From Bemisia tabaci (lineage: Eukaryota; Arthropoda; Insecta; Hemiptera; Aleyrodidae), in NCBI RefSeq assembly GCF_918797505.1, contig NC_092799.1:33368597-33432596 (forward strand): a stretch of 64,000 nt of DNA. Direction: 5' to 3'. The position numbers and the translations under genes were made by a program. How positions within the stretch are numbered: position 1 is the stretch's first letter; every line of letters begins with the position of its first letter. A model generated the notes under the pieces. That model ran no database searches and had not been told where the DNA came from. It saw only the letters and a list, made by a program, of their open reading frames with translations. Below, piece by piece: positions 1 to 64,000 of the stretch.

Positions 1-824
1 GCTATAAGGACCGTAGTTCACTTCTTGATCTATGATTGGGTCTGTGGCGAACTTTCGATAGAGCGAAAAGGTGAGTTGTTTTCAAGGAGAAGTACCTCAA
101 AAATCACGGTGAGCACAAAATACAAATCTGATAAATGCAAATTTTTTGTTTAATTTAAACAAAAAATTAGTGTTCATAGTGCCGATAAAGTTTCAAAAAT
201 TGTGCATTATGCTACAACATTCTGATAATCGCCCCTAACTCAGGCCATAAATTTCTGTGATGTTTAGTATTTCACTTCAAACATACGCTACAGCTAAAGC
301 ACGATTTGATATTGATGAGTCACCCCAGTTTCACAACTTTGAAGTAACCCAACTTGCAGAATCCCAAGATTCTTTGATGTTTCATCCGTGGCAACTTACA
401 TATCTCAGAAATGTTTGACGATACTCACATTTTTTGCCTCAGAATGGAGGTCCGAACTTGAGGTTTACAGACCATAATCGGATTTTATTTTCTTCTTCAC
501 TGCCCCACTTTATGCTCCATGCTGGGCCTAAAGGTGACAATAATTGACCATCTTCACATGTTTTGCTGCTCCCATGGTCTCCAAAAGCACATCAACTACC
601 ACCAGTGGTATGGACCTAGAATGGAATGTGAAGTTCGACGTCAAACAAGAGGGAAAAAATAAAAATTAGCTGATTTCGCTCTTTGGATACAAGTTCGAAC
701 CTACACGCTTTGTGGCAAAAAAAAATGTTAGTATATTGACAAAACTCAAATATTTCTAAGAGGAAGAAGAAAAATATATATATACGTTGTCAACTTTGGC
801 AGTTGGAAAATCTAGTGATTCTGG
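1..824. other. Unassigned AT-rich sequence
   Basis: I see no coding region, RNA gene or recognisable repeat here. A short AT microsatellite (atatatatat) lies near 775-785. Confidence 0.5.
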
Positions 825-1382
825 AATGGAGAATTTGCATGCAATTTTTTATTGCTTCACCTGAAAGTGCTTAAAGAGCTGATTTCACAGTATTTTGTGT
901 AACTTTGTTCTGTTACGGAAAATAGTATAAAAATAGATTTCAGAGGAAATGCACCACCTAGTGACGTCATCTGGCGGCATTTCCTATTTAAACATATGTT
1001 TTTTAGCAGATTAGAACATTTTTCCACATCTTCTCCAATAATTGTTCAATTCATCACTGGTAAAAAAAAACCTCTTGGACCAATGCCGCGGTGCATTGAC
1101 TTAAGAGTGCAGTTTCTTGTCGCCGGATTTAAGAGTCTTGAACTCTTGTTTCAAGCGGATTTTGCATTGATTCAATTCAAAATCCGCTTTAAACAATGCA
1201 AAATCCGTTTGAAACAAGAGTTCAAGACTCTTAAATTCGGCGACAAGAAACTTTACTCTTGAACCAAGAGGTTTCTTTTTACCAGTGCATGATCCAAGGG
1301 TATCCTCGTGTTCAGCTCACTCGCAGTAGTTTCCACTCGATCACGAAATTCATCAAATTTCAGACATCTGAAAATACTCTAT
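825..1382 (-). mobile_element. Family B MITE, copy 1, interrupted
   Basis: The ends match the family B termini (GGAGAATTTGCA and its inverted partner) and the body matches the other copies in reverse orientation. The element is split by a family D foldback at 1055-1287. The central palindrome TGACGTCA is intact at 962-969. The superfamily is unknown because no clear TSD could be defined. Confidence 0.8.
1055..1287. mobile_element. Family D foldback nested in family B, copy 1
   Basis: This is an almost complete hairpin beginning CACTGGTAAAAAAAAACC and ending in its inverse. It is flanked by CAT at 1052-1054 and 1288-1290. Joining the flanks after removing one CAT restores the family B consensus, so the boundaries are reliable. 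Its middle sequence differs from the other two D copies. Confidence 0.8.
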
Positions 1383-2562
1383 CGAGCCGATTTTGGCCCT
1401 TATCGATGATCCTCCTTCCTCGCGACTCACCTTATTGCTGCGATTTGGGAACACCTTCGCCGATCATACTCACTAAGACCAATTTCCACCATTGACCACT
1501 ATCCACGCACCAGGGCTTCAGTCCCCCTTTTTTCGAGCTGCTCTCGGTCTTTGGTGAGTGACCGAAAATCACCACGACCCCCTCATCCTCGTACCCCTCT
1601 CTATCAATCACCCCCCCCCTCGCCTGTCCGGTTTCTTCGCTTTTTCCTCCGTTTATTTGATGTCCACGGTCAATCCTTGGACGACTGGAGGGGAGGAAGA
1701 GGCAGGCGCTGAGATGGCGCACACTGAATATAAATTGAAATTTTTGCACTCGTAAATCGAGACTCTTCAACCGATGAAATTGGAGGAATGAAATTCTACT
1801 CTGACTGAGACTGAGGGCAAGGGATAGTGAACCTGGGGGCATACAAGAGGGAAGGGGCACCGTCCCTTGTTTAAAAAAATTGAATGCTCAAAAGTCACAG
1901 TTCGGTGCAGAACACATCTAAAGGAAGAGGAAGAAGAAGAAGGAGAAGTAGAGGGAAGAGGAGATAAAAATAATGAAAAGAGGAAAAATGGGAGGAAAAA
2001 GGTTGGAACGAGAATAATTGAGATGAACAGGTACGAGAAGAAAAATATGAAGAGAGAGAAGAGTAGGGAGAGGAAGAACAAGACACAGAAAAAATTCTGC
2101 GAGTTCCTCTTTTTCTTTTCCCTCTTTTTCTGCTGATTTTCCTTCTTCTTTCCCTTTTGCTCTCTTTTGCTTTTATTCTTCAGAATCTTCTCCTCCCCTG
2201 TGTCCTCTTTCTCTTTTTCTGTTTCCGCCCTTTTTATTTACGTGTTTTCTCTTCCAATTTTGCATACATCATCATCAGACATATCGTCGCCCTTCCAACG
2301 TAAGGGCGAACCTCTACGTCCGCATAATCCCCGGCAAGCATAGACTCATACGGAGAGCAGGCCTGACGTGTAAATTAAGGTACTCCCTTACGTCAGAGGA
2401 GAGACTATATGTTAGGAGTCGCACGATCAAAGTCTGACTAGCTAGAGTTGACCACGGATAGCCGTGTCAAAAGAGCTAGGATCATGGGGCATAGGTGGAG
2501 CTTGTGCCTTTCCTGTAAGGTCTGTAGACTTCTCCTTGAAAAGTTGTGATCTAACGTAGTCG
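1383..2562. other. Unassigned, with purine tract followed by pyrimidine tract
   Basis: There is no supported gene. About 1918-2090 is strongly purine-rich (GAA/GGA runs) and about 2100-2250 is strongly pyrimidine-rich, so the segment could fold on itself or form triplex DNA. The open frames through it are low-complexity artefacts. Confidence 0.5.
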
Positions 2563-2564
2563 CT

Positions 2565-2767
2565 CACTGAAAAAAAAGTTACGGGTTATACGGACATACC
2601 GACCGCTCTGGGGTCAGAGGCCGAAAGTTCCGGTTGCTGGAACCGCAGCCTCGACTGTGCCGGGTGCTACACCCGAACTTTCGGCCTCTGGGCCCGGAAC
2701 GCAGACAGTATGTCTGTATAACCCAGAAGCACGGCTTCCACGGCCGGGGTTTTTTTTATTTTCAATG
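2565..2767. mobile_element. Family F foldback, copy 1
   Basis: It starts CACTGAAAAAAAAGTTACGG and ends in TTTTCAATG (CAGTG with one change), with CT on both sides. The two arms carry the family F signature (GACATACCG, CAGAGGCCGAAAGTTCCGG) in inverted order. Confidence 0.8.
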
Positions 2768-3724
2768 CTCAAGACATGTACATGGGTCAAGGAGTCCTGG
2801 GCACCTTCAGATAATTTTTCTACCTACGCCTAGAAATGGATAGGGCTGAATGAATATACATAAAAGTTTGGCAACCTGGAGATGGCGGACCGGCCGGAGC
2901 ATTAAAATCACGTCTGCTGTCTTGGTTGGTTGCTTTTCATTCATGAGATCCCGGGCCGGTCCGGCCGCGACGCGCACCGGTGAGCATGGCCGAGGCCGAG
3001 ACAGAGACAAGTGAAGCCGCGCTCCAACAGGCAGCCCGCGACGCGAAGATGCCCGCGCGACCAGGTCCAACAATTGTTAATCCTTCTGATGCGACATCAC
3101 TGGACCGGTGATTTTTGGCACTGAGACTGACGAAGACGTCTGGAGCATCGGACAGGTTTAAATTCAGAAGCATGGTACTTGGTGACGCGGCGCGGGTAAC
3201 TCCGCGTCGCGTCCTGTCAATGGAAGCGCACCTCAAGGCCGGTGACTCCCCCGTGGCTGCGGCCGCCTGCCCGAAACAGCCGGGGTCCCGCACTGACCAC
3301 ACTGCTGATGTGCTCAGTGAGAACCACGTATCTATCCAGGTTTAGAATCGGAGTTTGGGCGGTTTTTGCATTGGATGGCAGACCGCCGCGCTGCACCGGC
3401 TGCCGGAGGACCCTCTGCGGCGCATCTCAAGGCTGTCTGTCGCTGACCGACCAAATTATCGGTGTCTTCTCCGCCTTCTCGTTGACGGACCGTGGCGCTG
3501 GGGCTGCCCAACGCAGCTCGGCCGGAAATCGATACCCCTGCAGGATGTCGCGGGTTACAGGTGAATCCTAATTTCGCGACCGGGTCTCGGTCTGACTCGT
3601 GAAAATGTTCTGCAGGCGAAAAGTTGGAGTTACTCACATCTGCCAGCGGTGTTAAGAATTGGATCGCATTCAGCAAAAAGTAACCAGGGCAAAAACAGTA
3701 CTGTTAAAATGTTGCTCCTTCATA
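2768..3724. other. GC-rich island
   Basis: About 2880-3600 is much richer in G+C and CpG than its surroundings. Because stops are rare in such DNA, several overlapping open frames arise on both strands; the most protein-like one is listed separately. The remainder is unassigned. Confidence 0.5.
2986..3564 (+). pseudogene. Possible degenerate coding sequence, unrecognised
   Basis: One reading frame runs from ATG at 2986 to TGA at 3562-3564, about 192 codons, broken only by TGA at 3109-3111 and TAG at 3343-3345. The first 41 codons (MAEAETETSEAALQQAAR and onward) look protein-like, being rich in Ala, Glu and Thr. A middle stretch of 77 codons lies between the two stops. I recognise no domain, motif or family. 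Two overlapping minus-strand frames of 121 and 114 codons in the same GC-rich DNA show that openness alone is weak evidence here. It could be a decayed retroelement or host exon, or simply GC-rich non-coding DNA. I do not assign a function. Confidence 0.2.
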
Positions 3725-4059
3725 ATAGAGATTTGCAGGTGTCTAAAATTTGATGAATTTCGTGTTTAAGTGGAAACTACTGAGTGAACTGAACGCGACG
3801 ATATACCCTTGGTTCAGGAATTGAACAATCATTGGAGAAGATATGATAAAATGATCTAATCTGCTAAAATACATGTGTTTAAATGGGAAATGCCGCCAGA
3901 TGACGTCACTAGGCGGTGCATTTTCTCACTTTTAAATCTATTGTTAAACCATTTCCCATATCAGAAAAAAATTATGAAAAATACTATGAAATCATCTCTA
4001 TAAGCACTTTTAGATGAGGCAATAAAAAATGTGCGTGCAAATTCTCTATATTCTGAAAA
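3725..4059 (+). mobile_element. Family B MITE, copy 2
   Basis: A complete copy, about 335 bp. The termini are ATAGAGATTTGCA and TGCAAATTCTCTAT. The central TGACGTCA lies at 3901-3908 within a larger imperfect palindrome (CCGCC...GGCGG). It contains no coding capacity. Confidence 0.8.
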
Positions 4060-6208
4060 ATCTCCCAAAATAGCTAATAGTTTTCACATTCCACCAAAAA
4101 ATTGTTAATTTCAAAGGGGAATAATTGCGTAAATTTTAATACTGCACGTATAATTATCACTTAAAAAGGATCACATAAAAGGAAAGACAAATTTGTACGG
4201 TTTTGATGACACTGAAATCACGCTGGTTCCCTTTTGCTAAATGTGATTCAATTCAAATGTCACTCGGTTGATTTGAGCACTGTATGGACATATCCAAGCA
4301 ATAAAAACTAAAGTGTAACTGGACGAAGGTATAGGAAATAACTTAGGTATCTGTCAAGCGGATGTATCGGAATGAAATGGAATTAGAGGGCTCGTCTTGA
4401 GCGAAATTTCATACTCGAGAGTAGTAAGTAATAAAGTACCAGGACTACTGAGACCAGTGCAGATGAAAGGTTTTTCCTATGCAGAACCAGAGGTTCACCT
4501 GGATCCTGTATCAGCTTGAAACCAATGACTCAGTGCGCAAGAATTAATGAGATGGGTGACCCAGGAATGCGCATTTTTCTGAATGAATCATGTTAATTTA
4601 TTGACGAGTGTCAGAAAAAAACATTGTCTTTATGAATGATTTCCCTCTTTCATCCAAAATGGACCAAAAGGTCCCTTAAATCATGATCACATAGGAGGCA
4701 CTTTATAATATTACTTATCTTACTAACTTTACTGTTATCGGTCCTATAGAAAATGTTTCCGGTTATTTTCAAGAAAGTTGCACATTTTTTTGGTTAGCGA
4801 GTATTTTACTAATTTAACATTAACAGTAATCCATATTTACGAATATTTTCCGTAAACTTTGGTCGCAGCAGCAATTCCTTGAATCACAGTAATTAATTTT
4901 ATGCTGATGATGGGTTTTGACGATGATAACTTTGCAACGAAAGACATGAAATATGAGAGGCCTTTTTAAACCCAATATTAGGAAAGAACATGAGAGGAGT
5001 GTTAGAGTGTACGATAGACGTTTACAAGTACTAAACATGACACTTTGGGTGGACTGTATGGAACTTAACTTAAAAACCTGGTATTCAAAGCCAGTTCTTT
5101 GACTTCTACTCATCTGCATTAGTTATTTTTTACTTTTTATTTTTTTTTATTTTTTTTTTATTTTATTTTTTTTTTTTTTTTGCAAGATAGCTGGCAACCG
5201 ATAGGTACGGCCACCGATAGGTGGTGGCTTCATGTCGACATTTTTCCAGTTCTCTTCTTGGGTCAGTATGGCGCACGGTTTAATATGGGGGTGTGATAGT
5301 GAAACATTCGACTGCTGTCGGACTTCAGCACACCCTTCGCCCTAAGCGGTTCCCCGTTAGCATGTATCGATGGCAGAAAAAACGTTACGGAAACAATTTA
5401 GGTTGAAAAAGTTCCCGATCTCCGGCCATGTATGCAACCCGCACGTGTTCGTAAATGTACATTTCGAGTCCGGCAACGAACGACACCTGCCCCTCTTTTT
5501 ATTTCCTCATTTTCTCGTGCTTTGTTGCTGACTTGCTGCATTTTTTTATTTTTATTTTTTTTTATCCAAAAAAATGTAACGTCATTTGAATGCTCGTGCG
5601 GCATTCTCTCTTAATACCCCTCCCCCCACCCCATTTCAACAAGAAAAATGCTTAAAAAAGTCAAAAATTATCAACTTATTGTGAATAAGAACAGAAGTTT
5701 TGTAAACGATGCTAAACGGCTTATCCAGAGAAGTTCACTTGGAAGGGGAAGGGAGCTGAGAATCGGTAGCCCTCATTTCAAGGTGGATAAATTATTCGGA
5801 CAACGCCAAAGTTTTATGAGCGCTTTGTGGGGCGCAAAAAAGTTCTAAAACTCAATCATTAGAAGCGAAGTGGCCCACAGAGGAGCGAATTAAGGGGAGG
5901 GATCAGACGTAATGAGAAAACTTCAAACGCGTATATTTTAAAAGCGTTCTAAATACAAAACGTGGAAGTCTACAAACGGATTTTATTGGCTTTCTGGTGA
6001 AATTTCCTTTAGAAGCACCCCTTACAATTTGCTACAAGGCGGAATAAACATATAAAGTAGTCTTGGACGAAAATTTTACGTCCGGCCGCTTTTGAAGGAC
6101 TCCTTCCTCTCCAATGGAGCTTGTATGTAGGGAGAGCACGCACGGACAAGACGAAATATTCAGACTCAAATATTGAACCAAGATGTCCAAGAGTGTTCAT
6201 AATTTAGT
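4060..6208. other. Unassigned AT-rich sequence with T-tracts
   Basis: No gene is supported. A long T-rich run lies at about 5127-5180 and a second at about 5541-5562. I looked for flanking direct repeats that would mark a reverse-oriented retro-insertion and did not find a convincing pair. Confidence 0.45.
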
Positions 6209-6392
6209 GTTTTTCCGCAAAAATGAGTGAATTTATGTCAAAACTAGGTTAAATACGTACTTCACAAACGACTGGTCGTAACAACTGTTATAATGAATCA
6301 CTGTGGATAATTTGAATTCCTAGTCTGGTTGCCCTTTTGGGCCCTCAAAGCTCCATGATCTAACCTCAAAATTACCTGAATGTCCGTACTCT
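6209..6392. repeat. Family U repeat, copy 1
   Basis: About 180 bp beginning GTGTTTTTCCGCAAAAATGA and ending near TGTCCGTACTCT. It is repeated at 6660-7072. The 5' part recurs inverted near 30950-31010. Confidence 0.65.
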
Positions 6393-6400
6393 TCCTACAT

Positions 6401-6659
6401 CGTCAACCTCCGGCCAAAATATCATAACCACTATGCGGCGTTTTAAACTTTCCGCCGCCATTTTATTATTTTACAGAGACATTGTTGGTTGAATCTGTTC
6501 GAAAATTTCACTGAATTTCATCGGCAGTGCAAAGAAAATTCAGTGAAATTTCAGGACAGCTTCGTTGAAAAATTTCTCTGTAAAAAAATGAGATGGCGGC
6601 GGAAATTTTTTAACGTTATTGCATGACGCTTGTGATACTTTGGCCGGAAGGTGGCGCAT
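6401..6659. mobile_element. Foldback element V between two U copies
   Basis: An imperfect inverted repeat. The outer arms share CCGGCCAAA-TATCA and the inner arms share CCGCCGCCAT and ACAGAGA, in inverted order. It has no coding capacity and no clear TSD. Confidence 0.6.
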
Positions 6660-7072
6660 GAGTGTTTTTCCGCAAAAATGAGTAAATTTATGCCAACTCT
6701 AAGTCAAATACTTGCTTCACATATGACTGATCGTAACAACTGAAACAATGAATCACTGTGTGTAATTTTTGTGTGTAATCGGTCTTGCAAAAACAGCGTA
6801 GCGACGGCTCGTTTTTATTTTTAATTGATTTTCCGGTTGAAAATGAAATTGTAATTATGTTGAAACGTTCCAGGTTTTGTTTATCCTTTGTTCCTGTTTG
6901 CAACCTTTTCCCCAAATTAAGTTGTTCTTTTATTATGTGTAATTTGGCTGATTAAGTTGTTTTTCATGGTGTAATTTGAATTCCTAGGCCGCGGTTGCCC
7001 TTTTTGGGCCCTAAAAGCTCCATGACCTAACCTCAAAATTAACGACATGTCCGCACTCTCCCAAAATAGGTA
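6660..7072. repeat. Family U repeat, copy 2, interrupted
   Basis: Matches copy 1 at both ends but carries about 190 extra bases at roughly 6766-6958. TGTAATTT occurs near both junctions, suggesting an insertion or a local duplication. Confidence 0.6.
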
Positions 7073-7881
7073 CTCTACCCTTCACCCTTCAAGATGGACG
7101 AATTTTGAGGATACGAGTATTTTATACAGTGTGTCGCAGTTAAGTGGCAACTGATGGGAAGCGACGACGGGTCCAGGCACCGTTCTCTCGCGAGATCCCT
7201 TTGAGCCCTTGACGCCCGGACATCCGAGACCCCACCCCCGCGCGCTGACCCCGCGACCGCGTATGAAACCTGTCATTACGGCACTTGATGAAAAAACCAC
7301 GCGTTTTCGCGCGTTACACTTTTGTGGGGAATTTATTTTTCAACAGCTGTAATTTCCGCGACGCTCCCCCGGCCGAGCGTTTTCAATCAAGTCGCGGGTC
7401 GCCGTCGCCTTAAATGGCGCCCTTTGTGTCCTCTCTGACCTTTCCGGCTCCTAAAATACTAGAAATTCTACGATTAAAGCCTGTGGTGAAACATACAGGG
7501 TGTGTTGGAAGTCCCTGGCCCCTTGTAGCTGTGGAGGCAAATTCTCGCGAGTGGATTTGGTCGAAGTTTTTAACTTACTAGTTACTACCAACCTCTGTTA
7601 CAACAAAACGAAATTCTCTCCAGACGACGGTGCGCTTATAACATTTGGTTTCCATGCAGGGCTGTGAGAGATGCTCCAGCTTCAATTTATTCGAATTGGC
7701 TCATCTCAAAAAAATTTCAGTTCGAATTGCAAGACTTTAGCTAGCATCGTTTCAAATTGACGGCCAACTTAATTTAACATAAATTTAGTAGGGTGGGGGT
7801 TGAGGACTTCATGAACATCCGGTGGAACATCCTGGAGATCTCGTTTGCATGGATCGACCAAAAAATTATTACGGACGATGC
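7073..7881. other. GC-rich island followed by unassigned sequence
   Basis: About 7150-7430 is GC- and CpG-rich with no supported gene. TACAGGGTG at 7494-7502 resembles the end of family Q, but no inverted partner was found. Confidence 0.45.
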
Positions 7882-7994
7882 AAGTGGCGTGATTTGCGAT
7901 ATATCGATTTATCTGCCACCTATACCTATTAAAAAGGATCGGTAAACAGTGCGTTCACAACAACCACCTTAATAATCGATTTTTTTCGCCACTG
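7882..7994. mobile_element. Family I (hAT-like) foldback, copy 1, shortened
   Basis: The ends AAGTGGCGTG and CGCCACTG match the family I terminus, with one change on the left. The flanking 8-mers GACGATGC (7874-7881) and GACGAGGC (7995-8002) agree at 7 of 8 positions, which fits an old hAT TSD. The interior is shorter than in other copies. Confidence 0.75.
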
Positions 7995-9084
7995 GACGAG
8001 GCTCAAATGACTCTTGAGGAGTCACGGGGCACCAACTATGAGGCTTTTGAGGCTTGAATCCTCCCTTTTTGGGAGATCTTTCGTGGGGTCAAAAATTATT
8101 CACTTCCTAATTATGAATCTTTGCTGAACATTGCTCTAGTCAAACCAAAGTGCGATCATCTGCGTACTCCGAATATAAATGGCTGGAGTTACTTGCCATG
8201 GAAGTCAATGCCAAATAACTTTAAGATCAGTGTCAAGAGAAATTGAACGTAGTGAGTGAAGCTTAGCTATCGCAATCCGTCTCAATTATCAACTTCGTTC
8301 TCAGAAAAACCGATCTCCATGATAACTAGTGCTTCTGAGATAATTTAAGTATAATTTTTGAGGACAAACTTCTGCGCAATTTTTTCTATCCTCAGACAAG
8401 TAAGCAGGAGTCCACGGGTGTTCAGTATTATTTGACCCCAGTGTTAAACATGTTCTAAAGTGAATTACTATTTGTACTTTTTACCCGGGATATTTTTATT
8501 ATGTATTTCTTCCTCCACGGAAAAATGCAAACATTAATGCGGCTTTGGGGGCATTTTTTTAACCCAATATCAATACGCCCCTTTGGTGGATGGATCGTAA
8601 GCCGGTGGATAGTTATCGAGAAAATCCCATGCATTTTCCAAGAAAAGAAGTTCCAAGAAAAGTCACCGTCACTTGCAGCGGGTAATAGGCGGATCGCATG
8701 AATTACGGCTCAACTCAAATTGACAGAAGACACGCAAGCCTGGAAGATAGGCTACGCTCGATACATCAAACCACGGCGCACAAGAAAATTGTTTGATTGT
8801 CTGGTCGTCATTTAAGTTCGAATCATTGCCTCGAAAGTTGCAAATTCCGAGATATTTGGACCAATCGTACTTGAGGGCAATGTAATTGAACAGTCTTAAT
8901 CGAATTCAAACGATAGCGGCTGACATCTGGTTAAAATGGTTATTTAAGGCATACATCTTAGAGCGTAAACAATATATTCAGAGGGAAAACATTTTGATTG
9001 AGTAATTTACTGGAATTTACGGGTGCAAGAGACCAGGATTCATTCGATCGAAAAATACAAAATTACCTGTTTTTCTGTTAATGC
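7995..9084. other. Unassigned sequence
   Basis: No gene, RNA gene or repeat recognised. Only short open frames are present. Confidence 0.45.
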
Positions 9085-9540
9085 TCGATCGAGCTTTTCT
9101 CTTCTCTTCCTTGTCTTCCTCTTTTTTTCTGTTTCCTTTTGCGCATTTGTCTCCTCAATTTTTTATTATTCTCCTTCTTATTCTTGTTCATTTTTTCTTT
9201 TCATATTTTCATTTAGTTATTGTGTCTACATAGAATTCGCCGACAGAAACAGTTCTACCATTCAAAAGGGGATGATACCACTATTCGACCACATTGGAAC
9301 TCGTTTTGCCTACACTAAACATTGAAGGCAAACTGACATGACATTAAAGTAATCTCTGCCCGTTTGGTAAAAAGCAACACTCACTTGTGTGTGTCCTGAG
9401 TAACCAAATTATTTCTAGATAATACCACTATTCGATCACGTAGGAGCTCACATTGCCGACCCTGAAAATTGAAGGCTAACAGACATGGCTTTAACGTAAC
9501 CTTCATCCGTTGTGTAAAAAGCAGTACTTATTCGTTAGTA
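9085..9540. repeat. Family M repeat locus 1
   Basis: A pyrimidine-rich stretch (about 9090-9215) is followed by CGCCGACAGAAACAG and then two direct units beginning TACCACTATTCGA at 9276 and 9423, a period of about 147 bp. The same order of parts occurs at 17600-17799. The unit core recurs in reverse complement at 55702-56070. Confidence 0.65.
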
Positions 9541-10627
9541 CGACTGTCACTAATTTTGTCCAATTTGAAGTTTCCCAAAGGAATATGACTACATTTCAAC
9601 GTTGCGGCATTTTTACTCGTAAAATACGCTTTCACCTGGAATCCGAAAGAAATTTCCATTTAAAAATTTCATCGATTTTTTTTTATTATATGCAAAAATC
9701 AGCAAAAGTTTGGATAGATATCACGGAGTCATCTCTGGAAAAACATATTACATGTTTTCAGTCCCTATAGGAACTTTGAATGGGGTAACGACGAATTATG
9801 GCTATCTTACCGGACTAGGGTCAAACAGCTATACGTTCAATTTGAGTCCCGAGTAATGCCAAAGACGCTCACTGAGCGGCGCGCTATCGTGTGCCTCTGT
9901 TCGTTATCGTCGCATTGCGCGCCGTTCCGGGGTGGGCGGGGGTTCGCAGAGGGGTTCGTTAAAATGTATGTTAATTTTCCTGGACCTCGTTTCCGAATCT
10001 TCCTCCCCCCCCCCCCCCTTTGCTCCTCGCAGTCGGTGGTAATTGGCCAGCTGTGGATCGCGGTTTGACAAGGCCATCGACCAGCCTAAAAGGACCTTTG
10101 TTCATTTCGGGCTAGCCTTTGCATACCTTTGCCTTTGCCGTGGAGATGATCCGACTATGAGCTCGCTTCGTGAGTTGCATGCCGGGTTGGGTCACACTTG
10201 TCGGGTACTCCGCTCCCCTTACAACCTCCTCAGGAAAAGGACCCTATGAGTAATTGAGCATAGCCAATTTCATCCTGTAAGATTTAATTTAAGGCAAACT
10301 TATGTACGAATGAAGTGCAGTCGGATTACAATTTAAAATTTCGGGTTTATTGCTTGAGATTTTCGTGCTCAAATTTTTTACCAAGTTTACTTACCTCGAA
10401 GTAAGATAGGTTACCTATTTCCGTTACCAAGGGCAGCAATCGTTTTAAGGACAATTTTTAATTAGTTTGTGTTTCAATTGATTGGCCGATGAAATTGATG
10501 TCGAATTTCTACATAACGCAGTTTTTAACGGGTCTTGCAACTTATTTGGAAAAAAGACGGCTCATAGACGCTCCATTATTTATTTGCAGGGATCTAGACA
10601 CTCCTTACTTCCTTTGGTTGTAGCATA
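9541..10627. other. Unassigned sequence with C tract
   Basis: No gene is supported. A run of about 14 C lies at about 10005-10018. The short frames here (up to 86 codons) show no recognisable family. Confidence 0.45.
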
Positions 10628-10651
10628 TTAGAAAGAAAGAAAGAAAGAAAG
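10628..10651 (+). repeat. (GAAA)n microsatellite
   Basis: A short perfect GAAA array. Confidence 0.85.
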
Positions 10652-10657
10652 AATAAG

Positions 10658-10888
10658 GTGAAAATAGAACTAAATTTAGACCTAGGAATGAAACTTAAAA
10701 ATAAAAATGTGATTAATTATATAACCATACATGTAAATGATATTCTTAAGGTTAAGCTTAGCAGATTAAGTAATAAATATAACGTACTCCTCACAACCTC
10801 CGATGTAATGTTAAACACCTTATCGAGAGAAGATTACAGTATCAAAATTAATCATTTTTCAAAGTTACCAAGTCTGAAAGCCTTCTAA
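10658..10888 (+). CDS. Short AT-rich open frame, hypothetical
   Basis: A 76-codon frame directly after the GAAA array, rich in Lys, Asn, Ile and Leu. Its first residues are MKIELNLDLGMKLKNKN. It has no cysteine pattern, signal peptide or membrane segment that I can see, and I recognise no family. The AT-rich composition alone could keep it free of GC-type codons, but stops should then be frequent, so its openness is slightly notable. No promoter or splice context supports expression. It is most likely a chance frame. Confidence 0.12.
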   Translation: MKIELNLDLGMKLKNKNVINYITIHVNDILKVKLSRLSNKYNVLLTTSDVMLNTLSREDYSIKINHFSKLPSLKAF

Positions 10889-11400
10889 ATGTCTGGAAAT
10901 ATAACTGGGTCAAACAAGCATGAACGCTTCTTGGAGGTGGAAAATAATGACCAATTTATAGTTCCTGCCACACCGCTTTTGTTCTGATCGTTAAAGGGGG
11001 ATTTTCTCTCCCGTCCGATCCAGAAAAACTGACACACATTTTGAGAGGGATTTTGAACTCGTAAATCTACATAAAAGTTCAGTCGGGGCCTCCAAATTGC
11101 GCAAAAATCTACAATATCCTCGAATCGATGCCCGGGCGCGTGTATAATTTTTACGGCGGATGGGACAACTGCGCGAAGGATCCTATTTTCTAAGTGGCGC
11201 TCACTCAATGCTCATTGCGCTCATTATACGCGACTTATCACCCGCGTGACTCTCCCACAAACGTTGCCAAGCCGCTTGTTAAAGATATCTTTGCTTTGGA
11301 AAAAAAACCACTATTGTATTGGCCGCTCAGCTCAAATTGAGTTATTGAGTCTGGTTGAATTGCGCACGTCAGACCCGATTTACTCTCAATCTCATGTCTG
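10889..11400. other. Unassigned sequence
   Basis: A minus-strand frame of 107 codons (10885-11208) is open but unrecognised and has no supporting features. Nothing else is seen. Confidence 0.4.
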
Positions 11401-11662
11401 ATTGGACCGCATTAAGTAGGAAGAAACTGAGCCACATCAGCCATTGCCAAATTTAATTGGACAATTCAATTTTTTACATAAACATGGTTGAGCGAATTTT
11501 TTCTCTAAAATGTCAGTGAATTGCTTGCATAGTACGAAGCAAATACCTTAAAAGTTTCCGAGGAATCCGCATAAACGTTCTCTCGTAAAAAATTAAATTA
11601 CCCAGTTAAATTTGGCAACAGCTGATGTGACGTGGTTCCTCTCTGCAAAACACGGTCCAATT
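11401..11662. mobile_element. Family L foldback
   Basis: The left arm (GGACCGCATTAAG, CCACATCAGCCATTGCCAAA) and the right arm (TTTGGCAACAGCTGATGTG, CACGGTCC) are inverted copies about 75 bp long. The end GGACCxCATT...GGAAC is shared with family W at 31837-31972. Confidence 0.65.
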
Positions 11663-12038
11663 GTCAGAGATCAACAAGAGATTTTTCTGAGTGTCAACTC
11701 ATTGTCAGTAGTTTTCTAAGTTTTATTTTCCCCTATAATAGGGGTTTTTTGTTTTAGTACGTAGACGTAGTTACACACCGAGAAGTGTATAAACTAATGT
11801 AAACTATAGGTCAAGAGTCCTCTCTGATGCACTAGCCCAAACCGACCCCTTCGGAGATAATTTAGCTGGCAACTACTTGCCGGAGGGGGACGAGAGGGGC
11901 TGCACCAGAGAGGCACCTCTTCTCCTTCTTCTTTTGTTTTCCGAAACAAATGTAGTAAACGTCGGGGAGATGTAATGCATGATTGCCGATTCCTCTCCAT
12001 TTTGTAAACTATTTTATGTATTTTACAAATAAAAACAA

Positions 12039-12084
<46 letters not shown>

Positions 12085-12095
12085 TCAGAGATCAA
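11660..12095 (+). mobile_element. Poly(A)-tailed retro-insertion with 15-bp TSD
   Basis: ATTGTCAGAGATCAA occurs at 11660-11674 and again at 12081-12095. Between them lie about 366 bp, then two AATAAA signals (12028-12033 and 12038-12043) and an A-run of about 40. Target duplication, a poly(A) signal and a poly(A) tail together are the hallmark of LINE-machinery retrotransposition of an RNA. I found no reverse-transcriptase motif and no tRNA-like A/B boxes, so it may be a 3' fragment of a host mRNA, a 5'-truncated LINE or an unusual SINE. It interrupts the end of family L. Confidence 0.8.
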
Positions 12096-12140
12096 TCCGA
12101 CCACGTTATGCAGAAAGGAACTAAGCCGCAATAGTGCTTG
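12096..12140. mobile_element. Second family L arm, head-to-head fragment
   Basis: TCCGACCACGTTATGCAGAA followed by AGGAACTAAGCC resembles the left arm of family L at 11401. Before the retro-insertion, two L ends apparently faced each other. Confidence 0.4.
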
Positions 12141-13065
12141 CTAGATTCAAGCGCAGCGTTACATCAGAAATCCAAGCCGAAGGAAAAAACTTGCAATGAA
12201 CGTGTAAAAAATTGAAAATTCCACCCTTCCCAAATGAATCTTTTCGGCGCAGAACCCAGCCGACGCAACGCGAGTCGCACTTACTGACCCCCTCATCCCC
12301 TCTTCTATCTTCGTATTTCAGCGAAACATCTCAAAAAAAAACTCCGAATTTTTTCAAGCTGTTGTCTCTGAGTTTTCTTGATTTTTTTTTTTTAAATGGG
12401 AAGGAGGACGGCCAGCTATACGTAATTCAAAAGGGGGAGTGTACGGCTGCGTTACGGGGGCATTACAAGGAGGAAGAGGAGGCGAAAAATCGGAAAAGGT
12501 GCGTTATGCAACACTTGATACGCCTCCAATGGTGTTAGTGCCTTCATTAAGGTAAACTAGGAATGGATTGGAGGTGGAGATTTCCAACCACCGCTAACGA
12601 GATACGCACTTTTGGAGTTTCTCCGTGGATACGCTCTTCCGGCGGTCGTAAATCGATGATGCAATCCGCCGGCCGAGCGATCCTCCCTCAGTGTCGGGTT
12701 CAAACGGTCAATTAATTCAAGCTCATCTTGACTTGAACGAAACTTGCGTTTTCTAAATCAACACCGCCACCGAGCATGAACCCCTAGGAGCAGCGGGGAT
12801 GAGGATGGGGGATGAAAAGGGGGGCAGGCACGAGACGAGACTCTTCAAGCAAATTGGATGCCCCGGAAAGGAGCCGCGGAGCGGAAAATCGGGGAGATTA
12901 CGTCCATCGGCACGTCCGGGAGATACCTGGAGGATCCGGGCGTAATGAGAGCGGCGCCGGAAGGCGACGTCAGTGCAATCTGCATTTTCGCCCTGAAATC
13001 AATCGGGGCCGGCCTCCTCGAACTTGAACAAAAGCCCGCGCCGCGCCTCGTCGGCATCAGTTGCC
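12141..13065. other. Unassigned, ending in a GC-rich island
   Basis: No gene is supported. About 12790-13065 is GC-rich with overlapping open frames on both strands (71-88 codons), which is expected from composition. Confidence 0.45.
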
Positions 13066-13792
13066 ACGTCAATTTCACCCCCGCCCTTTTTTTATTTTGT
13101 CCTAGTCTCATAGTCGAGTCATAGGATCAAACCCGGGACTAGGTTGCTGGGGTTCATTCTTTGCTTCAGGACATCAAAGAGAATCTAATGAACTAAAATT
13201 TGTCAAATTCTCCAAAATTTGACTCAAGGCCCCCAAAACTAAAAATTTTTCGGCAAAATCTACGGGTTTTTCAGAAAAAATTGGCATTATCTCAGAAAAA
13301 CGTCAAATTGTCACGTCGATTTTACCCTCGATCTTTTTTATTCTGTCCTATTCTCATAGTCGAGTCGTAGTAGGGTCTAACTCAGGACTAATTGTACGTG
13401 TGAGTTTTTGGGGTTCACTCTCTTCAGGACATCAAGGAGAATGTAATGAATCAGAGTTTGCCAAATTCTTCAAGATTTTGACTCTAGACCCCCCCCCCCA
13501 AACTAAAAATTGACCGGAAAAATCTACGGATTTTTCCAAAAAAAAAAAAAAATTGCATTATCTCAGAAAAACATCAAATTGTCACGTCGATTTTCCCTTC
13601 GATCTTTTTTTATTTTGTTTTATACTTATAGTCGAGTCATATTAGTGTCTAACCCAGGACTAATTGTACGTGTGAGTTTTTAGAGTTCACTCTCTTCAGG
13701 AGATCGATGAGAATCCGATGAACTAAAAATCGCCAAATTCTCCAAAAATTTGACTTCAGACCCCCCAAAACCGAAAATTTACCGCAAAAATA
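13066..13792 (+). repeat. Three-unit tandem repeat, unit about 250-270 bp
   Basis: Markers such as CATAGTCGAGTC (13109, 13355, with a variant at 13627), CACGTCAATTT/CACGTCGATTT and a C-run after GACT recur in order. The spacings are 246 and 272 bp. The copies differ by many substitutions and small length changes. There is no coding potential. Confidence 0.8.
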
Positions 13793-13964
13793 TGACACCG
13801 TTATAGTAATTCTAGAATAAATGATTGATACTAGATGAGGCACTCTGACACACAGGGAATCGATATATTCATGCATTATTTCACATGCATTTAAATAGAG
13901 GAATCTCAGCGTTACCAATCTTCAAGCATCACCATTTACGCCAATGCGCATTTTTGAATTAATC

Positions 13965-15263
13965 GACCTGCTCAGGGCCGGATTTAGGGGGCGGTACATG
14001 TTGCAATTTTTTCTAATCTTATAGGTATAAATAAAAAAAGTCGGATTCAGAAAAAAAAATTGAAAAGAGAGAAGGCGACAAAATGTCTCATTTCCTGAGA
14101 GTTAAAGCATAGTATTTAATTTCTAATTTGTTCGTCCTTAGGTGATACAAGAGACAGCGTCTTTCATTAGTCTAGTTGAGAGAGAAACCAAACACGCAAT
14201 TTGGCCTGGAGCGGCGCGACGCAAAGAGCAATGATGACGAGGACTTGAGATGAAAAGGAGAAGCCCTCGGCGCGCTGGTCAGCATGAAACACATATCAGC
14301 GCCTACAAGACTCTGTGAATTCTTCACGCATTGCGTCAAACGTAGTGCGGACAGCAGCGATCGGCGTGAAACGCATAGCGCCTACCAGACTGCATGAATA
14401 CTTCACGCATTGCGTAAAAAATAGTGCGGTCAGCAGCGGTTGGCGTGAAACGCATAGCGCCTCCGAGACTGCAGGGATACTTCACGCATTGCGCCAAACA
14501 CACTGCGATTGGCGCGCGCGGTGGTGGAAATTAAAATTATTAAACCACATTCATGTTTATTCTTTCATAATTTTTTCGTTCATTTCTTATAAATGAAAGG
14601 CTTTGTCCACGCAGAGCTAGGTTTACGGAACTTAACTTTCGCGCTAAGTTCCGTGAACTTTGGCTAGTGTTGACAGGGCTTTCACAAAAAATGTGCCCAA
14701 CACGAGTAAACGCGTCTTGTGCACCCCTCCTCCTCCGGCACGTTCACTTGATGGTTTGTATCGATGTTTCAAAACGAATGAGAAGGGGACGGCAAAATAC
14801 AGGCGGCCCATGGGCGGCAAGTAGGTACACTGAAAAAAAATTCTCGGCGTTTTTACCAAGGTCCGTTGGTACCTTTACCATCTCACTTGTTTTACCAATT
14901 ATTGGTAATTTTACCAAGACAGACTGGTAAGCTTACCTAAAAACCGGTATTTTTACTGTTTTCTTCAGGTAAGAATACCACTTTTATTGGTAATCAATTC
15001 CCGGTAACTTTGCCATTTTATCTCGGTGATTCTACCAATGTCGATAAAAAATATTGTTGTTTTTACCAAGGTCCAGTAAAATTACCAAGAAAGTTCAATA
15101 ATTTTACCGAGATTTCTCGGTAAAATTACCAATTCCATTAATGGTAATTTTACCAAGAAAAAACTGGGATCAAATAGAACCCTGAATTCGTGGTAATTTT
15201 ACTCTTTTCTTAGTAAATATACCGAGATTTTTGTTTCAGTGTAAATCCGGCCCTGGACCTGCT
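13965..15263 (+). mobile_element. Family C hAT-type MITE, copy 1
   Basis: The element proper is 13973-15255, with CAGGGCCGGATTTA and its inverse at the ends. It is flanked by a perfect 8-bp TSD, GACCTGCT, at 13965-13972 and 15256-15263. Termini of CAGGG with 8-bp duplications fit the hAT superfamily. The interior has three minisatellite units of about 79 bp (GCGCCTAC/C...GACTG near 14300, 14379 and 14458). There is no transposase. Family E is nested near the right end. Confidence 0.9.
14828..15241 (+). mobile_element. Family E element nested in hAT, copy 1
   Basis: Starts CACTGAAAAAAAATTC and ends TTTGTTTCAGTG, with TA at 14826-14827 and 15242-15243. Removing it with one TA restores the hAT sequence seen in other copies (AAGTAGGTAAATCCGG). 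The interior is made of repeated TACCAA/TTGGTA words on both strands. Confidence 0.9.
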
Positions 15264-15756
15264 TGCACAGAAATCTCTGTCGGATTTATGACGACATCTC
15301 TGAAGACATCAATCGCGAAAATAAGCCTGTTGTGTGGCGCGCCATTAGACAACGGCGCTGGTGGCGGGTTCCGCCGCTCACTCACACACACACGGACGCG
15401 TGGAGTGAAGTAAGTTAATGCATTTATGAATAGTAGCGCACGGGGTGAATATGAATAGGTGCCCCGGCAGAGCGGCGGGCCTGCAACCCGCGCCACACCG
15501 TGGCCTATGAATTTGTTTCAAACGTCGTCAAGAGCGACTGTTTGAATACGTCGTTACAGGTTACAGAGCAGCAGCGACCACACTCCACAGCCTATCGATA
15601 TGTTATAAGAGAGCTCCCAGCCCGCCCGGCAATGCATCAATAACCCCCCCCCCCCCCCACGCTCCCTTCTCCCCGCCACGGTGCCGTATAGCACCCTCGG
15701 TTGCCATGCCGCCTCGGGCGGGAAATTGAAATTTCGCGAATCAGCCCTTAGCAAGG
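15264..15756. other. Unassigned sequence with C tract
   Basis: Moderately GC-rich, with a run of about 15 C at 15644-15658. No gene is supported. Confidence 0.45.
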
Positions 15757-16014
15757 TATGCTGCCGTGCTAAGAAATAACGCCGTATGAACATTCGAGAG
15801 GTGTCAATTTGTTATCGATAGGATGTTTATTTTTGAGGAAAGTCATGGAGACTTTACCTTGAAATTGTCAGGAAGTGAAGGTGATTGCGAGACAAATTGG
15901 CAAACAAATTGGAAGGGAATATTCATAAGTTTACTGGGAAATTTGTGTTTTATCAAAGGAAATTTGGCAACGCCTGGAGGCTTTTACGGCGGTTTTCCTT
16001 AGCACGGCAGTATG
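15757..16014 (+). mobile_element. Family A MITE, copy 1
   Basis: The element is 15761-16010 with CTGCCGTGCTAAG and CTTAGCACGGCAG ends. It is flanked by a perfect TATG TSD at 15757-15760 and 16011-16014. One arm continues CATTCGAGAG and the other CGCCTGGAGG, the two arm types of the family. Confidence 0.9.
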
Positions 16015-16239
16015 GTAAGGTTCGGAGAAAGAGTTCCTCAATTAAAGCGACACAGAGGGCAACTTTTACTCCTCACAGGGTGTAACGGAGGTTGAACGGC
16101 TATAATGTGAGAGAGTAACCTATGGGTGATGAAAATTTTTTATCTGAAATGTTTTTTTCATAAGTATCCCTAGGCAGAGAGAGGTAGTCCCCAAATTTTC
16201 CCACAGTTACGGCAACATACTACTACTACTGCTACTAAT

Positions 16240-17045
16240 ATGTTGCTCTTGCAGCGCTTCTTTGCGCTCTGCGACAACCAACCGCCACTACAACATTCTT
16301 CTCAGAGCTCCTCCGGCAAATCGCATCTCTTCATTTTCTGCCTTATTCCATCAATTCACGATTTGGCAGTGCGTTTTCCACGTTTTCTGCCAGGGGTGGA
16401 CCCAGTCCAGAACCTATCATCTGGCATCTTTGCACATATACCCATACCAGACAAGTTTCTTCAGAAAATTTCATGCACTATGTTGTTTTTGACGCCCATA
16501 ATTTCACGTATTTCATTCCGAACGTGATCCTTCCTTGACACCTCGGCCGACCTACCCTAGAAGTTCATCTCGGTTGTCTTAAGAATGTCCTGGGACCGTT
16601 TTTATAGGTGCCATACCTCGCTGCTATGGGTTCATAGGGTTTTCACGATGGAGCTGTAAATTCAACTTCCGTTAACTTTGGTAAATTACGTCCTTTGATT
16701 TCTGGGTCCAATTTGCCATCTGATGTTATAAGCGCACACATGGGTACCTGTATTGTGCACAACCTCTTATTTCCTGGCCATACTCTGACTCTATGCTTTG
16801 CCGATCGCCTCCCACCGTTAACTTTTCTGTATTGCAAATGCTGACTTCTAAGCCCCACTTCCGATATTCGGCAACCAACTTTCTAGCCATGTATTCCGCA
16901 TCTTCTGCATCCTGAGCAATAACCACTTAGTAATCAGCAAAGCGGCAACATTCCGTGGGATAAAAAAATTCCTACATGATCTCTTGGACGGCTTCCCTTG
17001 AAAAAAAGTGAGGTTCGGACCAGATAAAATACGCCTGAAACTGTA
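16240..17045 (-). pseudogene. LINE ORF2 remnant, reverse transcriptase to C-terminus
   Basis: Read on the minus strand, this is the second half of a non-LTR retrotransposon ORF2. First comes a weak RT stretch ending EAVQEIM, then FADY-stop at 16927-16941 where LINE RTs have the catalytic F/YxDD box, followed by VVIAQDAEDAEYMARKL, AEYRKWGLEVSICNTEKL and ALITSDGKLDPEIKGR. The C-terminal part has SSEVWHL, SRKDHVRN, IREIMGVKN, an RMPDD-like KMPDDRF and TPGRKRGKRTAKS, ending near 16240. The second catalytic Asp has become Tyr, the next codon is a stop, and at least one frameshift (around 16740) and several stops follow, so it is dead. A TAC/TAG microsatellite at 16219-16240 may be the element's 3' tail. 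The motif set fits insect LINEs of the kind often labelled endonuclease-reverse transcriptase; the clade is not certain. Confidence 0.85.
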
Positions 17046-17599
17046 GCTCTTTATTGCAAAATGCATTTCATTAGATTGCTATAACTTACTGACAAACAAT
17101 CTTCACGATTTGAATGAAGGAACGTCGCCTATTGGTCATCTATGATATTTTTATAGCGCACTTTCAGTAGTTTTCCAGCGTACTGCGATGCATTTTTTCA
17201 TAGATTCGGCTTCAGAGGCCGAAAGTCCAAGTCTGAAACTCGAGGGTGGCTGACGAGAGGGATGATTTTGGCCCGGGGCCAATCAGATCGGTCGCCCATT
17301 CCGCCTCGACAGCAAATTGAGTCGAAGATTTAAGAACTACCGATTGGAAAAACCCCTGGAATATATTTACTTTCGGTCCTTAACATTACCTGCATACAAA
17401 TATTCCCCGTGTTTGCACTATTTTATGGGGTGGTCTGCCGGCAATCTCTTCTACTGCAAGTTCCAACTCCATTCTTCCCCCTTTTTTGGACCCTGCATTA
17501 GGAGCAAAGTTGTGCCGAAACGCCAAAGGTACTTGCCCTAATGATTCATACCCTTAAATGAACCTTTACATAGCAACATTAGCAGCATTTCATACAAAA
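17046..17599. other. Unassigned, with short family F-like fragment
   Basis: TCAGAGGCCGAAAGTCC at about 17212 resembles the family F arm but lacks the rest. No gene is supported. Confidence 0.4.
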
Positions 17600-17799
17600 A
17601 AAAGTTTTTAAGGGAAAATTCACAATGATCATTCGAAAAGGAAATGCAAGAAGTTCTTCTACTTCCTTTTTTTCTTCTTCCCCTCTTTTTTCTTCTTCTT
17701 CTATTTTTTCTTACATCTACATGGAAACCGCCGACAAAGTCAGTTCGATCATTATAAGGGGGATGATACCACCTTGCGACCATACAGAAGCTTGTGCTG
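17600..17799. repeat. Family M repeat locus 2, cut by the gap
   Basis: A pyrimidine-rich tract at about 17648-17712, then CGCCGACAAAGTCAG and GATGATACCACC, is in the same order as at 9085-9300. The locus runs into the N gap. Confidence 0.6.
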
Positions 17800-18299
17800 N
17801 NNNNNNNNNNNNNNNNNNNNNNNNNNNNNNNNNNNNNNNNNNNNNNNNNNNNNNNNNNNNNNNNNNNNNNNNNNNNNNNNNNNNNNNNNNNNNNNNNNNN
17901 NNNNNNNNNNNNNNNNNNNNNNNNNNNNNNNNNNNNNNNNNNNNNNNNNNNNNNNNNNNNNNNNNNNNNNNNNNNNNNNNNNNNNNNNNNNNNNNNNNNN
18001 NNNNNNNNNNNNNNNNNNNNNNNNNNNNNNNNNNNNNNNNNNNNNNNNNNNNNNNNNNNNNNNNNNNNNNNNNNNNNNNNNNNNNNNNNNNNNNNNNNNN
18101 NNNNNNNNNNNNNNNNNNNNNNNNNNNNNNNNNNNNNNNNNNNNNNNNNNNNNNNNNNNNNNNNNNNNNNNNNNNNNNNNNNNNNNNNNNNNNNNNNNNN
18201 NNNNNNNNNNNNNNNNNNNNNNNNNNNNNNNNNNNNNNNNNNNNNNNNNNNNNNNNNNNNNNNNNNNNNNNNNNNNNNNNNNNNNNNNNNNNNNNNNNN
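17800..18299. other. Assembly gap, 500 N
   Basis: Exactly 500 N. The open frames that cross it are artefacts. Confidence 1.
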
Positions 18300-18522
18300 T
18301 GAGCCTTCAGGCGTTGCCGAATTTCCTCTGGCAACTCACTAATTTTCAAGAAAATTGTTGAATATTTTTCTGCCAATTTCTCAGAAAATTTTGTTTGTAA
18401 TTTTATCTCAAGTGTCTGAAAATTTCAAGGAAAATGTTCATGAGTTTTCTCAAAAATGAACATTTTATCCAAGGAAAGACAACTCTCGAATGTTCATACG
18501 GCGTTCTTCCTTAGCACGGCGG
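18300..18522 (-). mobile_element. Family A MITE, copy 2, left end lost in the gap
   Basis: Starts inside the element at TGAGCCTTCAGGCGTTGCC and ends CTTAGCACGGCGG. The outer left terminus falls in the N gap. Confidence 0.8.
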
Positions 18523-19816
18523 TATAGTTCCTAGATCGTTGGTGTTGACAGCCTGAGACATCACAGCCAACCACATGCAGGACTCCCCGCGTTCTAGCTC
18601 TCCCATTAAAGGTAGTTTACAAGGGAGTGGTCTTACACTGTAAAAAGTCTCCAAGTCGCTCTCCAAGTGAGGAATTGCTGATTCACAATTTGAGTGCAAG
18701 GAGACATTCGATTCCCAACCCTTACTCACATGGGACCATCGGTGATGTAACTCGGGTTTCGGAGTGCCTTGCACTCGGATGCCAATTTGAAGTATTCTGA
18801 TGGAAAATCAAAAACCGTCCACAAATGACGTCAGAACTTTTCCCGATATTTGATCCCCCCCTTCCATCTGAAAAATACGCACTTGGCACTTCTAGACTCC
18901 CCTTAAAATTGGCAGTTTAAGTACGTGGCTAGGCGGAAAAGTTTAAATATTATAATATTATAGACACGCGCGTTTTAACGTAGAGGTTTTTTTAGCCTTA
19001 GTTTTAATTTTTTATTTGAAAAAGGCTCGCGGTGACCAGCCGAAACGTCTTGCATTTTGTGTTTATTAATTTTAACCTTGTTTCCCACTGTTTTTGTGTG
19101 TTTTTTGTCGTGTAATATTATATATATTAATTTATATATTATTATGTATATTATTATATATATATTTTTAAATAATATATTTTCGCCCCCCCCCAAAAAA
19201 AAAAAAAAAATATCAACATTTTCAAATGAGGACCCGACCCCATTTCGTGACACATCAAGTTATGGTGTATCGATCATTTCTTTTGCCCGTGTAAATGTAT
19301 TAATAATTAAAATTTCCGTTCCTGGACGAGAGGTTCCGGCGAGGTTTACGACTAAGAAGGGACTTAATTCACACTCGGTCGGTCCATTAACGACCGGCAA
19401 CGCGGCCGAGTCGGGGACTCTCCGGCGCGATTATCGCGTCTTTATTTATTAAATTCCAATAAATATTTCACCGGCCTCGTGAAAGGGGAGGGAAGTCGCG
19501 ACTGGAGCCCGGGGCCGGTTCGCGCCGCCGAGATCAGATGATTCACTCACGAGATAAAAGTTGTTGAATTGCCGCTCTTTTCCTTGACTTCCGCCCCGGT
19601 TCCATCGTCCCTGCGCAGGGCCCAAGGTTCGCCCCGCTTTATTTATCTCAGGAATTTCGGGGGTGGGCGCCGCGCCGCGCCGCGACGGTTGCCCAATCTG
19701 CCGGAAAATTAAGCTCCTCCAAAGCCGTGCTTTTTAACCACCTACCCCTCCGTTACAAGGCCGTCGCAAGGTAAACGGCCCACGCGAGCAAATATTTGAC
19801 CCCCCCCCCCCCCCAC
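18523..19816. other. Unassigned, AT-rich patch, then GC-rich island
   Basis: 18950-19190 is very AT-rich with TATATA/TTATTA runs. About 19320-19720 is a CpG-rich island containing an AT-rich core (TTTATTTATTAAATTCC). A C-run of about 15 lies at 19800-19814. No gene is supported. Confidence 0.45.
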
Positions 19817-20078
19817 CATTCTGCCGTGCTGAGGAAGAACGTCGTATGAACATTCGAGAGTTGCCAAATTGCCACGGATAAAACATGTATTTTTAAAGAA
19901 AGTTATGCTTATTTTTCCTTGAAATTTTCAGACGTTTTAGATAAAATTGCGAAGAAAATTGTCTGGAAAATTTGTTAAAAAATATTCACAATTTGCCCTG
20001 CAAATTCAGTATTTATCGAAGGAAATTTGGCAACGCCTGGAGGCTCATACGGCGTTTTTTCCGTAGCATGGCAGCATT
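19817..20078 (+). mobile_element. Family A MITE, copy 3
   Basis: The element is 19821-20074, flanked by a perfect CATT TSD at 19817-19820 and 20075-20078. The left arm is the CATTCGAGAG type and the right arm the CGCCTGGAGG type. Confidence 0.9.
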
Positions 20079-20085
20079 CTTGGTC

Positions 20086-20346
20086 AATGCTTCTGTGCTA
20101 AGGAAGAACGCCGTATGAACCCTCAGGCGTTGCCAAATTTCCTTCGATAAATCACGAATTTTCTGGTAAACTTATGAATATTTTCCGTCCAATTTTTCGG
20201 ATAATTTTCTTCGCGATTTAACATGATGTTCCTGAAAATTTCAAGGGAAAATATTGATAACTGTTCTTAAAAATAAACATTTTACCGAAGGAAATTTGGC
20301 AACTCTCGAATGTTCATACGGCGTTCTTCCTTAGCACAGCGGAATG
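20086..20346 (-). mobile_element. Family A MITE, copy 4, inverted neighbour of copy 3
   Basis: The element is 20090-20342, flanked by a perfect AATG TSD at 20086-20089 and 20343-20346. The arm order is opposite to that of copy 3, 15 bp away, so the two form a large inverted pair. Confidence 0.9.
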
Positions 20347-20454
20347 AGTGGGTGAATGTGCCCTTCATCCTCATTTCACCAGATCTTTAGAACGTATACT
20401 TGGATTAATAAACAAAATATGGGCAAACTCACTTCCAGAGTGGGTCTTTTTTCC

Positions 20455-20570
20455 CAATGGAGAATTTGCAGGTATCTGAAATTTGATTAATTTCATGTTT
20501 AAAGAGACTACTGAGTGAATTGAACACAAGGTTGTTCTTGGTTCATAAATTGAGCTAATTTTGGAATAAT
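20455..20570 (+). mobile_element. Family B MITE, copy 3, truncated
   Basis: The left terminus AATGGAGAATTTGCAGG and about 110 bp of body match other copies. The remainder, including the CRE-like centre, is missing. Confidence 0.7.
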
Positions 20571-21878
20571 ACTTTAGATATTTTTGACGAGAATCACCCT
20601 TCCCTGATAATTTCATTCATCTTTAGGTGTCTCGATATAAAAAATTCATATAGGTCGATTTTGTTTATTCGGATACCGGATTTGTAAAAATAACTTGTAA
20701 TTTGTATTGAAAAATTCCTAAAATAAAGTGAAGAAAAAAATTAGTTATGAACTTTGTTTACGTAACCTGTAATTTTCATCAATTGTATTTGCTTTTTACT
20801 TTTATATTCTTAAAATTATTAAAAATCTTAAGAAATATTCGTCAGAAATCGGTCAGTGGGGGACATTTCTCGGTTAGCGTATGGGTCGCAGCTGAAATAA
20901 ACAACCCGTTGGCGTAATTTTTAAGACAGTAGACCAGCCAATCCGTAAGCTGGCCCTCCAGTTCCCGGATTGGGGAAACATATTGGCCAGCCCGCGAACT
21001 ATGGGCAACAAGGATGGGCAGTCTGCGGACGGGGCGAAAAATATGCTCATTCCACGGAATGAGCTATTTTATCCGATGGAACATCAAAAACTTCATAAGT
21101 CAAAGTGTTACCCTTACTTGAATCAACTATTATTATCATTGCTTGTAGCCTCACTCCGGTTTACTTGGTACTGCCGAACCGTTGCATCTGAAAAATATTG
21201 GAAAATCGAATTTGAATTGGTTCTGCGCAGAGTTGCCAACCGTTTACATTCACCGCCCAGAACAAACGCTACCCCTTCGAATTTCAGAGCAAAATCAGGC
21301 AATGCCACATATGACGAATCGAATCATTTGCCCATCAATCCATCCCAATCACGCACCTGACCGGGAACCGGGTTCACGGGAGCTCCGGTAGGTCGCCCCG
21401 AAGGACGGAAGCACACCCCCCGACCCCACCCCCCGCCGCCGCGGGAGTCGCGGGGGTGAGGGGGAGTAAATAAAAGAAGGGCTGCCCCCCGCGGCAAAGC
21501 GAGGTGGACATAGTAAAGAATCAATTTATTAAGAGCCAACAAAAAGGTGTGGCACTGGGATCAAACCATAATAAAGACGGGCATTAATCACCCAAAAGGA
21601 GCCCGGGTCTTCCCGGTCACCGGTTGACAGCCCAAGATGCCACATTAAGGAGTAAGCACCCAGCTTAAGCACGCCTCTACGTTGCCAGTTTGCAGAATAA
21701 TAACGAATTTGTGCAGCGGGGACCCTTGAAAATTAGAAAAAGGTGGCACTGCGCGGTCAGTGGGCTGTTGGAAAGTAGACGCACTGTGGGTTTAACCCTT
21801 GTAAAAGAGAGATGAATCATTCGATTTTTCAACGTTTCAAATATATGAGAAGAAACGTTTCTTATGTGGTATTCTTTG
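20571..21878. other. Unassigned, with a short GC-rich segment
   Basis: About 21360-21500 is GC-rich with G/C runs. The frames here (up to 125 codons) are unrecognised and overlap on both strands. No gene is supported. Confidence 0.4.
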
Positions 21879-22200
21879 AATGGAGAATTTGCAGATATTT
21901 GAAATTTGATTAATTTCATGTTTAAGAGGAGACCACTAAGTGAACTGAACACAAGGTTATCCTTGCGGTCATAAATTGAATAATTATTGGAGGAGATATG
22001 ACAAAATGATCTAATTTGCTGAAAGACATACGTTTAAAGGAATTTGCCGCCAGATGACTTCACTAGGCGGTGCATTTTCTCACTTTTAAAACAATTTTTA
22101 TAGTTTTTCCCACATTAGAAAAAAATTATAGAAAATACTGCGAAAGCAGCTCTTTAAGCACTTTCAGATGAAGCAATAAATTTGCGTGCAAATTATCCAT
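21879..22200 (+). mobile_element. Family B MITE, copy 4
   Basis: Full-length, with ends AATGGAGAATTTGCA and TGCAAATTATCCAT. The central palindrome is mutated to TGACTTCA at 22054-22061. Confidence 0.8.
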
Positions 22201-23027
22201 TGCAGTAGTTTTATTCAAATAAGAAGAAACATCTTTAAGAGAGAAGGCTAACGGTGAAACTGCAAAAATTGGATATTATCATTTGCGGTGGTTTAAAATC
22301 TTCGCTCTCTTTTTGAATCTATTAAAGAAGAACAAATCATAATTATTATAGCTTGACATTTTGCGAAAAATTCCGTAGTCCGCGAGAAAAATCAAGGAGG
22401 TTCTCAAGGAATGACCCTGTGCTGGGTATTTTTCTATTTAAAAACTAGATTATGTCAGGAAGTCTGCAGCATTTCAAAGTAAGATACAAGTTTTTCCAGT
22501 TTTGCCGTCAAGGTGTGTTTTTTTAATAAATAATAGGGTTCTTTGTGGTTTTGATAAATTTGTAAGTCTACGGTCACTAATTACAAGTACAGGTGCTCAT
22601 AAGCTAAATATGGTTCTCCGGTAAATTATGAGAAACTTATTTTATAATCCACTTCCGCAAAAATCTCTTGCTTGTAAATTCATCTTGCCTCAATACGGGA
22701 CTGTGGTTCTAATTTCCGTAAATTTGAACATTTAAGCATCGCTTTTCGTATTTACCTTTGTAAACGATTTCATTTATAAACGGAGCTATTAATGTCACAG
22801 GTTCACATTAGTTGGCATTTGACAAAACACGAACGACATAAATTCATCTTTATTATTGTAACCGCTTTTCACAGTCGTAACGCCTGTTAGCAGTTCTGCA
22901 TGGAGGTTGTGCTTCCAGTTTCCACTTCTGCTGTTGCACCAACCTTTTTTTACTTGCAACTTTGAAACAATAGCTTGCTGTGGTATTCATACTTTTCACA
23001 GCATATTTTCCGCTGATATTCACACTG
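22201..23027. other. Unassigned sequence
   Basis: AT-rich. Nothing recognised. Confidence 0.45.
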
Positions 23028-23942
23028 CGGTGGTGCAGGGCCGGATTTAGGAGGTGGCCACATGGGCCGCGGCCCATGGCGGCAAATCTAAGGGGCGGCA
23101 AAAATTTGTAATTTTTTAAAGAGCAGGTATAAAAAAAATTGGATTTATAAGAACAAAATTACAAACAAGGAAAGGCGACAAAATCTCTCATTCCCGGAGA
23201 GTATAGTAATTTCTAATTTTTTCGTCTCTTAGTGATACAAGAGACAGCACCTTCAATAAGTCGAGTTAAGAGAGAGACCAAACACGCAATTTGGCCTGGA
23301 ACGACGCGACTTACCTAGAGAGAAATGATGACGAGGACTTGAGATGAAAAGGAGAGGCCCTCGACGCGGCGATCAGCATGTAACACATAATAGCGCCTAC
23401 AGGACTGCAAGAATACTTCACGCATTGCATCAAACACAGTGCGGTCATTCTGGTCAGCGTGAAACGGATAGCGCCTACAAGAATGCGTGAATGCTTCACG
23501 CATTGCATCAAACACAGTGCGGTCATTGCGGACAGCATGAAACGGATAGCGCCTACAAGAATGCATGAATACCTCACGCATTGCGGCAAACACAGTGCGG
23601 TCTGCGAGGCGCGGCGGCGGAAGTCAAAATCATTAATTCACATTTATGTTTGTTCTTTCATAATTTTTCCGTTCATTTTTTACGAATGGAAGGCCTTGCC
23701 CACACAGAGATAGGTTTACGAAACTTAAATTTCGCGCAAAGTTCCGTGAACGTTTTCTAGTAGTGTTAACGAGGCTTTCCCAAAAAATGTGTTCAACACG
23801 AGTAAACGCGTCTTATGCACCCTTCCCCCGCTAACACGTTCTTTTGATGGTTTTTATCGAGTTTCAAAACGAATGAGAGGGGGGCGGCAAAATACAGGCG
23901 GCCCATGGGCGGCAAGTAGGTGAATCCGGCCTTACGGTGGTG
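23028..23942 (+). mobile_element. Family C hAT-type MITE, copy 2
   Basis: The element is 23036-23934, with CAGGGCCGGATTTA at the left and AATCCGGCCTTA (mutated) at the right. The TSD CGGTGGTG is perfect at 23028-23035 and 23935-23942. Three internal minisatellite units of about 79 bp are present. There is no transposase. Confidence 0.9.
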
Positions 23943-23951
23943 CATACTTTC

Positions 23952-24113
23952 CACTGCTCTGAAAAAATATGTAACGAGCTATATAGACATACCGTCCGTT
24001 CCGGGCTCAGATGCCGAAAATTCCGGATGCTGGAGCCGTAGCTTCGATTGCTCCGGGCGCTGCACCTGGAACAAGAACGATAAGTCTATATAGCCCGTAA
24101 GTACGGCTTCCAA
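23952..24113. mobile_element. Family F foldback, copy 2, degraded ends
   Basis: CTATATAGACATACCGTCCG and its inverted partner TAAGTCTATATAGCCCGTAA flank a GC-rich loop. The left terminus CACTG...CTGAAAAAA is degraded and the right terminus is lost. Confidence 0.7.
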
Positions 24114-24938
24114 TGATAGAATATCTAAAATAACGATCGATAGGCCGAAGAAGGATATATTGGTCGAAGATCTACGATCTTTTTACCATCTTTTTACCAT
24201 CATTTACCTTATACCAATAGGTTAAAAACCGATTTACCGAAGATTTCATTTAAATTGCCCGAGTATTTTCAATGACTTTTCTGATCGGGTAATGAAAGGA
24301 CCCATGAGGGAGCAAATCGACACACACGTGTACACAAAAACTAACTTATATTTTTTTAATGTAGTAAGATAAGATGAAATTTTCTAGAATTTTACTCCGA
24401 AAAAAGGAGCTTTTTTTTCTTTTCAGTGTGATAGGCAAATGCATATTTTGTCTCTCGGAATTTCGAAGAAACTACATCTTTACTATGTCGTCCACGGAAG
24501 GTAAGGGACAAATATCACCTCTGTGCGACTGCGCGAGTCATCGCATATAGATACTTTGCTACCCGTGCGATATTTTCTTTTTAACTTGTGGCACTCGAAA
24601 ATTGCTTCGATGTATCGAATTGCCCAAGAAATTGGACGGGGAAGGAAGTGTCGAAGACGGGAAGGGTAACAGGTTTAGGGCATGGAGGCTGTATTCATCC
24701 GGAGGATTCCCATCACGGAATTGAATTAATATGAAATACGTCCATTCTCCCGCCCAGCTACTATTTTTCTCTTGTAATTGAGGCGAGCTGGTGTGTACTA
24801 TTTCCATTCATCCGGTGGATCCCTTGTCGGCAGGCCTCAAAAGTCACCTTTGTCACGTAGTCTCACGGTAGGACTGTATTGCCATATTCACTGAGAAACA
24901 CGGAAAAATAGATTTAACAATATTAAAGTGTTGAATAG
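24114..24938. other. Unassigned sequence
   Basis: No gene or repeat recognised. A minus-strand frame of 82 codons is open but unrecognised. Confidence 0.4.
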
Positions 24939-24940
24939 TA

Positions 24941-25149
24941 CACTGAAACAAATAAATTTTAAATTTGCCGCCAAGAAGTATTTTTTCTTAAATCAAGTAA
25001 TTTGCTGCTTATTAAAAACTACTTTTTTGCTTAACTTGAGCATTTTTTTCTTGTATCAAGAAAAATTCGGCTTAAATCAAGATAAAAAAAATTATTGGCA
25101 GCAAATTCAAGAATAATCACGCTTGGGTCAAGCACATTTTTTTGCAGTG
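24941..25149. mobile_element. Family G element, CACTG termini, TA TSD
   Basis: Starts CACTGAAACAAATAAATTTT and ends CATTTTTTTGCAGTG, with TA at 24939-24940 and 25150-25151. The arms share TTTGCCGCC/GGCAGCAAA and AAATCAAG/CTTGGGTCAAG words in inverted order. It is the only copy in the window. Confidence 0.75.
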
Positions 25150-25444
25150 TATGTCCGACATGTTTCAAATGTACATTTTATAATAGTGGCTATAGCTACC
25201 TTAACCACGGGGGTTGTTGAATTAGCATTTTTTTATTGTAAAATCCACATTGAAACACGTCGGATACTTTTTTAAACTATATGTACAAAATTGATAAATC
25301 AGCAATTTCATTTTTTTCCAAACGATGGATAATTTCCACGAGGGCAAGGATGCAGTGTCGGCCTGGCTCAAAAATTATTGGGGTGCCGATACGTTTTTGG
25401 GGCCCCTCTTCTTGGGTGGGTCCCCCTTGGAATGGACATATTTT

Positions 25445-25544
25445 TACCAAACGGAACTATGTACATTCAGATATGAGCCTTGAGACTCATGAGAATATGT
25501 CCATAACAGGGCTCACGTAATAATGCACATAGTTCCGTTTGGTA
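25445..25544. mobile_element. Small foldback R
   Basis: The arms TACCAAACGGAACTATGT (25445-) and ACATAGTTCCGTTTGGTA (ending 25544) are perfect inverses around about 60 bp. No TSD was identified. Confidence 0.6.
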
Positions 25545-27282
25545 AACATACATCCAACTAACCAAAAGTCCTCCTTTATGTAGGTTTTGTAAGTGATATG
25601 GGTCACTGTAGTAGTCTTGTCGTGGCCTCTTGAGCCACGTATCAGGATTTCATGGGTGCTGAAACACTTCAGCACCCTTTTCCAGACCGCCGCGCTCCTG
25701 CAAGGATGGCCACATTAAGTCATTGGCCCTCTGAAACAGAGAAGAAAGGGAAATCTTTATTTCTAATATAGCTTTAATTTTACTAAAAACATCAAAGAAA
25801 GTCTTACAAAATTGTGCAATTTGTTATGAAAGCTATCCTCTGAGAGCTTGCTACGTTAATTATCACTGTAGGCCTGGATTACCGTTAAAATGTGAATTCT
25901 CGTGTGCTGCTCATTTCGAAATTACTCCATTTCTCCAAAAGTTCAATCCACAAGAGTTTGCACTTGATTCGAAGCTTATGCTTAAATTTTGAAGTTAAGG
26001 CACCCATGAATGAAGACAAAATTACGACAGAAGTTGACTCATTGGTCGACGCCGTTAGTTAAATCGTTGAGTTTTTATTTGACGGTTTTTGTCCTCAGTT
26101 ATGAAATTTGGGTCTCTCAAAATTTGACGATACATTTTGGAAAAAAATAAACTTCTTGCGGGGCTTAAGGAAACACTCTCATGCAATCTACGGTCCAGCC
26201 AGATTTTCTGTTACATGTATAGTAGGAACTTTTTGGCAACTGAAATAAGAAAAAACTCGTAAAACATTCTTGTCTCACAACTTCGGCATAATTAGGATTC
26301 TTTTCGTATTGCCACCAACGTGACACCACTGTTGGCTCTTTGCCTTACGTTCATTCAAGACTAGAAGGCGAGTTCTGATTTCAGAGGCTGTGTATTATTC
26401 GTTTTGTTGCTTTTCAGGGTATTCGTTGACGACTAGTTTCCCTCACGACCGTAAAATTAGGCAATATTTTATAGCGTTAACCTTTTTTTCAGATACTTGA
26501 AAGTGAATTATGAATGTTTCAAATATTATCGAATGAAATGAGATTACGACATAGATACATCCGGTCCGTGCTGCCTGTGTCTAAAGAGCTGAGAAAGAGC
26601 ACGATGTCGTTGGCACCTGTTGAGTTCAATTTTTCAAGAAACCACCAACCACGAGCACAATTGAACAATAAAAGAACCATTTTTGTTCAGAAACAGTTCA
26701 ATGGCATATGAGACCCGAAGTTATTCATAATATGCTCGCGACTATCCCGCAAAGTATGTGTCTCAGATTGTGAAGTCGAAGGTTTTCAATTCTTTCGTTC
26801 TTTTTTAAATTTTAATTGAGGTAATAAGATCGCAAAAAAGCCTTCCTCTGGGTAACGTCACCTTTGCAAAGAAAATTTTAAACAAGGATGAGCAAAAATG
26901 TTGGTTTTGTATTTTGGGATACGTCTTTTTAGAGTTTCACAATGGATATGTCGCAGGACAATAGTAAAATCAGGCATTTTGTCAAATGCCTGTTGACAAA
27001 TAGTGAAATATTCTCACTCAGATTGAAGTTTTAATTCTCATCATAATTTTAGGCAAAATAATTCATTTCTCATGTACTTAAGAACTCTTCGTAAAAATGC
27101 ATATTATACAATAGTCTTTTGCACGATTTTTAGCTCCTGAACGAATATTTATCTCACAATTTTCAGCATATCGTAAAATACAGAAATGTCCAAAATTTTA
27201 CAATTCAAAAATATAAGCATCATTTAAAGAGGAAGGAGCAAGGGGAGTTTGTAGATTGGATGAGATATTTTCCCCCAAAACA
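25545..27282. other. Unassigned AT-rich sequence
   Basis: No gene, RNA gene or repeat recognised over about 1.7 kb. Confidence 0.4.
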
Positions 27283-27318
27283 TCGAAAAATTGTAAAGTT
27301 AGAAGGGGGATGTCCTGG

Positions 27319-27366
<48 letters not shown>

Positions 27367-27378
27367 GAAAAATTGTAA
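27283..27378 (+). mobile_element. Minute poly(A) retro-insertion with 14-bp TSD
   Basis: TCGAAAAATTGTAA at 27283-27296 is repeated at 27365-27378. Between them are only 24 bp of unique sequence (27297-27320) and about 44 A. This is the signature of an extremely 5'-truncated LINE-mediated insertion. Confidence 0.75.
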
Positions 27379-28801
27379 TCTCTTCGCCATTTTACAAAAT
27401 TTCATAAACGGTCAAAATTTGGCTATCTACCTTCGCATTTGATATATTCGTTGCATGAGGGGAGCACACGCCAAACTGTGGCCCGTTCTCTGTTGGTACT
27501 TGAACATGACGCACAAAGATATCATCGTCGGTACTGCTCGAGGGCTCTCATAAGTTGATCTCAGACGAGTGTCCGGACATATTTTTCGAAGAGGGTGATG
27601 AGATAGAACAGACATCCAGCGGCTGAAAATGTTTCCTCGTTTTTCAGTTTGAGTGTGAGGGTGGGCGATGGGACTGAGTGAGGGAGAATTTAGTGGCTCT
27701 TCCCTCATCACCGCAAGTCCTCATGATGCATTGCTCATCTCCTGTCAAATCAAGTCCTCTGATAGATGATAGCAGCAACCTCGGTTGTTTCAAAAATAAA
27801 TGGATCCGTTTTCTTACGAACCACCTATCGTACAGAAATCTAAGTCGAAAAATAGAAAGCGTATACGTTATCGAGGTTTAAATTATTGAGAGTCCACTGT
27901 ACTTAGCTGACCGTTAAGATCCAAGTTCAACCGAGAGTTCTACCCACAAGGATAATCTTTGATACGGGTTCAATCACTCAGAAAAGAACTGTGACTGCAG
28001 TGCACAAGTTTAAAATATCAGTCAAAATGTCTTTCAGCGGGGGAGGGAGAGATCAGTATACATTGCAGAATGGAAGACATTATATACTGTGTTTTTCAGC
28101 GTATAAAGATGTAAAAACTGAAACCTTTTTTTCGTTCGTTCTGGATATGAATTGATTCCTATCTGCTGAGCCTCAGTCAAATCAGGACTCATCAATATCT
28201 TCTGCTGTTTTTGCGTACGTTATTCTGAGACGCCAAATGGTGTGTGATTTTTTTTTTTTTTTTTTTTTTTTTTGACCTTTTTTGCCATCCCTCCTTCCTG
28301 TGCAGGAATTAGGGTTTCTGTGAATGTTTTCGAAAAAAGCTTCGAAAATTTCGCTCACAGCACAGTGCTAGTAAATCGGAAAATTCTATTGATACTTAAC
28401 CTACAAATTAGTAAGAAAAGCCCTGGTAGATAAATGTTCGTGTCACAATACTCCTTATTGAAGTATGTGTTGTTGAGGTGAGTTTCCCTGCAGCACTCAC
28501 GTTTACAGTCCCGCCAGTTCATGGACGCTATCCAAACACCGCGCTCGACTTGTCAACAATTAAAAAATGTTTGAATTAAGGGTCTCGCATCAGATGAAAC
28601 ACACACATAGTTTGCACCGGAATAAATGCACCGTAGAGAACACTGTAAACGCTCAGCGGACGGAACTTAACTTAATAAATCCATACTTCAACAAACAAAA
28701 TGCAAACATAGTTTATTACCAACATCCGCACCCACCCCCTCCTTCTCGTCAACCTGGAACCTTTCCTCGTCCCGGCTGCTATTAATTTAGCTTAGGCAGA
28801 C
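27379..28801. other. Unassigned, with a T tract
   Basis: A run of about 26 T lies near 28249-28274. No flanking duplication was found. No gene is supported. Confidence 0.4.
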
Positions 28802-29064
28802 TATACCACCGTGCTGAGGAAAAACGTCGTATGAACATTCGAGAGTTGCCAAATTTCCTTCGCTAAACTGTTAATCACTGAGGAAATTTACGAATATTTT
28901 TGCCTAAAGTTTTCAGGAACTTTGGGTCAAATTGCGAACAAAATCATCTGAAAAATTTGAAGATAATAATATTCATAATTTTACCGGGAAAGTCGTGTTT
29001 TATCAGAGGAAATTTGGCAACGCCTGAAGGTTCGTTCGGCGTTTTTCCTCAGCGCGGCACTATA
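28802..29064 (+). mobile_element. Family A MITE, copy 5
   Basis: The element is 28806-29060, flanked by a perfect TATA TSD at 28802-28805 and 29061-29064. The outermost bases have drifted (CCACCGTGCT / AGCGCGGCAC). Confidence 0.88.
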
Positions 29065-29647
29065 GGGGTGTAAACATTATGCAAAATTCGCACCCCCACA
29101 AAAAATAAGTATGAAGAAGGATACACAACAAAAAAATGAAAAAAAAACCGGGGTGTTTGCATAAACCATCGCCGATTGAATCCCGTATTTACCACCAGGT
29201 AACAAGCGCTCATTGTTTGGAATGGGGGGGGGGGGGTTGGAGCAGGGAAAAAACTAAAGGTTTATCGGCCCCGACAGTAATGGTACACGTTTAAACCCAA
29301 CGGTATCAGTAATATTTTGAACACGCGTATTTAAAACGCGGGGAGCGAAGTCAAAGATAGATTGCGAGCGGACACCTCGATGCGTGTAGGGGGGACGGGG
29401 GGGGGGGGAGCGCAAGCGGTTTAAACACACAATAGCGGTCGTATAATTGGAGGGGGTCAACGGGAGGCTAATGAAGTGGGGTCTCGGATTTGTTTCAGCA
29501 GGTGGAGAGCGCGCTTGTTTTATTTTATTATTTTATTCGACGCCACTCCGTTCCTGGCGCTGGAGCAACCGTGAATGCCGAATCGGATTTGATATTAACG
29601 TTTTTCTTTCAGATTGATTGCAAAATATTTTGAAACTGTCCATCAGT
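29065..29647. other. Unassigned, GC-rich with G runs
   Basis: G runs of 11 or more occur near 29225-29237 and 29398-29409. No gene is supported. Confidence 0.4.
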
Positions 29648-29908
29648 AATACTGCCGTGCCAAGGAAAAACGCCGTATGAGCCTTCAGACGTTGCCAAAT
29701 TTCCTTTGACAAATCGTGAATATCCGGGAAAATTTTTGAATGTATTTTTTCGGATTTTTTAGAGAATTTCGTTCGTAGTTTGATCTAAAGTTTTTGAAAA
29801 TTTCGATGAACTCTAGTCATAACTCTCCTCAAAAATTAACATTTTAGTGGAGGAAATTTGGCAACTCTTGAATGTTTATACGGCGTTTTTCCCTAGTACG
29901 GTAGAATA
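29648..29908 (-). mobile_element. Family A MITE, copy 6
   Basis: The element is 29652-29904, flanked by a perfect AATA TSD at 29648-29651 and 29905-29908. Confidence 0.9.
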
Positions 29909-31163
29909 CGAGAAGAGCTGCAAGTGACACTGAAAAAAGATAAAATCCACGTGAAAAGCATTGCCTTGAGCCTTTTTAACACTCTTCTAGAACCCCTAAG
30001 GATACTACTGGAAAATGAATCAGTGAGAACGAAAACACACCAACTCGAAAAAATGAAGACGGACAAAAAACTGCACAGTATAGGTGAAGAAAATAGTCTG
30101 AGAAAAAGATTTTTGGTCCTAATAGACCGGTGCTTGAGGACACTTTCACACTTTTGCCTTTTTCGTGACTAAAAAAGATCCTATGAACTTGAAATTCGTC
30201 ATAATGAAGGAGCGAGCTGAATTGGTTCTGCTGAAGCTTTTTGCCCATAAAATATTTATAATTGGTCGAGTAATCGCGAAACATCTAAAAAATTCACCGT
30301 GTCTATGTGAAAGGTGTACAGATCGAGCATTATTTACACATTTTTCAACTTCAGCCATCGTCATTTTTTATACGCGCACTGTCCTTTTCCTTAGGACACC
30401 AGGCTGCATAAAACCCGTGCTAGAAGGACACCGGGGCTGCGGGGGGTTGAAGCATGGGTCAGCGCTCCTTTCCCTGTCGGACTGGGTCCAGTTATCGATC
30501 TTATGCATCCGTGTTGGTTTTTCCCGCCGTTTTTCTCTCCATCCCGCCGCTAATTACCCGCACGCACCTGGGCACCCTGCTCCCTTCCTCCCCCTCCAAC
30601 CCCTTCCGACCCCCTCGCTTACCGGTGATCTTCTGGTGCAGGTTACAGCGTTCATTGTTTGACCTAGATTCTGCAAAGTGGCATTTGTTGCATACGCATC
30701 AGGAAAACACTGACACCACAAAAATATTCGGGCGTGCCTTACATCATTTTTTCGCTATCTAAAATACTGCCGTGCGAAGTAGAGTACCTGCTTAGCGAGA
30801 GGATGTGAAACTCCGAAAATCCATCAGGCCTTCACCGATGCTTCTGCGATTATAGATAGGGCCCTGAAATGCATAAAAATGAATAAATATGAATTTCAAT
30901 GATCCAGGACGATTTACTAATACTATTGTCACGAACCGTCGTTTATAAAGCAAGTATTTGACTCTGTTTTTGCATAAATTTACTCATTTTTGCGGAAGAA
31001 CGCTCATTTCTGTGCATCCTTGGCCACCTTGGTTAGAATTGGAATTTGCAGACTCTGCAGACTGGCAGTGAAATTTTGTGGGTTAGAAGTTGGTTAGAAG
31101 GATGGCTGCACCTTTGGGCCCTGAGACCTCCATAAAGCGATCTGTCCATACTCTCGCTATACA
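29909..31163. other. Unassigned, with an inverted family U fragment
   Basis: 30945-31010 matches the start of family U in reverse complement (TTACTCATTTTTGCGGAA). A 165-codon open frame at 30165-30662 shows no domain I recognise. A 12-bp piece of the family A terminus at about 30766 has no partner. Confidence 0.4.
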
Positions 31164-31167
31164 GGTA

Positions 31168-31419
31168 CTTTAGTGCTAAGGAAAAACGCCGTATAAACCT
31201 TCAGGCATTGCCAAATTTCTTTAGATAAAATACGAAGTTTTAAGAGAATTTGTGAATATTTTTCCTTCAAATTTTCGGACTATTTTGTGCGCAATTTAAT
31301 CTAAATTATCTGAGAATTTCCAGGAAAATACGCATAACATTCCTCAAAAATACATATTTTATTCAGGAAAATTTGGCAGCTCTCGAATGTTCAGACGGCG
31401 TTTTCCCTCTGAACGGCAG
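31168..31419 (-). mobile_element. Family A MITE, copy 7, diverged
   Basis: Both arms are recognisable (TTCAGGCATTGCCAAATTT; GGCAGCTCTCGAATGTTC). The flanking 4-mers GGTA and AACG do not match, so the TSD is eroded. Confidence 0.8.
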
Positions 31420-31623
31420 AACGGACGTTTGAAGCTGCTTGCATACCGTGTAACTGAACATGAAAATTCCTCATACTTCATCCCTTAAACTTGGCGAGGC
31501 CAAAGCCAAAATAAAGCTTGACATTCAGTCAAAATGGAAAAAAATCTGCAACTCAGTTGCCTCTTTGCCTCAATGAAATACACAAAAGCAAAATTTTATC
31601 ATGCTAGCAACAAGATGAATGAC

Positions 31624-31801
31624 GTCCTTAACAGAGGCGTGGCGTGCTTTGCGATATATCGATTATTATGTCATTTAAACCTATGGAAAAGGATCTATCA
31701 GAGTGTTCGCAGCGAACAACTTCATAATCGATTCTTTACCATAGCTTCAAATGGCATAACAATCTATATATGGCAATTCACACCACGCCAACGGTCGTTG
31801 A
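31624..31801. mobile_element. Family I (hAT-like) foldback, copy 2
   Basis: The element is 31632-31793 with CAGAGGCGTGGCG and CCACGCCAACG ends. The flanks GTCCTTAA and GTCGTTGA agree at 6 of 8 positions. The inner arms carry GCGATATATCGATT. Confidence 0.75.
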
Positions 31802-31836
31802 ACGATAAGCTCATCAGAATAACCATATTGTAAGAA

Positions 31837-31972
31837 CAAATGGATTACATTTTGCAACTATCTCTGTCTCCTCCATAAAAGCACCTTTCTGCTTAGGGAA
31901 ACCAATGCCACATATGTTGTTTCTAAAACGAGCCAGAAAAAGTGGTTCCTTATTGCAAAATGTGGTCCAAAT
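31837..31972. mobile_element. Family W foldback
   Basis: ATTACATTTTGCAACTA and ATTGCAAAATGTGGTCC are inverted around AGCACCTTTCTGCTTAGGG. The right end resembles family L. Confidence 0.55.
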
Positions 31973-33466
31973 ATTCTTGGCACGGTTACAAAATATTTAA
32001 CTGCAATTTTAAAGTTACAGACTCTCTGCATGGACATCAGCTGATCATAATCCTCGCAGTGTTTTTCCTATTTTTCCAGCATGCATATCCAACCTCCTCC
32101 ACACCTAACGATTCCCTTCCTTCAATGATTCACGTTGTAGTTAGCCACTGCGTAACACTAGGTCGTGGCAACATCGAGTCATGATGAGTAGTGACCGAGC
32201 TAAAACGCGGGCTGCGCGCCAGTTTTGGACAGAACCGTAACTTATAAAGTAAGCCATAACAATGTAGACAACGAACAGCGTCCCCACGGCCGCCCCCAGC
32301 CCCCGTTCCAACCCCCGAATAATTGTCGGTCGGCTGTAGATTTTAGTTATATGGCCAGCGTCCACGAGCGGCAAATGATCGCTCTAATTTGTAATCTATG
32401 ATTGAATGCGGTTTTCTCTCTCGGCCCGCAAACCCCCTCCCCTCCCTCCTCCTCAACCCCCCCCACCATTTTACACCACCCCCGCCGTGTCATTCGACCT
32501 AATCCCTTAAGCCCTGGCAAGGTTGAAGGTTATGATGTCGCTAACGTTACCGTTTTCCTGACCTTTTTTTTCCCTCGCCTATCAATTTGATTGACCTCGG
32601 ACCGGGGCGGAGGGGGGATGGGGGATGGGGGGGGGGGGTGCGGCCCGCTAAAGCCGGCGCATTATAGCTGCCTCGCAGACTTGAGTGCCCCTGATTTATC
32701 CCCTCGTTGCGACCCCTCATTATGTAATGCACTTTATAATCCGTGTTATCCCATGTGAAGACAGTCCGAGCACCTCCACCCCTCCCCCCTCCCCGGACCT
32801 GGCCGTAGGATGATACGCCGACGATTAATCTTTAGCTTTTTTTAATAAGCTTTTTAATCGTTTTTTGATGTTGACGGGATTTTATTATTTTTTTTTTTCA
32901 TTTTTTTTGCGCCCTTCTCCCTTTATGACGAAATCCGCTCCCCTTTATGCGATTTTTAATGCGGGACCCGGATTACATCAAAGTAGAGTGTCGCATCGGA
33001 GAAAATTTTTTTTTTCGGAAATGAAAACAAACGGCTTTAACGGACATCATTAATATAAACTTCGAAGGATTCAGACTTTCAGCGATTCCACCTTTTTCTA
33101 TTTCACTTGAGAGGTTGCCAGATTGTGCGATAAATGTGAATATTTTACATGGATTTGAATTGGGAAAAGTGCTAAAAAAGCAACTTATCTGGCAACAATA
33201 GAGTTCGGGAGGGACGAGAGGCTGCCTTCCTGGGAAAACCCATGATTTAGCCGGAAATGTCATTAAAACAATTGATTCCGTTTGAAGCATCAATTGTATA
33301 CTAGGGGAAAGCTATTTTAAAATTGTAAATGGACCAAGATGCTACAAAAAAGGAAAAAGGAAAGGGAAAGGAAATGAAATGAGGATATGATTACTGATAT
33401 GCAATCAGAGAGAATAAAACAAAAACATCAGAGAAATTTATATGCGATGAAAATATAAGAAAAAAA
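31973..33466. other. Unassigned, with GC-rich, G-run-rich island
   Basis: About 32400-32660 and 32760-32820 are GC-rich. 32604-32639 is a strong G-quadruplex-type sequence (four or more G runs). Poly-T-rich DNA follows at 32880-32910. No gene is supported. Confidence 0.45.
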
Positions 33467-33539
33467 CACGAGTGGGCTCATTGCGATTCGGAACTCGAAC
33501 TATACTATCGTTGAGCAGTTTTTAGACCCCTACGCCACC
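33467..33539 (-). mobile_element. tRNA-like SINE head (possible)
   Basis: On the minus strand an A-box-like TGGCGTAGGGGT lies about 36 nt before a B-box-like AGTTCGAGTTC. The 73-nt unit is followed by a T6 run (33461-33466), which would terminate RNA polymerase III. The ends do not pair as an acceptor stem, so this is not a functional tRNA gene. A tRNA-derived SINE head or tRNA pseudogene is the best reading. Confidence 0.35.
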
Positions 33540-33826
33540 GATAATCTTTTTAAGAGGTAAAGATGAACTTTCGCTACTTCAGCAAGTCAAATCGCGGAAG
33601 GAGATCCATGAATTGTCTTTTTCCGCCACCCGATGGGATGACTCCCAGTCAAATGCGCTTTTGAAGAAATGATCGATCCCCATCATCGCTTCGTCTCCAC
33701 ACATCTATTCATGTGCGAATGATGGCACGCTCCGGCAACAAGGCTCTGTGACGAAATCATTTTTGCCTCCAGAGTCTCCAAAATGTATACATTTTAGTGA
33801 TCAAATGTCCAATCACTGAGAAAAAT

Positions 33827-33925
33827 GGCTCGCGGAGCGAGCCGAATGTCACTCGCGTAGCGAGTGATCGGGGGTCCAGGGGGCGCAGCCCCCTGGCTGG
33901 CCGTGACGGACGCGCTTGCGCGTCC
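33827..33925. repeat. Block of four GC-rich perfect hairpins
   Basis: Four stem-loops follow each other: 33827-33843 (7-bp stem, loop GGA), 33849-33867 (8 bp, loop GTA), 33876-33896 (9 bp, loop GCA) and 33908-33925 (8 bp, loop TT). In the first three the loop is GNA closed by C-G, the known extra-stable DNA mini-hairpin motif. The block is sharply more GC-rich than its AT-rich surroundings. Confidence 0.85.
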
Positions 33926-34050
33926 AGAACGGCTAGTTCTCATTGTGTAAGATCAATGAATGAGGAACCCTTCAAGCCGCAAAATAGTGTGTCACACTTA
34001 AAGTTCTTTTTTTTATAAATGAGGGAAATGACCAATGAATTCTTTCGGTA

Positions 34051-34513
34051 TGCAGACACAAGGTCCACAGCAAAAATGTCCATAAGCAAAAAGTCTACAT
34101 TTAAATGTCTAGAACTAATAAGCCTACTACGAAAATTTCTGCAAAGAATAATGTCTTCTACAAAAAAAGTCTATACTCAGAAAGTTCACTTCTGAATGGA
34201 ATAGGTAGAGTAAAATATAGCGTGAAATAAATTTACGTTGCTATGTAAACTGCTATGGAGAAAACGCGGGAATTTTGTACATTCCTGCTGATTTTTCCCC
34301 ATTGAGAGTTAAAAATGTTTGAGAAATGACTGTTGTATCTATGGAGAAGAATCATCGTGTATTCATTTTCCGTTAAGTAATAGACGCGTTATATGTAGAC
34401 ATTTACTTTCTAAGGCATTCTAAAAGTAGACTTCTTACTGTGGACATTTTGACTATAGACCAAAAATTGTAGACATTTTTTGAGTAGACCTTTTTTTCGT
34501 AGACCTACTGTCC
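34051..34513. mobile_element. Foldback T with arms of GTCTAC-A(n) repeats
   Basis: The left arm has GGTCCACAGCAAAAATGTCC, AGTCTACATTTAAATGTC and further GTCTA words. The right arm has the inverse (AGTAGACTTCTTACTG, GTAGACATTTTTTGAGTAG, CGTAGACCTACTGTCC). The arms are irregular tandem repeats of a short motif around about 200 bp of unique sequence. Confidence 0.6.
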
Positions 34514-34744
34514 GTGATTCATTCTTTCATCGAGCACGTATGACTTTTGGAAAAATTACAGAATTTCATTGCGAGTGCCAGTTACATTGCGATTTTGGCC
34601 TCTTTGCTACGACATGATTATTGCAAGGATTGGTGGAGGAACTCCTGTATTCCTCTATTATAAAGGAACTACTGACCAGTTTTGAGTCGCTTAACCCACT
34701 CAAAATAGTGAGAACAACTCATACAATGATCTTGGTGAACTTTA

Positions 34745-35639
34745 CTTAGCATCAGGGTCGGATTAAGGGGGTGGCCACATGGACCGCGGCCCATGGCGGC
34801 AAATCTAGGGGGCGGCAATTGTTGGGAGCGTCAAATTTTGCATTTTTTTTAAATGTGGGTATAAAAAAATCGGATTTAGAAAAAAAAATTACAAACGAAA
34901 AAAGGCGATAAAATCTCTCATTTCCTGAGAGTATGGTAATTTCTAATTTTGTTGTCTTTCAGTGATACAAGTGACAGCACCTTTAATTAGTCGAGTTAAG
35001 AAAAAAACCAAACACGCAATCTGGCCGGACTTGAGATGAAAAGGAGAAGCCCTCGGCGCGCCGATCGATCGGCATGTTACACATATTAGCGCCTACAAGA
35101 CTGCACGAATACTTCACACATTGCATAAAACACAGTGCGGCCACTGCGGTCAGCGTGAAACGGATATAGCACGTGCAATAATGCATGAATACTTCATGCA
35201 TTGCGTCAAACACAGTGCGTTCAGCAGCGGTCGGCGTGAAAATCATAGTACGTACAAGACTGTCGGAATACTTCACGCATTGCGCTAAACACGGTGTGGT
35301 CTGCGCGGCGCGATGGTGGTTAAAATCATTAAACCACATTTATGTTTGTTCTTTCATGATTTTTTCGTTCATTTCTTATAAATAGAAGGCCTTGTTTACA
35401 AAGAGATAGGTTTACGAAACTTAAATTTCGCGCAAAGTTCTGTGAATTTTTGCTAGTAGTGTTGACAGGGCTTTCCCAAAAAATGTGTCCAACACGAGTA
35501 AACGCGGCTTAAGCACCCCTCCCCCGCTGGCACGTTCACTTGATGGTTTTTATTGATGATTCAAAACGAATAGAATGGGGGCGGCAAGATACATGCGGCC
35601 CATGGTCGGAAAGTAGGCAAATCCGACCCTGCCTAGCAT
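34745..35639 (+). mobile_element. Family C hAT-type MITE, copy 3
   Basis: The element is 34753-35631 with CAGGGTCGGATTAAG and AATCCGACCCTG ends. The flanks CTTAGCAT and CCTAGCAT agree at 7 of 8 positions. Three minisatellite units are present inside. Confidence 0.9.
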
Positions 35640-35933
35640 ACCAAAAGTTTCGGTGCAAGGTATACCGAGTTTAAAACAAAATTTTAGTTAAATCTTTGCT
35701 CTGTCCGTGATGAAAATCGCAGAACGCACCTGACTTACTCGTATGCAAGATGACACAGAATAAACACAGATCAACTCAAACAAAATCTGTGAATCTAGCG
35801 TTCTTCAGTATGTTATCAGGTATCAGAAATGTCCAAAAAAATTAATTCGGACGCACACTGGACTAGTTACAACCAAAATCTGGTTTCTAATTTAACCGGC
35901 CTCGCACACTCTTCAAATTGAAAAATGAACCTA

Positions 35934-36123
35934 CGCTGGGGGGGGGGGGGACTTCGGCCATGGAACCGTACTTACATATCGTCAGTGTTCCGGTCGCAGA
36001 GGCCAGAAGTTCCGGATGCAGCACCCGGAGCAGTCGAAGCAATGGCTCCAGCGCCCGAAACTCTCGGCCTCTGAGCCCGGGACGGGCGGTATGTCTATAT
36101 AGCCCGCGACTCTTTTTTCAGTG
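35934..36123. mobile_element. Family F foldback, copy 3, poly(G) left end
   Basis: The right end is the usual TTTTTTCAGTG. At the left end the expected CACTGAAAAAAA is replaced by CGCTG followed by a long G run (35938-35950), after TA. The arms GCAGAGGCCAGAAGTTCCGG and CTCTCGGCCTCTGAGCCCGG are inverse. Confidence 0.75.
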
Positions 36124-36659
36124 TCGCAATAACTTTTATTCATCATACGAGACCGAAGTAGGGTGTTCTTAATGTGTGGCAACCCTGGTGCGCGGGGGCG
36201 GGGGCGGTTTTGCACGAGACGAAATTGAGAGCTGAATATAAGTGGGCGGATAATGCAATTACCAAACTCTGTCTGAATGCTGAAAATATTGCTAAGCCCG
36301 ACTTTGCACAGTTCCGGCACGTAGCTCTATTCAACGGAGTCTTAACTTGGGCGCGCATCGACCATCATGCGGAAAGAAAACGACCCGACCATTATAATTC
36401 CCGCGGATTGTTAATACTTTCGCGGGCCGCCGGGAGCGCTGGCGTCGCAGTCGCGCATCTTATCCTTCAATTATTAAGGCGATCGTCTCAGCGCAATGGA
36501 CCGGCGAGGATTAGTTCCTAACTTAAATCGAGTTGCATTCTGCGCCGTATGCCGTCTAATTCCATCGATCGGCGCCAGAGGGATGTAATCTCATTTTCAC
36601 ATGAGCCCTCAAAAACATGGAGACTAATGCGTGAGAGAGTCCACACCTAGATGCACATA
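36124..36659. other. Unassigned GC-moderate sequence
   Basis: A 115-codon plus-strand frame (36174-36521) overlaps minus-strand frames. No family is recognised. It resembles the other GC-rich islands. Confidence 0.4.
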
Positions 36660-37095
36660 CTGCCATGTTATGGAAAAACGCCGTATGAGCATTCAGGCGT
36701 TGCCATATTTCCTTCAATATCAAACAATAGAGAATTCGCTGGTGTCTGAAATTTGATGAATTTAATGTTTAAGTAGGACCAACTGAGTGAACTGAATACG
36801 AGGATACCCTTGGTTCATGAATTGAACAATTATTGGAGATGAAGATATGACAAAATGATCTAATCTGCTAAAATACGTGTGTTTAAATGGGAAATGCCGC
36901 CAGATGACGTCATTAGGCGGTGAATTTTATCACTTTTAAAAATATTTTTATACTATTTCCCATATCAGAAAAAAATTATAAAAAATACTGTGAAATCAGC
37001 TCTTTAAGCACTTTCAGATGAAGCAATAAAAAAGTTGCATGCAAATTCTCCATTTACTGGGAAAATTATGATGATATTTTCTCCAAGAGAATGCC
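36660..37095 (-). mobile_element. Family A MITE, copy 8, truncated and interrupted
   Basis: 36660-36725 is the left arm (CTGCCATGTTATGG..., ATTCAGGCGTTGCC). After the family B insertion, 37055-37095 (ACTGGGAAAATTATGATG...TATTTTCTCC) resumes family A interior sequence. The right arm is missing. Confidence 0.65.
36726..37054 (+). mobile_element. Family B MITE, copy 5, nested in family A
   Basis: Full-length, with ends AATAGAGAATTCGC and GCAAATTCTCCAT and an intact TGACGTCA at 36905-36912. Confidence 0.8.
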
Positions 37096-37739
37096 TACAT
37101 CATTCATTTAGTCTTCCTTCAGAATTCGCTCCGCACGGAGAAGAAAAATCACAGAAGTTATTAAAAATTGATGTTGAGTAGTTGTCCATCTAAAAGATAA
37201 AGTATGGAAAGTCCACAACTTTCTTGACCGAGCTACGTGGTTTGGAAGTTTCACCCTCGATATTCATATATTCCGTAAATAAACAGAGAGAGTATAATTA
37301 CATTGAGATTTGGGGGGGGGGGGAATGGTGAATAAAGGGAAGGAGTAAGGCATAGGAACACAGAGAAAATTCAATCAGTTGAGAGAGTCTGAAAAGTGGA
37401 ACCGTATTACAAAATAACTCCCACAGAGTATCACAGAATTGACTGAAGAGCCTTTAATCAAACCGTGAATGTATCATGATTCCGCATTCCTCTCCCTAAC
37501 CATCGGCTGAGCAGGAAATTGGAAATCTGGGGGTCGCTCGAAGCTATTAAAAAATCATCCAAACCGCCTGCTGACCGGTGGTGGATTATTCATACATCTA
37601 TTAGCCCTCGAGTTTACAATGACATATACATATTAGAGCGGAATTCACTGGACAGGAGATGCTGCAGTGACGAATCTGCTCCAAATGCTGGGAAAGTTAA
37701 GGTATATATACTCTCGGCGTGGTTATTATCAAGAGTGTG
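37096..37739. other. Unassigned, with G tract
   Basis: A G run of about 12 lies at about 37312-37323. No gene is supported. Confidence 0.4.
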
Positions 37740-37979
37740 CACTGGAAAAAAAAAAACACATTGGATTCTAGAAGTCCATACTCTTGAAAACATTGACAGG
37801 AAAAAGGACTCTTGAGTCAATCGGATTTAAGCTTAAATATCAAAAGAAAATCCGCTACAAATTAAGAGGCTTGGTTCCTGATTTAAGCTTAAATCTGAAT
37901 TGAATCAAGAGTATTTTTTCTTGTCGATGTTATTTAAGAGATTGGATTCTAGATCCAATGTGTTTCTTTTTTTCTAGTG
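37740..37979. mobile_element. Family D foldback, copy 2
   Basis: CACTGGAAAAAAAAAAACAC at the left and TTTTTTTCTAGTG at the right. The interior is a nearly perfect hairpin (ATTGGATTCTAGA / TCTAGATCCAAT). The flanking dinucleotide is TG on both sides. Confidence 0.8.
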
Positions 37980-38369
37980 TGGCAAATTCCTGAAACTCTT
38001 TGATCAAGCGAACTAAGAATTCATGACAAATTTTGGTTCTGCTTTTGAGAACTATAGTTTGTGGACAGTAACACAAACTAAGCGCAGAAAGTTTCAGTTA
38101 GTGTAGAGATGGTTAGTGCAGCCTTTCTCAACGGTCACCTGTCGCGCGGTAAGTAAATACTGTCAGGAATACATGTCGACGGTTATACTGTCAAACAACG
38201 TATCATCTTGTTTCTAATTTCAATCAGTAAGTGGATGGTTATACATCCCTGAAATATAAAGCAAATTTTATGAATACTGAATTTAGAATCTTGCTGTATA
38301 TCCTCAATGACACATCACTCCTCTTTTTTTCGAAGTATGTGATTGTGAGTATTCCGTGTTGCGGTGTCT
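37980..38369. other. Unassigned sequence
   Basis: Nothing recognised. Confidence 0.4.
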
Positions 38370-39535
38370 AATACTGCCATGCTAAGGCAAAACGCCGTAT
38401 GAACCTTCAGGCGTTGCCAAGTTTCCTTTGATAAAACACGACATTCCCGCGCAGGGCCGGATTTAGGGGATGGCCACATAGGCCGCGGCCCATGGCGGCA
38501 AATTTAGCGATTTTTTTAAACATAGCTATAAAGAAAAATCGGATTCAGGGAAAAAATTACAAACGAAAAAAGATGACAAAATCTCTCATTTCCCGAGAGT
38601 ATATCTCTAATTTTGTTGTCTTCCTGTGATACAATAGACAGCACCTTTAATTAGTCGAGTTAAGACTAAGAGAGAAACCGAACACGGAATTTGGCCTGGA
38701 ACGGCGCGGCGCAGAGAGCAATGATGACGAGAACTTGAGATGAACAGGAGAAACCCACGGCGCGGCGCGGCGGGTCGGCATGTAACACATATTAGCGCCT
38801 ACAAGACTGCATGAATACTTCACGCATTGCGTCAAAGATAGTGCTGTCGCTGCGGTCTGCAGCGGGCGGCGTGAAACGCATAGCGCCTACAAGACTGCAT
38901 GAATACTTCACGCATTACGTCAAACTTAGTGCGTGCGTACAGCAGCGGTCGGCGTGAAACGCATAGCGCATACAAGACTGTAGGAATACTTCACGCATTG
39001 CGCCAAACACGGTGCAATCAGCGCGGCGCGGCGGCGGAAGTTAAAATTATTAAAGCACATTTATGTTTGTGCTTTCATAATATTTTCGTTCATTTCTTGT
39101 AAATCGAAGGCCTTGTCCACACAGAGATAGGTTTACGGAACTTAACTTTCGCGCAAGTTACGTGAATTTTTGCTAGTAGTGTTGACAGGGCTTTCGCAAA
39201 AAATGTGTCCAACACGAGTAAACGCGTCTTATGCACCCCTACCCCTCCGGCACGTTCACTTGATGGTTTTTACTGATGTTTCAAAGCGATTGAGAAGGGG
39301 GCGGTAAAATACAGGCGGCCCATGGGCGGCAAGCAAGTCAATCCGGCCCTGCATTCCCGGTAAACTTGCGAATATTTTTCTTCAAATTTTTCAGAAAATT
39401 TTGTTCGCAGTTTCACTCAAAATTCATGATTTCAGGTAAAATGCTCATATATTTCCTTAAAAATGAATATTTTAGTGAAGGCAACGTGGCAACTATCGAA
39501 TGTTCATACGGCGTTCTTCCGGACACGGCAGAATA
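38370..39535 (-). mobile_element. Family A MITE, copy 9, split by a hAT MITE
   Basis: The element is 38374-39531, flanked by a perfect AATA TSD at 38370-38373 and 39532-39535. A family C hAT element sits inside it at 38450-39351. Without the insert the A element is about 250 bp. Confidence 0.9.
38442..39359 (+). mobile_element. Family C hAT-type MITE, copy 4, nested
   Basis: The 8-bp TSD CATTCCCG occurs at 38442-38449 and 39352-39359. The left end has two extra bases (CG) before CAGGGCCGGATT; the right end is AATCCGGCCCTG. Three minisatellite units are inside. Confidence 0.9.
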
Positions 39536-40869
39536 GGTATTTGTCTCCGTAAATCTAAGAATTGCTTCCCCCATACTCACGGCTTTAGTCCTTGATCAAA
39601 ATATACACGTGTCTCGCGAAAAGCAAGAACAATTGCGTTTGCAGCAGCTCACAGAAGCAAAATGCCGAGGGAGACTCCAATCGAGTAAAACATTTGTAAG
39701 ACTTTGGTTTCTTCCTTTTTTAATGAGCTTTTTCAATGACTGCAAAACAAAAAGGTTTTGAATTTACGGGAAAAGCTGAAGAATTGGTATCTACGAAAGC
39801 AACGGAGACTATAAATGGGACACTCAGGTCCTTTGAGAGTCCCAATACACGCTCGACAAGCTCTGAAAGATCAAAAAAGTGCAACCACTATCGAAGAAAC
39901 AAAGTTCAAAGACTAATGACAATACCGAGAGCAGTCTTGGCTGGTATTGTTTTCCGTATTCAAAGCCCTCTGCACGGTCTCCAAACCCAGCCGGAGAATC
40001 CTAGCTCTCTTCTCAAGATGCAACAATGCTTTGTGAATTGTTTTCTTTCAGACGGTGTACATTTGGCTAAGAAAAAGATCATTTCTGTCATTTTTACTCG
40101 TAAATGCTGGAGAAAGGAGCTTGACATGTTCACACCGGTATGTGTACCTATGCCGGTATGTGTGCCGGTTGTATCTTTACGTAAAGTTGTCAGACATTTT
40201 AGTGCAGCCAAATTGTCCTGTTAAGTCTGCCTGAACGCACCTCTAGTGTTTCTGAGCTGAATGGCCTCGCAGGATGCGCATTTAAATCAGTAGTTTGTGT
40301 TTCGGGAATGTTATACACCCCCTACCCTTTTTTCTGTGCATTTCAGGCTACTTTCACCTTACCATTTAGAGTTAATTGATTGAGAATCAAATAGATTTTT
40401 GATGAATTTTGTCAAAGTATATCATGATTTTAAGAGTTTCCTCTCAGGTCTGATGTATTTTCTTAAAATATTAAAGTATAATCATACTAACTTTTTTCTC
40501 ACTGAAAGGGAAATTAAACTTGAATTGGTCTCCCCGCCTGCGTTTTCCTACAAGAGAGAATCGAAAAAAAATCACGTCCAATAAGTGAAATAGGCAAGGA
40601 ACGCAGCGCAGCGTATAGTGTTGATATCAACGCTGGGATGCAACTATTCATACTCATGTCAATGTTGCCTACTCGAAAGATTGAAGGCGCTTGTGTTACT
40701 GAAAATGCTTGTTTTTGTTTTTTTTTTTTTTCGCTGAGAGTGGCAGCTACAAGCTTTTAATTTCATTTCAAAGGAACCTGCAACTCACTACAGCGAAATC
40801 GAAGAGCACTCGGGGAAAAGCAGGACTGAGGACAAGTTAGTATTAACCCGGAGAAGGTTGCCAAGTTGG
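39536..40869. other. Unassigned, includes a 162-codon open frame
   Basis: A plus-strand frame at 39736-40224 encodes 162 residues with mixed composition and a short VCVPMPVCVPV run from a local sequence duplication. I recognise no domain, and no splice or promoter context supports it. Confidence 0.3.
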
Positions 40870-41370
40870 ATATTTAACACGGGTTTAAATGAGGAAGAAT
40901 CAGATTTTTAAGCACCACCTGGCAATGGTGACCCCGATCGAGGCGCGAAAACTTCCGAAAACTCGAAAAAGCTCGTTTGGAGCCGCTAAATAATGACCGT
41001 TCGTAAACCGAATATTCGGGGCCCTGATGAAAGCGGTGCCCCCCTCCCTCCGTAACCCCCCTCCCGGGAGGAGGAAGGGCGGCCTCCCGAGATCGAGAGC
41101 TTTGATCGACCATCCGGAGAGACGGGAAGGAAAACGGAACCGGGAACTATTACGACCCCGTGGCCTTTGCGCAAAAACCGCGTATGTTCACGCGCTTCCC
41201 TATTACAGTTACGCGGTTCTTCCTCCGCGGGGCAGATTAATACTGCGGACGGCGCGCGGCGAGCTCATTCATTTTTATTGGCCCGCTCTTGTTCTGGCCT
41301 TTGAGCGGCTCCACCGAGGGAACCCGGTGGATGGGGGGGTGGGGGAGGGGGGGCTAAATCTCGATGAAGG
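40870..41370. other. GC-rich island with G-rich 3' edge
   Basis: CpG-rich, with overlapping open frames on both strands (62-116 codons). 41331-41353 holds G7, G5 and G7 runs, a G-quadruplex candidate. No gene is recognised. Confidence 0.45.
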
Positions 41371-42677
41371 TAGCTGATAGTTGATAAATAAGCGATGGAT
41401 GCGCAAAGGCTTGATTCAACTTAAATAATCAAACTTGAAGCGAACCTATCGAACTTTTTATCAAGTCCATGATTTTATTTCCCCCGCTTTGTTTATTTAT
41501 GTTTCATTTAAAAAAGCGCGGAATGGATATAGATAGCGCCGGGCGCTCCTGAGCCCGGAAAACTCGGATACCGATAGTCGGATCGGGCGCGAAAGTTAAT
41601 TTTTCGCTCGATGGAAAAAACGCATGGCCGTTTGATATTACAGTAAGGATGCACGGAAAAAAGCGCAGAAATTGTTGGATGATACGGGCATTTCCAATTA
41701 ATTGGGGTACTACCTCATGTCCTTACCTCAAAATTACCGACATGTTCGTCAGTGTTCGAAACTCACATTTGAGTCTCAGTAGCCATGTGGCGCATCAAGC
41801 TCGACTTTTAAAACGAAGATTTTTTAGGGGCCAAATTCACTTTTTGTCTGTACATCACGGCGCATTCAGTGAAAATTAGACGCAAGATGTTTTAGTTACA
41901 GAACTAGTGGCTGTAACTTGAGAGAGCTATCGAAAAATCACCTAGGTAACAGAAATATTGGGATTTTTCGTAGGGGGGGGGGGGGGCATTTTTTTTAAAG
42001 GGCCAGGTTGGCGCAGAGCCCTCATTTTTTAGGCGCCATGACAGATTTCTTAGGCGCATTTCGCGCGTTGGCGCCTGTGAGTTTCGAACACTGATGTCCG
42101 TACTCTCTTAAATTTACGTATTTTAGTCATGGTTGTGGAAAGCGTTTCATAACGTTTCAGTCTTCTGCCCCTGGAAGTGCTGAAGTCTCGATTAAGGAAG
42201 TCCTGAGAAAGTAATCCGAAGCACAAGATTCCAAGCTTCCTGGCTACTAGCTTCCAGGTGGCCACGATGAAGTATACGCATCCTCGGCGAGTGCGTCTAA
42301 TGGTCACAAATTGCCTTAAAAAATGGCTTTTTTTTTCGCTATGAATCCGTGAGAAGCCTCGCTCGAGCCGGCAACCTCGCCTCATCGCAACGCTGTGATT
42401 GGCCGGTTCCCGATGACGAGCTCCCGCGACGACCGCGAGGGGCGCTGCGGTGTCTTCGAATGTCATTATTCGCGATCGAATTTACATGAATTATCCGTTT
42501 GATTATTCACAAACTGACGAGTATATGAAGCATGTAATATTCAAAACAGAGTATTATTTCATTTATTATTCATAACGAACATTGAATGAGAAATGCGAGC
42601 CGCCGCCGCCGCGCCGCGATTCAATTCGCGCGACTCCGGGCGAGAGCTCCGCTTCCCGTTGCCAGATCGTAGAGAAA
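41371..42677. other. Unassigned, mixed AT-rich and CpG-rich blocks
   Basis: 41380-41640 mixes AT-rich words (TTTATTTATG, TTGATAAATAAG) with CpG words. A G run lies at about 41973-41986. 42340-42680 has a CpG block (GCCGCCGCCGCC) next to AT-rich words. It looks like non-coding, possibly regulatory DNA; a 138-codon minus-strand frame at 42050-42466 is unrecognised. Confidence 0.35.
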
Positions 42678-43039
42678 ATTCTCTAAAAGGGTAACCTAGG
42701 ATACAAGCATAGAATGGAGGTGTTGCATGTGTGAGGAATTTGCGATTTGACTGTTGATTCTTATGTAAAAGTTTGCGAGAAACACGATGGTGCCACTGGT
42801 TGACTCTGAAATCAACTCCCAAGCTAAAAAAAAGCTCTTAAGTTGAGGCCAAAATGGAGGGGATATCCCACGCTATCCGAGAGTCCACCTCTACGTCAAG
42901 ACAAACTCTCCAAGCAAAGATAGGGAGCGTGTTTCTCGCGAACTTTTACATAAGAATCAATGGTCAAATCGCAAATCCCTCACACATGCAACATCTCCAT
43001 TCTCTAAAAGGGTAACCTAGGATACAAACATAGAATAAA
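42678..43039. mobile_element. Foldback flanked by 35-38 bp direct repeats
   Basis: The arms AGAATGGAGGTGTTGCATGT and its inverse extend about 75 bp (42711-42787 and about 42928-43004). Outside them the 35-bp sequence CTCTAAAAGGGTAACC...AGAAT occurs at 42681-42715 and 43002-43036 with one difference. This is far longer than a normal TSD. Confidence 0.75.
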
Positions 43040-43132
43040 TAAACTACGTCAAGCAAAAGCTCCGTAAGAACCAATGTTAACATTTTTCTGCCCAGGGTCG
43101 GTCAATCTTCGTACTTATTGAAACCTGATTAG

Positions 43133-43442
43133 CATGGAGAAAAAAAACTTCGTGCATAGGACCCGAAGTTGAGGTCATATGGATCTCTGAAGTTTTCTGA
43201 TCACGCATCCGAAAACTTGAGGTGGAGCTGCCGAAGCGCGGGTCAGACATCGAGGCACTTCGGTAGGTACCGGAGTACTTCAGATGTCTGACACGAGCCC
43301 TTCGATATATATCGAAGTACTTCAGATGTCTGATCCGAACTTCGGCAGCTGGACCTCAAGTTTTTAGATACGTTATCCGAAAACTTTGGAGATCCATATG
43401 ACCCCAACTTCGAGTCCCACGCATAAAGTTTTTTTCTCCGTG
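43133..43442. mobile_element. Foldback H
   Basis: CATGGAGAAAAAAAACTT at the left and AAGTTTTTTTCTCCGTG at the right. The long arms contain GATCTCTGAAGTTTTC, GAGGTGGAGCTGCCGAAG and their inverses. The centre has direct repeats of GAAGTACTTCAGATGTCTGA. Confidence 0.75.
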
Positions 43443-45447
43443 TGAGGTTAACTTACAATTATAAAATTGGAAAGAAACATTAAATTTTCAGCAACTTTAC
43501 AATATATCTCCAAATTAACGGTAAATGAATGTAAACAAATCTCTTTCACTTCCTAAAAATGTTTGTATCCGTCATCAGTTGGCCTCTCCAGAGCGTCGAC
43601 ATGCCGCAGACGTAAACAGTACTTATTGACTCAGTTTCGCTGCGATGACATAAAAATGGCGGTGACTTTCGCTTCTATTGACGTAGTCTATTTATTTAAG
43701 TATACAAGGGAGTTTTTTCGCACGGTCGAAAATGATCTGATCGTTCAAATTCACGTGTCTCATGTTGTGGGCAATGCCAGGGGTAACGCGGGGCGCAGTG
43801 CTGTGGGACGAGAGTGATATGAAAGCAAGTCAGCCTTCAATTTTTAGCGTATGCAATACGGACGATCGTAGGACACGAATAGTTGCATCCGGGCGTTATT
43901 ATCAACTTGCTGGTGGTCGCGGCGTGTGGGCTGTAACGGGGAAGGAAGGTTGCATTGAGGTGAAATATGGAAAAAAACGAAATTAAAGGTGAGTTTGGGG
44001 GGGGAGGGGTTTCTTTCAGCCGAGTTTGGACTGAGGATCCTTTTTTGGTACAAATGTTGAAAATTATACGACAACACCCGTAGAACTATTCTCATTATGC
44101 AGCTGATGTTGTTATTGTGAATGTTGGCTTACAACAATTCATAGGTTAAATAAATGAATTGCTTGGGGCTTCCCTTTCTTTTTTTTACAGAACATCTGTA
44201 ATAGCAAAATTAGGAAAGCAAGATCAATGGACGCATCACTGGGTCGCCGGCTCTGTGTGATGGAAATCAACGCACCTTCATTTTCTCACATGGGCAACAC
44301 ACATAACCGTCGAACGCGCATAGTTACGCACGTGCTAGGTGCTAGGTTGCTTGTGTTCTTATATCAACGCGCAACATCATAGTTTACAATAGAGTATTGA
44401 TTCATAGTCCCGTATTTGTGTGTCTTTCTAATGCAGAGGAGCAATGGCCCAGTCTGTTCTGTTCTACCAAAAAAAAAAAATAAAGAAAAAAAAAGAAAAC
44501 AAAGAAAACAAAATATTCACTTTTTCTAGGGTCAATTTCTCAATTTTACCAAGACTACAACTTAATATTTCTAAACTGTATGATGTGAAATTTATGGTTT
44601 CTGCACCTCAAGCGCGCTCGAAGCGAGTTTTGAGTATGAGATTTGTGTAAAATTGTGTAAGAGGCAAATTGTGAAAAAAGAAGAAAAATAAATAAATTAA
44701 CACAGAATCAGTGAACTGTTCACCTCGCGGATATCCATCAGGAGCTGAAACGGTATTTTTCACACAAGAGATCAACACCAAGGCTTTAGCGTAAATTAAT
44801 GCACTCTACAAATCAACCCTCTTAGCGTCCCTACTTTTATTTCTGTGTATTAGCCTTTACGAGTATATAGTTTCATCCGTGGGAATTGATTACTCATAAA
44901 ATCATAACACATACCGAGCTTCTCCATGCAAGATTGAATATCAAAATGTAAGATTATATTCGCCTATCAAACCATCTCTAACTAGGTAAACAGAAACTGT
45001 ACGTAAATACATAAAAAAAATGAGTACAAGCTTAATCCCGAGCTCTTGTGCTTATGCAATTGTGTTCATATTTCTCTACTAGGTTTGAATAGAATCTACC
45101 ATCAATCGCATTTGCCTGGCGGGGTTTTTGGTTTCCCTCGGTGTCAATGAGATTTTCAACGGTCGTTAAAGCTGAGCATCTATTCACAGAGGTTTATTAT
45201 CGCCGTACAAATCGATATATACTCAGAGAGGAGATTCAAAAGACTCCTAGTGGGGAGTAGAGGATTAAAATAGGGAGAGCTCCATGGGGTAGAACGGTGG
45301 CAACTTACAACATACCGGCAAAGATCCACGTTAATGGATCAAAAATCAATAAAGTGCCGTATGAAACACACAAAAAAATGTGTTTTATTAAAATCCAAAA
45401 ACATTTACTTCAGAGTACTCATTGCTGAATTTCAACGATTGGGACGT
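43443..45447. other. Unassigned sequence
   Basis: No gene recognised over about 2 kb. 44470-44512 is A-rich low complexity. Frames of 74-84 codons at 43563-43986 are unrecognised. Confidence 0.4.
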
Positions 45448-45632
45448 AAAGTCGTTTTCTCCGCGGCGGAACGTAACTCCAACACCCAAGGTTGCAAAAT
45501 TGACTTAAACGTACGGCTCAATTTTTTTATGAAAGTAAGACATTGGAATATCTGTCCGCAAAAAAATTGATGCAACTTGAGAAAATTTTGAACTTTGAAA
45601 TAGAGTTACGTTCTTTTGTCCGGGAAACGGTA
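45448..45632. mobile_element. Foldback X, copy 1
   Basis: GTCGTTTTCTCCGCGGCGGA with ACGTAACTCC at the left, and GAGTTACGTTCTTTTGTCCG with GGAAACGG at the right, are inverse with changes. They match the copy at 52161-52413. Confidence 0.55.
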
Positions 45633-45797
45633 AGTTCCAATCGATGAAATTTAGCTTTGGGTATTCAGGAGTATTTTCGGTTGAAATAGCTCATTTTTTG
45701 GGCAAAATCAGAGGGATTATTAGAGAAAGTTTCAGTCAAATACTTCTGACCGTTTTCTAGTAAAAATAAAATTAGTGGAAATTTTCCGACGTTGACT

Positions 45798-46609
45798 TGT
45801 ACTGCCATGCAAAGGAAAAACGCCGTACGAACATTCGAGAGTTGCCAAATTTCATTCGATAAAATGTTTATTTTTTAGGAAAGTTAGGAATATTTTTCTT
45901 TCACATTTTCAGAGTCTTTAGGTAAAATGGACCACTAGACAAGGTACGAATTTCAGCATTCTGATACATGTTTCGTGACTAAAATTTCACGTAAAACACG
46001 ATGCGCACAACGAAAATTACCGAAATTAACTCCTTACGAAGATATTTTATGATTCTTGATGCGTGAATTCAAACCATCCGCTCATGAAAACTCAATGCTC
46101 AACGTGATTCACATCGCGCGCTAAACGTTATCATGGCAGTCTCTGCGATATAAAAGTCTGGCAACCTCGATCTTGACGCTTTGGCTCAGCTGTAGCAAAT
46201 TGCTTATAGTTTGAACAACTGATGGTGGAAAATGAACATTGCTCGATTGAGAAGCTTGCTGAAACCGTTGCAGTGCACGATTTGACTCACATAGAGCTTT
46301 GAGTTTCTTGTGAGCGGGCAGTTCAAATTCCTCGTAACCAATGTGAAATAAAAACGCTAATATCTTTGTTAGGGAGTTGGTTTCAGTAATTTTCGTTGTG
46401 TGAATCGTGTTGGGCGTGAAATTCTGGTTAAGAAACATGTATCAGATTTCTGAAATTTGTACCTTGTCTAGTGGTCTATTGTGAACTAAATTATCTGAAA
46501 AATTGGGAGGAAAATATGCATAAATTTACCAGGAAATTTGCATTATATCAAGGGAAATTTGGCAACGCCTGAAGGTTCATACGGCGTTTTTCCTTAGCAC
46601 GGCAGTGCA
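45798..46609 (+). mobile_element. Family A MITE, copy 10, split by element N
   Basis: The element is 45802-46605 with CTGCCATGCAAAGG and CCTTAGCACGGCAG ends. The flanks TGTA and TGCA agree at 3 of 4 positions. Element N is inserted at 45930-46476. Confidence 0.85.
45930..46476. mobile_element. Element N with long terminal inverted repeats
   Basis: GACCACTAGACAAGGTAC and its inverse end a 547-bp insert. The inverted arms extend about 100 bp (CTGATACATGTTTC, AACGAAAATTAC). A minus-strand frame of 105 codons (46121-46438) runs from the right arm inward; it matches no transposase motif I know. The TSD is uncertain. Confidence 0.75.
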
Positions 46610-47274
46610 GTTGCGTTCTTTCCACACGGGGAAACGACGATACATTTCCTCAGAGGTGCTGGCGTTTTGACCCAGAAGAGCCTACATTTAAAATTCTCCG
46701 CAGCTCCCGTTTTGATAAATCTGGAACAAAACGGCCTGTCAATATCGCTCTCGTGGCCGAGAAAGGCAAAACAGGAGGAGAAATAAATAAATAGGTGTGT
46801 AAAGCCTAGCACGCGGAGCAACAAAGTAAGAGGGAAACGCGGCTCCCTGACTCTGTATTTCATTCATTCTTTGATTTAAAGCTAAAATATTCGCTCCTCC
46901 AACACAAGACCGTAAATCCATTTTGAGAGGAGCCTTGCCATTCATATAACTCCACAATGTCCGGGGCTCAATCGAAATTGGAGTTGTGCTCTTGCGTGAA
47001 CGGAGCTCCGAAATATCCCATCGAAGAGACCCGGAGAATAGCAATAACGTGTTCATATTTCTCCCCACCCCACTTAAATTGTCAAAACTGGACCGAACTC
47101 TCAATCGGTCGAATGCGAGGGCAAAGGGCTTATCGGGACGGAAGGAGAAGGAGAAGAAGAAAAATGCAGCGGGCGCTCGCGCGGGTCAAGCGCGTCTCTG
47201 TTCGTGGCACAAAAACTTGAAAAATGAAAAGGAGCGGATAAAAAACGGGAGCCGAAGAGGGTATGTTATTGGAG
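46610..47274. other. Unassigned, GC-moderate
   Basis: Contains AT-rich words (GGAGAAATAAATAAATAG) inside CpG-containing sequence. The frames of 87-135 codons overlap each other and are unrecognised. Confidence 0.35.
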
Positions 47275-47535
47275 TACGCTGCCGTGCTAAGGAAAAACGC
47301 CGTATGAGCCTTCAGGCGTTGCCAAATTCCCTTCTAAAAATCACTAATTTTCAAGAAAATTTGTGCATATTTTTCTTCAAATTTCTCAGATGATTTTGTT
47401 CATAATTTGATCTAAAAAGTCTGACAATTTCAAGGAAAAATATTGATAATTTTCCTCAAAAATAAACATTTTATCGAGGGAAACTTGACAACTCTCGAAT
47501 GCTCATACGGCGTTCTTCCTTAGCACGGCAGTACA
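47275..47535 (-). mobile_element. Family A MITE, copy 11
   Basis: The element is 47279-47531 with well-preserved ends. The flanks TACG and TACA agree at 3 of 4 positions. Confidence 0.88.
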
Positions 47536-48100
47536 GGAGCGCTCCGCCGGAGAGCGGGGGTAGGCAGCTCGTAAAAGTCGCTCGGCGGAGGAATTAATAG
47601 AATTCAGGAAGGCAGAAAGAGAAAAAAATTCGGGATGATTGTTCAATACAATTATTCCGCAGGAAACGACTGAGAAAGGCATTCCCCCTCGCGGTTCCGA
47701 TCGCTCCCCCCGCCCCTCCGCCCTCGAATAGGTCTAATCTCAGCACTTCAATCGCGCATTATGTCAGCGGAGCACTCGCCGGGCCCGACGGATTTCAATT
47801 TTGATATGGTTTTATTTCGACTTTTTTATGGGGGAAATCATGAGGCGAAAAATGACTTACAGTATCCCCGACTCCGTGTCCTCCGCTTTCGTTGTGTGCC
47901 ACTGAGCACCGGAAAATTGCGATCCGATTACTCTAACCCACTTAGGGCTCGTTCGTTTATTTTATGGCTTATTAATCTGTCGGTACATAGATTACTTTTT
48001 GCGGGTTGTAGCAGTAGCGTTTTTGTGAAATCCAAGGCTCGAACTTAGATCAAAAGCAATGTATATTGTTCAGGACAGAGAGATAAATAGGTGAAAAGAA
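47536..48100. other. Unassigned, partly GC-rich
   Basis: Starts with a GC palindrome (GCTCCGCCGGAGAGC). No gene is recognised; a 95-codon plus-strand frame at 47761-48048 has no known domain. Confidence 0.35.
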
Positions 48101-48512
48101 CACTGAAACAAAAAACACCGGCCGTGGGAGCCGTGCTAGGCTATATAGGCATGCCACCCCCGTGCCGGGTTCAGAGGCCGAAAGTTCTGGGCGTAGCACT
48201 CGGTGCTTTCGGCCACTGAGCCCAGAAAAGATGGTATGTCTACACTGAAAAAAAAAACTCCGACCGTGGGAGCCGCAATTACGGCTATAGACATACCGTC
48301 CGTTCCGGGCTCAAAGGCCAAAAATTCCAGCTGCTGGAGCCGTAGCTTCGGCCTCTGAACCCGGAGCAATCAAAGCTACCCCTCCAGCAGCCGGAATTTT
48401 TGACCTTTGAGCCCGGAACGGACGGTATGTCTATATAGCCCGTAATTGCGGCTCCCACGGCCGGAGTTTTTTTTTTTTCAGTGTACACAGCCCGTAACTC
48501 TTTTTTTCAGCG
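48101..48512. mobile_element. Family F foldback, copy 4, interrupted by another F
   Basis: Left end CACTGAAACAAAAAACACC and right end TTTTTTTCAGCG. The expected GTCTATATAGCCCG is split into GTCTA and CACAGCCCG by the younger F copy. Confidence 0.75.
48243..48483. mobile_element. Family F foldback, copy 5, nested in copy 4
   Basis: CACTGAAAAAAAAAACTCCG to TTTTTTCAGTG, with TA at 48241-48242 and 48484-48485. The arms are nearly perfect inverses over about 115 bp. It is the best-preserved F copy here. Confidence 0.9.
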
Positions 48513-48619
48513 AGGCGAAATAAGACGAGGGCAAAAGTGAAGACAAAGAGAGGGGAGAAGAATAGGAAGAGAAAGGAAAAGCAAGACAAAGAGAGGATAA
48601 CGCTGAAGAGGGGGAAGAA
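48513..48619. repeat. Purine-rich low-complexity tract
   Basis: AG-rich on the plus strand (GAGAGGGGAGAAGAATAGG). It lies between two F elements. Confidence 0.7.
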
Positions 48620-48814
48620 ACTTTGAATGAAAGTTACGGGCTCCAGGCTTAACGGCTGAAAGTTCAGGGTGTAGAGCCGTACCTAGCTAAGACGGCTCCG
48701 GGTTCAGTGGCCGCAGCAACGGGTGCTTCGCCCGGAGCTTTTGACCTTTGATCGCGGAATGGACGGTGTGTCTATGTAGCCCGTTACGACTCTCACAGCC
48801 GGAGGTTTTTTCAG
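48620..48814. mobile_element. Family F foldback, copy 6, degraded
   Basis: AAGTTACGGGCTCCAGG and GTGTCTATGTAGCCCGTTAC with GGAGGTTTTTTCAG mark the arms. The left terminal CACTG is degraded. Confidence 0.65.
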
Positions 48815-49163
48815 ATATAAGAAGAAGAGGGGATAGAGGAGAAAAGGGAAGTATACACAAGAATCTCTCAAAAATTAAAAAAAAAAGGATGAGGCTATTC
48901 GTCGGTACGGTACCGACGGATAAATGGCTATTCGTCGGTACCGTACCGATGAATAAATGGCTATTCGTCGGTACCGTACCGATGAATAAATGGCTATTCG
49001 TCGGTACCGTACCGATGAATAAATGGCTATTCGTCGGTACCGCATCGGCGACAGGTGAATTCGTTTCCGCGAGTTGGTGGACCTGAAATTTTGGCAGTTA
49101 GAAAAACAAACAGTTCAAGAAATTCATAACAGTGGCATTCATCAATTAAATCAGTGCAATTGA

Positions 49164-49442
49164 AGTGGCATTCGCGAAAAATATGCAACAAATGAAGAGA
49201 AAGTTTACGTTGCTGCTCCATCTGACGAAAATGTCAGTGCAGAGAGCTTCACGAAGCTAAAATTTAAGAGTGAAGTCATTTCACGAGGGCGACCTAAACT
49301 GCCAGCAAGACAACTTTGTTCCTTTATTCGCACCGTTGCCGACCGACAATCTGTGGAAAATCCCCCCGAAAAACGAAAACGAAAGAAAACACCTGCAAAT
49401 GAAACTAAAGGCCCCACCACCCGAAAAAAGAAGCGTTCTTGA
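49164..49442 (+). CDS. Basic C-terminal open frame inside element K, fragment
   Basis: 92 codons are open from just after a TGA (49161-49163) to TGA at 49440-49442, with no internal Met. That suits a last exon or the broken 3' end of a gene rather than a whole protein. The order is an acidic/neutral segment (EEKVYVAAPSDENVSAES), then ISRGRPKLPARQLCSFIRTV, then a strongly basic tail (EKRKRKKTPANETKG, TRKKKRS) that resembles a bipartite nuclear localisation signal. The RGRP followed by a basic tail is reminiscent of C-termini of transposases or nuclear DNA-binding proteins, but I recognise no specific family. CAG/GTGAAT at 49052-49060 could be a splice donor linking the 33-bp array to this frame; this is speculative. 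Confidence 0.35.
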   Translation, partial: SGIREKYATNEEKVYVAAPSDENVSAESFTKLKFKSEVISRGRPKLPARQLCSFIRTVADRQSVENPPEKRKRKKTPANETKGPTTRKKKRS

Positions 49443-49447
49443 TGATT

Positions 49448-49556
49448 CTTTTGACAGAGTAGTACATTTCAGTATTATGATGATTCATTTGACAGTGAAG
49501 TACATTTCAGTATTATGATTATTTATTTGACAGAGTAGTACATTTCAGTATTATGT
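49448..49556 (+). repeat. 38-bp tandem repeat, three units, inside element K
   Basis: TTTGACAGAGTAGTACATTT and CAGTATTATG recur three times with a 38-bp spacing directly after the open frame's stop. Confidence 0.85.
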
Positions 49557-49834
49557 GAGAGTATTAAATACATAAATTAAATTTGGAGAATATTTCTTTA
49601 CAACTCGTGTTGGGTTTTTTTTTTCCATCTTTCACCCAATTTTTAGCTCTTAACTTCCACCAAAATATCATTAAGAAATCATATCTTTAATATAATTTAC
49701 GTACTAAAATCAAAGTACGGTACCGACGAATAGCTATTTATTCATCGGTACGGTACCGACGAATAGCCATTTATTCATCGGTACGGTACCGACGAATAGC
49801 CATTTATCCGTCGGTACCGTACCGACGAATAGCC

Positions 49835-50389
49835 ACTTCGAAAAAAAAAAACCAAAAAACCCCCGTTAACTTTCATGAATTTTATCAGCTTGATTCATAT
49901 AAACTAGTCAGTGGCTGCAACTTGAGGATAGAAGAGGAGAAGGAGATAGCTCGTGAGAAATGTTGACGCCTTACATCAGAGCGTACTGTTTGTGCCCGTC
50001 TAGACGAGCCCGATAGACAATTCATTCCGGAAATAAAAATGCATGCACCCTTTGTGCGTACCTTGACCAAGACTGGGCGATGACTTGGAGCAGTGTACTC
50101 TGGACTCCCTCTTGATGCATTCAAACAATAATAAAATCATGAGGAAAACGACGGCCTAGGCAGGGGCAGGGTGTGCTAACGCGGGGCTGTCAACAACGCG
50201 ACCCGGCGTCTTACTGTCTTCATTTGTTTACACGTGAATGAGGTCCACGAGTTGCCACGTTTTTCTTCAAGAAGGTACGCGAAGTCACTCGAGTCGCAAC
50301 GCGAAGGAGCGGGTCATCTGAGAGCATGCACCAAATGCATTCATGTGTCGATCCGTAGAGGATTCCTAGAGGATTCATAGAGGAGTCGG
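49835..50389. other. Unassigned sequence
   Basis: No gene is supported. AGAGGATTC/AGAGGAGTC words repeat near 50356-50390. Confidence 0.4.
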
Positions 50390-51085
50390 CTTCCTATATG
50401 CCATGCCAATTGGCGATTTTGTGAACCACACTGAAAAAAAATCTAGGTGTATTTACAAAGAAAAGGGTAAAATTACCAAGAATTCAGGGTTCTATTTGAT
50501 CCCAGTTTTTTCTTGGTAAAATTACCATTTATGGAATTGGTAATTTTACCGAGAAATTACGGTAAAATTATTGAACTTTCTCGGTAATTTTACTGGACCT
50601 TGGTAAAAACGATAATATTTTTTATCGACTGTGGTAGAATTACCGAGATAAAATGGCAAAGTTACCGGGAATTGATTACCAATAAAAGTGGTATTCTTAC
50701 CTGAAAAAATAACAGTAAAAATTCCAGTTTTTAGGTAAGCTTACCAGTCTGTCTTAGTAAAATTAACAATAATTGGTAAAAAAAAGTGAGATGGTAAAGG
50801 TACCAACGGACCGTGGTAAAAAGCCGAGAATTTTTTTTCAGTGCAATATCATCGATGACATCACTGATTTCACCGACATTCTCTAGGGTCTTTTACCCTT
50901 TGGAAAGCTTGTGATCTTTAAAGAAATAGTCCAATGCTCATATGGTCCAATGGTCCTATGCCAATTAGCGTTTTTGTGAACTAATATCATGGTAGTCATC
51001 ACTGATGTCACAAATGTTCTCTTGGGTCTTTTACCCGTTGGAGAGCTTGTGATCTTTAAAGAAATGGTCCAATGAATTCTTTAGG
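50390..51085 (+). repeat. Two-unit tandem repeat, unit about 135 bp, hosting family E
   Basis: GCCAATTGGCG at 50405 and GCCAATTAGCG at 50957 begin matching units (TTTTGTGAAC, GGGTCTTTTACCC, AGCTTGTGATCTTTAAAG). The first unit is split by family E at 50429-50843. Confidence 0.8.
50429..50843 (-). mobile_element. Family E element, copy 2
   Basis: CACTGAAAAAAAATCTAGG to GAATTTTTTTTCAGTG, the reverse complement of copy 1. It is flanked by CA at 50427-50428 and 50844-50845. The second tandem unit shows the uninterrupted site (GTGAACTAATATCAT). Confidence 0.9.
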
Positions 51086-51289
51086 CACATGAGCTATTTG
51101 ACACATTTTGTGCCAATAAACGTCACAAATTGCGTGTAAGGAATTGAAATTTTATCCTTTTTATTTCATTTGTTTTTCTCTCTCATCCATTTAAACCTTC
51201 AAGTTCACCATTAAAACCCTTCTCCAGGCCAATTCACACGTTGACCCGGGGTTAAACTGCAGGAGCCGAAACACCCCCAAACACCCTCT

Positions 51290-51544
51290 TTAAATTGAAA
51301 TTTCCATTTCTATTAAGATAATTTTTGAACTCAGGGCATGGAAGCACAGGAAAGTACCACTTTTCATGAGATTTGGTTCACAACCGTTGCCAAAATTCAG
51401 GAAAATCGATTTACTTTCCGAAATTTTGGGGGCCGTAGTCCGACTGGGGGCGCTTTCGGAAACAACTTTACACAACAAAAGAGTCTAATTTTGACGCATA
51501 GAACACGCTCTTGCAGTCTGGCCGTTTAACCCTGAATCACCCTG
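51290..51544 (+). mobile_element. Family Q element, copy 1, left-truncated
   Basis: Matches 59460-59678 (GATTTGGTTCACAACCGT, GGAAAATCGATTTACTTTCC, GTAGTCCGACTGGGGG) and ends AATCACCCTG before TA. The left terminus CAGGGTGA is missing. Confidence 0.7.
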
Positions 51545-51961
51545 TATATCAGAGAAGTCCGCATGTTCGGAACCACAACCCCTAAATCCAGCCCTGCAAG
51601 TAAAAGCGCTCATTCAACGCCTGATTCGAGGCAAGATTAGTGTTTAACTTGACAACTGGGGGTCTTCCGGGCGTCACACACGGAAGACCATTCACATTCC
51701 CCCGAATCGACCTAAGACACGCACACACGCGTGGATTTTTCTCCCAGACGCGGGTCCATCCCGGTCCCGGGCGGGTCCATTCACGAGCACGTTATTTCAT
51801 TCACTTTTGCTTCCACCTCCGCGACTATCAAGAATTTTTCGCTCGATTAAATCTATGATCTTCCACGCAAGACTGCCTGATTGAAGGTAGTCGCTCGGTA
51901 TTTTCCTCTATCACCCTTGATTTGGTTCGAAATTCTACCTGCTTCCTCCCCAAGATCAGAC
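51545..51961. other. Unassigned sequence
   Basis: A short GC-rich block lies at about 51655-51790. No gene is supported. Confidence 0.4.
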
Positions 51962-52142
51962 AACTCCTCCAGTGGCGTGGCGTGAATTGCGATGTATCGA
52001 TTGTTATGCCCTTTAAACCCATGGTAAAGAATCGATTATTAAGGTGTTCGCTACGAACACCCTGTTTATCGATCCTTTTCCATTGGTTTAAATGGTATGA
52101 CAATCGATAAATCGCAAAGCATGCCACGCCACTGAACTCCTC
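51962..52142. mobile_element. Family I (hAT-like) foldback, copy 3, reference copy
   Basis: The element is 51970-52134, 165 bp, CAGTGGCGTGGCGTG to CATGCCACGCCACTG. It is flanked by a perfect 8-bp TSD, AACTCCTC, at 51962-51969 and 52135-52142. The inner arms carry TTGCGATGTATCGATTG and its inverse. Termini and TSD fit hAT. Confidence 0.92.
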
Positions 52143-52160
52143 ACCTCATCGCTTAAATTG

Positions 52161-52413
52161 TTGTTTTCTGGACGAAAGAGCGTAACTTTATTTTAATGTT
52201 GCCAAATTTACCCGCGCAAATTGAGCTTTTACCGGAAGAATTTTGGGTATTTCTGACTGAAAATTTCGTTGATTTTCCTCCTGACGTCTTGCAAAGAACG
52301 AGACAAAGTTCGGGATAAACTTGCCCAGATGCATTTCTTGAAAAAATCGAATTGTTTGAGTCAATTATGCGATCTTGGATTGGAGTTATGATTCTTCGTC
52401 CGGGAAATGACAA
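52161..52413. mobile_element. Foldback X, copy 2
   Basis: TTGTTTTCTGGACGAAAG with GCGTAACTTT at the left, GGAGTTATGATTCTTCGTCC with GGGAAATGACAA at the right. Same ends as 45448-45632. Confidence 0.55.
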
Positions 52414-53136
52414 CGCACTTGTACCTGCGGCCTTCGCCTGTAAAGATTGCGGTGACTGCTTTAAATTGACTGGAATTAAAGCAATTCGGTCATTATAACT
52501 AGGAACATGCTCAAAATATCGCAGAAACAAGAGCTTAAAGTTGCCCGATTGGGTTCCTCCTGGGAGGAAACGAGGGGTAAGTCCAGTAAAAGTGTGGTGA
52601 CTGGGGGTGCTGCGAGAAATGAGGGAGTGACAACTCTCAGAAACACTATGGGAGAAGGAGACTGTGACGGCTGAATGTCGCAGAGCGCCGGGAGCGTTTT
52701 GAAATGACCCTCATGGATGTACTTTTTTTTTTCTTTATTCAAGTTTGTGCGACTTACAATAAGTATGATGTAACAGTTTTTCTTAGAATGAGCTTATGGA
52801 AATTGAATGAATTAGAAAAAGTCCACAAAAGGTTTTGATAGCTGCATCTACATTTAAATTTAGGTTTTCCTTTATAATTAATATAGATACTGTTGCAAAC
52901 GATGCCTTTCTTACTCTGAAGACATTTTTGATTCAAACAATATTTCAGAGCGGAAAAACAGTAATAATCATTTCCAGAGGAAGCAACGCCTCCTATAGCG
53001 CGCCGCAAAAACATAAATTGTATTGGGAATGGTGGGCCGAGGCCATCCAACCTTGGAGTTTTTTCGACAAGAAACCTTTTTAGAGTACAATATATGAAGT
53101 TACAAAATATGTGAATAATTGTTATTTTTCCAATAA
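52414..53136. other. Unassigned sequence
   Basis: No gene is supported. Frames of 82-98 codons at 52476-53083 are unrecognised and overlap on both strands. Confidence 0.4.
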
Positions 53137-53320
53137 ACCAAGAGCATTGACGTGGCGTGCTTTATGCGATTTATCGATTGATCTGTCATTTTAACCTATA
53201 GAAAAGGATCGATACTTAGGGTGTTTGCAACGAACACCTTAATAATCGAATCTTTGCCCTAGCTTCAAGTAGAGAAATACTGCGATAATCGATCATTCAC
53301 GTCTCGCTACTGACCCAGAG
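53137..53320. mobile_element. Family I (hAT-like) foldback, copy 4
   Basis: The element is 53145-53312. The flanks ACCAAGAG and ACCCAGAG agree at 7 of 8 positions. The arms carry GCGATTTATCGATTG and ACTGCGATAATCGAT; the left terminus is partly altered. Confidence 0.8.
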
Positions 53321-53675
53321 GCCGACCCGCAAAAAACTATCAATGAATATTTAAACCTGCCGGAAGGAAAATCCGAGAATACTTTCATGATTTGGATTAT
53401 AATCGCGAGAGGCAGCTCCATGTTTACGAAATGTCACTCATTTGACAGTATAATAAACAGGCACACGCGATGAAGATGTCATCCCACCTGTTGTTCGATT
53501 GCTCATAACGTAGCATTATCGTTAACCTTTAACGCTGTTTCAAGTGTGCACAAAATTTGGTTTTGCGCATTCATATATAAAGAAAAAGTCACAAACGGGT
53601 TGAGTTTTGGCTACACCATTTCCACTCCAAGAAATATATACTTAAAAAAAAGTCGATTTTTAACACACGATACGT
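53321..53675. other. Unassigned sequence
   Basis: Nothing recognised. Confidence 0.4.
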
Positions 53676-55026
53676 CACACGATCAGGGCCGGATTTACCT
53701 ACTTGCCGCCCATGGACCGCCTGTATTTTGCCGCCCCCTTCTCATTCGAATTGAAACATCAATAAAAACCATCAAGTGAACGTGCCAGCGGGGGAGGGGT
53801 GCATAAGACGCGTTTACTCGTGTTGAACACATTTTTTGGGGATGCCCTGTCAACACTACTAGCAAAAGTTAAGTTTTGTAAACCTATCTCTGTGTGGACA
53901 AGGCCATCCATTCATAAGAAATGAACGAAAAAATTATGGAAGAACAAATATGAATGTGGTTTAATGATTTTAACTTCCGCCACCGCGCCTCGCAGACCGC
54001 ATTGGCGCAATGCGTGAAGTATTCACGCAGTCTTGTAGGCGCTACGCGTTTCACGCTGACCGCACTGTGTTTGGCGCAATGCGTGAAGTATTCATGCATT
54101 CTTGTAGGCGCTATCCGTTTCACGCTGACCGCAAAGATCGCACTGTATTTGATGCAATGCGTGAAGTATTCGTGCAGTCTTGTAGGCGCTGATATGTGTT
54201 ACATGCCGATCACCGCGGCGATGGCTTCTCCTTTTCATCTCAAGTCCTCGTCATCGTTGCTCTCTGCGCCGCGTGTTTGGTTTCTCTCTTAACTCGACTA
54301 ATTAAAGGTGCTGTCTCTTGTATCAATGAAGGACGACAAAATTAAAAATTACTACACTTTCAGGAAATGAGAGATTTTGTCGCCTTTTCTCGTTTGTAAT
54401 TTTAAGCGCTCAACCGATAGGCAGCGCTTTTTTATTTCGACTTGTCTCTAGAATACTAGTATACTAGTGCTAATTCGTTTAAATGGCGCACCAGCTCATC
54501 GATGTGTAGGCTTTTTTTTTGGGGGGGGGGGGTCCAGTTTTAAAATAAATAAAGCTGTGATAACCGTATTTTATGCTTTTAACGTAATGCGCGGGTAGTT
54601 ACGATCGTTTGTCTATAAGAAATTTCCTTAGCGGTAGAGTAATTCTTATCGAAATTGATCGTTGAAAATAAAAGAAGCCTAAAAAAACGCGCCTGATGAG
54701 CTCAACGGTGGCTATCATTTTCGGGAAACGAAAAAACGCGTTTACGGTTTCCTTGGTAACCTTTGTTTTCTATCAGCTGATGTTTTATTTCCATTTCCCA
54801 GCCAAGTCGACGGAGTTTATACTTCCTTTCTTCACTAAATACATTTACTAACACCTGAGCGCTTTTCTAATACGACAGTATTAGAACTTTCCCGCTTGTT
54901 TTGTTCTGAATCCGATATTTTTTTATACCTACATTTAAAAAAATTGCAAAATTTGCCGCCCTCTAGATTTGCCGCCATGGGCCGCGGGCCACGTGGCCAC
55001 CCCCTTAATCCGGCCCTACACACAAT
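53676..55026 (-). mobile_element. Family C hAT-type MITE, copy 5, long version
   Basis: The element is 53684-55018 in reverse orientation, CAGGGCCGGATTTACC to TTAATCCGGCCCTA. The flanks CACACGAT and CACACAAT agree at 7 of 8 positions. Three minisatellite units lie at about 54000-54200. About 500 bp at 54404-54903 are absent from the other four copies. Confidence 0.88.
54404..54903. other. Extra segment in hAT copy 5
   Basis: Starts AAGCGCTCA; TGAGCGCTT ends at 54864, giving 9-bp inverted ends. TAATACGACAGTATTA, an imperfect hairpin, follows. It may be a nested insert, or part of a longer ancestral element deleted from the others. Confidence 0.4.
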
Positions 55027-55700
55027 ACTCAATTAAAAATTAATGTCGGATAAAATTAATGCAATCCATGGTTGGTCTAATCAGGATTCGGGCTCATCGT
55101 ATTTGATGTTGATTTCAATACATGTCTTGGGACATGCATATGTATAGATAACGCATGTATAAATAATTGGTGACGTCGGATATGTTTAAGCGACATAGAA
55201 CTGCATGTATTCCTATTCCGTAAAAATGGAATTCAGTTATGACACTTTCGCTTATGAGAAAGCATGTGAGATCAGGTACGTTACGAACTTCCATTAGAGC
55301 AAAAGAAACTGTTACTTCATACCAAAAATGACTCAGAAATTACGATGAGCACATTAGCTACGTCAACAGTTGATTCTTTACCTCACAATCTGATTGGCAA
55401 AGTTTATAGCTTTCTATAAATCTTAAAAAGTATACCACAGGAGGGACATATTTGGACGTATTTATGTTAAAAAGAACTATGTAATTTGGGTTTGCGAACA
55501 ACATACTTCCTTTTGGCACGAGTATGACCCATGCATCTTCCAAATTGTTTGTGAAGACGTTAATAGCCTAGGATGCTGAATGTCTATAAATAAAGTAACT
55601 AACTAACTAACTCTTATTCAATTACTCAAATCAGGCATTTACTCAAACAAACAGGCAAACATTTAAAAAGTGAAAGAAAATGAAGTTTTCTGCAAATAAT
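55027..55700. other. Unassigned, with LINE-like tail motif
   Basis: AATAAA at 55593 is followed by GTAACTAACTAACTAAC, a 4-bp microsatellite such as some LINEs carry at their 3' end. No upstream RT coding was recognised. 55430-55515 has a weak inverted similarity to foldback R. Confidence 0.35.
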
Positions 55701-55701
55701 G

Positions 55702-56070
55702 CGTTTTGCCGCCACTTTCCTGAGAAGGCAAAATAGTCTCTCAAGTGGTCAAATAGTAGTGCCTCTCATAGTGCAAACATGAGTTGAATGTGAGTGGAGC
55801 ATTATTAATCCCCCCCTTCCTTACCGTGTATATTTAAGTGCAGCTAGCCGACCGAAACTTGTTTCGCCTTCACTTTTCGAGATAGGCAAAATGGCCTCCC
55901 GCGTGGTCGAATAGTGGTATTACTCATTCATGCAAAAATGTGATGACTGACGAATCACAAGTCGTGTTCACTGAAGCGCATTTCGCCTTCATTTTTCGAA
56001 GTAGGCAAAATGGCCTCCCACGTGGTCGAATAGTGGTATCGCACATAGTGCAAACATACTTCTGTTCGTA
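55702..56070. repeat. Family M repeat locus 3, three units
   Basis: AGGCAAAATAG/AGGCAAAATGGCCTCCC followed by GTGGTCGAATAGTGG occurs near 55726, 55884 and 56003. It is the reverse complement of the unit at 9276-9460. The third unit contains CACGTG. Confidence 0.7.
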
Positions 56071-56982
56071 TTGCTTCATGTTTTATTACGATTTAGGACA
56101 TTGTTGTGTCACTTGGCCTATGGTAAGTTTTGCTGTTAATTTGACTAATTGTCTGAATTTTAGCGAGTCTCACTTTTTATCTAGAGTTTATACGGCACTT
56201 TATCAAATGTCCACGCTTTTTATCAAATGTCTAGACAGGTAGTTAAACATGAAATTTGGCTGTTTGCCTAGGTATTTAACTAAATGCTTGATTTGACTAA
56301 CTGCTTGCGACATGCACACCCATTTAGACATAGATCAGTAACCCCAATTATACGACTCAAAACTCAAAATAGACGCCGTCGTGTGTCTCATACAGTTAAG
56401 GGACGAATCAAAAGACGCCCAATAATAGACGAATTACCGAAGTCCTTCTTTTCCCTGAAAACTATAAACTTGAAAAGTTGAAAAGTTGAAAAGTGGTTGT
56501 CTCAAATGAAAATTATATGTAATATCGTTTTTGTCGGTTTAAAAAACCGCGACACACCATGACGACCATTTTGAGTTTCGCGCAGAGCTGTGAGAACGAA
56601 GTAACTTGCCTGAATCAAATTATGTCAACCGTGGTATTCTTCTCGAAGCAGGGGCTCGAAACTTCAAGAATTTCTCAGGAGTACTCAAGAAGTTCGTAGG
56701 GAATTTAGACTTTCTTGATGCGCTTTTTGTGATCTTATAGTCCTATACAATTGGACAACATTTTGCGATATGGAACTACAATTTCTGGCCCATTCATAGT
56801 AGAGGCACATATCCACATGGAGAAACTTATTTAGTTTGAGTTCTTTTAAACTGAGATGCATAATGTAGCATAATTCTCCTATTTGCTTCAGCAAGGAGTT
56901 CATTTTTCTCATTTTTGCCCTTATTGCCGCCTTCGGTAACATAGCAGAGCAGGTGAGTACGCGAGGTAGAGAACCGCGAGGA
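56071..56982. other. Unassigned sequence
   Basis: Frames of 65-115 codons are unrecognised. No gene is supported. Confidence 0.4.
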
Positions 56983-57244
56983 GATACTGCAGTGCTAAGG
57001 AAGAGCGCCGTTTGGACATTCGAGAGTTGCAAAATTTCCTCCGATAAAATATTTATTTTAGAGGAGAGTTATGAATATTTTTCCTTGAAATTTTCAGACA
57101 CTTAACACCATATTACGAACAAAATTATCAGAGAAATTGGAAGACAAATATTCACACATTCTCCTAAAAAATTAGTGATTCGTCAAAGGGAATTCGGCAA
57201 CGCCTGGAGGCTCATACGGCGTTCTTCCTTTGCACGGCAGGATA
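56983..57244 (+). mobile_element. Family A MITE, copy 12
   Basis: The element is 56987-57240, flanked by a perfect GATA TSD at 56983-56986 and 57241-57244. Confidence 0.9.
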
Positions 57245-57616
57245 GCCGGCCATCCCGGCGCTCGGGCGGAAAAATTAGCGGATATGAAAAATAATAAATA
57301 AGGCTCCGAAAAATCGGCAACGACAGACGCCGGCCACGTTTCCGTTTCATTAAAACGTCAGTTTATTCTGGCCCCGAGCGGGGCGCCCGTGCCCTGAATA
57401 CTAACCACCGCCACCGGAGGAGCACCGAGCCAGACACAATAAAAATCGCCGAACGGGACGGGTACCCCCCCCCCCTCCCCGGTTCCTCCACGCCTCCGCC
57501 CCCGACCTGGTGGGAAATGGTGAATGATGCTATTGCATCGGTGCCATACGACGTGGTCGGTTTAATATCAATTTCATCTCCGGACGCTCCTCGGTCTTCG
57601 GTCACCCCCGTTCTCG
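57245..57616. other. GC-rich island
   Basis: CpG-rich, with a C run at about 57466-57474. No gene is recognised. Confidence 0.45.
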
Positions 57617-57780
57617 TGCTCGCGAAGCGTTCTTTGCGATGTATCGAATGCTCTGCCATTTAAATCTATGGGAAAGAATCGAAGAATAGGGCGTTCCCAA
57701 CGAAAGCCTCGATAATCGATTCATTACCATAGCTTCAAATGGGAAGATATTGATAATCGATTGCTCGCGCTCGGCTCCTG
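57617..57780. mobile_element. Family I (hAT-like) foldback, copy 5, degraded ends
   Basis: The inner arms TTTGCGATGTATCGAATG and GATAATCGATTGCTC, and the middle (CATTTAAATCTATGGGAAAG), match other copies. The termini have drifted and no TSD remains. Confidence 0.65.
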
Positions 57781-58098
57781 TTTCTTCACGTCCCGGAGGT
57801 TTGCCAGGTTTTTTCTCTGGGAAGACGTCCTTCTCAATTTTTGTCCGGAGATCTACACCCCAAGAAAAGTCTCAAGGAAGTTCGTAGAGAGCCATGAACG
57901 CATATAGAATTTCGAAAATCATTGAGAAATTTCCTAGGCGGGTCTAAGGGGTCATGTGCCCCCTCCCCCGGTTCACCAAAAAAAAAAAGGACGAAAAAAA
58001 AGGGGGGAAAGAAGGAAGGACAAGGAATAAAGAACGGACGAAAAAAGGAGGAGAGACTCTGGATCTGGCAATTTTTCACGAGAAATTTGCTTCAAAAT
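57781..58098. other. Unassigned, A/G-rich tract
   Basis: 57975-58055 is an A/G-rich low-complexity tract. No gene is supported. Confidence 0.45.
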
Positions 58099-58358
58099 GC
58101 AGGGAGAAAAAAAAGAGTTATTCTACGGTTACCACCGTGTCACGCGGGATTCCACTGTAGTAGAACCGTGGATTTTGATTATTGTAATGATGAGCACGGT
58201 TATGTTGCCGTGTCCACCGTAATATTACTATGAGCACAATACTGCCATTATGAGCACGGTTCGATAAACTTACCGAAGTCCACAGTTCTACTCCGAAGAA
58301 TCTCATGTGGCATTACTACTATGGTAACCGTGGAATAACCGTGTTTTTTCTGTCGGTG
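58099..58358. mobile_element. Foldback J
   Basis: The left arm GTTATTCTACGGTTACCACC and the right arm ATGGTAACCGTGGAATAACC are inverse, with AGAAAAAAAA/TTTTTTCT outside. The middle repeats ATTATGAGCACGGTT-type words. Confidence 0.65.
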
Positions 58359-58658
58359 TGCATGATAGATGCTTTAAAATTTTGAAAATTGTGTGAGGGA
58401 AGTCTTTTGGACCCCCCTCCCCCTTTGCTCGGTCTAAGTATTTGGATCCGTTTAAGTTTTGGATAATTTTGAGGTCCATCCTAAACACCAGTTCTGGAAA
58501 AATTCACCACGTCACGCTACTGTGATGAGACTCCGGCAGCAATTCCCGATAAATGCATTAAATCCCAAAAGTTTTTGAATTTAACATAAGCATGACGCGC
58601 TTAATAAACTGGTTACGTAAGTAGTGGCATCAGCCCCTCGTTGAGAAAAAATGTTACC
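58359..58658. other. Unassigned sequence
   Basis: Nothing recognised. Confidence 0.4.
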
Positions 58659-58872
58659 CACTGGAAAAAAAAAACACATTGGATCTAGAGTCCAGACTCT
58701 TAAAAACATAGACAAGAAAAAATACTCTTGATTCAATCAGATTTAAGCTTAAATCAAGAACCAAGCTTCTTAATTTAAGCGGATTTCCTTTTGATTTAAG
58801 CTTAAATTTGATTGAATCAAGAGTCCTTTTTCTTGTCAATATTTTCAAGAGTCTGGACTCTAGATCCAATGT

Positions 58873-58910
<38 letters not shown>

Positions 58911-58916
58911 CCAGTG
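58659..58916. mobile_element. Family D foldback, copy 3, expanded T tract
   Basis: CACTGGAAAAAAAAAACAC to a T run of about 37 ending CCAGTG. The flanking dinucleotide is CC on both sides. The arms closely match copy 2 (GGATCTAGAGTCCAGACTC). Confidence 0.85.
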
Positions 58917-59333
58917 CCGGAGGAAAGAGTCTAAATTTATTAGCTTCGTAGCAACTTACATCTCAAAGTAGGGCATTAAGTTTGAAAAACATTATCACGC
59001 CAAGCCGGCAACAACGGAGAAGGGAAGACTCCTTAGGATTGAGTTACACGTTCTAGCTTTGCTCACAGGAAACGGGTGATCAATTTGGGGCCTCGGCCAA
59101 ATTCCCTGGAACCACGCAAGTGTGAAAGTGCCCGTCCACTTTTCCTTGTGGTGCCGATTTTGTGAGCGGCCTGGAATTGCTAAGCGGTGATTTTGAAGTG
59201 GCCTCCGCAAGAATTAAGCAGGTTTTAACTTGCTCCTTAATATTTTGCAAACAATTCAGTTCCCATAAACTACCCGAGGACAATGACTCCATCGTTATAT
59301 TCTCAGTAATGAAGTGAACCATTGCGGCGCATA
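58917..59333. other. Unassigned sequence
   Basis: Nothing recognised. Confidence 0.4.
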
Positions 59334-59680
59334 TACAGGGTGATCCAAGGTTAAACGGCCGCATACTTCAGGGGCGTGTTCTATGGGTCAAAATACACGG
59401 TACGAATTTTTTGTCGTAAATTGAGATTTCGATTTTTTTAACATTTTTTTAGATCATTTATGAATTCAGGGCACATAGACAGTACATATTTTCATCAGAT
59501 TTGGTTCACAACCGTCGCCAAAATTCAGGAAAATCGATTTACTTTCCGAAATTTTGGGGAGTGGGGCCGTAGTCCGACTGGGGGCACTTCTGGCAAAAAC
59601 TTTAAAGAACAAAAAAGTATTATTTTGGCCCGTAGAACACGCTCCTGTAGTCTGACCGTTTAATCCTGAGTCACCCTGTA
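59334..59680 (+). mobile_element. Family Q element, copy 2, complete
   Basis: The element is 59336-59678, CAGGGTGATCCAAGGTTAAA to its inverse ending CACCCTG. TA flanks both ends (59334-59335 and 59679-59680). The arms also share GGGCGTGTTCTA / TAGAACACGCTCC. No coding capacity. Confidence 0.8.
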
Positions 59681-60860
59681 TGTGCAGAGAGGCTCAGATT
59701 CCCTCAATCTCCCGGGCCTCACCAACAGAGCCATGCCAGAAGCAATAATTAGGCCCCAATTTCACCATCATTTTTCAAGCCAGTATTGTGATCACGTCTA
59801 TTCCACCGAAATATTTACCCTTTAAAAAGGTATAACTTAGGTCGCTACTTCTACGGTATAGTTGATATTGCAGGCAGAGACCGGAGAAATAAAGAGCGGT
59901 GTTACTTCACCTGTGACCCGCCTTACAGAAGTGGCAGATTGCTTTAGAAACAGCCTCGCATCCGAAAACCTTTCTGAATTTTAGCGGCAGTTATGGGCCT
60001 AAACTCACGGAAATTGATAACTCATCAGTTGAACGGAAATTTCCTAGAAATCTCTCAGCGTAAATTATTAAGTTCCTCCCCTTGGACCCCCTGAAATCCC
60101 CCGGCAACCCGAGATCTCTGTATGTTTGTGGCCATGGAAGAATTCAGCGGTGGAAATTTCTAAGGGTGGCCATTTTTGCTTGGTTTAGGTCAATAATCAT
60201 TGGCGGAGTTGCACCAATTCAGGGGCTTAGAGGGCAAGGCGCATAAGTGGTTGTTGAAAAATCGAAATATTAATGATTTCGAGTAAAACTAATCTTTATG
60301 CATATTCTGAGAAAAATTTGCTCCCAGATTCAAACTTTTAAGCATCAAAAAGTCAGTTTGAACTTTCTTTCCGCCATAAGGATCTATAAAATTTCGAAAC
60401 TTCAAACACGTTCTCTAAATCGCAAAAACTGCAAAAATGCGCCTTGTCCTTCAAGCCCCTCAATTAAGGATTATATGACCTGGTTATACGCTCAAATGTC
60501 TGTCAAATTCCGATCAAAATGACGACCAAGATGGCGGTCGAGAGTTATCTAGATTAATGAGTAAAATTAATTAAAACAGCGTATTGATTGAAATAAGCAT
60601 GAAATAAGCACGCTTGTGTGGACATCAGATGACGGATGAGCCCCACGGTTCCATCATCTACCATCAAATTTTTGCAGGCCGCAGACATTTGATGGTAGAT
60701 GGTATGCACCAGTAACCATTTGTTCGGAAATTGATGGGAATTTGAGCGTGTAACCAGCACATTATACTCTACGCCTCAGGGCTTATGTATTACACGTTAC
60801 TTTTGTGATTTTATGTCATAGATAGAAGTAAGATTTTGACCGATAAAACACGCTGCCATG
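59681..60860. other. Unassigned, with one perfect hairpin
   Basis: 60655-60669 and 60687-60701 form a perfect 15-bp stem (CATCTACCATCAAAT) around a 17-nt loop. Otherwise nothing is recognised. Confidence 0.4.
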
Positions 60861-61363
60861 GGTTTAACCTTGAGACACTGTGCATACTGAAACGTATTTT
60901 GTTCCAGGAACCGAAGCCTCTCCACTCCAAGCACAGAGGGCGCTGATATGACAACGAGGCCGGGCAACGCAGTGCGGGTGGCTAGCGCCGATGTCCCGGA
61001 ACTTCCGGGAGAACAAATTGTTCCCGGTGACTGATGAGACAGACCTTAGGGAGGACGGGGAGGGGGGCGGGAGGGGGCAAAGTTTGAAAGCTCCCGACAT
61101 CCAGTCTGGGGTTATTCAGTGAATGAAAAGAATCTGTACCGAGGAGACCGCAGGGGCAGGAGCGATGGGCGTGGGGGGGAGGGGGCGGAAAATTGCCGTT
61201 AAGTCTCTCTCGAAGGACGTGGTCTTTGTGCGCCGTTGAAAATTCCTTTGAGCTTTTCCACGGAAGAACAATGCGGTTTCCCCGGGATCCGGGAATGAAA
61301 ACTTATCGTGAATTTCGGCCTCATATTTTCTGTGGGCGCAACCTCGTCTCGTCTCGGCCCGGA
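60861..61363. other. GC-rich island with G-rich runs
   Basis: G-run clusters at 61049-61079 and 61151-61192 satisfy a four-run G-quadruplex pattern. Overlapping frames on both strands are unrecognised. Confidence 0.45.
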
Positions 61364-61614
61364 CCGACATGCTAAGTAAAAACGTCTTAAGAGCATTTAA
61401 ACGTTGCCAAATCTCCAATGATAAAATGCGAATCTTTTGGAGGACTTTTGAATTGTTTTCACCGATTTTTGGAGGCATTTTTTATGTTATCTAATCTAGC
61501 GTATCTGAATATTATAAAGAGAGAAATTCATAACTTTCCTCGTGATCAAATATTTTATTGGGGGAAATTGGCAACGTCTAAATGCTCATAGGATGTTTTT
61601 TATTAGTGCGGCAG
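61364..61614. mobile_element. Family A MITE, copy 13, symmetric variant
   Basis: The arms are GAGCATTTAAACGTTGCCAA and GGCAACGTCTAAATGCTC; here both arms are the same type. The termini are diverged and no TSD remains. Confidence 0.7.
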
Positions 61615-62241
61615 AGTGAGTGTGAACTCTGCTTTGGTGCGCCCATGTTATCTCGGAGGGTCTCATCGCTGTTAACAGTGGGAAATTCTAGGAAATAACG
61701 CCTGCGTTTTATTTTAAGTCTCGACTGGTCGGTCGGAGTAAAAGCGATTTGATTGAGTCAGTGCTGTGTTTGAACATAAGGATATGATGAAAAATGCAAG
61801 GCACACGAAGAAAAAATTTGGGCTACAAGAATCAAACTTTGGTTCATATGGCGCACAGTAGCTTTCAGCTCATAAGTGGTCGAAGTTTCCGCATTCAACC
61901 AGACGTCGATTCAGAAAATATGGTTCGTTAAAGTATTATACTGAGGCAGGTGGTCCAGCAGATCTTTAGGCGGAGAGAGGACAAGGAGAGGCAGAAAGAA
62001 ATGGACAAATACCAGGAATGAGTCGAACCGATGAGGAACAAGACTATGTGCCAGGAGCACGGAAACGTTCCAACTGAGTCTAAACCCTCTTGCTCTTACC
62101 AGCAGTGCTTGTGGTGGAGAAGATTTTCTGTTTCTTTAGCATAAAGTAGTTCTCCGCCATCGACCTGTCTCTCGATGGTTGCTATTTGTAAAAAAAAGAA
62201 TTTTTTTTTTTAAAAAAAGTATTACGTAATTTATAATGATT
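61615..62241. other. Unassigned sequence
   Basis: May hold more of the LINE that ends at 62403, but I could not read RT motifs in it. Confidence 0.35.
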
Positions 62242-62403
62242 TTCGATTGGATTCCTTTCGAAAGGCGACGGCGTGGACGTCCTGTGAAAGGTTGGCGACA
62301 AGGGGTTGAGGAGGAGATCAGCAGGTGCCAATTGCCTGATGATTTCTGGGAGGATAGGGGGCACTGGCGATTGGGCGTCGCAGAGTTCGAGGCTGCGCTG
62401 TGA
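62242..62403 (+). pseudogene. LINE ORF2 C-terminal fragment
   Basis: 53 codons ending in TGA at 62401-62403 read FDWIPFERRRRGRPVKGWRQ, GVEEEISRCQLPDDFWEDRG and HWRLGVAEFEAAL. The W-P...RRRGRP-K-W pattern, followed by a short acidic helix and WEDR..WRLGVAE just before the stop, is the usual end of ORF2 in many insect LINEs. Upstream RT and endonuclease are not recognisable, so this is a 5'-truncated remnant. It belongs to a different element from the minus-strand remnant at 16240-17045, because the shared region (TPGRKRGKRTAKS there) differs. There is no clear poly(A) tail or TSD. Confidence 0.8.
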
Positions 62404-63226
62404 AAGCGGCTTAAGGTATGTATATTCGCCGATCCCCATCTTATTTTAGAAGGCAACTATAACCCTCCCTCTTTCTTTATAACCCAAAACTAGACTCTTT
62501 TCCTCACTCTCTGGTAGCGAACGGTGAAGAAACTCGGAGGAGGGCGTAGCGGCTCCTTCCCGTTGTCACTACTCATCCACTTCAGCGCGAATAAGTAGGA
62601 GCAAATCCGCCTCGAAGGAGCAGGCAGCTAGTCCCGCTCAAATCTCCTCCATCCCACGGCCGAGGGCACACGTACGGCTGAGCAATTTATGTGTTTAGTT
62701 TACCATCTAATCCAATCAACGTCTCAGCTGAGCGCTGCAAACTGAATTTCGGCACCGTATCATCGTATCCATTTTTAATATCCTAAATGGATCCTCCCCT
62801 CCGCGCGGGCCGAGCGGCGGGGCTTTAAAATATTCTTAATTGTGCGGAGGGGTTGTATATTTTTAGGGCCCGTCTGGAGGAAAGCTACATCGATAAGCGC
62901 GGGAAACTCCGAGGGGGCCGGGACCCTTCTCCGCGAATGCCTGGCCGCAAGGATACTTTACGCGAGTAATTTTCGTTCTTTGGGTTTTTATTCTCGTTTT
63001 TACGAGGCTCTGCCCGATTGTCCTCTCGTTTCAATTTTTCGCACCTCGCGGAGAGGTGTCTGTCTGGCTTCAGCGTTCCTCCTAGCGTTGACCCTAGGGA
63101 TCTTATTCATAGTCGCTATACTTAAACAGATCCTATCCTTGGAAAAAACCCCACATGGAATATATCTTGATTAAAGGCATCGTAAGAAGGACAATTTTTC
63201 CCAACACAGCAGAAATTCTATAGTGC
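62404..63226. other. GC-rich, CpG-rich island with AT-rich words
   Basis: 62520-63110 alternates CpG-rich blocks with words such as CAATTTATGTG and TTTAAAATATTCTTAATTG. A 110-codon plus-strand frame (62842-63174) is unrecognised; its hydrophobic C-terminal third is not enough to call a membrane protein. Confidence 0.4.
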
Positions 63227-63550
63227 AATAGAGAATTTGCAGGTGTATGAAATTTGATGAATTTCGTGTTTAAGTGGAAACTGCGGAGCGAACTGAACAC
63301 GAGGATACCTTTGGTTCATGAATTGAACAATTATTGGAGAAGATATGACAAAATGATCTAATCTGTTAAAATACATGGGTTTAAATGGTAAAATCCTTCA
63401 GATGACGTCACTAGGCGGTGCATTTTCTCACTTGTAAATCTAATTTTATACTGTTTCCGTGTCAGAAGAAAATTATAAAAAATACTGTGAAATCAGCTCT
63501 ATAAGCACTTCTAGATGAAGCATTAAAAAATTTCCATGTAAATTCTCCAT
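63227..63550 (+). mobile_element. Family B MITE, copy 6
   Basis: Full-length, AATAGAGAATTTGCAGGTG to ATGTAAATTCTCCAT, with an intact TGACGTCA at 63403-63410. Confidence 0.8.
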
Positions 63551-64000
63551 TCTAGAAATAGATACTTGCGATTGATTAAATTAATTTGCATCAAAATCAC
63601 AAAATGCCGAAGCTGAAATATGGGGATTTTTTAAGTGTTAAGTCAGGCTCGAAAATCATGGGGTTTTTCCTAAATTTTGTATTTTTTACAGTGGCAAACC
63701 ATTTTAATCTCCTCCTAGGATCTATCTCTACCGGTATACTCTTGAGTTTTACCCAATGGTGATTTTGTAAGTTAGTAAAACTGTTTTTCCTTCATTTAAA
63801 TTCATTTAAAATATAGATTTTGGGTGAAGCAAGCTGCCTCATCAAGAATCGATTGTTTTACGTACATTTAAATGGAGGGAAAACAGTGTTACCAACTTTC
63901 AAGAATCGCAACTGGTTTTAACAGAGACTCGTAAAAATTGTTCTTTCTATGAAGCTGAAAATCGAAGAGACCAGCATTTTTAGTCCTAGCCGGAAAATGC
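63551..64000. other. Unassigned AT-rich sequence
   Basis: Nothing recognised. Confidence 0.4.

Follow-up and report, generated by a model that had tools for sequence, protein, structure and literature searches.

A single hairpin close to the 3′ end is a textbook feature of Helitron transposons, as given in the available portions of PMC4778049 and PMC5148889. Within the part of the Helraiser report that we draw on, deletion of this hairpin left 8.8% of activity and increased read-through, a loop mutant resembled the deletion and a stem swap retained ~90%; the loop counted for more than the stem (PMC4778049). Recognition of the Helitron 3′ end, and the occasional read-through with capture of flanking DNA, are not settled. 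Single-strand transposons of the IS200/IS605 group also carry a subterminal hairpin, and nearby bases pair with the cleavage tetranucleotide.

The window, by which we mean the whole 64,000-nucleotide stretch of DNA analysed, contains a Helitron copy whose right end is built from four hairpins. It has in common with the right end of Helraiser/Helibat1 a 5′-TC, a CTAG-3′, an AT target and a palindrome 11 nt from the end (PMC4778049, in the portion available). Helraiser, according to the same portion of that source, has one hairpin with the loop ATT, whereas the window element has four, three of them with GNA loops, plus an outer stem in which the terminal CTAG could pair (PMC4778049). The Helitron2-type elements FoHeli1/2 of Fusarium resemble the block in having terminal hairpins with C-GAA-G loops, there at the 5′ end, but differ from the window element in having one hairpin per end, asymmetric terminal inverted repeats and the end ATTTT rather than CTAG (PMC5148889, the sections available). 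The features of the window copy are as follows.

33047..33936, + strand: non-autonomous Helitron copy, 890 bp, 5′-TC...CTAG-3′, between A (33046) and T (33937); its limits are common to genomic copies with different flanks
33047..33079, + strand: 5′ terminus (left end), 94% identical over 33 bp to subfamily B
33827..33843, + strand: HP1, 7-bp perfect stem, GGCTCGC-GGA-GCGAGCC
33849..33867, + strand: HP2, 8-bp perfect stem, TCACTCGC-GTA-GCGAGTGA
33876..33896, + strand: HP3, 9-bp perfect stem, CCAGGGGGC-GCA-GCCCCCTGG
33897..33904, + strand: left arm of the predicted outer stem, CTGGCCGT; holds an internal CTRG able to pair with the terminal CTAG
33908..33925, + strand: HP4, 7-bp stem with loop CTTG; the subterminal hairpin canonical for Helitrons, ending 11 nt from the terminus
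33929..33936, + strand: right arm of the predicted outer stem, ACGGCTAG; its last bases are the CTAG terminus

An earlier note on this DNA had described four consecutive GC-rich hairpins within 99 bp (33827-33925), and they are present at these positions. Its stem lengths of 7, 8, 9 and 8 bp are correct for the first three hairpins; the fourth is a 7-bp stem with a CTTG loop, as 8 bp would require a 2-base loop. The three triloops (GGA, GTA and GCA) are each closed by C-G as described, and belong to the stable C(GNA)G class. Three GNA stems are thus present, with one caveat as to their proposed independence: HP1 and HP2 have the apex TCGCGNAGCGA in common and may be a duplicated pair.

Shuffled sequence yielded no such string. 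The window has four hairpins (stem at least 7 bp, loop 3-4) within 99 bp. When the 64 kb were shuffled 200 times with dinucleotides preserved, the richest 99 bp held one such hairpin in 167 shuffles and two in 33; when the block 33827-33936 (72% GC) was shuffled 2000 times, 1953 shuffles had none and 47 had one. The block folded as single-strand DNA gave z-scores of -6.6 and -6.5, and none of 200 shuffles was equally stable.

We searched the host assembly (610 Mb, 151 contigs) with positions 33800-33960 as the query. This revealed 1031 candidate places, and all of the best 40, which were scored and include the window, matched; as these are the best-scoring places, young copies are over-represented among them. 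Copies other than the window have 95-97% identity, and the edge of the repeat shows in the matches, which stop at query bases 136-145. The 3′ end could be aligned in all 40 loci, with CTAG in 38 and T as the next base in 39, in line with the CTRR-3′ rule. The 5′ end, which lies 780 bp upstream of the hairpin block, was aligned in 33 of the 40 loci (seven are without it), and there begins with TC in 32 and is preceded by A in 31. At the two loci with G instead of A, one copy (L055) directly follows the CTAG of another. The block therefore forms the right (3′) end of a canonical Helitron that is non-autonomous, with the features of Helitron1: 5′-TC, CTRR-3′, insertion between A and T, and a hairpin ~10-12 nt from the 3′ end (11 nt for HP4). 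The junctions A|TC and CTAG|T would be compatible with an AT empty site and no target duplication.

The terminal 19 bases with the following T (GCGCGTCCAGAACGGCTAGT) occur exactly 207 times in the genome (control 0), and copies are spread over many contigs. The block had been suggested to be mobile, and the host-genome search agrees, as it recurs as a repeat of the nuclear genome; it is not the free-standing palindrome family that had been envisaged but a Helitron 3′ terminus, and an independent family is ruled out by the 5′ end and body that the copies have in common. Helitron2 elements, or Helentrons, insert between T and T. We rejected that class for this element, given its A|T insertion and CTAG end.

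The earlier note had also raised transfer from a symbiont, and a bacterial, symbiont or organelle source could be argued from short matches. The HP3 25-mer occurs in 33 bacterial-contig stretches, all from Streptomyces, Amycolatopsis or one Anaerolineae MAG, where it represents a dispersed GC-rich palindrome with the same stem, loop and preceding GGT as HP3; however, HP1, HP2, HP4 and CTAG are absent from the 60 bases on each side, and the flanks are unrelated. Viral contigs match HP1 in three cases, HP2 in two and the HP4 18-mer in six, again with unrelated flanks except that two with the same flanks (L040 and L041) continue for five more bases after HP4. These are matches to single hairpins. 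Moreover, among 39 extracted copies including the window, the right arm of HP3 is GCCCCTTGG in 37, GCCCCATGG in one and GCCCCCTGG only in the window copy, so that the bacterial arm matches the perfect HP3 of the window copy and not that of the family. The full hairpin string had no match in 50,697 phage records and only four partial matches (17-26% of the query) in 72,556 plasmid records, and hundreds of copies lie on host contigs. We consequently regard a foreign origin as extremely improbable; nothing in the phage and plasmid records or in the bacterial and viral contigs points to transfer from a bacterium or an organelle, and bacterial repeats or symbiont DNA were rejected as the source. 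As a separate observation, the 25-mer lies within repeats in the 33 bacterial stretches (L001-L033), often followed by more GC-rich sequence.

A sister subfamily, B, matches the window copy at 94% over the first 33 bp and 84% over the last 145 bp, and the only match between the bodies at E < 0.1 is a 24-bp stretch near the 5′ end. An array of subfamily B at C1:31396650-31399000 comprises two complete units of 992 and 991 bp, and at both internal junctions the sequence reads exactly CTAG|TCATTAATAT. Head-to-tail joins of this kind also occur in Helraiser circles, so that exact end-to-end junctions are found both in Helraiser and in this Helitron group (PMC4778049, as far as the available portion covers circles). 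From these junction sequences we infer that this group probably moves by a rolling circle. Subfamily F likewise occurs in arrays. Head-to-tail F-type arrays on C2, C9, C10 and other host contigs (L122-L130) have the junction CTAG|TTAC TCTATATAAAG, and some adjoin TTA repeats; the F-type 5′ end may thus start with TTAC and not TC. Two F-type 3′ ends stand 1.1 kb apart at another locus (L116:4069-5219), and a product that read through the upstream one would carry both ends.

The window copy, at 890 bp, is too short to encode a RepHel transposase, and none of the window's listed frames of 150 aa or more falls within it. The host genome has 102 matches to PF14214. One of these, at C4:22303178, is in an intact stop-free frame of 1454 aa (L131:569-4930) with PF14214 and PIF1 domains and the HUH motif PHAHI, which matches Helraiser 7lcc with an E-value of 9e-201. 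Named RepHel relatives include those of Hemiptera and a damselfly. About 1.2 kb past the stop of this frame is a divergent form of the four-hairpin string with the end CTAG|T (type F). We infer from the sequence that the frame and the F-type end may be one element, given that the 5′ end of the F element was not located. A second place has a like layout, with Rep at C1:63494898 and the end at C1:63490805.

For an autonomous partner, the element was compared by blastn with the loci around 30 of the 102 PF14214 matches (~1.5 kb per side), and the search was extended to downstream DNA of eight PF14214 loci (7.3-7.8 kb for L115-L118; 4 kb from ~3 kb past the Rep domain for L133-L136). None of the loci searched by blastn holds an autonomous RepHel element whose ends are those of the window copy, and the only match, at L116, is to a divergent string. 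The connection of the window copy to RepHel thus runs via the divergent relative F. We rejected C1:63010625 as a partner: a decayed Rep match stands 10 kb upstream of it, but the copy itself is only a non-coding 3′ part. Two further observations concern other Rep loci. About 8 kb downstream of a Rep match in a 1766-aa frame is a single hairpin with a C-GAA-G loop followed by CTAG|T (L115:7374-7402), which would be the end of that element; GNA loops may therefore extend beyond the four-hairpin type. Frames of ~2,500-4,100 aa with a weaker PF14214 match, several of them near-equal in length (for example at C12:338935, C1:14997556 and C7:24143218), are likely young giant Helitron- or Helentron-like elements.

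We then compared loops between copies, using patterns that hold the arms or stem tips fixed. The tandem of HP1 and HP2 followed by CTAGT gave 580 matches when the loops were left free and 472 when both were required to be GNA (controls 0). For HP3 the loop-free pattern gave 593 matches (control 0), and among the 100 listed, which were tallied by hand, 90 loops are GNA, with all four bases in the middle position (GTA 36, GCA 33, GAA 12, GGA 9). The other ten are ACA (4), ATA (4), TTA (1) and CCA (1), eight of which are a single G-to-A step from GNA at a CpG. The loop class singled out in the earlier note is thus kept in 472 of 580 copies for HP1 and HP2 and in 90 of the 100 listed for HP3, although HP3 is not universally GNA: its loop is TT in subfamily C and about CACT in F, and with the arms fixed these subfamilies fall outside the HP3 count. 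Across hundreds of natural copies, the G and A of the loop are mostly fixed and the middle base varies freely, a pattern that matches the rule for the most stable DNA mini-hairpins. GNA loops with at least two G-C pairs form extraordinarily stable DNA mini-hairpins, according to the available part of PMC4686876. As the natural loop series obeys this rule, the contributions of loop stability and loop sequence to termination are directly testable.

Compensatory stem changes had been proposed as a further check. We picked 17 3′ ends from the fetched sequences, representing the window, B, C/D and F types, and aligned them on a structure of 43 pairs; 92.9% of cells are paired. By count of cells, the stems covary between subfamilies. 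Cells with changes on both sides number 35, against 12.2 in shuffles and 0-4 when the structure was slid. By pair, the signal is not clearly above shuffles, with nine pairs changed on both sides against 7.0 (38 of 500 shuffles as high), and the 20 further pair types are not above the 21.6 of shuffles (480 of 500 as high). RNAalifold, unaided, recovered HP1, HP2, most of HP4 and part of the outer stem, and paired HP3 differently. In all 17 aligned ends the terminal CTAG is predicted to be able to pair with an internal CTAG or CTGG, which is suggestive only, as these pairs hardly vary. The order and orientation of the hairpins are constant across subfamilies and at the end beside the RepHel frame.

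Stem changes may also arise by mutation. In four window-type copies (C1:14431598, 38260356, 44589616 and 61928090) and in a B-type copy (L141), the left outer arm reads GTTCTGG, which complements the right arm exactly, in place of GTGACGG; we take GTTCTGG to be the derived state on account of its rarity. The HP1 loop is inverted from GAA to TTC in three listed copies of one subfamily (C1:17486035, 30526119 and 36077889), perhaps by one event, and the HP4 loop is inverted in the same way in L153. In HP4 the loop is AAA in 33 of the 39 extracted copies and TT in the window copy, which may be another inversion. Arm homogenisation and spacer inversion are described outcomes of template switching (PMC8604942 and PMC8794818, in the parts available). 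They suggest that the hairpins form in cells and that template switching accounts for part of the covariation, and since it can itself make compensatory changes, its footprints weaken the covariation as proof of selection.

These signatures would suit a different account of the block, in which HP4 alone is the working terminator and HP1-HP3 are passengers, kept perfect by quasi-palindrome template switching and not by selection. Switching should, however, yield TNC as readily as GNA, and the 100 listed HP3 loops include no TNC; it does not explain why the loops are biased to GNA while their middle base is free. The constant order and orientation between subfamilies and beside the RepHel frame also stand against passengers. 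We consider this account unlikely, though deserving of serious attention.

Our preferred reading, held with reasonable confidence, is that the block is a Helitron 3′ terminus whose hairpins act as a structural terminator on the displaced strand. By analogy with Helraiser, the four hairpins probably mark the stopping point for the copying machinery. Rolling-circle copying would displace the top strand, which would fold into four hairpins, and the GC-rich GNA mini-hairpins would stall or position the Rep-helicase, leading to the nick at CTAG; the array would be a reinforced form of the single terminator hairpin of Helraiser. It is the TC...CTAG strand that carries the GNA loops, in agreement with folding of a displaced top strand. 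The two strands of the window copy differ little in computed stability (-43.3 vs -42.3 kcal/mol), those of the F end more (-37.8 vs -30.5 kcal/mol). A point against the terminator reading is that in exact tandem arrays intact hairpin strings were sometimes passed.

The stems fold as RNA too (-62.7 kcal/mol for the related F end with RNA parameters), and the hairpins could work at the RNA level, for instance by terminating transcription or giving rise to small RNAs, and not as single-stranded DNA. We judge this very unlikely, as Rfam found no family at or above the gathering score in the window, the outer stem involves the transposon's own terminal bases, and the GNA triloop follows a rule of DNA mini-hairpins (PMC4686876, within the part available).

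A more elaborate form of the single-strand terminator is conceivable, in which the three GNA hairpins stall the helicase, the internal CTRG serves as a guide that keeps the terminal CTAG in the outer stem, and the Rep nuclease reads its cleavage site through base pairing, in the manner of IS200/IS605 transposases. We put this forward as a rather doubtful model; IS200/IS605 elements have another class of transposase, and the CTAG/CTRG pairing of the window element is predicted. We found no such structural termination code in the open-access Helitron literature consulted. Likewise, that literature yielded no Helitrons with multiple hairpins or triloops (Repbase lay outside the comparison), and a GNA array of four hairpins whose terminus is paired looks like an uncommon, new version of the known Helitron hairpin.

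Other repeats were noted in the window. On the minus strand within the Helitron, positions 33470-33550 hold a tRNA-like stretch (GTGGCGTAGGGGTCTAA ... GTTCGAGTTCC), which we take to resemble A and B boxes and which is possibly a nested or captured SINE head; ARAGORN called no tRNA there or elsewhere in the window. Five short arrays of a related 69-83-bp unit (CTACAAGACTGCATGAATACTTCACGCATTGCG...), with ~2-3 copies each, lie at 14298-14493, 23390-23602, 35087-35296, 38793-39009 and 54002-54133, the last in reverse orientation to the other four, and resemble copies of a dispersed element that carries its own mini-array. Two further arrays, at 48893-49042 and 49715-49835, appear by eye to have one 33-bp unit in opposite orientations ~670 bp apart, an arrangement reminiscent of subterminal arrays in DNA transposons.
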